From NCBI GenBank assembly GCA_000349905.1, contig KB722775.1:43175-107174 (forward strand): a stretch of 64,000 bases of DNA, given 5' to 3'. The stretch is from Volvariella volvacea V23. Taxonomy: Eukaryota > Basidiomycota > Agaricomycetes > Agaricales > Pluteaceae. Below are positions 1 through 64,000 of this stretch, piece after piece (position 1 is the stretch's first letter; each line of letters begins with the position of its first letter). The notes under the pieces are model-generated. The model did not search any database. It saw only the letters and a program-made list of their open reading frames with translations, and had not been told where the DNA came from. A program made the translations under genes and the position numbers.

Positions 1-1788
1 TCCCGACAAGCTTCCATGACGTCCGTAATGTTCACTGTGCTACCTGTCGTGTCACTTATTGTGCCCAGACCAAGCAGCGAGATGCGTTTCTTGATTGACT
101 TGGCGAGAGGGAGACGGGACACTAGCGTTCAGAGTGTTGAGTAGCCCACTCTTGAGGACTGCACGTGTTAAAGGCTACACACTCTCTTCCATTGTTGGCA
201 AGGTGGAGCTCCTATCGACCGTAATTTATGGGATCATATCGTACTTTGAATAGACGCGGTCACATCGGTGTACTATGTTGGACGTTGAATCACGCTACAA
301 ACTCGAGATGCCCGTGTAGAGTGCCCTTGAAGCCCGTTTATCGCGACTTAATTTGGTATTAAACTGCAGATGCATTGCAATGCCATCTTTATTGTATTCA
401 TCCTACGCATGCGATCGATAGCACGGTCATATGCCTCACCACCGATGAGCACGGAGGCCAGGCCATGGCCACGGCCTCAGGGGTAGAGATGACGCAAGGT
501 GGAAGATGGGACACTGGCGAATTGCAGCGTCGAGCTCAGCATATGACGACTCCTTGGCGCTCCGCGACTTCACGTTAACTATTGCTATGCTGCTCCAGAT
601 GCCATACAGCACAGGGGATATGACGCCGTAGGATGAACGAGGGTGACTCCAACGGCCATGGCGCTATGATCCCCGAAAATGCTATGCAAAAGGTTGGGAA
701 TTGGCCGTGGAAGACACGGGTGGCGCAGGCCTAGTGGAATGTGGGGAGCCCAAGCCACTAAATCTAAGGTTGAGGCAAAGGGAGATAAGGTTTGAGAGAC
801 CCTTATCATATTACCTGTCACTGATAGCAGCTTAGGAAGCGCGGTTCTCAGAGGCGTTGAACGCGGAAGTAAATTTCTCGTGTCCATTTTGATCGGTTTA
901 GCAGTTCGTTTGTGGTTTTGAGGAGCTTGGGTCCACACAAGACAAAGGGCTAGTTGAAAAGCTTACTGAACCCGTTGTGGGTCGCTGTGGGCACAAAAGT
1001 ACACGTACACGGGTCCCAGGCGGATTTTGAGGTTGACGATATTTGTCACGTACGTTGCTTGTCATGAGAAGGCCATGGCCACGGGATTACTGGCAGTGGA
1101 TGAGAACATCACGAGCCGGCCCCGAAATTGATTGGCGTGTATTGTGCTATTTACTCCCGGCGTCTGCAAACCACCGACGAGTCTTGACACAAGAATATAA
1201 TGAACGTTCGGACAAGGAAAAATTATCGAAGGTGGTGTGGATGTTTTGTATGAATCACGTCAAGACAGGTCCATGTTGGACGTTAAGGAGAAACGGTTTA
1301 GATAATCATGCGTGTAGTGTGGGTTTGTCGGTGAAACTTGATGATTTCTCATAGACCTTTGGTATTTTTGAATGCGTTTCTCGAGACTTTACCTGAACCT
1401 ACCAGAAAACGTACAAAACCCGGTGCTAGTCCCTACAAAGCACTCCACGCAATGCTGCAATTACGAGGTGATATCGGAGCGAGGCACCAAAACCCAAAAT
1501 CGAAGTGGATCATTATACTATCATTATCTCAATTCTGCCAAGTAAATCGTGTGGCATCGCCCCTCCCTGTGTACCTGAACCGGTTAGAGATTCCCATCTC
1601 GCCTAGCCTCTGCCAATTACTTCGCAGGGCTTAGCAGCTTGCACGTAGATCGCTCATTTCATAGCCCCGATCTTATGCGGTCCCCTCTTAGGCTATCGAC
1701 TGTCACGCACCCTGGACCTCATTTCTATTTGCTGGTCGTTTCATACATGACTAGTGACTGATCAGGCAGCTGTTAAAAATGGCCCAGA
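1..1788. other. Left end, no recognisable gene
   Basis: No reading frame here shows a family motif, a consistent codon bias or a splice-joined protein. The open frames are short (about 100 codons at most) and unrelated to each other. I see no transposon ends, tRNA or long repeat. The right-hand part (about 1700-1954) is the promoter and 5' leader of the peroxidase gene that follows. Confidence 0.5.
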
Positions 1789-1795
1789 TATAAAA
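1789..1795 (+). promoter_or_regulatory. TATA box of peroxidase gene
   Basis: A TATAAAA element lies 160 bp upstream of the chosen ATG at 1955 and is followed by a C/T-rich stretch (about 1840-1950), the usual look of a strong fungal core promoter. It supports the upstream start at 1955 rather than later in-frame starts. Confidence 0.6.
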
Positions 1796-1954
1796 GCACC
1801 CCGTCCTCGTGTCCGGCTGGGCACTCTTGAGTCGTTCTCGCCTTTCACCATCCTTCGGTCTACCTGTGTCTTTTGACCGTTTTTCCTCCCCTCCTCATCG
1901 ACGCGAACGCAGCTGCGCGACACTTTTCTCCCTTTCTCTCCCGCATAAAAAACC

Positions 1955-2832
1955 ATGTCGAGTGTTCCTGCATCCCATCCACCCGTGCATCAACACCAAG
2001 GCAGGACATGTCCTGTGACGGGGCAAACCCATGAGTGGTGCCCTCCTCAGCCAGGGGATAGCCGTTCACCATGCCCCGCAATCAATACCATGGCTAACCA
2101 CGGATACATGTGAGTCAGCAACATCGCTTCCGCGCGCCTATCTCCTTATCGCTGACAACGCCCCTTCTCACCACCAGTCAACGGGACGGGAAAAACGTCG
2201 GTCTAACAGACCTCGTCAAGGGCCTCAAAGCCTGCTATGGGCTTTCGACGTTCCTTGCCTACTTCCTGGCACTAGGAGGCTTCATCATCCTAAAGAAATT
2301 CGGCAAGCTGAACCTCTTTGAGATCGGCAAGCATGGTGCCGTCGAGCACAACGCCAGCTTGGTCCACCTCGACACTCCCGAGGGAGAAAAATACGCGCCA
2401 ATCGAAATCCAACCGGACCTCGTTGATGCACTCATCAATGACGTCAAGCCCCAAAAGCCGACAGGAGTGGGAGCACAGGATGGTTTGAGCGGTGTAGTGA
2501 TGAATGATGTCGACGTCGGCCGGGCTCGTGTGAGGAGAGAAAAGGAGTGCAAACCCGTTGATGCGATACACGCGGAGATTGCACGCGGGGAGATGGCTAT
2601 TATTTTGGGTGTTTGGGAGACACAGTCTGGGGATAAGAAGGGTGTGCCTGTGGAGTGGATAAGAGAGTGGATTGGACATGAACGATTGCCCAAAGGGTGG
2701 AAACCTACTCGCGTTCAAGGGTTCTTTGACGTCGTGAAGCGGTCAAAGGGGATTAGGATGGCTGCGGATGCAATCAGGAAGCAGGAGGCTCAGGAAAAGG
2801 CATCCGCGACAGATGAGAAGGCAAAATTGTGA
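1955..2832 (+). CDS. Family 2 heme-thiolate peroxidase (chloroperoxidase/peroxygenase-like)
   Basis: Predicted 269-aa protein from two exons, 1955-2109 and 2178-2832, joined across a GTGAGT...CAG intron. The join restores the family 2 peroxidase signature: a Pro-Cys-Pro motif at residues 39-41, whose Cys is the heme thiolate ligand, then Asn-His-Gly-Tyr and the RDGKN segment at about 54-58. The second motif, normally Glu-His-Asp, reads Glu-His-Asn at 108-110. Family members use H2O2 to halogenate or oxygenate organic substrates through a heme-thiolate centre. No signal peptide is visible (the N-terminus is Ser/Pro/His-rich), so it may be intracellular, as many short basidiomycete members are. 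The hydrophobic stretch at about 73-93 is a normal helix of the family. The start is the first ATG of the exon, below a TATA box. The family call is firm; substrate and reaction type are unknown. Confidence 0.85.
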
Positions 2833-3790
2833 TGCTCGTGCAACTTGGTTCTCAGGCTCTCGGCTTTGATGGATTTCCAACGATCTGTACTTGTACTATA
2901 GCCACTGTCGCTGCTATTACTTAGATATCTACTAATGATTTAATCACTCATTTCGAGACCCCCTGAACTTTTCGTGAATGCATCAAACCATGGAGCGGCT
3001 CTTGTGGGGCTCATTGCATTCGATCTGTGGGTAAAGAAAGTACGCTGGCCATTGTCATTTCCCCATCAAACCGTTAAGTACTTGGCGAGCTGACAGTGCT
3101 GAAGCTTCACTGATCTCGACAGAACATGTCCAAGGTAAATTGACACGAGTTGCTGCATTCCCGAGTTCACGGAACACCATGCAGGCCACCGTGACATCGC
3201 CGAAGCAACGCTCTCCAACATAGCAGTCTAGGCTCCTGATAAGCCGCACATCTTTGCTGGTGAGGCTGATTAGTGGTTAGCCTGGTGACGCATCCCGTGC
3301 TAGCATGATTAATCCAGGTTCAACGATGAAGCCAACGCTGTCTCCTTATGGGACTGCTGTGTAGCAGTGCCATCCCTAACGGCAGTTCGGATGAACGGCT
3401 CATCGTCGCTCCTGCTTGTCCCGAGCATCCGTCTCATCAGCTCTCGACCAGAGATTCAGTGACGCAATTATTGGAGGCTTTCAGTGCATCGATATCAGAT
3501 ATATGGGCAGTTGAAGTGAGCAGCACCGTCTTGTACAAAATGCCCAGTTGATTACACACGAGGGTGGTGGAGGTGTGGGGATTACGGGATTGCCCGGTCT
3601 GAGTCCGAAAATACCCGGCAGGGACGGATTGGTTAAAATTTGTGACATCCAATCAATCTTAAGCCGGAGTAAACACGTACTCAGCAGCCAACCGGTCGAG
3701 GTTCCCTCCTCTTCCCCACTCCATTCCCCACATTCCTCCCAAAGATTTCCAACCTCAAAGGGCGCATTTTGCGGCCGGATAACATCCGCC
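2833..3790. other. Intergenic, peroxidase 3' side and PPR promoter
   Basis: No gene supported. It holds the 3' untranslated region of the peroxidase and the upstream region of the PPR gene. Open frames on both strands around 3480-3790 are read-throughs of the PPR leader and show no protein-family signal. Confidence 0.4.
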
Positions 3791-6700
3791 ATGTTGCCCA
3801 AGGTTGCGACCCACATCATCCACACGACCTCTAGGGCGGCAGCTGCCGTCCAGAACCAAACATACAATTTCAGAAATGTTCTCCAGCTCCAAACGTCTGG
3901 ACCGACGAATGGCCCAACATCTCTGAGTCCTTGGAACAACGGTACTGGCAGCTCAAATTGGAGCAATAATGGTCCTGGCCCCGGTGGGGCAAAAAACACT
4001 GGAAGTAGATTTTACAGCGGCTACACAGTGAGTCATTTTTGCAACAATTGCTGTTTAAAAAAGTTCTCACCACTGCTGTTGCGTATGGTGGTTCCATCAA
4101 TGCTAGGGTCCTCTTCGGGCTGTTACACAAGCAAATGCGGTGACATCCAGTGATAGCAACGCTGGGCACAGTGACGAGGCAGACGAGATCCCCCAACGTC
4201 GCGTCGCGTTCACCCCAAAACGTACCCGTCTGCGGAGCAGTAGTTTGTCACTCAATGTTCAAGATCGTCTTGAACGAGGAGAGACATTGGGTATCCTCAA
4301 AACGGTGCAGATGCATGCTCGGTCCAAGCATGCATTCGCCCAACCACCGGTCCCTTCCTTGGAGAATGCTGCTTCGACCCCCACTTCCACGCGTCCCCGT
4401 CGCAATTCCACCTCTTCGACCCATAGCGACGAGGTGGCCATCGACTCACAGTCATCTGCACCTGCCCTCGTTCGTCACAATTCTACGGTTGCTGCTTCGT
4501 CTCATCAGGATGGTTCTTCGGTCTCCCCTCCCCCTCCCCCTCCTTCGGCTTCCTCACAAACAACTTCGGTAAACAATACGGCTTCACAGGACTCTCAATC
4601 CGTCTCCAAAGACTCAGAGGACTACCTCGCTCTGCGCGCGGCTGCTGACACCCGCAATCCTGTCAAAGTGTTAAAGGCCGTGAAAGAGTTCAGGAAGAAT
4701 GCTACTCAGCCCTCTGTTCGCGAGTTTAATACGGCTCTTTCGGTTCTTTTGGAGACACGACAACCTGGTGATTCGCTGCAGGCCATTCTGGAAACGTATA
4801 ATGACATGATTAGGCGCTCTTTGCTGCCCAATCACATCACGTACTCCACTCTCATCCAGGCATTCTTGGCTCGGGATTTAGAGGTTCAGCAGATCATTCA
4901 ATCCCTTGAAGCTCGTTCTAAACGTCGCCCGGTTACCGGTGATATGGAGGTGTCAACCGCGCATTCTGATGCACAGCGTCTGGAGGAATTGAAAGCTGAG
5001 AATAATTTCCCCTCAGCTATGTCACTTTTCGAGGCATTACTTTCAATGTCGACGCCTCGGTCCATCGCTGGTATCAGGCCAAACATTTACAACGGGCTTC
5101 TTCGTTCAGCGGCACTCCACGGTTCATTGTCATCGGCCATTCATATCTTTGCGCAACTCGAGGCTCGTCGGGATATTAAACCGGATACATTGACCTACAA
5201 GTACCTCCTTCACGCGTACTCCACTGCTCTTGATATGGCTGGAGCGGAGGCTGTATTCGAGGATTACAAGCAAAAGGTCGCAGGTGGTTTACTTAACTGG
5301 TCGGAGCGCTTCACTACTCAGGAACATCGTCGTATCGTCATTCAACTGTACAACCAAATGATTGACATTTACTTCAAGAGTGGTCGTCCAGAGAAGGCTG
5401 TATCTCTCCTTGAAACGATGATCGCCTCTCCCGTTTCTGCAGAGTTTGGTCCCTCAGACGTTCCTCCCCCTGCTTCATCGACCTTTACATCAATCCTCGC
5501 CGGTTTTATCGAATCAGGCGATTTGGAATCTGCACAAACGTGGTTCGATCGTTTGTTGGAACAAGAGACATACCTCGCGGATCCGTATCAACCCCTTGCA
5601 GGTGGCCACGCTATGCGTCCCGACTTTGCTGCCTGGGAGACCATGTTGATTGGTTTGGCGCTCGAGGGCACACCGGCTTCTGTGGATTCGTTGAACCGTC
5701 TCTTCGTCCAACTCAAGGCTGACCAAAACATCAACGCTCGTGTTCTCGATCAAGTCGTCGTCTTCCAAGCAAATATGAGACAGCTCAAACAAGCTGATGA
5801 TGAACGTGCTGCGCAATTGCTGGACTTCCTCTCGAAGGAAGTTGCATATTCCGAGATTCCCGAAGCTGGAAGTATTCCTACCGTGTATCGGAAACGTTTG
5901 GAAATGGTCAGGAGTATTAGAAATGCTTATGTTGATCGTGGCGATATCGAATCTGCGATCAACACTGTTCGCACTTTCATTCAGGTCAACCTCGACGAGC
6001 GCAGAAAACTCGGCCCATCAACTTTGGACGTTATGCAAAGGATGGCATTGGAGCTTCAGGCTGAGGTCTATGAACGATATCTCTCATCCCATTTAGACTG
6101 GGATGTCTGTGTCGCATTGAACAGGATCGCTGATAGCGTTAGGGTTGGCCTACAGCACCAATTCGTACCTGTCGTGCTTCATTCCTATGGTGTCGCTCGG
6201 GTAACGGATGCTGGTCACGCTGCCATCGCTGGTATGGGGCTCAGGGATTGGGAGGTGCTCTTGTTCACCGCTCTTCAATCTGATGCCTCGCAACAGCCCG
6301 AAGGATTCGCATTCCCAGGTCTTACAAGCTTGCTGCAGGATATGGCTCAATTCAAGGTCGAGTTTGATAAGATCCAACCCACCGTGATTCAAGGCACACT
6401 TAGGCAACTAGTTGCCTCCCTCGGTCCCCAAGAGACGAGCGCGTTCCTCTCCTCACTTGGCCCTTCCTTCGCTAGCGTTGTAGGTACCCCAGCTCAAAGT
6501 TCACCCATCTTCGAAGAGGTCCTTTCCGAGTTCTCTGCTGGCGCATCCCCCCTCCCTTCTCCTATGCTTACCACGGCGTCGCCCCAACGAGTTTTCGTCG
6601 ATGCTCGGCGAACTAAGATGATTGAGGAACCTTTGGCAGCTCTTCTCAAGCGACCTTCGAACGGCAAGACTCATCGCGATCTCGTTTTGGACGCTTATAC

Positions 6701-8285
6701 TCGCTACGTGTCTGGTTTGGATAGTGGCAAAGCTCCGGCTCCAGCTACCATTGGACGACTTATCCAGGCTTTGGGTCGATTAAACGAGATGGAGAAGCTC
6801 CGGGTTGTGTACGAGCGTGCACAGGAGGTGTTAAGGTCGCTGGAGAGCCGCAAGAAGTTGCAAGCCGACTCGTGGTTCATCATTGAAGACAGCATGGTGA
6901 TCGCTATGGCCCACTCTGGGGACATTGAGGCTGCTCACCTCCATCGCCAACGGGTGCTTGAGAACGGAGGCTCGCTCACCGCTGACGCTTATGGCGCTTT
7001 GATCCTCACCGTCAAGGATACGACGGACGATGCTACCAATGCATTGGCATTGTTCCAGGAATCCCAGGCTCATGGTGTCCCACCCAACCAGTACCTCTAC
7101 AACAACATCATCTCCAAGCTGTCCAAGGCTAGAAAGGCGGACCACGCTCTCGAACTGTTCAACCAAATGAAGGCCCAGAATGTCCTGCCCTCTTCGATCA
7201 CTTATGGCGCCGTCATCGGTGCTTGTGCTCGAGTTGGTGACGTGCAAAGCGCGGAGACGTTGTTTGAGGAGATGGTTCAGGCGAAGAACTTCAGACCCCG
7301 TGTACCGCCATTCAACACGATGATGCAGCTTTATACGACGACCAAGCCTGATCGTGAGAGGGCGTTGTTCTATTACGAGCAGATGTTGAAGGCACATGTT
7401 AAGCCCACTGCTCACACCTACAAGGTAAGCGAAACCAGTCGGGCGTGAAGTGTATGATGGCTGACGATGATGATTAGCTTCTCATGGACGCTTATGGGTC
7501 GATCGAGCCAGTCGACGTGCCAGCTATGGAGAAAGTATTCGAAACACTCCAACGAGACCCATCTGTTGAAGTACAGGGTACCCATTACGCATCCCTCATC
7601 AACGCGTATGGTTGTGTACAGAAGGATTTCGATAAGGCTGTCGCCATCTTCAATTCTATCTATCGTGCACCCGGCAACGAAACACCATCGACTCCAAGCT
7701 CGCCAGCGACCGAGGCATCGCTCTCCTCCTTCTCATCTTCACCCGTCACTGTAGCATCCAACCCTCACACTCCGGCTCCTGATGCAGTTGTTTTCGAGGC
7801 TATCATCAACGTCTTGGTCACCCATCGTCGCACCGATCTCCTTCCCGAGTATATCAACAAGATGAACGCGTCTGGTGTTCATATGACCGCGTACATTGCG
7901 AACTTCTTGATTAAAGGTTATGCAGTTGTCGGTGAATTGGACAGAGCACGGGATATCTTTGAGTCTTTGGTCGATCCCCCTGTTGGCGTTGCCGCGCCCA
8001 ACAACCATGCTCCACACGACCCTAGTGCTTCGAGCACTGTCGATCCCATGGCACCCGTTTATCGCGAGGTACGACCTTTGGTTTTGGAACACTGTTCGTC
8101 GCGCTGATTCTTTTCCGCCTATCTAGCCCTCAACATGGGAAGCTATGGTTCGTGCCGAGTTAGGTGCTGGCAATCGCGCACAAGCTCTCGATCTCTTGGA
8201 ACGATTGAAGGCCAGGAAATACCCCGAAGCAGTTTACAACCGTATCAGTGGAATAATGGTGGATCGATCAATGATTTCTTCATGA
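3791..8285 (+). CDS. Pentatricopeptide repeat protein, mitochondrial
   Basis: Predicted 1434-aa protein from four exons: 3791-4027, 4107-7424, 7478-8068 and 8127-8285. The introns have GTGAGT, GTAAGC and GTACGA donors and keep phase. The N-terminus (MLPKVATHIIHTT...) is basic and hydroxylated without acidic residues, as in a mitochondrial presequence. A low-complexity Ser/Thr/Pro region follows (about residues 85-240). The rest carries scattered degenerate PPR helices, clearest near 'NIYNGLLRSAALHG', 'DTLTYKYLLHAYS', 'NQYLYNNIISKLSKARK', 'SSITYGAVIGACARVGD' and 'PFNTMMQLYTT'. Such proteins bind organellar RNA and act in mitochondrial transcript maturation or translation; size and layout resemble the fungal Pet309/Cya5 group, but the exact RNA target cannot be read from sequence. 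The exon 2 acceptor at 4106 (TGCTAG) was chosen because it alone keeps the reading phase. Confidence 0.88.
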
Positions 8286-9379
8286 GTCCTTCAGCAACTC
8301 TGAGATTTCTTTGATCTGCTCTCACTGTTTTTCTCATCTGTCATGGTTTATCCCCTCCGGGGTTGTATCGTTATAATTCGAACTCCTCGTCGCATGCATA
8401 GAACTCGCACTCGCATCAATTGGCACACATTCAAGTCGTCGACACCATAGCATATCCCTGATATCCTGCTCGCATATACTCATTGCATCAATTAATCAAT
8501 CGCGCATTGACATACCCATTTTCCTTACATCCGCCTTCCTCGCTCCCACACATCCGACCGTCTTCGACGCTCTCGCTACCCCGGCCCAATGGGAATCCAT
8601 CGCTTTATCTGAGTATCATGTATCATATATTGACATTTTTTTCTTTTCCTTCTGACCGTACATCTTCTACACCCAAAAGGCACACCTGGGCCGATTCTAA
8701 TTGCTTTACTGTACGATTACAAGCTCGAATCAAGTCACTTTTATTTCTTTTGCTCCTTTAGTTATCTCACTTCGTTTGGTCGTTCTTACTTGCCCTGCAC
8801 TTTGAGTTGCGAGCCAGTAGGGCTTTTCATCTTTCAAGTGCGGGCACTTTTTGATCGTAGTTAATCAACCAAACCCCGTATGGCCTCTTTTTAGTTATCT
8901 CGCTATTGGTATTAGTATTGTGCTCCGTATGATAGATTTATTAGCTACGTGTTAGGTAGTAGAGTCGGAGCTGTCATCACCCCCTTCTGGACCTTTTAGA
9001 TGACAAAAATGTAGTAAGAGGATTCTCCTCTCATTTTGCTGCGCGATACCAATTTAAATCATCCGCCGAGCCCCTACGGTGGTGTCCGAAGCTACACACC
9101 TGGCCTTCCGAGTGCTGAGCCCAAGGTCCAAATTCTACGGTTTGTGGTTTGGGTCAAGTCCCACTCTCTGGCCTCAGTCTGCACACTAGTGTTTGCTTTG
9201 CGTTTATGACGATTGCCGCTGAATGCGATCCACAGCTCGTGGGTTCCCTGAATCGGTCGGCGCCGATTGTACCTTTCTTCCACCGAGTTCGCCGTTCACG
9301 CGTTTTTTGACCAAAAGTCTGCCTATCTGGGCGCGTTATCTCAACGTTCAACAGGTCTGAGGTCAAGTCACGCGTTCCG
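8286..9379. other. Intergenic, pyrimidine-rich
   Basis: No gene supported. The first half (about 8290-8770) is C/T-rich on the + strand and includes the PPR 3' end. The second half is the upstream region of the first P450. No tRNA, repeat or mobile-element ends seen. Confidence 0.4.
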
Positions 9380-12019
9380 ATGGTTGAAATTCCACCGGGA
9401 TTCATCTACATTGGTCAAAACTTGCCGCGCATACTTACACCCCCTGCTTGCGTGTATTTGTTGAATTTTCTCGTCAAGAATTGCTTGGGGTGTGCTCTTT
9501 CTGAATGGCAGCACAACTGGGCATACGCGCTCTCTTTCCCTGTAGCGCTGTTTGTCAAGGTTCAGTGGAGAGACTATGTTGATAGGAGGACAGCACGCGC
9601 GTTGGGAGCGGAGTCGATCCCAAGGATACCTGACCGCACGCCTGGGGGTATCGCGTTACTGATGGCTTCCGTCAAGAATGGGAAGACTGGTTATCCAGGT
9701 AAGGGCTTTATCATGCATCGCCAGTGTGTTATTGACAAACGCAATCCTTGAAGGGGATGGGCTCGATGACTACATTAACTCACTCGGGCACACATTCATC
9801 TTAAGGTTGCTGTTCTCTAATTGGGTTGGTATATGCATGTACATATCATCTATGAACTTGATCTCATGAAGCTCTGCAAACCCTCGCAGATTCTCACGTC
9901 GGAGCCAGCATACACGAAGGTAAATGACATAATTGCATCTCACCTGTGTTTGAAATGCGAATACATTGGTCAGGCCATCCTTTCAACACAATTTGATGAA
10001 TTTGAGAAAGGTGCTGAAATGCAGAGTGTGTTCCATTCGCTGCTTGGGGCCGGAATTCTGGCAGTAGATGGTACGTCGCCGTTAAAAAAAATTATTAAGG
10101 CTATCTAAGTAGACCCCTTGAACTCGCCTCCGATTTGAAGGGGAAGTGTGGAGGTTTGCCATTTTCCCTTATTTTTTCTATCAATTACAGACCATATGTT
10201 TTTTTCCACAGACTCCATCGTACATTGGCTCGGCCATTCTTTACCAAGGATAAAATTCAGCACTTCGACATATTTGACCGACATGCGGAAGATGCATTGC
10301 ATCAAATACGCACTCGGCTACGTGAGGGCTACCCTGTCGATTTCCAGGTAATCGCCTTCCTTCAGCCGGGTGCCCACTTCTGACAGCGCATCTAGGACGT
10401 GATCTCTCGCTTCACTCTGGATAGTGCCACAGAATATCTCCTAGGTCACGATGTCAAATCACTTTCAGTCGGTCTTCCCTATCCCCATTACTCTCACTTA
10501 TATCAAACGCCGCAGGGTCTTGCTTCTTCCCACCCAGCCAACAAGTTTGCGCAGGCGCTCTTCGCGGCGCAGGTTCATACTGCCGCTAGAGCACGATATG
10601 GTGAAAAATGGCCACTGTTTGAATTTTGGAAGGATAAAGTCAAGGGACCAATGAGAATCGTGCATGAATTCATTGAACCAATTTTGTACGATGCCATTGC
10701 AGCTAAGAAGCAAATGCAGATACGTGGGGTGTCGGACAATAAAGAATCTGATACGCTTTTGGAGCAACTTATCAGTTCCACAGATGGTGCGTCCTTGTAT
10801 CATATATGCCACCACATAGATGCAATTGAGTAATGCAGACTTCACTTTTCTACGCGAGGCCATTGTATCCTTCCTCCTCGCTGGTAGAGATTCGGTTAGT
10901 ATTCCGGCCATTGTCTAGTGTGCTTCCTAATCGCTTCAAGTGCACATAATCAGACTGCCAGTGCTGTGACGTTTGCCGTTTACATGCTTGCTGAGCACCC
11001 AAAGGTCTTGCGAAGGCTTCGTGAAGAAATTATGAGCGAGGTAGGACCCACTCAACGACCAAAGTACGAAGATTTCCGTAGTATGAAATACTTGAGAGCG
11101 GTCATAAATGGTAGTTTTACTCCTGCATCCATTTTTGAGGGATAATGGCTAACAATTTTTTGATCTAGAAACGCTGAGATTGTATCCCCCAGTGTATGTC
11201 ATTAACTGACCGTCTGCGTATAATTCTGACGGTTAATCTGACAGCCCATTCAACTCGAGGTGAGCGGTTACAAGAAATCGTACAATAACATCTCAGCACA
11301 GGCACCAGATTTCCCATCGAGCCAACGACGTGGGCGCCATTGACCCCGAATGGGAAGCGTTTCTATGTTCCTACACAAGCCAAGTATGTATAGTCATTTC
11401 TACTGAGGCTCTGCTTGCTTATGCCTATTGCTCTAGGACAATATATAGTGCTTGGATGATGCATCGTCGGAAGGATCTCTGGGGTCCAGATGGTGAGTGC
11501 CTATATACACTCCCTCCTTCCGACACCATATAATAAATCTGAATTTTTCTATCATTGGTTATGATACCACCACATAGTCCTTATATTCGATCCGGACCGG
11601 TTTCTCGATCACCGTTTGGATGAGTATCTCACTCCCAATCCAAATATCTTCCTGCCATTCAGCACCGGTCCAAGAACTTGTCTGGGGCAGCCTTTTGCAT
11701 ACAACGAGATCTCGTTCTTTCTTGTTCGGTTATTGCAGTCTTTTGAGAAAATTGAAGTGGACGTGGACGCGCAACCGGAGGCGCTCAGGCCTCCCAAAAG
11801 CTGGAGCGAGGGCGTGAAGTATGACACCCCCGGCATGGGAGATGACGAACCGAAAGAGAGGACAAAGGAAGTGGAGAAGGTTTGGATAAGGACTCACCTG
11901 TCATCGTACTCTGTGGTGAGCACCCCAGTTCTTTTAGATAGAATACTTGTGGAACCTATCTTGTGCCTATACAGGGCGGTTTATGGGTCAGGATGCAGGA
12001 AGCCAGCGGAAACGACTGA
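9380..12019 (+). CDS. Cytochrome P450, CYP63-like (tandem copy 1)
   Basis: Predicted 607-aa P450. The 15 exons are 9380-9698, 9754-9824, 9890-9919, 9974-10070, 10141-10153, 10212-10347, 10396-10786, 10839-10894, 10954-11110, 11169-11193, 11245-11259, 11309-11383, 11437-11492, 11578-11915 and 11975-12019; all phases agree. Landmarks are an N-terminal membrane anchor, an I-helix [11 protein letters not shown] split by an intron, a K-helix [12 protein letters not shown], and the heme loop [12 protein letters not shown] with Cys as iron ligand. The AGRDST I-helix and GPRxCLGQ loop are those of the CYP52/CYP63 clan, whose known members hydroxylate alkanes, fatty acids and related hydrophobic compounds in the ER membrane with a P450 reductase. 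Substrate unknown. The next gene is a close duplicate with matching exon lengths. The donor after exon 2 (GTTGGT) is weak and placed by comparison with copy 2. Confidence 0.9.
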
Positions 12020-12289
12020 ACTTCTGCCACCTTAAAACGTAAAGCTGGACCATACTCCCGTGTATCCCATGCAATCACTATATCTTGTGACTAGTTTTAT
12101 TGTGGACGTCGACACCAATGCGTGGTGGAATATTATGGGGTGATCGATCTCAGATCCATGATGTTCAGGGTCCGAAAGCAAACAGCGCCCAGGTACACAT
12201 GAGCTTTAACCCTGTTCGTCCTCTAGCTTGCACCATCTTCTATCTGTGGGCGTTGGAATTTCCCAATCGCTGAGGCGAGCACACAAGCA

Positions 12290-14884
12290 ATGGTTGATAT
12301 CCCACCGGGATTCACTTATCTCGCTCGACGTTCGCCGCACATAATAACGCCCCTGGGATGTGTATACTTGCTGAACCGGCTTGCTAACATTTATTTTGGT
12401 TATGCCGTGCCAGGATGGCTGTCCGTAGTAGTGTACATGCTTTCGTTGCCCACTGCCCTCTTTTTGAACGTTCAATACCAGAACTACGTGGATTGGAAGA
12501 CGGCTAGGGCAATGGGTGCTGAGTTGCCACCGAAGTTACCTGATCGCACGCCTGGAGGGCTTGCAATATTGATGGCTGCAGTCAGGAACCACAGGGATGG
12601 ATATCCAGGTGAGTATAGCGCTTGTGCTTCTTGTATTTGTGCCCTAAGTTATTGTAAAGGCGAAGACTTGGAACCTTTCATTCGCGAGTTCGGACATACA
12701 TTCGTGCTAAGACTTTTGTTCACTAATAGAGTGAGTGGATTGTCTTCTCGATCCTTTGATAACCCCTGTATTGACTTGTTTCACCGTAGATTTTCACCAC
12801 TGAGCCTGGGTATCTTAAAGTAAGCTATACGTAGGCTCTGAGGTCGAACTCAATTCGTGTGTGCTAGGCAATTCTTGCAACACAATTTGAAGATTTCGAC
12901 AAAGGGGTTGAGATGAAAAGAATAGTGAGTACACTCTTAGGGAGAGGTGTCTTTGCGGAAGATGGTACGTTCCAACTGTAGCGAATAGCATGTCCTTGAC
13001 TCTTAACTGTACGCGGACCTGATTAGGGGAAATCTGGAGGTCAATTCTTATGATTGCAAGAAAGCAAGATTATTAAACGACACTTATTTTCAGATTCCAT
13101 CGCTCAATCTCACGACCTTTCTTCACCAAAGATAGAATTCAGCACTATGACATTTTTGATAGGCATGCAGAAGAGGCTTTGAATCAGATGCGTGCCCGAC
13201 TAAAGGAAGGATACCCTGTTGACTTCCAGGTACGTTCCTCTGCTGTATCTAGAATTCTATTTACGATCAGGGAAATTGAATATTTGGTCATTCAGGAGCT
13301 TGTCTCTCGGTTCACGCTTGATAGTGCTTCCGAGTTCCTCTTTGGACAGGACGCTAAATCACTCTCTGCTGGCATGGCCTATCCGCACTATTCTCCCCTC
13401 CACGAACAGCAACAGCAGCTTACTGCCTCACACCCAGCAAATAGATTCTTCAAAGCTCTAGCTGAAGCACAGTTAAAAACATCCTTCCGTGCTCGATACG
13501 GAAGCTATTGGCCACTCTTTGAGTTTTGGGAGGATAGAGTCAAGGGACCAATGAAGATTGTGCACGACTTTATCCAACCCATCCTGGAAGAAGCGTTGAG
13601 AGCAAAGAAAGAGATGGAAGAAAAAGGACTCATGGAAAACAAGGAGCCTGATACACTTGTAGAGCATTTGGTCAATTCGGTGGATGGTGAGCACCTATCA
13701 TCTTTCGTTGAATAGTTGGTTGTGCAGCTCACTCCCTAAGACCAAATCATAATACGGGATGAGATAATGACTTTACTCGTGGCAGGAAAAGATACGGTGA
13801 GCATAGACAACTTCTCGTATGATTAATACAAAACATGACATTCGTATCACTAGACCGCAAGTGCCTTAACATTCATAGTGTATATGTTGGCGGAACACCC
13901 TAGTGTCCTAAGAAGGCTTCGAGAGGAGATATCGACCCAAATAGGGCCAACAAGGCGGCCAACTCCTGAAGACTTCCGTGATATGAAATACTTACGGGCG
14001 GTTATAAATGGTCCGTGGCCTCTTCATTCAGGGCAGTTCTTACTTGGCTAACCATATCATCTCATAGAAACTTTGAGGCTATACCCACCAGTGTATGTCC
14101 CTCTCATTTTCTTTGTTAGCATGACGCTGATTGTTGGATGTTACAAAGCCCATTCAACTTCAGGTTAGAGGGGCACCCTTTGCTTTTTCAAAATCTAACT
14201 ACTCTATGCAGGATCTCGAACAAACCTACTTCGTGGGCGCCTTTAACCCCTGATGGCAAGCGGTTTTATATTCCACCGAGATCTGGGTACGAATCCTCGT
14301 GATGGTTTGTTGGGACTTAGCTAATGACCCCATGCTATTCAGAGCTATGTACAGCGTTTGGATGATGCACCGTCGAAAAGATTTGTGGGGGCCAGATGGT
14401 GCGCATATTCCAGAAGAGGCTTGGAAAATACTTATTCCCAGCTCAGCATTGATATTTGACCCGGATAGATTCCTCGACAACCGTCTGCACGAATACCTGG
14501 TGCCGAACCCATATATATTTCTCCCTTTCAATGCAGGTCCAAGAATCTGTCTGGGTCAGAATTTTGCCTACAATGAAGTGTCATTTTTCCTCGTGAGGCT
14601 ATTGCAAGCTTTCGAGGAAATTGAAGTCGATGTAGAAGCTTTGCCAGAAGATTGTAGAGTCCCAAAGAGTTGGAACCGGAGCGGAAAATGTAAAGACGAT
14701 GGGGAGGTGGCACAAGAGAGAACGAAAGAGGCCGAGAAGATTAGGCCAAATAATCACTTGACTTCATATGCAATGGTGGGTTTTTACGAAACTAAATTTG
14801 AGTTGTGTTCTTGCGTCCTAAACTTACTGACGTCAGGGGGGGGCTATGGGTCCGAATGAAGGAAATCAGTACACACTAAGCTAA
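12290..14884 (+). CDS. Cytochrome P450, CYP63-like (tandem copy 2)
   Basis: Predicted 605-aa P450 in 15 exons: 12290-12608, 12660-12730, 12790-12819, 12868-12964, 13027-13039, 13094-13229, 13296-13686, 13741-13796, 13854-14010, 14068-14092, 14149-14163, 14212-14286, 14343-14398, 14447-14775 and 14837-14884. Exons 1-13 have exactly the lengths of copy 1. Landmarks: I-helix LLVAGKDTTAS, K-helix [12 protein letters not shown], heme loop PFNAGPRICLGQ. It should act on hydrophobic substrates like copy 1, but the I-helix Thr pair differs (DTT here, DST in copy 1), as does an acidic segment before the C-terminus. The last exon begins in a run of G; one extra G shifts the frame, so the conserved C-terminal GGLWVRM found in copy 1 is lost as written. 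With one G fewer the coding region would end at TAA near 14879. The intergenic space to copy 1 is only 270 bp. Confidence 0.88.
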
Positions 14885-15331
14885 TCATTAGCGTGCCCTG
14901 CTTGGGTATTGGCCTGGGTCTCCAGTTTATAGAAGGGACTCCTGTTATTTTCACTCACGAATATTCCATTCAAAATAAATCCAAAAAGTCTTAACGCATT
15001 ATAGGGCATCATGGAAATGTTGTCTTCGAAAGATGTTTAGCTGTGGTGTTCCTTCCCTCTCTTTCACCTGTTCGATTTCTTCGCTACCAAAGATGATGCC
15101 GACGATACAAAATTCGTGTTACTAGTACCGGAACAATAGGTAGGCTTGTGCGTCGTAATTAAAGCAAGAAGGTAGCTTGCGTGCCGCTGCTAGCAGTTCT
15201 CTATCCTCCTTACATAAGCAAACGTACCCAACAAGTGTCAACACCACGCCCAGCACAGCACTGGTACCCTCAATCAGGCTCATCTGAGCCGTCTGACGAA
15301 AATTCGCCATTAATTTACGATCCTCGTAATT
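14885..15331. other. Intergenic, P450 3' end and ENGase promoter
   Basis: No gene supported. A + frame through about 15181-15366 has no ATG and ends in a stop. It could be a missed upstream exon of the ENGase, but the ATG at 15332 already gives a typical N-terminus for the family. Confidence 0.4.
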
Positions 15332-17907
15332 ATGCCTTTGGCTGGGTCTTTGCAGCCTGTTATTGAGGAACCTGCCTACTTCAAGGCATTAGAAGAGCTC
15401 GATCAGTGGGCCAACCGCCCATCTGTAAAGTTAGATGGGGTCGCTCCATACCTACCGCGATCCAATACATCCAGTGACGCAAGAGGAAAGCTTTTGGTAT
15501 TGTTACATTCATTATTCTCAAAGAGCTTGATTGACCGAATCCTAGGTTTGCCATGATTATAAAGTAAATGTCGAATCATTGGGTAACTTATTTGCATGGT
15601 GAACGACCTTGCCAGGGCGGATATACAGAAAATCCATTTGAACGCTCATACACCTTCAATTTTTGGTCTTTATGTGATACCTTTATCTAGTGGGTCTTTA
15701 CTCCTAGTAAGGTAGAATAATGTTTAACAATTAGGATAGTTTCTCGCATCACCGAGTAACCGCCCCACCTCCCAGCTGGAGCACTGCCGCACACCGCCAA
15801 GGCGTTAAAATGCTCGGAACTCTGTGAGTATGCCAACTCTAATATTTATTGCATATTCTGTCTTAACCGTGCCCATAACTCAATCACTAGTATATTTGAA
15901 GGAGGTTCAGAGCCGGATTGCCTGCGTCTCCTGGTAGGGAAACTGCCCAAATCAAAGACTGGATCAGCTGCACAAGTGAATCCACACCACATGAAATCTC
16001 TGCCCATATCCCCCCATTACGCTAGATTACTTGCTGACCTGGCTGTGAAACGGGGTTTCGACGGATACTTGCTAAACTTTGAAGTACCACTACAAGGTGG
16101 TGTCGAACAAACCCAAGCCTTAGCAGCATGGATCTGCTTCCTTCGCTCTGAGCTTCAAGAGAAAGTCGGACCTCATGCTGAGGTAATTTGGTGGGTACAT
16201 ATAATTTTCCGCTCAAAGTTGACATTCTCAAACTGGGTAAGAAAGGTATGACAGCGTCATCGTCGACGGGAGGCTCGCTTGGCAAGATAGGCTGAATAGT
16301 TTCAACTTGCCATTCTTCCTACCATCAACCGGTTTCTTCACAAATTATACCGTAGGGTACATCAACCATCCATCAGCACTCCGTACTAACAATACTCGCC
16401 ACAGTGGCGGAATAACTACCCAGAAGCCACCGCCCAATACTTCCTCACCTTGGGTGCCGAGCTCATAGGCTCGCCTTCACTTTCAGTCCCAGCCAAGTCC
16501 CTAAACGACATCTACGTCGGTGTCGATGTCTGGGGACGTGGCTCGCACGGTGGAGGCGGATTTGGATGCTACAAGGCGATCGGCCACATTTCTCCGGAGA
16601 GCATGGGACTTAGCGTAGCATTATTCGGCCAAGCGTGGTCCTGGGAGACGGAACAAGATAAACCGGGTTTTACTTGGGAATCCTGGTGGAAGTACGATCG
16701 ACACCTCTGGGTCGGGTTGGCAGAGGGCAATTCGGGCGTCAATCTGCCAGATGCGCCGATGAAAAGGGGCGAATTGCCATGCACTCATGGACCGTTCACT
16801 ACGCTGTCTCAGTTCTTTACTAATAAACCTCCCCCTAACCCGTTACTATCCCCACTATACGTCTCGTTCTCGCCAGGAATAGGGAACGCATGGTTCGTGC
16901 AAGGTCGGAAGGTATTTGAGGCCGCTAAAGGGTGGACGGATATCGACAAACAGACGTCGTTGGGAGACTTGGTGTGGCCGCGCCCTGAACTACGTTGGGA
17001 AGGTGGAGATTGGGAAGATGAGATACCCAAGGTAGAGCCAGAGCTATGCTTTGATGATGCATGGAATGGAGGGAGTTCATTAAAACTACAAATAGACTGG
17101 AAGGGAAGTGAATCCGAAACCGCAGCGTACAGGTGTATATGGGTCCCTATGCAATCCGTCGCACTCAGCACAGGGCAGTCATACGACGTCTCAATCGTTT
17201 ACAAGATCCAGACCGCGGGCGAGGATTCTCAACTCGAGATCGGACTTTCCGTCAATGCACTAGACAAGGGTGAGGCGGTTATGACTATAGAGCCAGTTGA
17301 AAACGATAGTGGGGAGGTTGGTGCAGGGTGGTCGAAGTTGACGGTTCAGGCGGAACGATCTGATCAAAAGGAGACAGCCAATGCGGTGGGCCTGGTCGTC
17401 GCGCTGATGGCAGAAGATCCTACACAAGACATCCAGACATCTATCCTTGTCGGTCAAATTAGTGTTTCTCCAACTATTTCATCCACGTTGACCCCGCATA
17501 CCCCTCAAATAGTTTGGGTCGACCATGAACACGATTCCAAGTCCAATACCGGCACTCTTGCTTGGGAAATCGCTTCATCATACCCCTATGCACGTTTGAC
17601 AGCCATTAAGTCACCTGACGACGCTATCGTTCCTTGGAAGCCTCATCCAACGACACACCTGCCGTCGTTCGCGTATTTTAACATCTTTGCACAACACTTC
17701 AACGCAGATAGCACTATAGGGCCCGCTGAGAATGCTATCTGGATCGGCACGTCTGGATTAGATGGTTATAGCCGTCGATTCTTGGCGCTGAAGGAGAATC
17801 TGGAGGCGAGAAATATTAAGCAGGAGCGAGTGAGGTATTATGTGCAGGGCGTTACGGCCAATGGCGAAGTGCTCAGCTGGGATAAGTGTGCCTACGTGGA
17901 TGTTTGA
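15332..17907 (+). CDS. Endo-beta-N-acetylglucosaminidase, GH85 (ENGase)
   Basis: Predicted 749-aa protein from seven exons: 15332-15496, 15546-15563 (18 nt), 15616-15689, 15740-15823, 15891-16190, 16246-16351 and 16405-17907. It shows the GH85 TIM-barrel order: KLLVCHDYKGGYTE, FSHHRVTAPPPSW, GVKMLGTLIFEGG, RGFDGYLLNFEVPL, WYDSVIVDGRLAWQ, and YVGVDVWGRGSHGGGGFGCYKA. The Asn-x-Glu in LLNFE is the catalytic pair (Glu as acid/base, Asn orienting the substrate acetamido group). The enzyme cleaves the GlcNAc-GlcNAc bond of the N-glycan chitobiose core. No signal peptide is evident, which fits the cytosolic enzymes that clear free glycans or act on misfolded glycoproteins. The C-terminal half has the beta-sandwich domains normal for GH85. 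The start fits related N-termini but has no TATA support. Confidence 0.9.
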
Positions 17908-18104
17908 TTAGGGTGTTGGGGCAAAGAGTTCGGTGCGTGCATGGAATTGTGTGTACGATAGGTATTGGGGAAAGTACGTGGATTGCTTGATATCAGTTGT
18001 ACAATAGTATTTGTGAAGACGAAGAAGCCCACAGGGTTTACCCTTACACACGAAACTACAGGCCTCGTTTGAATACAAGACAAATCAGAAAACCGCGCTC
18101 CCAT

Positions 18105-19238
18105 CTACCTATCTTGCAAACCACCTTCCAGCGATGACGTTTCTGAAAAGCTAGATCGGCGGAGTGGTCGTACCAAGACACGCCTAGGAAACGTGGTTGG
18201 AATATTGTGCGGACTTGATACTAGTCGTAGTTGGGGTGGCTCCTCATTCGACCCCGCTGAATTATTCTCGCCGATTTCGTCTTCGTCGGCCTCTGGGATC
18301 GCATTCAACAAGATGGATAAACCTAACCTTGACTTGGAGGGGATACGGCGAGCGAGCGAGTCGGGTTCCGGTGGGACTGACTCCTCTTCGTCTTCAAGGA
18401 TCGTGGTTAGCGCATGGCAATGGAACGGGTCTTCCACGAAAGTTTTCAGTGCTTCTTGTAGGAACATGTCGGAGACCGGAGAGGCGGGGGATCCTGTTCG
18501 ACGTGCTTGAGCGGTAAGAGTGATGGGCTCTTCATCGACGTATTCCACATTGCGACTGTGGCCGTACCAAGGCGATCCATGGATAGAAACAATACCGAGT
18601 CCATCGAATGGGGCTGTGCCGTCCTTCCTATCAATATCTACGATCCCGAGACCAAGTCCTACATCAGAGTGATCGCCGCACTGTGGCTTGAGGTTGTTGT
18701 ACGAGTTGACAGAGCGCGGTAAGATTGCCGGCGATTCGTTCAGCAAGAAAGTCAAGGCGTCGTTGTCGTCTTCGTCAGAGTAAGCCGTAGATGTATCGCT
18801 TATTAGAAGGGCGTCCAGAGAAGAGTTTGACGCGTCAGAGGTAATTGAGAACGATTGGTTAGGGAAAACCGCAGTCGATGGTAAGATGGGAGTGTTGGAC
18901 GGAATGGGTGTCGGAGGGTGTACGAGTTGGTAATTAGGCTGCGACAAGGACGCTCTGGGAGATTGGGGGAACTGTGCTCCTCGCTTCAGTGAACGGATGC
19001 AAGTGAGCAAGTACAGACTCACTGTCATGTTAGCCTTTGCAGGTGAATCGGGAAGGTCGAAATGCGTGTCGCTAGTGGTGTTATTAATGCGTGGAGGTGA
19101 GTAAGGCTTGGATTTCAAGGAGTGTGCTTGAATATGCGGGCTAACATCGACAGCTGCACGAGGAGTCGCCATAAGAGAGGTCCTATCGATTCGAAGGCGA
19201 GTTGTATGTTTGCGAGTGTCGTTCGGGGTGTCGTTCAT
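18105..19238 (-). CDS. Hypothetical Ser/Pro-rich protein
   Basis: One open frame of 377 codons from ATG at 19238. I do not recognise a family. The sequence is rich in Ser, Pro, Asp and Asn with short acidic patches (e.g. DEDDND, EDEEES) and no membrane segment, signal peptide or coiled coil, suggesting a mostly disordered, perhaps regulatory, protein. The C-terminus is basic (RRVLVRPLRRSS). The start was set at the ATG because a TATA box lies about 45 bp upstream; an earlier in-frame TTG at 19253 was rejected. A possible 39-nt in-frame intron (18984-19022, GTGAGT...GAAG) would remove 13 residues; either form keeps the frame. Its 3' end converges with the ENGase, 197 bp apart. Confidence 0.6.
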   Translation of the reverse strand: MNDTPNDTRKHTTRLRIDRTSLMATPRAAVDVSPHIQAHSLKSKPYSPPRINNTTSDTHFDLPDSPAKANMTVSLYLLTCIRSLKRGAQFPQSPRASLSQPNYQLVHPPTPIPSNTPILPSTAVFPNQSFSITSDASNSSLDALLISDTSTAYSDEDDNDALTFLLNESPAILPRSVNSYNNLKPQCGDHSDVGLGLGIVDIDRKDGTAPFDGLGIVSIHGSPWYGHSRNVEYVDEEPITLTAQARRTGSPASPVSDMFLQEALKTFVEDPFHCHALTTILEDEEESVPPEPDSLARRIPSKSRLGLSILLNAIPEADEDEIGENNSAGSNEEPPQLRLVSSPHNIPTTFPRRVLVRPLRRSSFSETSSLEGGLQDR

Positions 19239-19792
19239 GAAATCGGCGAGCAATGAGCAGCACTATAGCTTAGGTCGAAGCATTATATAGACCCCGCGGC
19301 TGACCCTGCAAGCGGCGCGCATACACAATCCACGAAATTCAAAGGCTGACGGGCTAGGTGACTGGAGGATGCCCGAGAGTGGTGGCGGGAGAAAAGTGTC
19401 GCTCGCTGTGTGGCGCGGCGGGCCAAACAGCGAAAAGCATTCGCACTGCTGGGATCTGCGCTCGGGACGCTTGAAATTCAGCTGGTGCATGTCATACGCA
19501 ATACTCTCGAGGCGCTTCTAATCAAAGGTATGAGCCCACTCAACGTTATTGCGCTGCGCATTGTCGCAGCAGCTCTCTACTCGGCTTACTGTCAGACGGG
19601 CTGACGTCCTTGGGACGGCCTTGCAGCCGGCTGCCACACAGACTCTTGACAACGAAAACTGATGTAAACAGGGAGGGATGCAGAGATGCTACCGTTTTGG
19701 ACTGATGTATATCTATATTCTTGGTATAAGAATATTTATTCGAAAGGTCGATGCAATTCACTGCCTCCACTCTCGCTTGCTGTCTGTTGGCC
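19239..19792. other. Divergent intergenic region
   Basis: Upstream region shared by the hypothetical gene (- strand) and the DUF6534 gene (+ strand). It holds the TATA box at 19283-19289. Nothing else recognised. Confidence 0.45.
19283..19289 (-). promoter_or_regulatory. TATA box of hypothetical gene
   Basis: On the minus strand the sequence reads TATATAA, 45 bp upstream of the ATG at 19238. It implies a very short 5' leader and argues for that start codon. Confidence 0.55.
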
Positions 19793-21380
19793 ATGAACTG
19801 GGAAGATACACCATTTGAACTTATGTGAGTGTTCCCGCCTCACGATTCTGGGATTTCATCTCATCTACCGTAGAGCAGGTCCCCCAGTATGTCGCGCGCC
19901 ATGCTCTCATACTTATTGCAGCTTTAGCTCGTTGGCCTTATGGTGAATTGGTTTTTGTTTGGGATAATGACAATACAATTATGCACGTTACCCAGCATCA
20001 TTGACGCAGCAGTAGTGCTAATCTACTACCTTCAGACGACTACCACCACACTTACCATCAAACTGATCCACAATACCTAAAATCGCTAGGTAAGTCCCCT
20101 ACACTCGTATCATAGCGGGTCGCCACTTACAATGCCACCACTGCAGTTTATGGGCTATATGCAATCGAGGTCTTGCAAACGGCCTTCATTTCACATAACC
20201 TTTGGCAGATCTACATAACACACTGGGGAGCCATGACCGTTTTTAATCCCGCCCCGTGGTCATCTGCCCTAACCCCTGCAATTTCTGGAATTGGTACGTT
20301 AACATAGCTCCCTTTGACCGACTGCTGTAACGCCCGCGTCAGCTTCAGCTCTAGTGCAAGTTTACTTTGCGTGGTAGGTGACATGTATAAGACAGTGTCA
20401 TCGGGTCTGATTTTAAATGAAGGAGAGTAAGGTGTTTAAAGCGGGATAGATGGGGCAAGGTACTTCACGCGATGATTATCACGGTAAAGAACCTATCAAA
20501 CGCATGACCAAGCGTTAACGGCTGCTTTCAGGTTGCGTTAGTTCAGTGTGCGGGAGCAGTTGCCGTTACCATTCATGTAAGTCATTAACTTGAATAACTG
20601 ACTGTGATATATGGGGAGGGATTCGGCAAGTCTGACGGTGACAAGTTCTTTCTCATAGGACGTGATCCGGGGAGACTACGACAGGTCTTTCCAATGGCAG
20701 CAGTAAGCCTTCGGATCCGAATCGCAGTCATACAGAGTGGATGACAAATTTCCCAACCAAGGTGTGGCTTACTGGAAGCCTTGTCTGTGATGTTTTCATT
20801 GCAGCTACCCTGGTCGCAATTGTAAGCAAGAAATATTCAATTAAAAAGTATCATTTGAACTCATGTGGTTCACTCAGCTGGTGAACGCGCGAAGGCGATC
20901 GCTGCCCAAGCCTACAGAAACCTTAATTAGCAAGTTGGTTATCAACACCATCGAGACAGGAAGTATCACCGCAACGATCGCACTACTAGAATTGACGCTA
21001 TTCCTACGATTTCCTGCCAATTTTTTGCACCTTGCCCAGTTCGTGCCTACTTATCATAAGCTTGGACAATTAATACTTACGACAGAACGACAGACAATAC
21101 ATCATTGGAAGACTGTAAGCTTGAGTCACACTCTTTCCGTGTTATCACCCACACAAAGTGACCACCCCTGATTAGGTACTCGACAGTTCTTCTAGCGTCG
21201 CTCAATGGGCGCCAACGATCTCGCCACTTGCTCACACAAGATGAACGCAGGGGAGTTTCACCCAGCCCTATACTGTTCAAACGTCCCTCCCACCGCACCA
21301 TGTGGGATCACGAAGCAGAAGCTGGCCCGAATACCATTGATGTTCATCGTGACTCCTCACAGAGAAGAGAAGAGGATTAG
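19793..21380 (+). CDS. DUF6534 seven-helix membrane protein (copy 1)
   Basis: Predicted 315-aa protein in 13 exons: 19793-19824, 19874-19886 (13 nt), 19928-19982, 20036-20089, 20147-20293, 20343-20373, 20432-20483, 20532-20576, 20659-20684, 20728-20821, 20878-21042, 21086-21114 and 21176-21380. The joined protein follows the Agaricomycete DUF6534 pattern: AGPPLVGLMVNWFLFGIMTIQLY, then TDPQYLKSLVYGLYAIE, a HWG segment, ALVQVYFAW, WLTGSLVCDVFIAATL, LVINTIETGSITA, and YIIGRLYSTVLLASLNGR before a charged tail. Members are predicted seven-helix plasma-membrane proteins; their function is unknown and expanded families occur in mushrooms. The exon 3 to 4 join needs a GC-AG intron (19983-20035), and three introns are only 41-43 nt. 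The family call is strong; individual small exons are inferred from the family pattern. Confidence 0.8.
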
Positions 21381-21452
21381 CTAGATGCAAAGTGCAGGGT
21401 GTTATATATTCAAGTGCTCGTTATACCTAATTCAAGCTGTCAGTTTTGGTTA

Positions 21453-22198
21453 CTACTCAGGCGGCTGTGGGTATGTAGGCATGTCACCGGTTACGGTTCG
21501 CGCAGCAATTATAGTTGTCGAGATGGCTGTCGGGGTAGGGGTTGATGTTTCGGACGTATATTCAATCTCGTCATCAGCAACACACAGCACCTAGTATCGA
21601 TCTGCTTAAGGACTCTATTTGGTTTGTGAACAGTATTTACTCACCTCGCCTGGATAAATGTTCGTGCATTCGGCATCGATCATGGGGTTATTATAGCGCA
21701 ACACGTTGAAAGAGATTCCCGCATTTGCTGAGATGGCGCTACATGTGTCTCCAGGTTGGACGACGTGAACTGTCGTGCAATCCTGTCCAACCCTTCCAAG
21801 GCAAATTTCCTGTCAAGTTACTTCAGGTTAAAGACACAGAGGACGCTCGCGGACGAGAACGAACCATTCCGGGAACTAGATTCGTACAGTCTGGGTTTAT
21901 GACCCCTATATTAGCAACGTAAAGTTGGAAGCTGCAATTACAAGCCGAAAATGTCAATTTATCGTATTCTGCCAGCCTGAAGTTGCACCTACGTGGACGA
22001 GTCTTGCTCTGCAGAAATTTTGTCACACCAATCCCCGGGCTGTACAGTGTAAGTTCGGGCACAAGGCGCTAATTGCGCTGACACTAATAAGTGGGGACAA
22101 GAGGATAAGCTCTTGGGTCAACAATAAAGACGGTGACGAGACGCACCTAAAGCAAATGTGCTTGAGAAAATTCCACCAGCGAAAATGAGAGCACGCAT
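21453..22198 (-). CDS. Secreted protein with two LysM domains
   Basis: Predicted 170-aa protein in five exons (high to low coordinates): 22147-22198, 21993-22083, 21865-21931, 21645-21809 and 21453-21590. The N-terminus MRALIFAGGIFSSTFALVSA is a signal peptide, probably cut near residue 20. LysM1 spans about 29-73 (YTVQPGDWCDKIS...NPDCTNLVPG) and LysM2 about 83-128 (VHVVQPGDTCSAIS...AECTNIYPGE). Eight Cys sit in the spacing typical of fungal LysM proteins and should form disulfides. LysM modules bind chitin oligomers and related GlcNAc polymers; short secreted fungal LysM proteins protect hyphal chitin or sequester chitin fragments. No catalytic domain follows, only a Thr-rich tail. Phases agree at all four introns. 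It converges with the DUF6534 gene with only 72 bp between stop codons. Confidence 0.9.
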
Positions 22199-23410
22199 GG
22201 TAAAGCTTGAGGACAGGGAAAACGGATATTTTTTGCAGAGAGAGCCTCTACCAAATCAACCGCGTCCTTGAGGTTAAATGCTGAATAGTGCTGTCATAAA
22301 CTCCTAAGACTGAGCACTTCATACCCACTCGGTTTAGACAGACCGATCACTTGCTTCTTGCACTCCTTCAAACCTCGTATTTTGCCTAATAGATGGTATA
22401 CAGCTCTCACGACAGGGTACGCATGATGACAAGCCCGTCGGTAGCATAGATACGAGGATTACAGGCGTAGGGTTATGATCACTCCTAAGCTGGAGAGGAG
22501 ACATATCGGGCTCGGGATTGTGACTCACGAGTACGTTTGAAAGCTAGCTCGCTAGCGCTTCTGTTTTTCCATTCCTGTATGTAGGACTTAGGGCAGCAAC
22601 TTTCACCAATATTTCCACCTATGCAAATACACACTCTGAAGTGTACTTGCGGAATTTGGAGTACTATCACTGCAGCACATGAAGGTAGTGTTCGCAGTGA
22701 TGAGAACAAGATTTATCACTGTGAACAAAGGGAGAGCCTAGGATTGATGAAACTTACCTCAGCTATGTGGGGTTAGAAGTCCCGACTTTGTTGCGTTTTA
22801 TGCACCAAATTAGTATACGGTCAAGTATACCCCTTTAATCAAAGTCGTGGTACCGCATTGTGTATCTAGGGGTATTGCAGGATTGTGGCGTCGCTGCCTT
22901 TAAGCCATTCTTTCAAACCTATTGAATTCATAAGACATTCTCTGAGACTGATAAGACCCTAAGAGCAAGAAGCTAGTAGCACGAAAAGACGCTAGCTTGA
23001 TAATTGGTGCAAGTAGCCGACGTCACCACAAGTGCTTGTCAGCACTGCGTCAAATAAAATTTATGCGAGATGATGTAGTAGTTGATACCGATTCTGAGCA
23101 TGCTTCGTGGAGCTCAATCGAGTAGCCAAAATCGACAGAGCAGAACGTCTCCCCGTGTCCATGATATCTTGGGCCACTGGAATGTGGGAGCCACCATAGT
23201 ATGATTGACATTTTAGTCTCGTCAACACGACGGTCGTGGAACTATTACCACCAGCTTATTTACACAAGCTGGTTCTGAGGTTTGGAAATTGCCATGCAAG
23301 TAGCAAGGAGTCCACAGCCACCAAACAGATGAGCTACTAGCAATGGAAGCCTTATCCTTGATTACTAAGTGGCCCTGCTCAAGGGGAGCGAAAAGAGACT
23401 CACCTATACC
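22199..23410. other. Intergenic, possible decayed sequence
   Basis: Promoter side of the LysM gene and 3' side of TSR2. A minus-strand frame at 22485-22709 has a short Cys-containing stretch, but no signal peptide, no clear continuation after its candidate donor and no family match, so I do not call it a gene. No repeats or RNA genes recognised. Confidence 0.35.
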
Positions 23411-23977
23411 TTAACCATGCTTTGTATTTTTCTTCACAACCGTGAATCCGTCCTCATCTACTTCAGGTTCGTTATTTCGGGTCAATCGCTCTAGCCTGCG
23501 GTTGATAAGTTCTGGGACTTCTTCGTCGTCTCCCTCTTCCTCATCTGACCAATCCTCCTCCGGGTCGCTGACTACTTCGTACCGAGCATCAACCTGCTTC
23601 CCCCTAAGCTTTGATTCTATCTCCTCAAATCTCAAAACAAGATCCTGTTTCCCAATCCTTGCCTCATCCCATATTTTGACAATATCTTGAGCCACCGACT
23701 CGGCACTTCCATCCTCTACTGATGCCTCAAATTCATCTGCCATTACTTGAAGAAGCAGTTCTTCTATGTATTGATCATCTGGCGGAGGATTTTGCTGCTC
23801 GAACGCATCTACAATCTCCCCTGCTAACCACTTCCTCTTCTCGGCAGACTGTGACCCGCCCCAACTTTCCTGAACAGCAATCCGTAAAGTAGCCCATATC
23901 GCGAGGCGTGCGATTACTCCACGAGCAAAGAGAACCGAAGTTGGTGGGGGTGGTGCTGGCTGTGATGATGCGTCCAT
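23411..23977 (-). CDS. TSR2: Pre-rRNA-processing protein TSR2
   Basis: Single-exon 188-aa protein. The N-terminal half holds the TSR2 helical domain (ARGVIARLAIWATLRIAVQESWGG, then KRKWLAGEIVDAF and the IEELLLQVMADEFEASVEDGS segment), followed by an acidic stretch (DWSDEEEGDDEE) and the hallmark C-terminal VDEDGFTVVKK. TSR2 is a chaperone that escorts ribosomal protein eS26 (Rps26) and is needed for late 18S rRNA (20S to 18S) processing. Length matches the family. It starts head to head with GRC3, 112 bp away. Confidence 0.93.
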   Translation of the reverse strand: MDASSQPAPPPPTSVLFARGVIARLAIWATLRIAVQESWGGSQSAEKRKWLAGEIVDAFEQQNPPPDDQYIEELLLQVMADEFEASVEDGSAESVAQDIVKIWDEARIGKQDLVLRFEEIESKLRGKQVDARYEVVSDPEEDWSDEEEGDDEEVPELINRRLERLTRNNEPEVDEDGFTVVKKNTKHG

Positions 23978-24089
23978 TGGGCTGATTTTTCTGTTGCGGT
24001 TAGATTAAAGTTATGTGTAATCAAATAAAATTTGGTTTTATTTGGCTCGCGCTCGAAATCTTTACTCTGCTGCACAATGCATCTTGCAA
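23978..24089. promoter_or_regulatory. Bidirectional TSR2/GRC3 promoter
   Basis: Only 112 bp separates the ATG of TSR2 (- strand, 23977) from that of GRC3 (+ strand, 24090), so both 5' leaders and start sites must lie in this interval or overlap the neighbouring gene. No TATA box is evident, in keeping with housekeeping ribosome-biogenesis genes. Confidence 0.6.
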
Positions 24090-26545
24090 ATGCTCAGCGC
24101 CGTTGCTGCTCGCAAAGCCGCACAGGCTGCTCGACAGAAGCTCGGCCAGGGTGATTCAAGTCCGAAACCGCTACCTCATTCATCGTCTCCAGCATCGCCG
24201 TCTCAGAATGCCGTAACACCAAAGTCAAAACGAAAAGTTGCTCGTACTAGTAGTCGCGCCAGTCCACTTACGAAAAGAAAGAAAAAATCAAAACAAGAGG
24301 AGTCGAAGTTGAAGCGTGCTAGATATTTTGATGAGAAGGATGGCTTAGAGGCACAGGATGAGATGGTTCTAATGCAGTCCGAGGAGGAGGTTGAAGATGC
24401 GGTGGTTCTCAGTTCCGACTCCGAAGACATCCAGGTGCCTGCACCACTTATCATAAAGCAAGGGCGCTCGTACTCCCCGAGTGCTCCTATACACGACTCG
24501 TCCGAAGAAGAAGAGGATGGCATCAACCTACCTACGAACCCGCCCGCCCCACCCCCAGCCGCCACTGCTCCAATCGTCCTATCCACTTTTCGGGCCATAG
24601 AAGGACAAAATGTACTTACTTTGTCGAGTGACAAGATTGGAAGTTTGCTCAACACCCCTGTGTCGCGTCCGGGTATGCTGCTGGCGTTGGCTGAGGGAGA
24701 ATCTGTTACGTTCCTCGGAAACTATTCACTCGCCGTTCTGCNNNNNNNNNNNNNNNNNNNNNNNNNNNNNNNNNNNNNNNNNNNNNNNNNNNNNNNNNNN
24801 NNNNNNNNNNNNNNNNNNNNNNNNNNNNNNNNNNNNNNNNNGAGATTTCATCCAAAGGCCTGCTGCCATTCTTCTAATACTGGAACTTCGCAGTGGGATT
24901 GAGGGTCTAGGGAAAGTTGTCAAGACATTTGACCCCGCGTTTTTTGTCTCGCCCTCTCCGGAATTCGAAAGTATCGGTCTTCAAATGGTAGGCTATTCTT
25001 ATCCACTGCAGTGTATGCAATCTCTCTTACATCATTTCAGCTTACCCACCAGTTAAAAGACACACACCCCTTCGTTTCGCCTGATAGTTGGACGACCGCA
25101 TTGAAGAGTCTTACAGAGTCCTCTGACGCGGGCATCTATCTCGTGAAAGGCGCTAAAAGATCCGGAAAAAGCAGCTTTTCAAGGCTTTTACTCAACCGAC
25201 TTCTGACCCGGTAGGTATCTATCATACGTAGTTGGTCTTGTTCGCTCATTTCCAAAAGTTATAAGCGAGTAGCATTCCTGGAGTGTGATCTTGGTCAGTC
25301 CGAGTTCACGCCTGCTGGCATGGTGGCTTTAAATGTCATCAGCAAGCATATTTTCGGTGCGAAGTGTTGTTTTATGTAGCCTCTCTTCTCTCACCTTGTT
25401 CCCACTGGTCAGGACCACCATTCTCCCATCCATCCCTCCCCAGCTTCGCGCATTATATTGGCTCAACAAGCCCGAAATCCTCCCCTGCACACTACCTAGC
25501 CGCCATTCAAGCACTCATCGAGTCATACCGTCTCGACATACGAAGCCCTCTCCTTGATGATTCCCCGTCATCCAGCGATCTCATCACGGATGTCATCCCG
25601 CTAGTTGTCAACACGATGGGTTGGACTAAAGGACTTGGAGCAGACTTAAGCCGTCAAGTCGAAGAAATAATAGAACCCACTCACATCTTCGAATTCGACG
25701 CACCCCCGGAACCTGGTTGGCCCGCACAATACCGAACACCGTGGGCCTCGTCAGAGAATAACCCTTATTCCACCGGTCCAGCATCAAAGCACTTCACCTT
25801 AACTCCTATTTCGCCTTCCCCGCTTTCCACGAACTATACCCCTATTGATCATCGGTCTATATCTATCCTATCCTATTTCTATGCTCTCTTTCCTCGCTCT
25901 AGTTCTCCCCAAAACTTCTACGAAGATCGTATCGCCTGTCGGTGGAAAACCGATGTACCCTTATGCGCTCGTCATCCATACGAAGTCGACTGGTCTGTTG
26001 CTGTCGACAAGTTTGTCTTGAGCGGTGCTGGGTACGAGGATGTCGTATCGGAGGAGGTTCACCGTGTGCTCAACGGTGCTGTGGTTGGTTTGGTAGAAGT
26101 TAGCCCTAGCGGTCTGGACGACAATTACCTCGTGCAAGCAAATAGCGGTGCAGAGGGAAATTCGGAGAACATCTCAGGGACAAACTCATTGCCAAAAGGG
26201 TTACCATACGTTCAAGGGGCTTTGGTCTCCTCCCCGTCTCTTTCTCAGTGTCGTGGTCTCGCCCTGATACGATCTCTTGATCCTGGGGTTGATTCGAGGA
26301 TGCACCTTCTAACGCCTTTACCTCTAAGATTCCTGGCCGATGCTCGTGTTGTGGTCAAAGGGGAGTTAGAGCTCCCGATATGGGGAATGGTAGATTATAG
26401 GAATGGATATTCCGTTCCTGATACAGGAGGTGCGGCGACCAATGGGAAGGAGAATGTACCGTATTTGCAGTGGGCAAAAGGCGAGGGTGTGGGTTCGCAG
26501 AGGAGAAGAGTAAGAAGGAACTTGATGAGAAGGTCGCAAATGTAG
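24090..26545 (+). CDS. GRC3: Polynucleotide 5'-hydroxyl-kinase GRC3 (NOL9), interrupted by assembly gap
   Basis: Grc3/NOL9 phosphorylates 5'-OH RNA ends and, with Las1, removes ITS2 from pre-rRNA in the nucleolus. Exons: 24090 to the gap; post-gap part to 24987; 25041-25210; 25259-25356; 25413-26545. The N-terminal region is basic then acidic (NLS-like KRKVART, LTKRKKKSK). After the gap come SGIEGLGKVVKTFDPAFF, the P-loop GAKRSGKSS (Walker A), FLECDLGQSEFTP (Walker B-like) and HYLAAIQALIESYR; the C-terminal half matches the Grc3-specific domain (ADARVVVKGELELPIWG). The reading frame differs on the two sides of the N run, so an intron or a non-triplet amount of sequence is missing there. Start is the ATG at 24090; an earlier in-frame non-ATG start was ignored. 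Confidence 0.9.
24742..24841. other. Assembly gap (100 N)
   Basis: Exactly 100 N, a conventional placeholder for a gap of unknown size, inside the GRC3 coding region just after the segment ending GNYSLAVL. The missing part should encode the short stretch of the N-terminal beta domain that precedes the SGIEGLGKV motif. Confidence 0.97.
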
Positions 26546-26679
26546 AACGCTCAAAGCCGCTCAGCGGTGGACTCGAGATTGCACACAAATACGTTAGATA
26601 TATTGGAAAATGTACAGTTACAGTGAGGGCCCGATCTACATTGCCTTGACACTCCTATCCGTTCCTTCCGAAAGAAAAA

Positions 26680-29600
26680 TCAGTAATAATGATTCAAGTT
26701 TTCTTGCACGGGAATCACTTTGATGAACATGCTCTCCTTCTCCTTGTTCTCGTCACTCTTTTCGGGTTCCAATATCTCCTTTCTGCGCCGATTAGACATC
26801 CATTCTTGATTCATGCTAAGCCTTTGCACGTGCGCTCCCTCAAGATCTCCGTGTACAGAGCGCTGGACGTCAATGAGGTGCACCAGCATCCTAAGCCCTG
26901 GCCTCGCCTTCACGGCTGCATCTACAACTTCGAACGTAGCCTTGACGTCACGTGTATCTACTGGCCTGTCCTCTGGCTGTTCTTTCTTCTCCTGATCATC
27001 TTGTTCGTTCTGTCCGTTCATCGCTAACTCCTCTTCGCGCTTTTGATCTTCCTTTAGCTTCTCTTGCAACTCCTTTGATTGCTTCGCACCAAGTAACTGA
27101 TTTCCGAGGTGGGTAACGAAAAGCTGCATCTGCTCGTAAATCAGAGTATTCGGGCGTAGTTTGCCGTCTTGGATTAGTTCTTGAATGATGGCTTGTACTT
27201 TTGGAATTTCGGCCTCAAGCTTCGTGATATCGTAGCGCTCGCCATTGTGACGCCAGGAGTAACAGTTGAGGCCCGATATAGTGGTATTGGCACCATTGAT
27301 TGATTGAACGCGGGCGGTCAGCTGAAGGAGAGTGGCCAGACCGAGAGGCGTTTCGCCGACACCGTTCTCTATATGCAGTTCTTTGACGGAAGAGGCGTCG
27401 ATGAGAAGTTGCACGATTTTGGAGAAACCCGATCGGATAGCGATATGGAGTGCAGTAGAACCTCCAATGTCGCGCATAAGCAAGCCTTCCTTAGTAAAGG
27501 CAAGTAACAGTTCGACCACTCGAATGGATCCGTTGGAGATTGCCAGATGAAGGGGCTGAAAGAGAAATGCAGTTAGTGTTTTTGTAGTTTATAAAATAAT
27601 AAGACATACGGTATTTTGACGGTGCTTTGATTGCTGCCTTAATAGAGCCTCGCTAACATCCCTCGGCAATGTCTTTAAGAGGTGCTCCAACAAGCGAGGT
27701 TGATTCTTTGAGCAGCATATATGGTAGATATTCCACCTGTTTTGAATTGTCAGGTCAAAATATCAATGCGCTCGTTCCAGTATAAATGCTTACCCGTTGA
27801 CAAGGTCCCTCTCCACCGGAGAGATCGATTGAGCTAGGAGATAGTTCAGAAGCTCAATGCTACAGTTCGACTGAACAGCCAAAGAGATCAGGTTATATCC
27901 ACTAAATTTCATCCTGTCCATTCCCCCGAGCTCATCAGTAGTGCTCAGAGGTCGACGGGTCGAAGACTCACTTTTGATGCAACGCCGATCCAAACAGACG
28001 AGGAGCTTTTGCGAACAAGAGCTTGAGGATCTTCAAATTGTTGCGGTTTACGGCTACCGATAATGGAGACTCTCCCAGTGACGAGATCGTCCAACCCAGC
28101 CATTCTGGCAATACTTTCTCCAAATCCTTTGTATAACGAATTCGAGATGCGATCTCCGTGCTATTACTGTTGGCATAGAACTTGTAGGCAGCGAGAGGTC
28201 CTTCGCCCGCCAAGTAATCGATAATCTTTTCTGCCCCTACACTGCACGCTTGCCAAAGTAATGGATGGGCAACGCGCAAGATGCCATGCGCACTAGGATC
28301 ATTCTTCCTCGCCAGATCAACACGCTTCTTTCCATGAACATTTAGGCCCAAGTAGAGCTTGTTCTTGTCGTTTGTCGCTAGCGGTAGTTGTCCTTGAGAT
28401 TTTGAGACGACACCAAGATCCAACCCAGCCCCAGTCCAACGAATGAATTGGTCCAGCATCTCGGGGTTGTCCTTTGACAAGATTGAGAGCAGCATGCCAT
28501 CGCGAAATTCGATATGCTGAGGAAGAACGCGATACAGATTTCCAATCTTGACGAACGCCTCAAAGTCGTTGGTCCATATGGCTTGGTCGAGAGGATTTTG
28601 ATAGCTTGCTTTACTATCAGCAGACAGGACACGAAGTCCATCAAGGACATCCTTGGGGTGTATGTTGCATTGTATAGTAGAAGGTCGCTTGGCGATATCG
28701 ATGAAGTTAAGCTTGTTGTCCACTGTCATATCTGACTCATCTGAACATTCAGAGCCATTATCATCGTCATCGTCATCTTCATCTACAGATGACTGACATG
28801 AGTTATTGACAACCAGGATCTAATTCAGGGACTAACCAAGGTCAATATCACCCGTCCTGAATCTATTATCACCCTCTTTCGGCTTGTACTGCGCTGCAAC
28901 AATTGCCAAAACGAGTTTCGCCGTCTCCCATTGTCGTCCTGCTATTGCCGCGAATAAAGGTGTGATACCTATGAAGGATATGGTTAATTGGAGGTTCAAG
29001 AAAGGGAAGTGATTACTATACCTGTAGTATCCCAGCGGTTGCTGGGATGCTCCACTTGAACGCTTATCTTGAGAGGATTTTGTCCCGAGTTCTCCGGTGG
29101 CAGGCACATCGCCTGTATCTTTTCATTGTTGCCTGTGAAACATGCCTCGAAGAGCTCTTCATATCGTTCCTTCTCGAAATCATTGACCTTGTTATTGTAC
29201 TCGTTAATATGGACATAGGTGAGCTTGTCGTAATCCAATATGGGCTTCTCGTATTGCTCCTGATTCACAACATTTCGTGCAGCGGAGAGTTTATCGGGGA
29301 ACACTTGATCCCAAGTCTTAGCACCATGCTGATTGAGTACGCGCTTGACAGACTGATAGTAAGCTTTCAGTTCCTTCAGCTTCCTGATTTCTTCTTCTTG
29401 CGTAGCTTTATTGAATCGCTTCTGACCTCCTTCCCATGCTTGCATCTTATGTTTCAAGAAACCCCTCCATGTCGACAGCTGAGACTCCTCTGTTGAGGTG
29501 GCGGCAGAAGTCGGGGTTTTATCGGCAGCTTGTATTTTAAAGTTGAGGGTGGAGAGCTCCAAGTTGAGCCAGTCGATGTATGTTCTGCGGCTGGATTCGT

Positions 29601-32600
29601 TACCATGGAAGCTCTCGTGAGTGGGCGCGCTAACATTTGCACCCAAAGCAGCAAACAATGGCACGACGTCACTCTGCATAGTCAACGCTGCTTCCAAGGG
29701 CTGGTAATGCGATCCTTCGAAGAGTCGGGATTGGTAGGGTTGCGGGCTGAGAGAAATTTAGAACTCAAGACCAGACATCGGAGAGGACTGCCACTTACGC
29801 AATAATCTGCGCTAGGTCCTGCGTGCTTATATTCAGTTTCGCACCGTAAGACAAAAGAAGGACGACCAAAGCGTAATGGCGATTGTAGGCTGCGGTGGAG
29901 AGTGGGAACGAGACATAGTTGGGGTAATCAATAACATTGCCGGCTTTGGGATCTTTCTTCAACAAGGCATTCGCGACGGGAAGGTTATTCTGGATAACAG
30001 CCTGGTGGAAGACTGTGATGGTTTGCGTAGTGACCTTAGTGGAAGATGCGCCGGCTGCAATCAACCTCTCGACGATTTTCATAGCAGTATTCGGATCTTG
30101 GCAAAGCAGAGATGCCGTTAATGGGTGGTAGAATACTGCACTCCCCTGCTTTTCTGGCTCATAATTTGGGTCTGCACCTGCGGCAAGAAGTTCTTCCAGT
30201 ATAGGGAGCGTTCCAGCAACGACGGCGTGAGTAAGAGGCGTGAAGGCAAAATCCCAGTCTGCGAGATTGAGGTCAAGGATGTCTGGTTCTTCGGTACTGT
30301 CCTCGGGAATGTCGCCACTGTTCTTAATTTCCTCTTCTATTTTTTGGGCTGGTGGGACAACAACGAAACCCTTGCGATTCTTCTTTCTCTTTCCACTATC
30401 TTCGTCGGACCCTCCATCCTCATCACCATCGTCCTCCGAGCTCCAGTCATCCTCTGACGATGGCCTTTCAGCGTCCGTCTCGTCGTTCATCTCGACGTCC
30501 TCTCCATCCTCAGATTTTGCTTTGTTGGCTTCAGCTTGTTCCTTATTCGCTGCACTGCGTTCGAGCAACTTCTTGACGATGACAAGTTGATTATGCTGAA
30601 TCGCAAGGTGCAAGCTACTCCTCCCGTCCACAAGACGAGCCGTCATTCTTGCTCCGGCATCAATCAGCTCGCATGCAATCTCTGGAGATCCGCAGATAAT
30701 GGCGGCGTGCAATACGGTGCGGCCGACGTGGTCTCGCCGCTGAAGATCGTGACCGTCCTTGAGCATCGCTTTTACCGTCTCGATATCGTGAGCGGCGATT
30801 GCCCTGAAGAATTTCTCGACGGGACCAATGTAGACTTGTTCGCTCCACTCTCCGACATCGATAGGATTGAAGCTGCCTGACATGCTCTGCCGTCCTGGGT
30901 CTTCTTCAATGAATCTAAAGGTAGAGAATTGAGCCAATTACATTACTAGAAATATTAAGGGTACCCTTACGAGATGCGGCCTCGAATGTACTGCTTATCT
31001 TCTTCCTCCTGTAGAGCTTTCTCGTCATCATCGATAGGAGCAGGACAATGCTATAAGTATTGTAATGAGGGTCTGACTTGACGATTTCAAGAGATATCGT
31101 ACCTCGCAACAATCCTCCAAGGCTTCTTCCATCGTCCCAAAGAATGCGACGTGACGATGAAGTCGCCTACCCTTGTTCTTTGGATTGAATGTCGCTGTCA
31201 GAACCATTAGCCTAAGATGAGAATATCAGATCTTCGAGAAGGCCTACAGTTCATCCCAAGATCCTAGAACAACGACGGTAAGCTTGGAGGCGATTAGCCA
31301 AAGAAGTGAGTGAACGAACCGTAGAATACACAAGCTTATCAACCCTTCGTGCATCCCAACCAGGACCATAAGGAATGTGGAGGGAAGCCACATCGTAGTC
31401 ATTCATTTCCAGGCCCCCAAAGGAATTATCCCCTTTCAAATCGTTCTTGTATTTTCTGCTTGTCCTCCTGTAGGCATAATAGTTCAAGGGGTTGGGTCGG
31501 CCTCGGAGGGTACGACGGGAGTCCAAGTAGGCGTTACGAGTTTCGGTGTCGGATAACTTTTCTAGAACGAGGAGTCGGGCCAATCCTTGAATTCGAATAA
31601 TCGAGCGTTCGTAAATCTATATTGACTCGTCAGTCGCAGTTCATGTTTGGATAGATCAAACGGACGTACTGTTGGATCAACATCGGCCCGTCGAAGAGAT
31701 GGAACATAGACTTCGAATCCACGAGATGCATACTTCGTAAGGCGAACCTCGTAGGAAGGTGAACGCCTCGTCATGTCCACGGTGTTGCATTGACGCATCA
31801 TGGAGACGATCGCTCGGGGATTGCCCCATACATGAGTCCCTGTCATTGACCATAAGACGTTGGTGCATATACCCCATCTTTGATGACATACCATCATATG
31901 CAAAGCAGGGCGCATCGACGTCAAATCCAGCCAAAATTTCGGCAGGAGAGGAATACAAACGCAAAACGATTTGAATAGAACGATAAGGGTATTGTGCTTG
32001 GAGAAGAATACTCAGGCTTTGGATACAAATATTCCTAGGGATTACTCACAATGAATAGAAACGGTATGCTTAGTACGAACGCAGGTTACATCCCAGGTAA
32101 CCGAGTCCCTAACAGCGGCATAAATCTGCTTGATTTTCTCTTCGGCCTGATTGTTTAATATCGCTATTAGTGGGCGCGTTCCGATGCTGAGGTCATTTAC
32201 GCACCTGAGCAGGGGTTAATCCCCACAAGAACAAATCAACATCGGATGAAGGATAGGCAACGGAATGGTAGTGCTTCCTGATCGCCCTCTTGGACGCCTT
32301 TTGCTCGTCCGTCAACGGCGCCAAACAAGCTTGCACTGATCCGCCAGCGGCAACGACATTGCTCCAGTCAGTCAACTGAGACAGAGAGCCTTCAGTGAAG
32401 ATTGTCCAATTCCTATTAAACTCCTCCAAATCTTCCGCCATGCTGGGCGTCCCTTCCTTCCTCCGCTTTTCTTCAGATAAAGGCAAGACGTATTTCGCGT
32501 TGAGATCTTGCTCGTCTTTGACGACGCGTGCGCGGGTGGTTCGAAGCTCCTTGGGAGCGGCGTAGACGTCGACAAGACCGACGTAGGGGTTCTGGAGACG

Positions 32601-32768
32601 TATGTTGGTCTTATCAGTCGCCCAGAAACGACGAAGTTCAGCTTCGTCATCGATCGAGGGTTGCAGGGCATCGTCCAAAGAGACCCCAGGACCTTGAGGT
32701 AAAGCAAGGACGCGTCTGATGAAGGCTTGAGCTTCAGCAGTCTGGTTTCCACTACCAGGTGCAGTCAT
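26680..32768 (-). CDS. Ankyrin-repeat protein with N-terminal nucleotidyltransferase-like domain
   Basis: One gene of ~1782 residues in 15 exons (high to low): 32205-32768, 32050-32146, 31892-31996, 31670-31839, 31316-31616, 31248-31263 (16 nt), 31103-31211, 30971-31050, 29799-30914, 29022-29746, 28837-28968, 27972-28782, 27794-27913, 27610-27736 and 26680-27555; all phases agree. The N-terminal ~420 residues hold VVAAGGSV (142-144 GGS) and SSDVDLFLWGL (DVD 176-178), the G-S ... D-x-D layout of nucleotidyltransferases, then RSIQIVLRLYSSPAEILAGFDVDAPC and MTRRSPSYEVRLTKYASRGFEV. Ankyrin repeats start near residue 520 (DHVGRTVLHAAIICG) and recur to the C-terminus (TPLHLAISNGS, STALHIAIRSGF), with an acidic insert and a basic KRKKNRK patch. 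Ankyrin repeats bind proteins; whether the first domain is an active enzyme is inference. No symbol recognised. Confidence 0.85.
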
Positions 32769-33411
32769 AGTCGAGCAGTGAGAAAATTGAGTGTCTTGTA
32801 GGGTGTACAGAGCCGGAGGACGTCTGGATGATGGCTTTGTGGAGTACGATTATTTATACGCTCCCAAGATCGCAACGTGCCCTTCCCCTGAATGTATGCC
32901 GTACCCGCGCAACGCATGATGGCGCACAAACTCATTCGGGACGGCGGGCAAGAAAGATGGGAGTCAGAACGCGTCCTATCACTGTATTTCCTTTTTTGGA
33001 AGGTCGGCCCGCCTCCACTTCCTTACAAGGAAATTACCGCTCGGGTGTAAAGGCTGGGCTTCACGGGGATGCCGTTGTAGCTTCCTATGACTCGGAACGC
33101 GAAGGCAGCTATGACTCTATCGGATTTACACGTGGACGAGAAGAAACGGTCCTTTTGTCTTGTGCACAACACCACCAGTCGCATGTCGGACACGGTCATC
33201 ATCCTCGACAATCAATCAAGACGGGCATCTGTGAGAAAGGATTTATTTCTGGAACACTATGTATTACTGTATATTCGTATCGAGGAAACACCGTAAACCC
33301 AAAGAAAAAGATAATTTTGAGGACAATCTCAAGTCCAAAGTCCAATGCACCCAACAGCCCAAAGTATCAACCAATACCCAATTCACCAACCCACAGAAAC
33401 GGAAACCCAAT
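32769..33411. other. Intergenic, ankyrin gene promoter
   Basis: Holds the promoter of the ankyrin gene (TATA at 32851-32858) and the 3' region of the bestrophin gene. The open frames here are not supported by any motif. Confidence 0.4.
32851..32858 (-). promoter_or_regulatory. TATA box of ankyrin gene
   Basis: Reads TATAAATA on the minus strand, about 85 bp upstream of the ATG at 32768. It fixes the 5' end of this large gene and supports the start. Confidence 0.55.
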
Positions 33412-35853
33412 TTATTGAGCGTGTTTGATATCCCTAGTGAGCCTATCGACTTGTCGCCAGTTCTTGACGAGAGTCGAACGCAAGCTCTCCATTCCAGGAG
33501 TGACTCCTTCGTTCTCCTTGCATGTGTATCCACTTGTAGCCGGAGCGCCATCAAGATTGGTTGCAGGGGGTGTGGCGGAATCAATAATCTCAGTGGCCGA
33601 ACGGCGGTCGGTGGGAGCGAACGGCTTGTTCCTGTATTGTGACAAGATGAGAACAAGTACTTGTCAGAAAGAAGCGCAAAGCGCTGACGTACCAATGAGT
33701 AAAGATAAAGGAAGCTGGATCAGGGGTGGTATGCTACGAGTCAAAGTGATGAGATCCTGGTGGGAAGAAGTGAAGGAGTGTGAACGTACTGCCGTAATTT
33801 CGTGCAATTCTCGTTGAATCGAGAGGCAGAAGCTGTCCAGGTCGAGATCATTCAAGTCGTAGTTGAAAGGGTTCTCACTTGATGCGTGATGCGTGTCGTC
33901 AGTAGTCATCAACGTTGATCACTGCGCTACTCACATTTCCTGACCGATCTCCAAGAAGCCAACAAGCAAGAACGTAGCAAATGCCGTTCCTGGGATGGTA
34001 AGATACTTAAACTTGGCATAGATTTGGAACTGGCGATCGGAGTGTCAGATCGTAACCATTCGAATACATCGCGGTGACCTACGGGCAAGAAGAAGAGATA
34101 GAGCCATAGCGACAGACGGAGGTGTGCCTGATATGCAAAAGGCAATGGCGTATTCCCGATACGCTCAAGTTGGGACATGGTATCTTGCATGATCTGGAGA
34201 TTATTAGTCATTCCGGTTGCGATGGCGGGTTCAATGAGTTTGTTCTTCATTAGGTCTAGAAAAAGGTCTCGGGTAAGCACATGTCGGGTGGCAGAATTCC
34301 ACGAGGGACAACTCACAAGCAGTATAACTAATTCACGACAAGCGAAGCAATACACCGTTAGTTGTCTCCCAGCATATGGAAGATAATTGACCAACCTTGA
34401 CAGGAACAAGACGATCTCGAGCGGGACGTTGCTTTGACACATATCTTCAAGCTTCTTGAGCTTCTTTTCTTCCCTTCGTCGCTGCCAATCCGACTTGGTC
34501 CTCAACATGATCATCCTGCCTACCCATCTAAAGAATCGGATGAACGGGAAGTAGTCTCCGATGGTAGTCTCAGGTGGGTCCCGTGCTGGTCTCAGTGGCC
34601 TATGAGCAAAGACATCTGGGAGAGCTTGTTCGGGATCGAATTTCTTCTTTTTGGCACCACGAGGGCCGAACATATTGGTCCATGTCCCAGAGGTGGCAGT
34701 TTCTGTGCGGGATCCAGCCAGTGCCTGTTGTTTCTCCTGGTCGAGCGAGGTATCAGAACTCATTGATTCGCCGCGTCGGAGAGTCGCCTGTTCTTGGTAA
34801 ACTTGGGGGTTGTACGGGTATTCCGCGTCCTCGGAGGCCTGCCAGAGGGGCAGCAAGTTTGCAGCCTCGGTATGGCCCTGTGCTGCATAACGAGGGAGAG
34901 CCGAAATTAAAGGAAAGAGATCCCTGTAGTATACGCCTGCTTCGCCACGCAGGAAGTGCTGAAATACTCATTAGAACTGTCGTCCATAGGTACGAGCAGA
35001 AGAAACCTACTTTAAGGGCAACCGAAAAGGCTTGAACCTAGGTCGGGTATAAGAAAAGTCCGAAGCCCCAGAAACGCCACCTTACCAAGTTGACCATGGT
35101 CTTTTTTTCAATAATGTTATGTAACGTAGATCTACCAGGCCGCTCAGTCGCAGCATGGACCCAAATCTAACACCAAGGAACATGTCAGTAGGCGAACAAC
35201 AGGCTATGCGTGGAGGCCTCATGGGGGTATGACCTATCAAAGGCCGACGAGGCTCTCGAATGATGGAGCACGTCTATCTTCAAGTCATGGGACTTGTTCG
35301 TGGCAGGGTGCAGGGCACAGCCACATTAAGTGGGAGTCCAACATACCATTTGGGCGAGATTCCTTGAAGACATGGCAATGGCCGTCCACATCTTCCGTCC
35401 ATCCTGGTATCTGAGGAGACATCGCAAGAGAGAAAGAGGCTGGGTGTCAGTCCAATTCACTACCGAGGGCCCTTTGGAAGGGGTGGGAATCCAATATTCA
35501 ACCACCAAAGGTCGCTCCAGGGAACAAAAAAAATGGGCGCTCACCGCTCGTACGCCGACGAGGTCCTGAAGTTGATGACCAAACCGAGAACTGTACCCAA
35601 TACTGTGAGCAAACCGGGGTCGAAGCTGAGCTTTGTGTCCGTAAATTCAGAGACCAAGACGACCACTAATATTCAATCCATGATGTAAGTTTGCCAAGGC
35701 ACTACCAAGGCATAGCAATCTATTTATAACGAGTAAATACGTACTCGTTGCAATAAGAGAGAAGAAGATCATCTCAGGCCAAATGTCATTAATGACAGTG
35801 GCCTGGAATTTCTTCGCGGTCCAGCGACTGAAGAGTGGGTTCCGCGCAACCAT
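33412..35853 (-). CDS. Bestrophin-type (UPF0187/RFP-TM) anion channel
   Basis: Predicted 530-aa protein in 12 exons (high to low): 35745-35853, 35545-35665, 35347-35410, 35086-35166, 35011-35037, 34396-34958, 34317-34327 (11 nt), 34083-34255, 33935-34029, 33790-33877, 33693-33733 and 33412-33631. It starts NPLFSRWTAKKFQATVINDIWPEM and continues with FRTSSAYERYQDGRKMWTAI, a long Ser/Thr/Gln-rich cytosolic insert, HLRLSLWLYLFFLPFQIYAKF, GFLEIGQEIENPFNYDLNDLDLD and a tail with NKPFAPTDRR. The conserved IENPF-x-x-D-x-ND segment and membrane helices are those of fungal bestrophin homologues, thought to be chloride channels of internal or plasma membranes. Exon 11 was found from the conserved motif HTTPDPASFIFTHW, which only appears when 33693-33733 is spliced in. 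Divergent from the MFS gene. Confidence 0.88.
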
Positions 35854-36965
35854 TGTGGGCGGTTTTGCAGAGTATGAAGATCTTCAAGACTTCAAAGCTG
35901 ACGATGGCCAAGGAGACGAGAGAGAAGACAAGGGAAAGGAATGGTTTCTGTCACCTCGAATCCATTTTTTGTAGTCGTTCTCGATCAGGGGCGTGATCTT
36001 CTGGAACTCGTGCGACAAGGTTTGACGGGGGCCAGGGCGAAATCGCGCTGGCTGATTGGGGGAGCCGTGGCAACGCGCTGACCTTCTCTTGATCCGGAGG
36101 GTTCAATTATTAGGGCTTTGTCGAATTTTTGTCAGATTACAATTTACCTTCAATAGATCTGCGGAGTTGTGCAGGGTTGTTGGTGAAATATGCGTACCAT
36201 CTGGATGGGCGGTGACGCCCAGGGCACAGCCAGGATCACAGCGCCCGCCGAAAGGAGATGAAGCGAATACACTTCCTATCAGACATCAAGCACGTCTTGA
36301 TGACTTCTGTCAGAGAGTGATCGCGTGTCTCTCGATATCAAGGCAAAAGTTCTCCGTAAAACATAAGAGATTTGCATTATCTGTTGATCAAAGCAGTGTC
36401 ACTCATGACACTTGCTGGACATCAAGAAGCAGCGCAGTGACGCGCTGCAGCACCAGTAGGCTGCGAAGCACGGGCTCTCAGAACAGCCGAACCACGAAGG
36501 ATACCTTCTCCCGATGTGGGGTTACGGTATGATATGCTATGACTTGCTCTGACAGGCTCAATACCGGTAACTGGTACCGTGATGCCTCGTGCAAAGCTGA
36601 ATGACGTGTGAGCGTTGTGTTTCAAAACGTACGGCGTTGGTTGCTCTTGCTATCCTGGTAACCGCACGACTAGTGATGTTTCGTACGTGCGCGTGTCGCG
36701 TGCGGTAGCCACTGCATGTCAGCAGGTAAGCAGGACACCAAATCACCCCGCTGAATTACGCTCAGGCCTAAGGATTTTGGGCGCGTCATGACTTGGAAGC
36801 GGTATCCTCGGCGTCTTTCATTAGGAGGGCAAGTTCCTCCGACTTTGAGAGCGCCAAAGGATGCTTATCCCCGCTTTCCATCTTCAGCAATCGGGCGGTG
36901 CGGGGCAAGTCGAAGAGCAGAAAAATCTATTTCCGCTTTGTTGTTTGACCCTATTTGCCTCGACG
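35854..36965. other. Divergent intergenic region, bestrophin/MFS
   Basis: 1.1 kb between the starts of the bestrophin gene (- strand) and the MFS gene (+ strand). No gene, TATA box close to either start, or repeat recognised. Confidence 0.4.
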
Positions 36966-39069
36966 ATGTTCTCCTCCCCGTCATCAAGTAACCCTCTCCT
37001 GACCAGCACGAGGGTCCGTACGCTCGTCGTCTCTCTCTTGGTGGCTCTGGGCTCTGGTACGAACTATGTGAGTGAAAGAACGAGCCCCGTTCTCGCTGGT
37101 CTCGACGCTGACTGGTCTTGAGTCTAGGCATACTCAGGTCGGATCAATCTACCCATTGAATCACCATCTCGACGAGCTGATGATGCCTTCGCCAATGCCG
37201 CTATACAGCCTACGCTCCTCAGCTGGGCGCCCGCCTGCACATATCCCACACTCAGCTTAATATCATCGCCCTAGCAGGAAACGGTAGGCATCGGGATGCT
37301 CCGGACGTAGTCACTAACTCCTAACCCCACCCCTGTGGATAGTCGGCATCTACAGCACTGGGCCAATATGGGGTCGGTTAGTTGACACTCGTGGACCAAA
37401 GATTCCCTTGACCTTCGCGTTCTTGTTCCTTCTCTCCGGCTATTCCGGGATCCGTCACTTCTTCGACGCGGGAGTACCAAAAGATGCACCAACGATCTCA
37501 GATTGGACCTTCGGCTTGTTAGTGTTGTGCGGGTACTTGACTGGCGCTGGTGGCAACGGTGGTTTGACAAGCTCGGTGAACTCGACAGCCAAATCATTTC
37601 CTGATCGAGCGGTAAGTTAATTTCTTCGTAATTCAGTTGATTGTTCCTACATGATCTTCACCTTGAACCTCTTGTCCTTCGTCATCAATTGATTGCGGAG
37701 TTGTGCTTGGCATTGCTAACATAATTCTTCTAGAGGGCATCAGCGACGGGGTTGGTTATTGGTGGTTTTGGATTATCTGCGTTCATCTTCTCTTCTATTG
37801 CGAAGTATGCCTTTCCGGGTAACACTTCATCCTTCCTACTTCTGCTGGCCCTGGGAACAGCGTCCCCTATGATTCTCGGATGGTTCTTTGTGAAGCCAGT
37901 CCCCTTCCACGAGGGAAGGGTCTCCGGTGGTGAAGAAGCCGCAGACATCTCCCACAGAGCGAACAGTCGGACTAGGTTGTTAGACGCCGAGGAGAACCCT
38001 CTTGCCAATTCTACCTTGAGTGATGGAGAGGATGAGGACGAAGAAGTACCGTTGCATAGTACTGGTGTTGACGTTGGCGGTGCAGAGCCGAGACATCGCC
38101 GTTCGTATAGCTTGGAAAGAAACGCGGACCACTCTTTGCATGACCATAATTTGCCGAACATTTTTGGTTCCGAGCTAATAACTAATGGTGATTTTTGGTT
38201 ACTGTTTTCTATTCTATCTATTGGTGAGTGTGATTATCTGAAATCGGCTGCGATATTTCTGACTTTATTTCTAGTAAGTGGAACAGGGCTAATGTGTATG
38301 TCCCATTGGCCTTCGCAGACCCTTTCTGTGGCTTGACGCGCTGTTAGATATAAACAATGTCGGGTCGATGTCGCAGGCTCTATATGCCCAAGGAAACCCC
38401 AATTATGACGAGAAACGCGCCGCCGTATGGCAAGCTCAGCAGGTTTCTAGCATCAGCTTAATGAACTTTACAGGAAGGATCTTTATCGGTATGCCGCTTT
38501 ATTTAATCCGAATTCTTTATTCCCTAACAGATCGACCTAGGCCTTGTGGCCGATTTCACCAAGACGAAACTCGGCCTTCCACGATCGTACTGCATCGTGC
38601 TAGTCGCTTTCTTTGCCTTTATATCTCAGGTAACAGCAGCGCGCATTGACACTATCGAGAACTTGTGGATGGCGAGTGCGTTGCTTGGACTCGCCCACGG
38701 GAGCGCATTTTCTCTATTCCCAACGATGACTATCGAGTGGTTTGGTATGCGTAAGTAGCATTCCTTTTCTACTCGCCACTCTGTCCCGCTCACCAGTCAC
38801 GATCTTTAGCACACTTCTCGGAAAATTGGGGCTACGTCTCGATGTCCCCGATGTTTGGGGGCAACATATTCTCTCTCATCTTTGGCCGCAATCTGGATGC
38901 ACATGAGACCGTTACTCCTACTCCGGAACTGTTGGTGGATGCGAGACATATTTGCTTGCAAGGTCGGTTGTGCTATGTCGATGCGCTCTATGTTACTGCT
39001 GCAGCTTGTTTCTTTGCTATGGGTTTGAGTGTTTGGGCTGGGTATAGAGACAAAGCTAGGGTGCGATGA
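36966..39069 (+). CDS. MFS transporter, MCH1-like
   Basis: Predicted 525-aa membrane protein in nine exons: 36966-37067, 37128-37137 (10 nt), 37209-37283, 37343-37611, 37734-38223, 38275-38295 (21 nt), 38348-38488, 38541-38750 and 38810-39069. Splicing restores LGSGTNYAYSAYAPQLGARL, HTQLNIIALAGNVGIYSTGPIWGRLVDTRGPK (the MFS loop 2-3 motif), an acidic cytosolic loop between helices 6 and 7, SGTGLMYINNVGSMSQALY and SENWGYVSMSPMFGGNIFSL. This is the fungal MCH1/nodulin-like branch of the major facilitator superfamily. MCH proteins are monocarboxylate-permease homologues, but their substrates are unsettled, so none is assigned. The 10-nt exon is required to keep the conserved NYAYSAYAPQ segment and the frame. 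Confidence 0.88.
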
Positions 39070-39939
39070 CTGTACTATATATTCGTTTCTTGTATATTCT
39101 ATTTATTACGAGGTGCTTCTAATTTTTGCGGGCCATACTGCCAGTGGCGTTCAATTATATTGCTCCCTCCACTAGGCGAACTACTCGCCAATATACCTCG
39201 CGTTTTCGTTACGCTCTGTGCTACAAACAACTCGAGTTGAATCATAAACGATAGTCATTTTGTATCAGTCCTTGCTGAACTATTATATCTTGTGGTATCC
39301 TGATGGTCACCATCACAATCCTTTATGTCATACCTGACGCATCTAAGCCTAACCTCAGAGCTGGATCGCTGGGTTCTGCACAATATGCAAAAGAAACTGT
39401 ATGTCCGATGACAGCAACTCGGCATATGATAACTCGAACCTTCGAGTTCCCTCATCGCAATTCAATCATCCACATCGTACGATTGTCCCCCCAGCGCTTG
39501 CTGCGACCTCACTTCTTGGGTCTGCATACCAAATCTTATACTTGGTCTCTTCTCTACGCCCGGAAACCATATTATCTACAGGCTGTAAAAAAAAGTTCGT
39601 AGAACAGAACACGAGAGAACGGTTATCATATAGCTCACCATCCCGCGGTCATAATGACTTCTCAGTGTAGTAGGCGTCCAATTCTCGATCTCGGGTATCG
39701 CCAGTGCCTAAGGACGGGGCTGATTCACACTGTCGATATTGAGTTATGAATGTAACTAAGATTCAAATTGCCTATACATCCATATAACCAGCACGCCTAC
39801 CAGAACATTGAGAAGATGCAAACAAACCGGGAAGAGGGGTAAGGGAAGGAGGGGACGGGAATACATTGAGACAAGAGCAACGATTGCACATTAACCAACC
39901 AGTCCATAAACTCCATGATGTATCTCAAGCTCAACCCCT
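39070..39939. other. Convergent intergenic region, MFS/PDI
   Basis: 3' sides of the MFS gene (+) and the PDI-like gene (-). No gene or repeat recognised. Confidence 0.45.
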
Positions 39940-42204
39940 TTAATCCGTCCTTCCAATCTTCCTATAATCAACTTGCTCCTCCTCATTCAACACCCTCCTC
40001 AAAAACAGCGCAAAGGCTCCGATGGCCGAAAGGATCAGCGTAATAGCCCACAGCGGGTGGTTGACTATGAACTTTTCGATTGACATCAGTTTGTTGCTGA
40101 GGTACTGGATGGAGAACGCGGAGATCAGTATTGAGTAAAAAACGGGTATGGAAGGGCGCAATACGTACTCTCGTCATCCTTTCAATGGCATTCTCCGAGT
40201 TCTTGTACGCGATCTGACCGCTGAAGCTTCCTTCGATGGCCGAGAACACGCTCTGAGAAGAAGACAACTTGATAGGTGAGCCGGTGGCATCCGTATCCCA
40301 ATAAATCAAGTTCTACCACACCAAAATCAGTTCAACTCCATTCACCCAACCTCTGACACAAAATACTCACCGAATGGTCAACAACCACAACCTTCAAATC
40401 ATCCAGCCCACCCGTGCTCAAAACAGTCGCCTCGTCCACCTTTTGAATCCCATACATGCTCTTCATCCAATCCCCCCACCTTTCTCTGTCCATCCACGCA
40501 AACACCACCTGTCTCCCTCCACTCGTGTTCTGCACACCATGCGCGCCAACCATCCCCGTCCCCTCCGTCCTGGCTTTCCACTTCTTTGCCAAGTCGGAGA
40601 GCCGGGAGTCGACTTTACCGGCAGAAAAGTGGATGCTAGAGGGAGGAGGAGCGGCGACGAGGACGACGAGGGGGCTCGAGACTTGGAGGCCTTTGTCAAC
40701 AGCTACGTTAGGTACATTCATGACATGTTGGAAGGTATCCTGCGTCAGCTCGATCGTGCTTGGGATACGGTTTTGTAGCAAGAACTCTTCAAAGGTCTTT
40801 CGAAGTTGAGCGAGGTCGCGATAGGAAGAGGTGTGCTTGCCGTGGTAGATTGCGGTGGGGAGGGTCAAGTCGTGGTCTTTGAAGGCTATAAGAGCGTATG
40901 TGGAAGAGGCTGGGATGCTGTATTGCATTAACAAGGAGGGGGATTCGGATGTGAGGATTGGGGTTGAGCCGAGGAGAATGTTGGCGGCCTCTTTCAAGGT
41001 GGTCTGTTAATGAGAGTTAAGGAGCACACTCAGAATGTAAGAGAGAGAACACCTACCAAGGCAGCAGGATCCCCAGATGAATGGAGGAATAGATAGACGA
41101 CATTGTCGCTTGCGACGTGTTGGGCGAGTTGCTCATCGGTAATTGCAGTAACTCCTCTGTTATGCACATCGAACCCATCAATGCACGAAGTGATGAGAAA
41201 GTATATAAACTTACGAAGAGCTGGCCTTCTCGGCAAATGCCTTCAACTGTTCAAGCTTCCTGCCACCGCTATACTCCGAAACCACGCCACCAGGAGCGTA
41301 AAACTTCAAAGTAGGATATCCTTGTACTCCTTGAGATCCACATAAGGAACTGTTGTCGTCGCAATTCACTTCAGCGATAGTCAGTTGGTTTTGCATGTGT
41401 CGGGCGAGTTGTTTCCATGTCGGTGCTAGTTTCTTGCAATGTCCACACCTAGGCGATTATGAGGATTTGAGAACGACGCTTCGTCGTCCAAGAAATAAGA
41501 TACTCACCAAGGCGCATAGAACTTGACGAATACAGGGTTCCCATTTGCTAATTCCTTCTCGAAACTATCACCATCCAGGACCAATACCTCGCCCTGAGGA
41601 TTCGCAACCACTCTTGCGCTTTCCTGTTCACGATGTTCCGGAGTGTGGGGTTGGGGTACTGCAGGGGGCTGCTCCTCCTGTGCATTGTTAATCTGCGCCT
41701 CTGCATCGACTTGAATATTCGGTCGTGGCTCAGGCCTCGAATGGCTCGTAAGGAACGCAATAAGACGTTCAAGCTCCCGACTGCCTTTGAAAGTCTCAAG
41801 AGCCTCTCCTTCGCGGTAAAGCGTCATCTGAGGGTATCCAGTTACGCCATTTGCCTCACACAAGTCTACAGCAACCACAAAATTCCCATGTCGCCCATCA
41901 ACTCCATGAAAGAACGCGAGATGAAGACGAACGTACCACCATACGAAGCACAGTTGACCTGCGCCAACTCGACAGGCAACTGCAAAACCTTCACCTCCTC
42001 GACCAGCTTCTCCCAAGTCGGCGCAAACGCCTTACAATGATGGCACCACGGCGAAAAGTGTTCTACAAACCACGTTCCATGTGCGGTTATTTGCTTGAAG
42101 TTTGTTGGCGTGAGTTCAGTCGATACGATGGGCAACGCAGCGGAGGTCAAGACGGAAGGAATGAGGAAGAGAGTAAGAGAGGGAAGTGTAGGGAAGAACT
42201 TCAT
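39940..42204 (-). CDS. Membrane protein disulfide isomerase-like, two thioredoxin domains
   Basis: Predicted 632-aa protein in seven exons (high to low): 41940-42204, 41508-41865, 41215-41448, 41057-41156, 40371-41003, 40169-40312 and 39940-40104. It has a signal peptide (MKFFPTLPSLTLFLIPSVLTSA). Thioredoxin domain 1 carries SPWCHHCK, and after a Gln/Pro-rich linker domain 2 carries APWCGHCKKLAP. Redox-inactive thioredoxin-like regions follow, then one membrane helix (HPLWAITLILSAIGAFALFL) and a short charged cytosolic tail with no KDEL. It should catalyse disulfide formation and exchange in the ER lumen as a type I membrane protein, like TMX3-type PDIs. The first active site, CHHC, is unusual; the second is the classical CGHC. 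The last intron (40105-40168) ends CATCCAG; a nearer AG would shift the membrane helix out of frame. Confidence 0.88.
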
Positions 42205-42461
42205 CGTTTTTGCGCGAATGGGGGATTAAGTGTGAATGTTGTGAACTCGGAGGGTGTACCAGCCCTCCTGGAGTTTGTGAAGGGAATTATTAGGAGTAAA
42301 GTTGGAGTGTGTTCTCCTGTCCTGAGTGCTGAGACCGGCGAGGACGAGGATAGTTAAGTGACGACGTGGAAGTAGATTGGTAAGGAGTGTGTGTAATCGT
42401 GGCTGTGATCCCCGACCTGCCAAGCTCTTACCACCATCACCTGCTGCTCTCGACGAACGCC

Positions 42462-43300
42462 ATGGAGACTCTACGCTTCCCCTCAAACCCACCTCATCTC
42501 TCCTTTGCTCACATCGCACTCTTTAAAAACGTCAAAAACGCCTCAGATCTTCGCGACCGCATAGTCTCTGCATCAACCTCACCGAATCAATCAGATAGGG
42601 ATGAAGTCAACTATGCGTTTATAAATCCAACACTTGTTAGCCCTCTCATTCTCGCTTCTATCTTCGCCACAATCATCTCTCAACCTCAGTTTTCACCATA
42701 TGCATACACGGGATTGGATTTGCCTTGATTGACGCCAAATCCGTTAAATTATTGCGCGGCATGTCAGATAACAAGCAAGCTGCATCTCCAAACCGCTATA
42801 GCACAAGCAACGCTCTCAGATGCACAGGGAAGCCTTCGAACCAAGACGGTGCATTCAGAAATCCTTTGGGCTCTTAATCCAACGCACAACGTGCGTCTTC
42901 TCTCTGTCGCAACAACCATGCCTAACGCCTTGTATTGCGTTACAGATCACTGAAGCACTTCGGCGATACGGTATATCACCCACGTCTACCTCCCTCCTCC
43001 TAATCCGAATCGACGGTCCCGCCGAATCCCCATCCGCGATTCAAACGCACATGACAAAACTAGTAGATGGTGATCTCGTTCCATTCGAGGAACTGTCCAC
43101 CTTGACGGACTGGGCTACAATAAAAAAGGTCCGTACTCTACCCCTACCCTCTTCCAGATTTGGCGAGTCTGATTGCCCACAAGTACCACAAACTCAACGA
43201 AGAGCAAGCGATCAAATCAGCTGGAGGCGTTGATCGGGAGAGAGCCGTCGTGGACAACATCGTAGTGACGAGTGTGGCGATGAAAAGCGTCATGTCGTGA
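42462..43300 (+). CDS. CGI121: EKC/KEOPS complex subunit CGI121
   Basis: Predicted 208-aa protein from exons 42462-42635, 42768-42890, 42946-43132 and 43158-43300. Motifs: AFINPTLITSKLHLQTAIAQA, RTKTVHSEILWALNPTHNITEALRRYGI, SLLLIRI, and GDLVPFEEL...ATIKKVHLASLI, the order seen in CGI121/TPRKB. The protein is the auxiliary subunit of the KEOPS complex, which makes the universal t6A modification of tRNA position 37, and binds the Bud32 kinase. The final coding block lies in a different frame; only an apparent 25-nt intron (43133-43157) or a base error joins the two parts. Divergent from the PDI-like gene, 257 bp apart. Confidence 0.85.
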
Positions 43301-43499
43301 ACGCGCGACTCCCCGCAGCAGAGAGCGGAAAATTGTCTTATTTTGTTACATTATTGCAAATGTACAACCAGCAGCGATGTATCAACAGGGAGAGATAAAC
43401 GGTATAAGCACCAGGGTGATCTCCAATGGACATGTACTAAAGAAACAAAGACTATACCCTTCTAACCTCACCACACTACCCAAATCCACACCCCCAACT

Positions 43500-44838
43500 T
43501 TACTTCCCTTTCGAGTTCCCGTCCTTCTCCTGTTGGTTGTTATCCTGCATACTCATCTCAATAGCTCTAGCAATAGCTGCCTCTTCGTCCTCCTCATCCT
43601 CCCCAGCCCCATCCGCAGCTGCCATCTCGACATCCTTGCCCTCCGACATCGCAAGAGCTTGCTGCAACAACGCTGCCTCTTCGTCGTCAACCGCATCTGC
43701 AGGTTCTGTTAGTGCCGCGGTCTTTGCCTGAGTGGATGTAGGAGCGGTTGTCGTGGTTGTCGAGGTAGCAGGAGCGGGGGGAGCACTGGAACTTGCCCCA
43801 GCGGCAGCAGTTGCGGACGATTCACCCCCTGATGCTGCTCGTTCCGCCTCTTCTCTTGCTTGAGCTTCCTGCATGGACAAACGCAGAGCCTTTGAGAGGA
43901 CATTGTCAGCCCAAACTCGTCCCAAGCTGATACAATAAAGTAACATACCATAGCGAGCTCGGGATCGAGGTTAGGATCAAAATCCAGACCGAATTCATTA
44001 GCCTCTGCTCCACCTGAAGAAGCATCTGGTCCTGTACCACCCAACTCTGCAGGGATTGCTCCACTTCTGTCGCTTGCAAGGATGGGTGATGAAATCAATA
44101 CATCAGATAATAGTCGTGATCCAGGCTGCACAATGACTAGGTGCCTAGTAGTCCGATTACTACCAATATAGATAGAAAAGAGATAGAAAAGGACGCAAAC
44201 GCTTACGAATTATCTCCATTGTTAACACTATCCACAAATGCCTTCAAAACCGTCTTCCCCTCCTCCCCTACCGGCTCCTCGATCCCATCTCCAAACGCTA
44301 CCACGTCCACCGCCACGTTATTCTTCTTCAGCTTCTTGCCCAACTTGATCATCGCCTTCTCATCGCCCGATTGCCCCTCGAGCGGCGACCCGACAAAGAC
44401 GATGATGCGCTGACGGAGGGTCTTGTTCTCTCGGTGTTTGAGGGCGAGTTGAGCGACGGCTACTGCGGTGGGGATGTCGATTGACCCACCGATTTTGCGG
44501 GAGGCGGTGTGCACGGCTGAGAGGATGTGTCCGAGGTCTTTGGTGTGTGTCACGAGGACTTCCGGGCTACGTTCATGCGCAATTGGATAGATGAATGCCG
44601 GACAGACAGAGGGGATGAGAAACCTGTTAGCATCGTGCAGGTATGTCTGTACAGTACCCACTCACCCTTTCCCGGCCATGGACATGATCCCAACCGTGCT
44701 CTCCGGGTTGGAATCAATCTTCGTTTGAAACACAACATTGACAGCATCGGCTTGCGCATCAAATCTAGTAGGCTGATAGTCCCCGTTGCGCATATATTCA
44801 GATGTGTCGACTATCATCATCGTTGCTTCCAACGGCAT
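43500..44838 (-). CDS. RPN10: 26S proteasome regulatory subunit RPN10
   Basis: Predicted 372-aa protein in four exons: 44666-44838, 44207-44566, 43949-44144 and 43500-43889. An N-terminal von Willebrand A domain ([51 protein letters not shown]) is followed by [14 protein letters not shown] and [20 protein letters not shown], the first ubiquitin-interacting motif. A second UIM-like stretch ([14 protein letters not shown]) lies near the C-terminus, separated by a Ser/Thr/Ala linker and [18 protein letters not shown]10 is a ubiquitin receptor of the proteasome 19S particle. Length is in the usual range for fungi. It converges with CGI121 (200 bp). Confidence 0.94.
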
Positions 44839-45235
44839 CTTGGATTAATTAGTTGAGGGAGGGTTGTACGACAAATTGGGGTCTGGCTGATGGGGTAATA
44901 CAAGTGGGTGTGTAGTTGCAATCTTGTGAGATCCTTTGTGTGCTATGACGAGGATGAAGAGAAAGTAATGGGATAAGATTGTAGGCGTAGATGCACGGAG
45001 ATGACGCGTCCAAGGGACGCGACGAGATCTGTTTGCCTATGTTTGTCCAGTGGCAGACCAAGTCGTTGAACCGCCAGTGCGAGAAGTGCCGTACATCTTG
45101 GATGTAATATTGTCCACAAAGTGAGGCACATCAAGTCATAAACTTGACACCCCTGCACAAGTACTGCCCAAGTCATCAACTATTTTCGGAACTCAAAGCC
45201 AATAGATAGTGAATAGACGGCTAAACCCAAAAAAG
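44839..45235. other. Intergenic, RPN10 promoter
   Basis: Upstream region of RPN10 and 3' side of the CaaX peptide gene; nothing else recognised. Confidence 0.4.
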
Positions 45236-45415
45236 TTAGGTAATAATACAATATGATCCAGCAGAATCACGATGGTCATTGTCTTCCTCCTTGTTAACAG
45301 GTACACCCTTATCAGGACTATTTTCCGCTGATGAGCCAGGGGTAGACTCTGAGCTAGTCGCAGCTAACAATATATTCTCAAACGTGATTTGAAGAGTAGT
45401 GTAGATGTGATCCAT
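45236..45415 (-). CDS. Short CaaX-box peptide, candidate mating-pheromone precursor
   Basis: ATG at 45415, stop at 45236, 59 residues. It begins MDHIYTTLQITFENILL, runs through a Ser/Pro/Glu/Asp-rich middle and ends NDHRDSAGSYCIIT. The last four residues Cys-Ile-Ile-Thr fit the CaaX box that directs prenylation and carboxymethylation. Basidiomycete pheromone precursors have this build: 40-70 residues, a short N-terminal MD-hydrophobic part, a charged pair about a dozen residues from the end (here Asp-His-Arg) and a C-terminal CaaX. The gene has its own signals on this strand: TATATAAA at 45552-45559 and a likely 5'UTR intron (45429-45489, GTGCGT...CTAG). No STE3 receptor gene is in the window, and Thr as X is less usual, so other prenylated-peptide roles remain possible. 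Confidence 0.55.
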   Translation of the reverse strand: MDHIYTTLQITFENILLAATSSESTPGSSAENSPDKGVPVNKEEDNDHRDSAGSYCIIT

Positions 45416-45551
45416 TTGAGGATGATTGCTAGCACGAGAATGCGTTAGTCCTATGGTTTACACAGCTCTAGTAAAAGAGATGAACGCACTTGAGGTTCAA
45501 ACTTGCAGACTTTGGGGGCTTGGACTGTCCTGAAAAACCCAAAATCTACCC

Positions 45552-45559
45552 TTTATATA
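45552..45559 (-). promoter_or_regulatory. TATA box of CaaX peptide gene
   Basis: TATATAAA on the minus strand, about 137 bp upstream of the ATG at 45415 with a probable 61-nt 5'UTR intron between. Spacing predicts a transcript start near 45520. Confidence 0.5.
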
Positions 45560-45583
45560 TTGCCCTTTCTTTTGCTTTGACCA

Positions 45584-45601
45584 CCAGTGGCACACCACTG
45601 G
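45584..45601. promoter_or_regulatory. Inverted repeat CCAGTGG-N4-CCACTGG
   Basis: Perfect 7-bp arms with a 4-bp spacer (CACA), about 25 bp upstream of the minus-strand TATA box and between the two divergent TATA elements. Position and symmetry suit a dimeric transcription-factor site; the factor is unknown. Confidence 0.35.
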
Positions 45602-46021
45602 CATCTTTCGACCCCTATAAGCCTCGTCTCATCTCGGAATTTATGTCAAAGCAACATCGACAATAAGTTATTCCATTACCATACGGCTTTATATCTATAT
45701 AAAGGACCAGGTGGCTGCAAATATCGAGTCACCTCCTTTACCAAAAATGCCCGTGTTCAAAGGAGAAAACAACAATGAGGAAAGATCTTATTATCACTCC
45801 CATTCATCGAGAATAGAAGCCATCGTCAAATCACCATCAGTCAGATGGTAAGGAGAGAATGGTATTCTAATTAGATGCGTGCTTTCAAGGCATTGAATTG
45901 GCGATTTTTATCGCTACTTAGTTGTTCACAAGCAAGAGGCTCTTCAGGAGCCTTAGGCATATTCGTAATGGGCCTGCGAGAAGGTACTTTATTTTCTATA
46001 GCCATATATAACGAGATTATT

Positions 46022-47326
46022 CTACGAAGCTAATTCCGCCTCTGGGGTTAGAGAGATATGAGCCAATGAATCCATGTCAGATAGGTAACACTCCAGCCCT
46101 TCACTCTGCAGCAACAAGACCCGTTCACGGATATCCGTCGAATCCCTTTGGTCATGGACTTTGATGCTAGAGAACCCGTCGACCTGTACCCTCCACCGAG
46201 ATTCAATAAACCGCATCAGCTCGTCGTTGGTCACCGCTAATTCGCCCAGCTCCTCTCCTACAACTAATTCCTTAAGAGCCGGCAGGTATCGCGTGGTATT
46301 CTCCGAGGATAATGTCATGTTCGATATAAGCGCAGCGAAGCAACCGCATTTCTGAATTCTGAGTTCCGTAATTGTAGGAATCTGCTGGAGGAATTGCAAG
46401 ATTTCTTCGGGGCGGACTTGGAATTTGAACAATGAGAGGTATTCCGGGGGTGGTGATGCGGCCGCGACAAGTCCCAAGATCCCCGACGCATCCACTATAT
46501 CGGCCAGACCTAGGTCAACCAGCGAAGGAAACTGCACTGCTTGGAATAGCGGCCGAATTCCGTGAACCGGTCGTTCAAATGTGGAGTCGAGCACGCTAAG
46601 GGATGTATGCGAGAATCGCAAACTGGGGTCAACGGGTAGAATGCCGCCCAAGGGCGTAAGGTAAATGGAGAGGCTTTCCAGGTGACGGCATTTAGATAGC
46701 ATGTCCAGAATTGCAGTCGGTCGCATCGAAAATGGGTCCCATGAGCAACGCCAAAGATTTCGAGTGAACTAGGCATTGCTCTGACCAAGTCATCGCGGAG
46801 TGCCTCAATAATGTCTCTGTGGAGGGTGATGTACTTGAGTTTTCGACAACGCGAGAAATCCAGAGATATTTCAGAGATATCTGCGGGCTCGTAAAGATCC
46901 TCTTCAATCTCCAGCTTCAACCCCTCGAGCTGGGGCAATCCGCGTGAAATAACCTCCAGATGCTTGCTAACTCGACCAAATCAACCGTCACAGTAAGATT
47001 TTGGATGCGAGATGCTACATTCTCCAGGATAGTGTGGGTCACGATAGGCATCCCCCTGTCGCTTTGAGAAGCCGATAATATAATGTCGCAGGGTAGGTTA
47101 CGCGATCGTCTAAGCCACTTTTCGATTTTATGAGTGTCGCGGGAAATATTGCGGACGTCTCCATTTATTCTGACAAACGACCAGAGCGCATGAGTGCCTA
47201 ATGTTATGGCCCTCCAGCGCTTGCAGACGAGCCCTAGGGTGATAGGGGCTGCCCAGAAGCCATCTTGGTAGAATAGAAAACTTTTGATATTATTTCTGGC
47301 GGGATGTCCAATATAGGCGATCTCAT
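46022..47326 (-). pseudogene. F-box/LRR-type protein, frameshifted
   Basis: Reading down the minus strand from ATG at 47326 gives an F-box (ILDIPPEIISKVF), then DGFWAAPITLGLVCKRWRAITLGTHALW, then LRR-like segments (LEVISRGLPQLEGLKLEI, CRKLKYITLHRDI, CRHLESLSIYLTPLGG, IPTITELRIQKCG) to a stop at 46022. This is the usual build of the large mushroom F-box families, substrate adaptors for SCF ubiquitin ligases. But the pieces lie in three successive frames: shifts are needed near 47280, 46955 and 46735. Each is equivalent to loss of one base, and no GT-AG intron fits. I read it as a decayed gene; repeated one-base assembly errors are the alternative. Confidence 0.7.
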
Positions 47327-48214
47327 GCTGTAGGCGGATTGGAATCGTGAAGGTCAGCAGATGGGAGGTCGACGCGTTGGGAGGAAATTGGGGAGACACG
47401 CTGGTGAAAATTAGCGGAAGCGCCATGCTTTCAAGCTCCAACCATCCAGCTAGGCCGAAATGCCGACCAGTCTCTCTTGATGGCGCCTGGATGTTGAGCG
47501 CTGATGAAGTATGGCGTTGGGTGTTCCATGCCGACTACTTTCTGTAGGAGGAGCTGCCTATTATAGCTTACCATTATAAGTCCAGTGGAAGAATTCCCCT
47601 TGCCCTATTACCCATTCTTTAGTTCATTTTCCAGAACCTTCATGCTGAGTGTACTGCCAGTGGAAGCTACCAATGCCTCAACCAAAGAAGCATTCTTCGT
47701 GTCAGGTATATGTGTTAGCGAACATGACAGGCAGAGAGCACCTATAAATTATAACATTCGTTCCCCCATGTTCTAACGAAGTACACTATAATGCAGAGGA
47801 TTTAAATATTCTCTGCGAGGGCGAGGTCGGCCAACACTCAGAAATATAGCTTACAAACATACGTACGGTCCAAAAACGAAAATCCTACTAAGTATACAAG
47901 CATATGCATTAATAATGAACTCGAAACTAGATAATAATGTTCAATAACCCCTATATCCCAAGGTATAGATTCTGGTCGCGAATGGAAAGCGAACAAGGGC
48001 TTGTCACTGGTATAGAGCCGGACATTGAGTCCGCTCCACCAAGCAGGATCCACAACTGCAAGAACGATGACGAAGTAACGAAGAGCGCCTGGTTTCAAAA
48101 GTCCCATGGATAAATCGTCAGATACACTCCACTGGCAAAACTCCAAGAACTAAACAAGATGCAAGGATAAAAGCTACTCACATAATAGTTTTTAGCGATC
48201 AATGCAGCTTATTT
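47327..48214. other. Intergenic with ORF remnant
   Basis: A minus-strand frame at 47838-48146 encodes a plausible globular stretch (LLKPGALRYFVIVLAVVDPAWWSG...HSRPESIPWDIG) behind an acceptor-like TTTAG, but it has no start codon of its own. I found no donor in the right phase upstream, so it may be an exon relic. No family recognised. Confidence 0.3.
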
Positions 48215-48376
48215 TCAGCAACACCCATAACTCTCAGACGAGCTCGAATAATCCCAGTCTGACGATCCATACGACGACTCTTCGTACGATGGCGCAAAAG
48301 ATTCGTTAGACTCTGAGTATTTGCTGCCCAGCTCGTATATTTGTTCGGTTTTGGCTTCGCATGGCTCGTTGATCAT
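48215..48376 (-). CDS. Small Ser/Tyr/Glu-rich protein ending in Cys-Cys
   Basis: ATG at 48376, TGA at 48215-48217, 53 residues. Composition is striking: Ser, Glu, Tyr and Asp dominate (EESSYGSSDWDYSSSSESYG), and it ends Gly-Cys-Cys. Upstream on the same strand lies TATATA at 48509-48516, followed by a long C/T-rich leader up to the ATG, a typical strong fungal promoter arrangement. There is no signal peptide or membrane helix. I do not recognise a family. A C-terminal Cys-Cys can be geranylgeranylated in Rab proteins or palmitoylated, but no such role can be claimed here. Expression is the open question. Confidence 0.4.
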   Translation of the reverse strand: MINEPCEAKTEQIYELGSKYSESNESFAPSYEESSYGSSDWDYSSSSESYGCC

Positions 48377-49047
48377 GGTGAAGGTAGTTTCGAGTTTGAG
48401 CAGTGTGAGGACGAGACAAGGAGGTCACTCGAGGAGAACAAGGCGGAGGCGATACAAATGGCTTTAGGGGCACTGCTGGCGGTATGACCACCCACTCCAA
48501 CCACCCACTATATATACACATCTCCCCCAAACTCTCGCCCGAGCAATGATATCACCTCACCACTCCCAAACGCCGTTCGTGCCCAGCCAATCCTCTCCAA
48601 AAACAACAATCCCTCGATCGTACACACAATCAGAGCCAATAACAACGTCGCACTCCTGTGGCTGAGCCGCCAGAGTCTTATTGTTCTCGTCCTACGCGTG
48701 CACACACGACAGCACAAACCTAAAACGCATCGAAATGCCTGGAACACATTCTTTTTGTCTTTGCGCTTGCGTGGGAAATGCGGGGTGTCAGGGATTTATG
48801 AGATTGAAATTGATCCTAATGGGTCGGCTCTGCGCAGACCTGGATGATACAGCATATTTAAAATAATGAGTAAAGAATACCGTACAATATGTGAGTCAAG
48901 ATGAGAAGGTGTTAATCATGAAGCGAAGGAGAGATCTGGAACAATAAGCCAAGAGGCTGGCTACAAAGAGATAAGGCGCGAACAAGGATGAAGAAAAAAC
49001 TCCAAAACTCATAAATTACATACGCATGTACACAACCCCCCAACCTC
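48377..49047. other. Intergenic, leader and promoter of small ORF
   Basis: Holds the C/T-rich leader and TATA (48509-48516) of the 53-aa gene and the 3' side of the next gene. The hydrophobic minus frame at about 48510-48747 overlaps this promoter and is not supported. Confidence 0.4.
48509..48516 (-). promoter_or_regulatory. TATA box of 53-aa gene
   Basis: TATATATA-type element on the minus strand, 133 bp upstream of the ATG at 48376, followed by a pyrimidine-rich tract. Confidence 0.45.
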
Positions 49048-50986
49048 CTAATTCGGGGTATACTCAGGTGGGACATCCTCAATACGCTGTCCTAGCCTCA
49101 AACCACTATCCTGATGCACAACAACAATCGGAGGTAGAGGGATCTCATCTGGCGGTGTTGACGTATTATTATTACTAGGACGAAGGTGGGCATGACTGCT
49201 TTCCGAGGGAGGCGACGACAAACTGTACGAGCCATGGCTGAGGTGCGTAGGCGTGTACGTCAACGGAGTAGGGTTGGGATGCAACGGGCCAGAAGATATA
49301 GGCGAAAGAGGCGGCGATGTAGTGTTGCTTCCGCTAGCAACAGTCCGTTCCGACGTCGGTATCGGATATAACTGCGGAACGGTACTACTCGCACTAGCAG
49401 ACCGAGAGACGGACGACGTTCCAGCCCCAGTCGCACCCAAACCACTCCCTCCAAACGCTTCCTGCGCCTTCATAGACGGTATAACCAAACTCGCTCCGTT
49501 CTGGGGCCCTGTACCCGCTGCGGCTGGAACCGGCTCAACAAACGGTACCGGTTCAGGCGGTGGAGAATCGATGATAGCCCGCCGTCTGTCTTTGTAGTCG
49601 TCCAAAAACTTTTGCTGACGATCCTTTCTCCGACACCAGAACCACAGGAGGATAGCTACGACGGCCAGAAGACCCGCTCCTCCCACGATTCCTCCGACAA
49701 TGCCACCAATCGTAGCAGGTGATGCTCCTGATGAGCTATTGTCCTGTGGGTTCAATCCGCCTGGGGGCGGCCATGGATTCTCGGGAGAGATGGTTGGATT
49801 TCCCGGAGGAAGAGTGTACCCAGATGACGTGTCAGTATTACTGCTCCTAGTATTGGTTCCAGACGAGGTATTTGAATCTGAATTAGAGGGCGTAGGGGGT
49901 GGTGTTGGATTGGGCGGCTCTTCTGATTCGTCGTCGTCGTCGTCATCATCGTTGTCATTATCATCTACAAACGTCGCATTGGTGACAAGTAGCCATGTTA
50001 GCGAAAGCGGTGACTGGTTCGAGTTCGTTCCTTGATAGGCAACTTCGATGCTATGTCGCCCAGGCTCCAGGTCGGGCGTGGTGAATAGTATCTGATTGTA
50101 AAGAGAGCGTGGGCTTTCTCCCTCAAGTCCAGGAATGTCAAAGGTGGCTGGATCGGAGCCGTCCACAGAGTACGTCCCAGACGAAGCTGCTCGCTCTGCT
50201 CCACCTGGCAGAAACGCACCCCAAGCCAGAGATTTCCCTAACCCACACCAAAAAAACACAAAAAAAGTTCTAACTCGTTTGACTACAGATCCATCAAAAC
50301 CAGACTCACCAATGAAAGGAAACGTAACTTTCGACCCCGCAGTCCCCGTCGCCCTCGAAACCCCGCCGACCAGGACCCAATCGTCATCATACCTAATATC
50401 CCCGTCATCAAACTCCACCCTTATCTGCGCCGTATCAATCGGGTACCCCGCCCCCGGCACGAACTGTACACGGTCAAACTGGAACGGGGCTCCCAAACTC
50501 GTCACGTTGACCGTCAATACATGATTCCCATCGGACGCGCTGTCCATCGCGCACAAGATCCAGTTGTTGGCCGATCCGCCTCCGGAAAACGGGTCCAAGT
50601 TCCGTATAGGCTGTGAATCGACAAAACACTCGTACGATGGGTCCGAGACGCCATCCACGGCGGTGAAATTCGATACACCATACACAAGAGCATGATATCC
50701 TGAAAGAAGCGCAAGAAAAAAAAAAGTTAATCAACTTCCTAAAGCCCTCTAATCCCCCTTCCGACTGCCATGCACATTGCACACGACAAGAAAATGACAG
50801 CGAAGAAAGCCCACCTCGGAACGGGATAGAAAAACTAAAACTCCCCGCCTCGCTCGTCTGATGCAACGTCCCCTCAAAATTCGGTCCAAAAAGCTCTCCC
50901 GGCTCTTGCAGCCTCCTCACAAGAGACCATCCAGAGCTATACGACACTCGGGCGTCATTATCGTCAATCTGCACCTGTCGTGGCAT
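49048..50986 (-). CDS. Single-pass membrane protein with beta-sandwich ectodomain
   Basis: Predicted 583-aa protein in three exons: 50815-50986, 50310-50699 and 49048-50237. The N-terminal ~290 residues form two repeats of a sandwich-like domain. Each opens with a DD-x-D-x-R-x-x-YSSGW / DDGDIRYDDDWVL segment and ends with a NH-x-L-T-V-NVT or RHSIEVAYQGT strand. An acidic and Pro/Ser/Asn/Thr-rich stalk follows, then one membrane helix (IGGIVGGIVGGAGLLAVVAILLWFWC), a basic stop-transfer CRRKDRQQK and a long Ser/Pro-rich cytosolic tail ending PPEYTPN. No cleavable signal peptide is seen, which is common in this Agaricomycete family. The layout suggests a cell-surface sensor or wall-binding protein; function unknown. 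Confidence 0.75.
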
Positions 50987-51565
50987 GAAACGCTTTGGGA
51001 ATCGGGGGATAAGCTCAATAAGCTTGAGCTATAGCCTGGCTGACACGAAAGCCTAGGAGGAGACAAGGAGAAAGGAGGGGAGAGCTCCAATCACCGTACG
51101 CCGATGCCCCACATGCAGATGGGTCCCATCGGAAATAATCCGAAAATGGCATACTAGACCTGGTCTCGTATTATGATTTCCGCCAGCACGGTATACGCTG
51201 CCCGTCGTACTCCTGGTCCAAGGAGGACTGAATCTGTCCATGGTACGTTAGGTTCCACGCTGGCGCAAGCCGTTCGAGAGCGCTCCGAGTCCGCGGAGAC
51301 CAGCTCAGCAGAACTGCGCTTCGGCTTGCAATGGAGCGACCCATGTGGAGGGCAAAAGGAGACATCAAATCGCGACTATTTTATCAGCCGAATCGGTCCG
51401 GCCCGCCAGGCCCGGGAGACGCCTAAAAAAACGAATAATTTTATTTTATCCAGATACAACTGCTGTTGATACACTTCCGGGGAGGGTCCTCGCTCTAAAC
51501 CAAACCTTTCCTTCTGCCCACCACAAGCTATTATCGAAGAGATGATATCCAAAAAGCGGCGATAA
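50987..51565. other. Intergenic
   Basis: Promoter side of the membrane protein and 3' side of aldolase; no gene, RNA or repeat recognised. Confidence 0.4.
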
Positions 51566-53216
51566 TCACAGACGGTCTGCATTGCAAATTAGAGCCATCC
51601 TCCAAACTGGTGCTGCAAGAGAACTTACCGACGTTGCCGAGGTCGGCGCAAGCCTCCTTGACTCGGGCGGTGAGAGTCTTCTCACCCTCGCGGACCCAGA
51701 CACGGGGATCGTAGTACTGAACCAGCAAGTGAGACTAAGTGAATGAGAGATTGATATGAACGCACCTTCTTGTTTGGCTTGTCTGCACCCTCTGGGTTTC
51801 CGACTTGAGTCTTGAGGTACTCGGCCTTGGACTCGACGAATTTCTACGTGGATTGGAAATAGGTTAGTTTCACTACTACCCAAATTTAAAGTGTCTTACC
51901 CTGATACCAGTAAGGTATGCGAACTGGGTATCAGTGTCGACGTTCATTTTAACAACACCATTGTCGACGGCAGTTCTGATCTCCTCTTTTGTTGAGCCAG
52001 AGCCACCGTGGAAGACCAGGTACCTAGACGACTTGAGCGTTTCTGAATAGAAAGAACTCGTGACGAGAACTTACAAGGGTTGGCTGCCCGCTGGTAGTTG
52101 ACTCTGTTCAGCAGCGTATGCTTGGTGCTTGCCCAAAAGTTCAGGATGCAACTTGACGTTTCCAGGCTTATAGACACCATGCACATTTCCGAAAGCAGCA
52201 GCGATACTGAAGTTGGGGCTGATCTTGCTCAAAGTCTTGTGGACGTCAAAGACATCCTCAGGTTGTGTGTAAAGGGCCGAGTTGTCGACGCCAGTATTAT
52301 CGACACCATCCTCTTCACCACCAGTGATACCGATTTCCATCTCGAGCCAGATACCCAAGGGTGCCATGCGCTTGAAGTACTTCTCGCAAATGGCGATGTT
52401 CTCCTCCTTTGACTCTTCGGAGAGATCCAACATGTGGGAAGAGAACAATGCCTCGCCGTGCTCCTTGAAGTAAGCTTCATCAGCCTCGAGCATGCCATCG
52501 AACCATGGGAGGAGCTTCTTGGCACAGTGGTCGCTGTGCAAGATAACAGGGCTATCCACGAAGTCGATTAGCCATCCCACGTCCAATCAGAGTCGTAGAG
52601 TAAGACATACATTCCGTAGGCCTTGGCGACAGTCCTAACGTGCTTCGCTGCGGCGATAGCACCAAGGATAGAGGCCTGCTGGCCATCGTTGGAAAGACCC
52701 TTTCCAGCGAAGTAGGCACTACCACCCTGAGAAACCTGCAGGATGATAGGTGATTTGATATCCCTGCAATAAGCGCCATGACCAACAAATCTCCACTGAT
52801 GACGACACAATATACCTGGCAGCCTCGAGAACGGCGTTGGCGGTGGACGAGGAGGTCACGTTCTGCCGATAGTTGATGAGATGAGCGCATATACCGACGT
52901 ATTAGGGGTGGGTAACTCACGATCGCCTACGATAATGACATCGGCAATAACACGAGGGAGATATGATATGAGCCAAAAGAAGCACCAAACATGCCTCACG
53001 CTGGAGCGCTTACCGGGATGGCGAACTGGCGATCTAGTTAGAACGAACATCTCGACGTCACAGCAAACGGACATCGCACCTTGTTGGCTTTGGCATAGTC
53101 CAACAACTTGCGAACATTATCACCAGTCAAGACACCAGTCTGCCGCGCGATTCAACTCCTCGATCGAGTGCTCAGCAAAGACGACGACTCACGGGAACAA
53201 CGTCGAGAACGCCCAT
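51566..53216 (-). CDS. FBA1: Fructose-bisphosphate aldolase, class II
   Basis: Predicted 359-aa protein, the same length as yeast Fba1. Eleven exons (high to low): 53193-53216, 53080-53139, 53014-53025 (12 nt), 52921-52926 (6 nt), 52816-52862, 52611-52763, 52075-52551, 51900-52023, 51766-51843, 51629-51716 and 51566-51576 (11 nt). It cleaves fructose 1,6-bisphosphate to two triose phosphates in glycolysis. Zinc-site and phosphate motifs are in place: YGIPVILHSDHCAKKLLPW, YFKEHGEALFSSHMLDLSEE, AAAFGNVHGVYKPGNVKL, VFHGGSGSTKEEI and VKMNVDTDTQFAY. The 6-nt exon encodes Ala-Ile of the invariant FAIPAINVTSSST segment, so it is well supported. The C-terminus joins through the last 11-nt exon to give NVDRL-stop. 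Confidence 0.95.
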
Positions 53217-53876
53217 TGTGGATGCTGTGGCAGTAGAGAGAGCGGATGAAGGGAGGTGGAATCAAGGAGGAGAGTGCGGAAACAGCGGTCTTAAATTATG
53301 GGACGGAAAGTGACGGGTAAGTCCCATATTCTGAAATCTTATCACGTGGGATCCTGATTCCCTCCGTCCTCTTATGGTCCCCTTCCCCGTCATCCACGTA
53401 GGACCAGAGGTTCTGGGCACCAGCAATCACCTCAGAATGCCTCTTGGGGCTGTGCTTTTGGTCATTTTCTTTGGTATTTCTGTCCACTACTGCTCGAAGC
53501 GGCCCACCGGGCCACCAGCTTGACCACTCTCCAGAAGTCGGGTGGAACGGAACTAGAATGAGCTCCGGCGTCATTCCGCACACGACAACCCCCTTATGTA
53601 CCTTTTTGACGAGATTCCGCTACAATCGTATGAACCGGGTTCCCAACACACGAAGAACGCAGAACAGCCTTCCCAATGCCGCCCAACTCACGACTGCAAG
53701 AACGTTCGAGGAAGGAGCGATGTCACCCCTTATCTAATCAATGATATCATTGATCGGCCGAAAGCCAGCTGTGGTGGGTTGTGGCGACCGTGGCGTTGAG
53801 CTATGCAGACAGCTAGGTATAGCATTAGTACAATCACGCAATCATCTACACATAACAAGGTCCCAAGTATGCTCTA
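53217..53876. other. Intergenic, aldolase promoter
   Basis: Upstream region of the aldolase and 3' side of the coilin-like gene. No other feature recognised. Confidence 0.4.
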
Positions 53877-56102
53877 TCAGTACGAGTTGACAACTCTCCA
53901 GGAACCAGGAGCTATAGTATTCCACTCAATCACCTCCTCATCTCCCTCCGTGTCCTCGTCCACCTGCATAGCCTCATCCTGCGCAAACTTTAGCTTGGTC
54001 GAGCTGAATCCTATCGCCGAGGTGCCTGGGCGATGGACCTGTCGAATGACGACTTCAAGACCAAGGTCCTGCTGCTTATTTAACCGCACAACGCGGGCTA
54101 CTATCAAGAGCTTCTCTGGCGCAAACGTCTCAGGGTTCATGCCCAATCCCTACAGGGATACCGGCCATAATCAGCATCGCTCCACTGGCAAATCGCGTAG
54201 TATTGATAACGTACCTCCCAACAATAAAGTCCACCAACAACCAACTGATCGCCCGAAGCGACCTCCCTAAATGTCTTCCACTCCTGGTCTACACGACCCC
54301 AAGAAACCGCTTGCCCATTGGATACAGCAGCTGATTGGGAGATAGCACCCACACTCAGCTCCACAGGAAGGTTATCGTGATTGGATTCCGACCCTTCTTG
54401 AGGGTAGACCAGTGTGATGTCACCCTCGTCCGCGTCCTCAAAACGTCTCTCCTCGGCCCACCGTGTGCCATTCTGCCAATTCTCCTTCTGCGCCCTCTGT
54501 TGCCGCTTCCTACCCCTCTTATTCCATTTTCCCTCTTCCACATCTACACTCGTTACGAATAAATTGGGAGGAATTTCACCCCGTTCTTGCTTTTCCGAGG
54601 GCGGAATCAACCTTGGCTTCACGACTGAATCCGACGTTGACGCAGCAACGGGTTCAACCTTGGTCTCAGGCTTCGATTGTGAAGAGCTCTCTTTGGATTC
54701 GACCGTCTCTATCCGTTTCGCTGAACACGTCTCCTGTCCAAAATCATCCGAAAAGACAATTTTGGCAGGTACCGGGGCATGTAAGAAGTTCTTGAACCCC
54801 TTTCGCTTATTCTTGTTGCCAAAAGATGCCATCATGACTTCCCGTGGCTGGCTTGAAACTGACATAGATCTCGATGCCTGCGCATCAGATGGGGCTGGCA
54901 CTGGTTGTGGCGCCACCGAGCTACCTCGTTCAGGTTCACCATCAGCATCCATAACTGTACCAGGATGAAGCGCACCGCCGCGGTCGTTTGAACTAAATGC
55001 ATTATTTAGAGCACTTGCGACGTCTCCGGCCGGACCGTATAGATCCCGTTTCGTCATTGTTCTCGTGCTCGTGGATGGTGCCGGACCGAGTGGGGTTATG
55101 TTGGAGGACGATGTCCCTTTTGGTGGTTGTGATGGGTGTGCATTTGCTGCTTGTGCAAGTTGCTTCTCTATTTTGCGTTTTCGACGACGTCGTATGTTTC
55201 GGCTGTGGGTTTGGACACTACCGTATCCTGGTGGTACGTAATGCATACTGAGTGTAGGCGTTAAGCTCCTCAAAACGCGCAGTCCAGTGTAACACATACT
55301 TGGGATTTAGACTAGGTGTTTGGACGGAGGACTTAGCAGGAGGATTAGTGGGTTTTGTTGGTTGTATGGTAGGTGGCGAGGAAGCAGTCGTAGAAGAGGA
55401 CGAGCTAGCTTCTGACGAATCTGACAGCTCCGACGAGGAGTCTTCTGAAGATGTGCTTGACGAGCGTGCCCTTTTTGCTTTATGATTAGATCGTGCATGA
55501 TCTTCACTACTCGATGACTCGCTGGACTCGGAATCAGAATCAGATTCCTCAGAACTGTTGCTCTTTTCATCACCCGAAGAGCTGAGCGTAACAGGAGATT
55601 TCGATTTACTGGACTTTTCTCGTCGTGATGTGAGCTTCGATGATGGTGGCGCGTTGCGTGGTATCGCCACAGACCGACCGGGAATCGTTATAGGCCCCGA
55701 GCGCTTTCGTTTTGGGACGCGTTGACTCTCTGAAGCGCGTTAATCGTAGAATGGTCGAGCGCTCCGTCAGCATGACGTGTGCCCAATCAGGTAAAAGGAC
55801 CACTTGCCAGGGGTTGTCCGAGACTCCAAAGGCGCTCCTTGTACCAATGATTCGGGCTTACATCCCACGCAGACCAGATCACCGTCTCTGATCACGTCCA
55901 TAGGCGTCCCATCCAACAACTCAAATCCCTCCAAACTCAACACCAAATCAGGACCAGCAACTCGCGCATTTTGCAGAATGGGCAGTTTAGTGCATAGATA
56001 CGCTTTCAAGCTGTCAATCGTGGGGTTTGTGGGAGAAGCTTCGGGTATGAACCAGGCTTTAAGTTCAGGGAGAGGAGACGTGGTTTGAATACGGATGCGC
56101 AT
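53877..56102 (-). CDS. Coilin-like nuclear protein
   Basis: Predicted 676-aa protein in four exons: 55808-56102, 55300-55729, 54215-55247 and 53877-54149. The first ~95 residues resemble the coilin N-terminal domain: RIRIQTTSPLPELKAWFIPE, LVLSLEGFELLDG, and MDVIRDGDLVCVG, a ubiquitin-like fold used for self-association. Then come a basic PKRKRSG, a long Ser/Asp/Glu-rich region, and VPPGYGSVQTHSRNIRRRRKRKIEK, the basic VPPG...RN-RRR block seen in coilins. The C-terminal part (GDQLVVGGLYCWEGLGMNPETFAPEKLLIVARVV...) is an atypical Tudor-like fold candidate. Coilin organises Cajal bodies and snRNP assembly. Exon 1 ends at a GC donor (GCAAGT). The coilin assignment is from motif order and is moderate. 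Confidence 0.72.
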
Positions 56103-58248
56103 ATGCTGAGGTCGAAGGCGACTGTGGCGGAGAAATGAGTGCCTTTGAGCGTGTTGACTGCGAGAGTGATCCCCGCTCTCTGGCCAACAGGGACAAATAA
56201 AAGGCTCCTTGCCTTACGACAACCACGGGAACTGCGGTGGTGGGCGGACAGCGTCCACAGGTCGAATGGGCTCTCTGCATAATCGATGGGCACTCGCAAG
56301 CTGATTTGCCTTGTGTTCTCGCGCATATAAGTTCGTCCATGGCTTAGGCGCTCAGAATTCTGCCACCTTGCCGGGACCCACAATTCATAATGGTGATTTC
56401 GGACATGAGGACGACCCTGGCTGAACGTTCAACACGGTGGCTCATTTTTTTCCAGTCACTCCTATCAGGTTCTCCGTGCCCGCTTCCTCCGGTGAAAGTC
56501 GTCAAACGGACTTTATGCTCACTGTCGAGTACAAGTCCGCGATCACTGGCCCTCATGACTAGTTGAGCAACCTTATCCTTATCTGACATCATGCGATGCA
56601 TCTACATTAATCATATCCCCGCCCTCACTCTTTTTTTAGTTGTACTTCCTCCCCATTGCTTCCGCATATCTTGGAATCGGTGCCTTACGTTATGGCATAG
56701 TTCACATGTCCAGCGAGTGCTCACAACATCTCCCTAGTAGGTAGTCCACATGCTTGTGCAGTTACGAGATGTTAAAATTGCCACCTCATCTGTTCAACAT
56801 CAGGGTGTTTCAAGGCCTTTCAAGCAAAGGCCGGTCATGAGTTGGAACATTCCGTCAAGCTTTGAATGGGTATTCTAACTTTAACCCCACTTCCGCCGAA
56901 CCTTGAAGCAGTATAGAATGCTGCCAGAGAAACATGGAACCACGCCCTTAACACACGATCAGCTTGCACCTGTTTTAGTATGCAGCTGGGTTGACGATGT
57001 CATTCCCGGTCTGACATAAGCATTTCCAGCAGTGCAACCTCGTATGCGACTGCATGGATTAAAGTATTGAATTAACAGGAACTGAACAAGGTTCAAACGC
57101 GAAACCGGGAGTGTGGTGATCGTCATAAGGGCAAGCTACGTGCAATATTGCTCGGATTTTTTGAGGGATTACCATTCCTATTGTGGTGCCTCTGTTGCCT
57201 ATGTCCCTGATTTTATACCACTCGCATAACTTCGCAATTATCCCCTGGCAATCCCCTTCATTATTTCAGGAACTGTACGAGAAGTTGGAAGTTACCCGAT
57301 TCCATATAAATTTTCATTTTAGAGGGTGGTTTGCGCTAGGACATTCTGGAGAGTAATAATACATAAGCACTAGCGCCCATAGGACCCAAGGACGGCTTAT
57401 TATAAGTACGTGAACGCAATTTTCACCCCGGGTACTCACCACCTATTTATTACTTCCCGTCTTTCCCTGGAACCATCAACCCTAACTGCATGTTGCAGCG
57501 TGCCCAGCTTACCTAGCCAGTCATGGAAAGGGCAATAACGCGCAACTGCCATGCAGCTGCTATGGGCGGTGCTAACCAGAGTCGATGAGATAGTGGCGAG
57601 AGTCCCTCAACTTCGCGCAGTGGGGCAAAGAACTACCATTCCACGATAATGCCCTCCTTGCAGGGTGCTGTCATTCAGCTATGGGGGAATTGTTGGTGGA
57701 GCCGAATAAGCGCAATGATAAGCCTAATCCTGTCGGCAGCGCCGGCGTGGCGTTGGCTTGGTGGATTTCTCCCTTCCGCTTCCCCTTGCAAGGAGAAGCA
57801 TTGGGAGGTGAATTTGGGCAGATTGTGTCAAGGAAAGTGACGAGTTGGGATGGGGATTCTGGTCTTTCCAGAAAGTCCCCGGTTGTGGAGTGGGACAAAG
57901 CGGTGACAGATCGCGACGCACCCTCAGTGAAATATAGTTCGGTGGTCGTGTTGAAGCTGTTGAATTGATCATTGACAGCCAAGGCAACAGGATTGAGTTC
58001 GAGGGATAAGGTAACATTTCGTGGGCGGACGTTCCTGATATAAGCCTTTCCTTTCTGAAGGGGTTGTATGGACAGGTCAACATCGATCTTCCGAACCAAG
58101 ATCCAGTACAAATCGGCAGCGATCATGATGAGACATGTTATAAACCTTACATACCTATACTTCACTATTCTGCTTAAGCGTTTCCCTTCTGTCCACTCCT
58201 TACGACCTCCATCCCCTTTCTCGCACTGCAATCGTTGGAGGCGGAGGC
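56103..58248. other. Long intergenic stretch with one weak ORF
   Basis: 2.1 kb with no recognised gene, RNA or repeat. The only long frame is on the minus strand at 57671-58327, listed separately. Around 56103-56601 minus-strand frames extend upstream of the coilin-like start but have no motif. Confidence 0.4.
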
Positions 58249-58327
58249 ATGGGCGCTTATGACGATGTCCTGGGTGAGTCTTCAACAATCCTTGAAAAAT
58301 TGGGACAATTCCGAACTGAGATTTCAT
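57671..58327 (-). CDS. Unsupported 218-codon ORF
   Basis: Uninterrupted minus-strand frame overlapping the first exon of the DUF6534 gene. It has a hydrophobic stretch (FITCLIMIAADLYWILV) and then a Ser/Thr/Asn-rich sequence with no known domain. Lacking motif, promoter or splice evidence, it may be chance; an ATG at the hydrophobic stretch would avoid the overlap. Confidence 0.2.
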   Translation of the reverse strand: MKSQFGIVPIFQGLLKTHPGHRHKRPCLRLQRLQCEKGDGGRKEWTEGKRLSRIVKYRYVRFITCLIMIAADLYWILVRKIDVDLSIQPLQKGKAYIRNVRPRNVTLSLELNPVALAVNDQFNSFNTTTELYFTEGASRSVTALSHSTTGDFLERPESPSQLVTFLDTICPNSPPNASPCKGKRKGEIHQANATPALPTGLGLSLRLFGSTNNSPIAE

Positions 58328-60022
58328 GGCGCTTGTGTATATTATATTTTGTGCTCGTATTATGGGATCAAGGAACTCTGTTGGTTGGAATTATTGGTGA
58401 GTGTTCGTTTTGTTGAGGGGGTTGGTTACGAGGGGTTAACGCTATGTCATTTTGGTCAGTGAATACGTATCTTTATGGCATCGTTACCTTTCAATTCGCA
58501 TCGTATAGGAACACTGGTATGTCGCATTGATGGAGTCCTGGAGGGGTTGGCTGATTAGCGCGTAGCGTTCCATGACCCGCTTTGGATTAAGTGAGTACCT
58601 TCCTGTAATCAAATTCGCGAACATACTAAAGGTGTAATTTACGATGTGGCAGGCTCGTCGTACTTGCTTTGTTTTTGATCGATACTGTACATAGCGCATC
58701 GTGAGTTGAGTCCAAAAGATGATCGCTGGCCTTGTAGTCACCTCGCATTCAGTGTTGTCTACTTATTATGGGTATTATGGTGAGCACCCCTTGGCGAGCC
58801 GCAAATAAGCGTATTAGCTTACCGTCCACGCACAGTATTGAGAATTTTACCAACCCCGCAATTTTAGCCCGTAGGTGCCTGCAGATGTTTGTCCACGAGC
58901 TCGACCTCATGTCACCCACAGGATCAATATGGCCTCTTCCACTTACTCCCATCGCTATTACCCTTTCAGCATCTCTAGCGCAAACATTTTTGTCTTATCG
59001 GTAAATTCAAGTCATAATGCATTCCCAGATTAATATACTTACCTGAACCTGCACAGAATATGGCGATTGACCGGCAGCCTTGTATATTTTGTATCCCTAC
59101 TTGCAATGATAAGTGCATCACTGGGGTTGGGGCTTACCTGCGGCGTAAAAGCCTGGCAAAAAGAATTGTGAGTGGCCATTCAATCATGTTTTGCTTTAAA
59201 TTTAAACAGGCTCACTTTCCTAGCCTAAGCGAGTATTATGCGATCAAAACGCTGGCAACTTGGTGGTTGTCTGCACAGGTGGCGATAGACGTTGTAATAA
59301 CGAGTGAGAAACAATCACTCTCCAACATATACGATCCTTATTCGATCATCTCCCGGGAATCATAGCCACGCTGATTGCGATTTTGTCGAGATCACGCACT
59401 GGTTTTCGTTCAACGGACACTATAATCAACAGGCTTATACGAGGGTGCATTCAAAGCGGTAAGCCCGAGAGTCTAGACAATCTCGTGCCCGAAGCACACC
59501 TGATGACGTTCTTCCCTTGCAGGATTACTTTGCGGAATTATCTCCCTTCTCAGTCTCATCTTTTTCCTCACGAAGCACAACACAAACCATTACAGCATGC
59601 TTGCGATCACGATTGGTCGTGTCTATACCAACGTGAGTACATCCAATCACCAATCCGATTCGCACAAGGTCCCCGGACCGAATGAGGGCTCAATCGTTGA
59701 ATCGCTTTCACATGTAGACCCTGCTGGATACATTGCTTGTGAGAGATAAACTACGAGGAATATTCAGTACCACATATGGTACGAAGGTGCGTTGTTTCCC
59801 TCCTGTGAACTGATGGTGTGTCTAAATTGCTTACCCACCTAGCGAAATCATAATCACGATCTATACACGCAGACCAGCCTCCAACTACGTGCCCAGACCG
59901 AGGTCCAAACAGAAACAACGCTCGATCAGAGCGAGCTCCGCTCTCATTCTACAGATCGAAAGCCTGATGAGACAGATGTACTCTATAATAATGGAGTGTC
60001 TAGCCACTCAAGTAAAGTCTAG
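58249..60022 (+). CDS. DUF6534 seven-helix membrane protein (copy 2)
   Basis: Predicted 320-aa protein in 14 exons: 58249-58273, 58373-58396, 58460-58516, 58566-58590, 58653-58700, 58753-58779, 58836-58870, 58922-59000, 59057-59167, 59224-59303, 59366-59458, 59523-59632, 59718-59786 and 59843-60022. The joined product shows the family order: LGTLLVGIIVNTYLYGIVTFQF, then NTAFHDPLWIKLVVLALFLIDTVHSA, SLAQTFLSYRIWRLTGSLVYFVSLLAMISA, WWLSAQVAIDVVITTTLIAIL, RLIRGCIQSG, and IGRVYTNTLLDTLLVRDKL before a Gln/Glu/Ser-rich tail. All phases agree, and the Gln-to-Asp spacing (QFASYRNTAFHD) matches family members only with the acceptor at 58565. The 51-nt interval 58871-58921 is in frame and could be retained. 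Function unknown. It is not a close duplicate of copy 1. Confidence 0.8.
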
Positions 60023-61033
60023 AAGCAGGTCAAGCGTGCCGCATCATACTATGTCAATCGAGCATATCTACGTTATGCCGTTTCAGCGATTCCTAAGTCT
60101 GTTTTATTACGTTTCTTCGGACGTCGCGCAAAGTAATATATTATCTTTGGGTTAGGTACTTGGGGCAAGCCCAAAAGCTGATAAAGGGATCAATGATGTA
60201 GTCCATCTTTGGCCGTAGCCACCTTAAGGCAGCGCCGCTTGACGTTGTTGCTCGGGATGAGCTCACACGAATCCAACAGCAACAAGTGACTTTCGATTGG
60301 GACGCAAGTACCTCGAAATAGGCTACCCTTTGACTCCCTTCCATAAATTATAGATGTCACTTGTCGAAGTTCGGTCCGAAAAAAGTCAAAACTGAGAATG
60401 CAATCAACTTTTAACCAGCGAATGAGAGGCGGGTCTACGAAAATCTAGACTATCTGACTTTCTGATTGCCTCTGATGCACGTGGAGAAGGAGCAAAATAT
60501 CGGAGAAAGGATGCTGTCTCCCTGGATCGCACCTTTTTGACACCTCAACCAATCACTCAAGTGTAATGCACGAGTTTGCAGGGTCGCTAAATAGTCGGGA
60601 TCGGACAAGTGCTGGTATAAGCATCTACCAGCATGTTTAATGGCGCCTCTACGGGCGCGGTCATCAAACGCGAGCGCAAGCACAACCTGTTTGTCATTAG
60701 CTTTGATGCTGTAGTGTCATAAAAAACAAAGAAACTGTTAAACCAAGCCCCCAACCTCAAGCCCGTCGCCACCCCAATTATGTTAAGGATCATCACTTGA
60801 TATTTTCTTATTCAAGTACTAAAAGCCATGCTGTGCGTCAATTCCCCTCCCGGTCACACACCAAATGCGTACAGCAGGGCTGTATTTAATATCCTACAAC
60901 ACATTCACCAGACCTATCACTCAGATAGCGATCCTGTAAAGGTGTAGGGGAGTAGGCCCCTCTCCATTCGGTAGCGACCTTTCCTTCATTACGAATCGAG
61001 GCCCCACCTTGTGACAAGGTCATTACCTACTAT

Positions 61034-61052
61034 CCCCGAGCTTGAATCGGGG
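61034..61052. promoter_or_regulatory. Inverted repeat CCCCGA-N7-TCGGGG upstream of P450
   Basis: Perfect 6-bp arms, about 20 bp upstream of the TATA box of the CYP64-like gene. GC-rich symmetric sites of this kind suit dimeric zinc-cluster regulators; no factor can be named. Confidence 0.35.
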
Positions 61053-61071
61053 TTCCAATAGAAATGCAATG

Positions 61072-61078
61072 ATATAAA
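61072..61078 (+). promoter_or_regulatory. TATA box of CYP64-like P450
   Basis: TATAAAG-type element about 50 bp upstream of the ATG at 61124, implying a very short leader and supporting that start. Confidence 0.6.
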
Positions 61079-61123
61079 GGGACAGTCCCAGACCGCTTCT
61101 ACAGCCATTAGGTCTTGTTAGCC

Positions 61124-63216
61124 ATGTCTCTTAGCGCTCTCGTCATTTCTGTCGCTCTTCTCATTGCTTTGAAAGTATGGTTGAGTTTCGCTAAGCGAAG
61201 AGACCGTGGCCTACCCCGTCCTCCTGGCCCAAAACCACTCCCGCTCGTCGGCAATTTATTAGACATGCCCAATGAGCTGCCTTGGCTCGTTTACGACGAG
61301 TGGTTCAAGACATATGGTGAGCGCCCCAACGTGGTTCTTTACGCTCTGAATTGACAACCAACTTCGATTATAGGGGACATCGTGTCAATAGAGGTCCTTG
61401 GACAGCCTATAATCCTTCTGGGCTCTCTAAAGAGAACTTCAGACCTCTTCGACAAACGGTCTTCTATCTACTCTGATCGTGTCAGAATGCCAATGATCAA
61501 CGAGCTGTGAGATATCTCTCTTGACGTTGACTTGTGACGTGCTCTGACCACGCGTACAGGATGGGTTGGGACTTCAGCTTAGCGTTCATGCGCTATGGCT
61601 TGCCGTGGAGGAAACATCGGAAAATGTTCAGCGCTCATTTTAATAACGCCGCTTCTTCACGATACAAGCCTATTCATACAAAGGAGACTCGGTATCTCCT
61701 CGGTCGGTTGCTGAGCAGCCCCGAGAACTTCATGCATCATATTCGACAGTTCGTGCTTCCCCTCCCGTCAGTGGCGTCAATGGCAGAGAGCTGATTCCCT
61801 GTCAACTGTAGTACGTTTTCAGCGACCATCATGAATTCTGTCTATGGATACGAGATTCAGGAGTCCAACGATCCATATATTATTACTGCGGAGAAGTGTC
61901 TACAAGGATTGGCAGAGGCGGGCGTGAATGGCGCCTTCCTTGTAGACCTCCTCCCAGTCCTAAAATATGTACCGAGCTGGTTCCCGGGAGCTGGATTCCA
62001 AAGGAAAGCGGCAAACTGGAGGGAACTCAATAAGGACCTCGTGGACAAACCCTTCAATGCTGTCAAGGAAAAATTGGTAGGTCCTATTGGCTACGCGAGG
62101 TAGGATCAACCCTTGACACAGCGTTGCAGGTTGAGGGTACAGCAAAAGATTGCGCTGTGGTCCAGATGCTGGAGTCAATAGGGGTCGGAAACCTGACTAC
62201 TCACGAAGAACGTGTGGCGCGGAATTGTGCTGCCGTGGCTTATGCAGGCAAGTTCTGGATCTCGTTTGTTCTGATTTCCACGTTATTGACCCTTTATCCA
62301 GGTGGTGCCGATACTGTGAGTATAGGATATCAATAAGCCTCGATTTCGCGCGGACTGATAGGGCGGTAGACCGTCTCTTCGGCTCAGACGTTCTTCCTGG
62401 CAATGGCACTCTATCCCGATGTACAACGAAAAGCGCAAGCCGAATTAGATGCCATCATTGGTTCCCATCGACTGCCCGATTTCAACGACAGAGAATCATT
62501 GCCCTACATTAACGCCATTGTCAAAGAAACCATGAGGTGGCAAAACGTTACTCCACTCAGTGAGCAAACCCCCACTTTCCCATCTCACGAACACTTGTGC
62601 TGACTGGATGATAGGCGTCGCACACGCCACCGCTGAGGACGATGAATATGATGGATATTTCATCCCTAAAGGCTCAATCGTGTTCGGCAGTACATGGTGG
62701 GTGATCTCTGGAGAGTCTCGACTCTGGCTGACCTGGTACACGCCGCACAGGTCTATCATGCATGATCCTGAAGCATACCCCCAGCCTGAAGTCTTTAACC
62801 CGGACCGCTTCATCAAAGATGGAAAACTAGATCCTGACGTCAGAGACCCAGCTACGGCTGTGTTTGGCTTTGGTCGCAGGTATGTTCTTATCTCGGGAAT
62901 CCATGGATCTGGATGTTAAATGTTGCGAACAGAATGTGTCCTGGTCGCTTCTTCAGCGATAACTCCCTGTATCTCGTAGTTGCGGCTGTTCTGTCGGTGT
63001 ACGATATCAGCCCTGCTTTGGACGCCCACGGTCAACCTATCCCACTGAAACCTGTCATGAGTTCTGGATTACTGTCGTGAGTATCCTTCCATGACATCTC
63101 TAGGCCGCCGCTCAACGCCATCCCTCCTCAGATACCCTGAGTCATTCCAAATATCCATCAAACCCCGATCCAATGCCGCTGAAGCACTCATTTGTGACTG
63201 CATAGATAATGAGTGA
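61124..63216 (+). CDS. Cytochrome P450, CYP64-like (O-methylsterigmatocystin oxidoreductase type)
   Basis: Predicted 513-aa P450 in 11 exons: 61124-61316, 61374-61506, 61560-61748, 61812-62076, 62130-62247, 62302-62315 (14 nt), 62370-62559, 62615-62696, 62751-62879, 62933-63076 and 63132-63216. Landmarks: N-terminal anchor then RPPGPKPLPLVGNLLDMP; LPWRKHRKMFSAHF; I-helix YAGGADTTVSS; K-helix ETMRWQNVTPL; FNPDRFIKDGK; heme loop FGFGRRMCPGRFFSD. This is the abundant basidiomycete P450 group annotated as O-methylsterigmatocystin oxidoreductase-like, but real substrates are mostly unknown and no aflatoxin-type pathway genes are nearby. The I-helix motif is completed by the 14-nt exon behind a GC-AG intron (62248-62301, donor GCAAGT). 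Start chosen at the ATG with a TATA box about 50 bp upstream. Confidence 0.92.
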
Positions 63217-64000
63217 CACCGATTAGCTAATTTCTCCCGTCTTCTTTCCATTTGGGCTCAGGTTTGTAGATAGATGGGACTCGATAGATTAGGTGACATT
63301 ACACGCACGTACATAATTTGCAATACCATACCTCTCATTTTTTTCTTGAGTGCACATGAGGTGATGTGATTGGAGCTGCAAGAAAGATACAATGTCTAAA
63401 AATGGATGAGATGGTCGATCCATCAAAACGAGCCGCGAATAGTGATTCAGGCTTGACAAGAAACAAGCTTCCCTACCCGCCGGGTCGAGCGGGCTGCGCG
63501 AGTCTAGACTTTCAGTCATTGCAAATTCAGTAAACGCAGGGACGTACTGTCCATATAGCAGAGTTGGCATTCCTGACTCTCACGGCCTGGAGATATGAAG
63601 CACAGTGAGGATGACGCATGGGGTCAAAAAATGAATCCTGCCGTGTGGCTACTTGCGCTGGATGGCCGACGCTGGGAAAGTAGATGAGTCTATCCTGCTT
63701 GATTGGACGTACCAAGATGCTTATTTCATATCAGCCGTGCTGGGCCATGAATGTAAGAGTCCGTGCTTTGAGGGTAGCCTTGACATCTCCTCAACTCTTC
63801 TTCTTCTCTCAGTGTTATGGACCTGAGTTAGTTGGTAAGCATCACATCACCACCACCCTCGGAGTGAATTCTATTGGATAGTGGCGACCCCAATAGACCA
63901 GGATAGGTACTTCCCAGCTGCTTACCTTCAAGTCAGGGTCAGAATACAGATACTATATGCATAGTGTCGACGTGTCTAACATAACCGGGATAATTTTAAC
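63217..64000. other. Right end, no recognisable gene
   Basis: 3' side of the P450 and about 0.7 kb without supported coding sequence. Short frames on both strands show no motif. A gene may begin beyond the window. Confidence 0.4.

What the first reader, a model, noticed from the sequence alone, without database searches (positions are those of the whole stretch)
45236..45601. Candidate mating-pheromone precursor with its own promoter
A 59-codon frame ends in Ser-Tyr-Cys-Ile-Ile-Thr-stop, a CaaX box, after an acidic region and a Asp-His-Arg triplet. It has a TATA box, a probable 5'UTR intron and an upstream 7-bp inverted repeat on the correct strand. Short CaaX peptides with this build are the mating pheromones of basidiomycetes and are routinely missed by gene finders. 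No STE3 receptor is visible in the 64 kb, so this would be an orphan precursor or a non-mating lipopeptide.
Basis: partly seen in the sequence, partly recalled or inferred. Interest (0 to 1): 0.85.

Follow-up and report, generated by a model that had tools for sequence, protein, structure and literature searches.

The report
Unlinked mushroom pheromone precursor gene
A 59-amino-acid gene in the paddy straw mushroom looks like a real, overlooked precursor of a fat-modified mating pheromone that lies away from the known pheromone receptor genes; such stray pheromone genes are known from a few other mushrooms, so this is a new example of a known kind.

Summary
The minus-strand frame 45236-45415 encodes 59 aa (MDHIYTT...EEDNDHRDSAGSYCIIT) with a CaaX end, a TATA box and a readable 61-nt 5'UTR intron; the inverted repeat is chance-level. 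Pfam PF08015 (fungal mating-type pheromone) aligns over its full length (E 0.001; 20.5 bits, just under the 22-bit cut-off). 0 of 30 shuffles keeping MD and CIIT, and 0 of 100 other small frames of the window, match it. Eight published or database precursors score 37 bits down to no match. Codon usage ranks 2nd of 189 small frames. The host is Volvariella volvacea, probably strain V23-1. All 13 receptor (STE3) matches lie on contigs C24 and C2, none on this 168-kb contig. Papers seen report four receptors and one precursor (Vvphb1), sought only within 5 kb of receptors, so this gene would have been missed. Unlinked pheromone-like precursors are described in Agaricus bisporus and Amanita phalloides. 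Best reading: a farnesylated pheromone-like signal peptide without receptor linkage in a bipolar mushroom, perhaps a self-ligand for an STE3 receptor. Expression, processing, conservation and receptor are untested. New member of a known kind.

The parts
45236..45415 (-). 59-codon frame with stop: pheromone-precursor-like gene
   Evidence: PF08015 E 0.001 over residues 1-58; codon score 2nd of 189 small frames
45239..45250 (-). CaaX box, residues 56-59 (C-I-I-T)
   Evidence: prenylation inferred
45269..45289 (-). residues 43-49 (EEDNDHR): candidate N-terminal processing sites of the mature peptide
   Evidence: charged-pair rule from PMC5100862 and PMC8305134, passages; cleavage inferred
45429..45489 (-). 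possible 61-nt 5'UTR intron (GTGCGT ... CTAAC ... TAG)
   Evidence: consensus only, no transcript
45553..45559 (-). TATATAA box, 144 nt before the ATG
   Evidence: 3 per strand in the window
45584..45601 (.). 7-bp inverted repeat CCAGTGG/CCACTGG, judged chance-level
   Evidence: 138 such repeats in the window
44203..44838 (-). downstream neighbour: start of an RPN10-like 26S proteasome subunit gene (two frames)
   Evidence: VWA_2 in both frames; PDB RPN10 chains up to E 1.5e-24
46022..46726 (-). upstream neighbour: 234-aa frame, no Pfam match at E <= 0.001

Best explanation
The frame is a real gene for a short lipopeptide pheromone precursor of the basidiomycete a-factor type, not linked to the receptor (MAT-B) genes and so probably without a mating-type role. 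Proposed working: the 59-aa precursor is made in the cytosol, farnesylated on C56, trimmed of IIT and carboxymethylated, cut near E43-E44 or D47-H48 to a peptide of about 9-12 residues ending in DSAGSYC, and exported. It then acts on one of the STE3-type receptors of the same genome, stimulating the B (pheromone) pathway of its own mycelium in a bipolar, partly self-fertile mushroom. Shown here: the frame, its motifs, the profile match, coding-like codon usage, and STE3 matches only on other contigs. Inferred: expression, splicing, each processing step, the receptor and the self-stimulation. The confidence given is for the gene being a pheromone-type precursor; for self-stimulation see the novel case.
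For: PF08015 over the full length at E 0.001, 20.5 bits, above the pheromone-like frame on the receptor contig (17.6 bits) and within the spread of eight published or database precursors (37.2, 32, 27.5, 25.7, 21.8, 21.7, 13.8 bits, none). 0 of 30 shuffles keeping MD and CIIT match; 0 of 100 other 45-80-aa frames of the window match at E <= 1. Codon score 0.23 bits/codon: 2nd of 189 small frames, 0 of 2000 base shuffles as high, the other five readings all below zero. All 13 STE3 matches are on C24 and C2, none on the 167,870-bp C40; even if C40 and C24 abut, the nearest receptor is about 205 kb away (coordinates). Unlinked pheromone-like precursors are reported in bipolar Agaricus bisporus, three of four with mature peptides resembling the non-mating consensus GGGSGNGAYC (PMC8305134, passages), and in bipolar Amanita phalloides (PMC10598064, passages).
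Against: Below Pfam's curated cut-off (20.5 against 22 bits). Residue 4 is Ile where the 13 other sequences aligned have Phe. No candidate relative in a database of 5.8 billion proteins, so no evidence of conservation. The strict motif build is expected about 2.6 times per genome by chance. No transcript data. Thr as last residue is less usual for farnesylation than Ala, Ser or Met (recalled). D47-H48 is nearer the end than the usual 10-15 residues.
Confidence: 0.78

Rival explanations
1. A chance open frame in the leader or promoter of the RPN10-like gene that happens to begin with MD and end in CaaX; it makes no functional peptide.
For: About 2.6 frames of the strict build are expected per genome by chance; no relative found; below the Pfam cut-off; the frame ends 398 bp upstream of the RPN10 start.
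Against: Full-length profile match absent in 30 of 30 shuffles and in 100 of 100 other frames; codon usage 2nd of 189; TATA box upstream.
Confidence: 0.13
2. A relic: a former mating pheromone gene moved away from MAT-B when the species became bipolar, still open but no longer expressed or recognised.
For: MAT-B of V. volvacea is reported as no longer mating-type-specific (PMC4938666, sections 15 and 22); Ile at position 4 departs from the usual Phe.
Against: The frame is intact with coding-like codon usage, TATA box and readable intron.
Confidence: 0.06
3. A short prenylated protein with another role, anchored in a membrane and not secreted.
For: CaaX boxes occur on many non-pheromone proteins (general knowledge); the GxYC end with Thr is not diagnostic.
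Against: PF08015 is the only Pfam family matched at E <= 10; length, MD start and charged stretch fit a pheromone precursor.
Confidence: 0.03

Closest known systems
Pheromone-like non-mating-type precursors of Agaricus bisporus, with related ones of Coprinopsis cinerea and Laccaria bicolor (PMC8305134, passages)
   Same: Short (44-54 aa in A. bisporus, 59 here), CaaX end, internal charged motif, not linked to receptors, bipolar host; mature end ...GAYC there against ...GSYC here.
   Different: Four genes in A. bisporus, one found here; those mature peptides are Gly-rich, this one is not; three of theirs have a 3'UTR intron by EST, here a 5'UTR intron is only readable and no 3'UTR intron was found.
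Two CaaX pheromone homologues of Amanita phalloides away from its receptor genes (PMC10598064, passages)
   Same: Bipolar species, CaaX end, located away from the receptor genes.
   Different: Their predictions were compared with transcripts; their sequences are in supplements I could not read, so orthology is untested.
Vvphb1 of Volvariella volvacea (PMC4938666, section 15)
   Same: Same species; short CaaX precursor.
   Different: Vvphb1 lies 719 bp from VvSTE3.1. The 47-aa frame at C24:124551-124694 that fits it has no MD start and no Pfam match; the window gene has both but no receptor nearby.
MAT-B pheromone precursors such as those of Rhizopogon (PMC5473757, passages with part of Table 4)
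   Same: MD start, 48-60 aa in the rows seen, ends such as CIIS and CIIA, PF08015 matches of similar strength.
   Different: They lie beside receptors, this one does not; they carry Phe at position 4, this one Ile.

Membership tests
Basidiomycete lipopeptide pheromone precursor (PF08015 type) | C-terminal CaaX box | tested here: met
   C56-I-I-T-stop
Basidiomycete lipopeptide pheromone precursor (PF08015 type) | Length about 40-100 aa and an MDxF-type start | tested here: inconclusive
   59 aa and MD present; position 4 is Ile, not Phe
Basidiomycete lipopeptide pheromone precursor (PF08015 type) | Charged dipeptide about 10-15 residues before the C-terminus | tested here: met
   E43-E44 is 12-13 residues before C56 (15-16 before the last residue), D47-H48 8-9 before C56 (sequence; rule from PMC5100862, and dipeptide list of PMC8305134, passages)
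Basidiomycete lipopeptide pheromone precursor (PF08015 type) | Match to the PF08015 profile | tested here: inconclusive
   E 0.001, 20.5 bits, full length, curated cut-off 22; 4 of the 8 precursors scored also miss the cut-off (21.8, 21.7, 13.8, none)
Basidiomycete lipopeptide pheromone precursor (PF08015 type) | Farnesylation, methylation and secretion of a mature peptide | not testable with these tools
   needs mass spectrometry or a bioassay
MAT-B (P/R) mating-type pheromone | Close linkage to STE3 receptor genes | tested here: not met
   No STE3 match on C40 (167,870 bp); 7 matches on C24, 6 on C2. Counts are lower bounds; at least about 205 kb from any of them
MAT-B (P/R) mating-type pheromone | Different alleles in mating-compatible strains | not testable with these tools
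   Only one strain held; PMC4938666 reports no mating-type-specific variation at MAT-B of this species (section 15)

The most novel reading that the evidence does not exclude
This unlinked gene supplies a self-ligand for a V. volvacea STE3 receptor, so that homokaryons carry key and lock together and run the B pathway without a partner. This would account for part of the MAT-A-independent fruiting of the species, and by the same route in Amanita phalloides and Agaricus bisporus.
Probability: 0.2. Interest if true: 0.65.

Novelty: new member of a known kind. Interest (0 to 1): 0.42.

Why it matters
V. volvacea is a cultivated mushroom whose life cycle has long been debated; its genome was first reported to lack pheromone precursors, then to hold one (PMC3602538 passages; PMC4938666 section 15). 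An intact unlinked precursor, plus a further candidate 9.6 kb beyond VvSTE3.1, changes that inventory and gives a concrete ligand to test for self-stimulation in homokaryotic fruiting, a question also open in Amanita phalloides. It also shows that searching only 5 kb around receptors can miss such genes.

Tried and rejected
Whole-genome searches with PF08015 and PF12737 (mating homeodomain C-terminus) gave nothing and rang in 0 of 14 control genomes, so they say nothing about absence; PF08015 there missed even the window frame that hmmscan finds.

A protein search with the window peptide found no candidate. The same search with an alignment that adds the C24 frame and Rhizopogon precursors found 13 proteins at E <= 10, four named Rhizopogon vinicolor, one Hygrophoropsis and one Serpula, so the database does hold fungal pheromones; I saw no close relative of the window peptide among them (best identity to it over at least 80% of its length: 32%).

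Promoters: the 400 bp upstream of the window gene and of the C24:136142 gene share 1 eight-letter word on the same strand and 2 on opposite strands (2.45 expected by shuffling for one strand); the window gene and the Vvphb1-like frame share 4, for which no expectation was computed. ACAAAG is absent on either strand of those 400 bp. A 3'UTR intron was not found for the window gene by a consensus pattern. The inverted repeat was dropped as chance-level.

Two further end patterns gave 12 and 3 genome matches (7 and 2 with a true stop), among them no frame with an MD start except the window's own; the match counts of all three patterns are near those of the reversed control patterns (9 against 6, 12 against 10, 3 against 0). 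100 of 187 other small frames, a random draw, were scanned; 87 were not.

Full report
OBSERVATION. The minus strand at 45236-45415 carries an open frame of 59 codons, MDHIYTTLQITFENILLAATSSESTPGSSAENSPDKGVPVNKEEDNDHRDSAGSYCIIT. It lies in the 1.2-kb gap between a 234-aa minus-strand frame that ends at 46022 (no Pfam match) and an RPN10-like proteasome subunit gene that starts at 44838, all on one strand. TATATAA stands 144 nt before the ATG, and a 61-nt 5'UTR intron can be read with GTGCGT, CTAAC and TAG. The 7-bp inverted repeat exists, but the window holds 138 comparable ones, so it carries no weight.

IS IT MORE THAN CHANCE? In simulated DNA of the same trinucleotide make-up, frames of the strict build (MD start, 40-80 aa, C[VIL][VILM]x end, acid/base dipeptide) turn up 0.017 times per 224 kb, and 1 of 60 simulations reached the one observed; the looser build MD + CaaX turns up 0.52 times against two observed, reached by 8 of 60. 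Scaled up, the strict build is expected about 2.6 times per genome, so motifs alone do not prove a gene.

Three further tests go beyond motifs. First, Pfam-A names one family at E <= 10, PF08015 Pheromone, E 0.001, 20.5 bits, residues 1-58 on profile 1-66; the curated cut-off is 22 bits. Thirty shuffles of the interior that keep MD and CIIT gave 0 PF08015 matches, and 100 other frames of 45-80 aa from the window gave 0 at E <= 1. Second, known precursors score alike: of eight, four reach the cut-off (37.2, 32, 27.5, 25.7 bits) and four do not (21.8, 21.7, 13.8, no match). Named Rhizopogon sequences are those at 25.7, 21.8, 21.7 and 13.8; Hygrophoropsis 37.2 and Serpula 32; the 27.5 and the miss are unnamed database proteins (names, one sequence from Table 4). 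Of the mixed set of 17, the window frame and the C24 frame included, 16 match at E <= 10. Third, codon usage, trained on four long frames of the window, is 0.23 bits per codon against a mean of -0.05 (s.d. 0.12) for 188 other small frames, one of which scores as high; 0 of 2000 base shuffles reach it and the other five readings of the same stretch are all below zero.

WHOSE GENOME. A 1113-aa frame of the window is 100% identical over 99% of its length to AX16_003340 of Volvariella volvacea WC 439; the next hit, Pluteus cervinus, is 50% identical. The genome held has 35.39 Mb in 54 contigs, with three STE3 genes on C24 about 68 and 5 kb apart and one on C2. Bao et al. 2013 report for strain V23-1 35.7 Mb in 62 scaffolds and three receptors 72 and 4 kb apart on scaffold 24 (PMC3602538, passages); Chen et al. 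2016 add a fourth on another scaffold (PMC4938666, section 15). The window is therefore most likely from V23-1; this is an inference, and the contig number is not the same as the published scaffold count.

RECEPTORS AND OTHER PRECURSORS. All 13 STE3 matches lie on C24 (7) and C2 (6); none lies on C40, the 167,870-bp contig of the window (the search scores best candidates only). The window gene at C40:88410-88589 is about 79 kb from the nearer contig end and the C24 receptors at least 125 kb from theirs, so even abutting contigs would leave about 205 kb between them. In Flammulina velutipes two subloci lie 304 kb apart on one chromosome (PMC5100862, passages), so loose linkage is not excluded.

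Chen et al. found one precursor, Vvphb1, 47 aa, 719 bp upstream of VvSTE3.1, and looked within 5 kb of receptors (PMC4938666, passages and section 15). The 47-aa frame ending NGTCVIA at C24:124551-124694 fits that description; it has no MD start and no Pfam match. A further candidate lies 9.6 kb beyond the VvSTE3.1-like gene at C24:136142-136315, MDTFFSF...NHERKGQTTFINCTIM, PF08015 17.6 bits, codon score 0.24. In 224 kb of fetched DNA (C40 84 kb, C24 110 kb, C2 30 kb) only this frame and the window's join an MD start to a CaaX end at 30-110 aa. Genome-wide, three DNA patterns for such ends gave 9, 12 and 3 matches, of which 7, 7 and 2 end in a true stop; the window frame, found by two of them, is the only one with an in-frame MD start. 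This is not a full inventory, since other end types, such as that of the C24 candidate, were not scanned for.

HOW IT LIKELY WORKS. By the rules quoted in PMC8305134 and PMC5100862 (passages), C56 would be farnesylated, IIT removed and the Cys methylated, and cleavage at a charged pair would free the mature peptide; E43-E44 is near the usual distance, D47-H48 is closer to the end. PMC4101180 (passages) gives 9-14 aa for mature pheromones. The end DSAGSYC recalls, without being, the non-mating-type consensus GGGSGNGAYC of Coprinopsis cinerea and GGGSGNNAYC of Laccaria bicolor (quoted in PMC8305134). A ligand not linked to a discriminating receptor is unlikely to set mating type, so the likely role is stimulation of a receptor of the same mycelium or a developmental signal, as PMC10598064 (passages) and PMC8305134 (passages) discuss for the bipolar Amanita phalloides and Agaricus bisporus. 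Chen et al. conclude that V. [quoted passage not shown] None of these functional steps is shown here.

AGAINST. The score is under the curated cut-off; residue 4 is Ile where 13 other aligned sequences have Phe; no relative was found; no transcript or second strain could be read. Pheromone precursors are highly divergent and nearly all were absent from gene models in the genomes of PMC5473757 (passages), so the lack of relatives is weak evidence either way.

NOVELTY. Searches of the paper library for orphan, unlinked or non-mating pheromone precursors and for Volvariella pheromones (all hits listed, 20 of 56 listed) and the passages read showed one reported precursor in this species and none away from the receptors; supplements and subscription papers were not seen. 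The kind itself, unlinked pheromone-like precursors in bipolar mushrooms, is in print. I rate it a new member of a known kind.

Noticed in passing
G000:C24:136142-136315 (locus L018:6142-6315, minus strand): 57-aa pheromone-precursor-like frame MDTFFSF...NHERKGQTTFINCTIM, 9.6 kb from the VvSTE3.1-like gene, PF08015 17.6 bits, with a TATA word and a readable 49-nt 3'UTR intron; outside the 5-kb flank searched in PMC4938666.
   Followed up: partly
G000:C24:124551-124694 (locus L017:4551-4694, plus strand): The 47-aa frame that fits the published Vvphb1 lacks an MD start, has no Pfam match and a weaker codon score (0.07) than the two other candidates; the paper reports low expression, so its start may deserve a second look.
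   Followed up: partly
G000:C2:751552-752755 (plus strand): A fourth STE3-type receptor gene in several exons on another contig, in line with the published VvSTE3.4.
   Followed up: no
window, inside the frame 24021-24902: A run of unread bases (X in the translation): a gap or masked stretch in the assembly.
   Followed up: no
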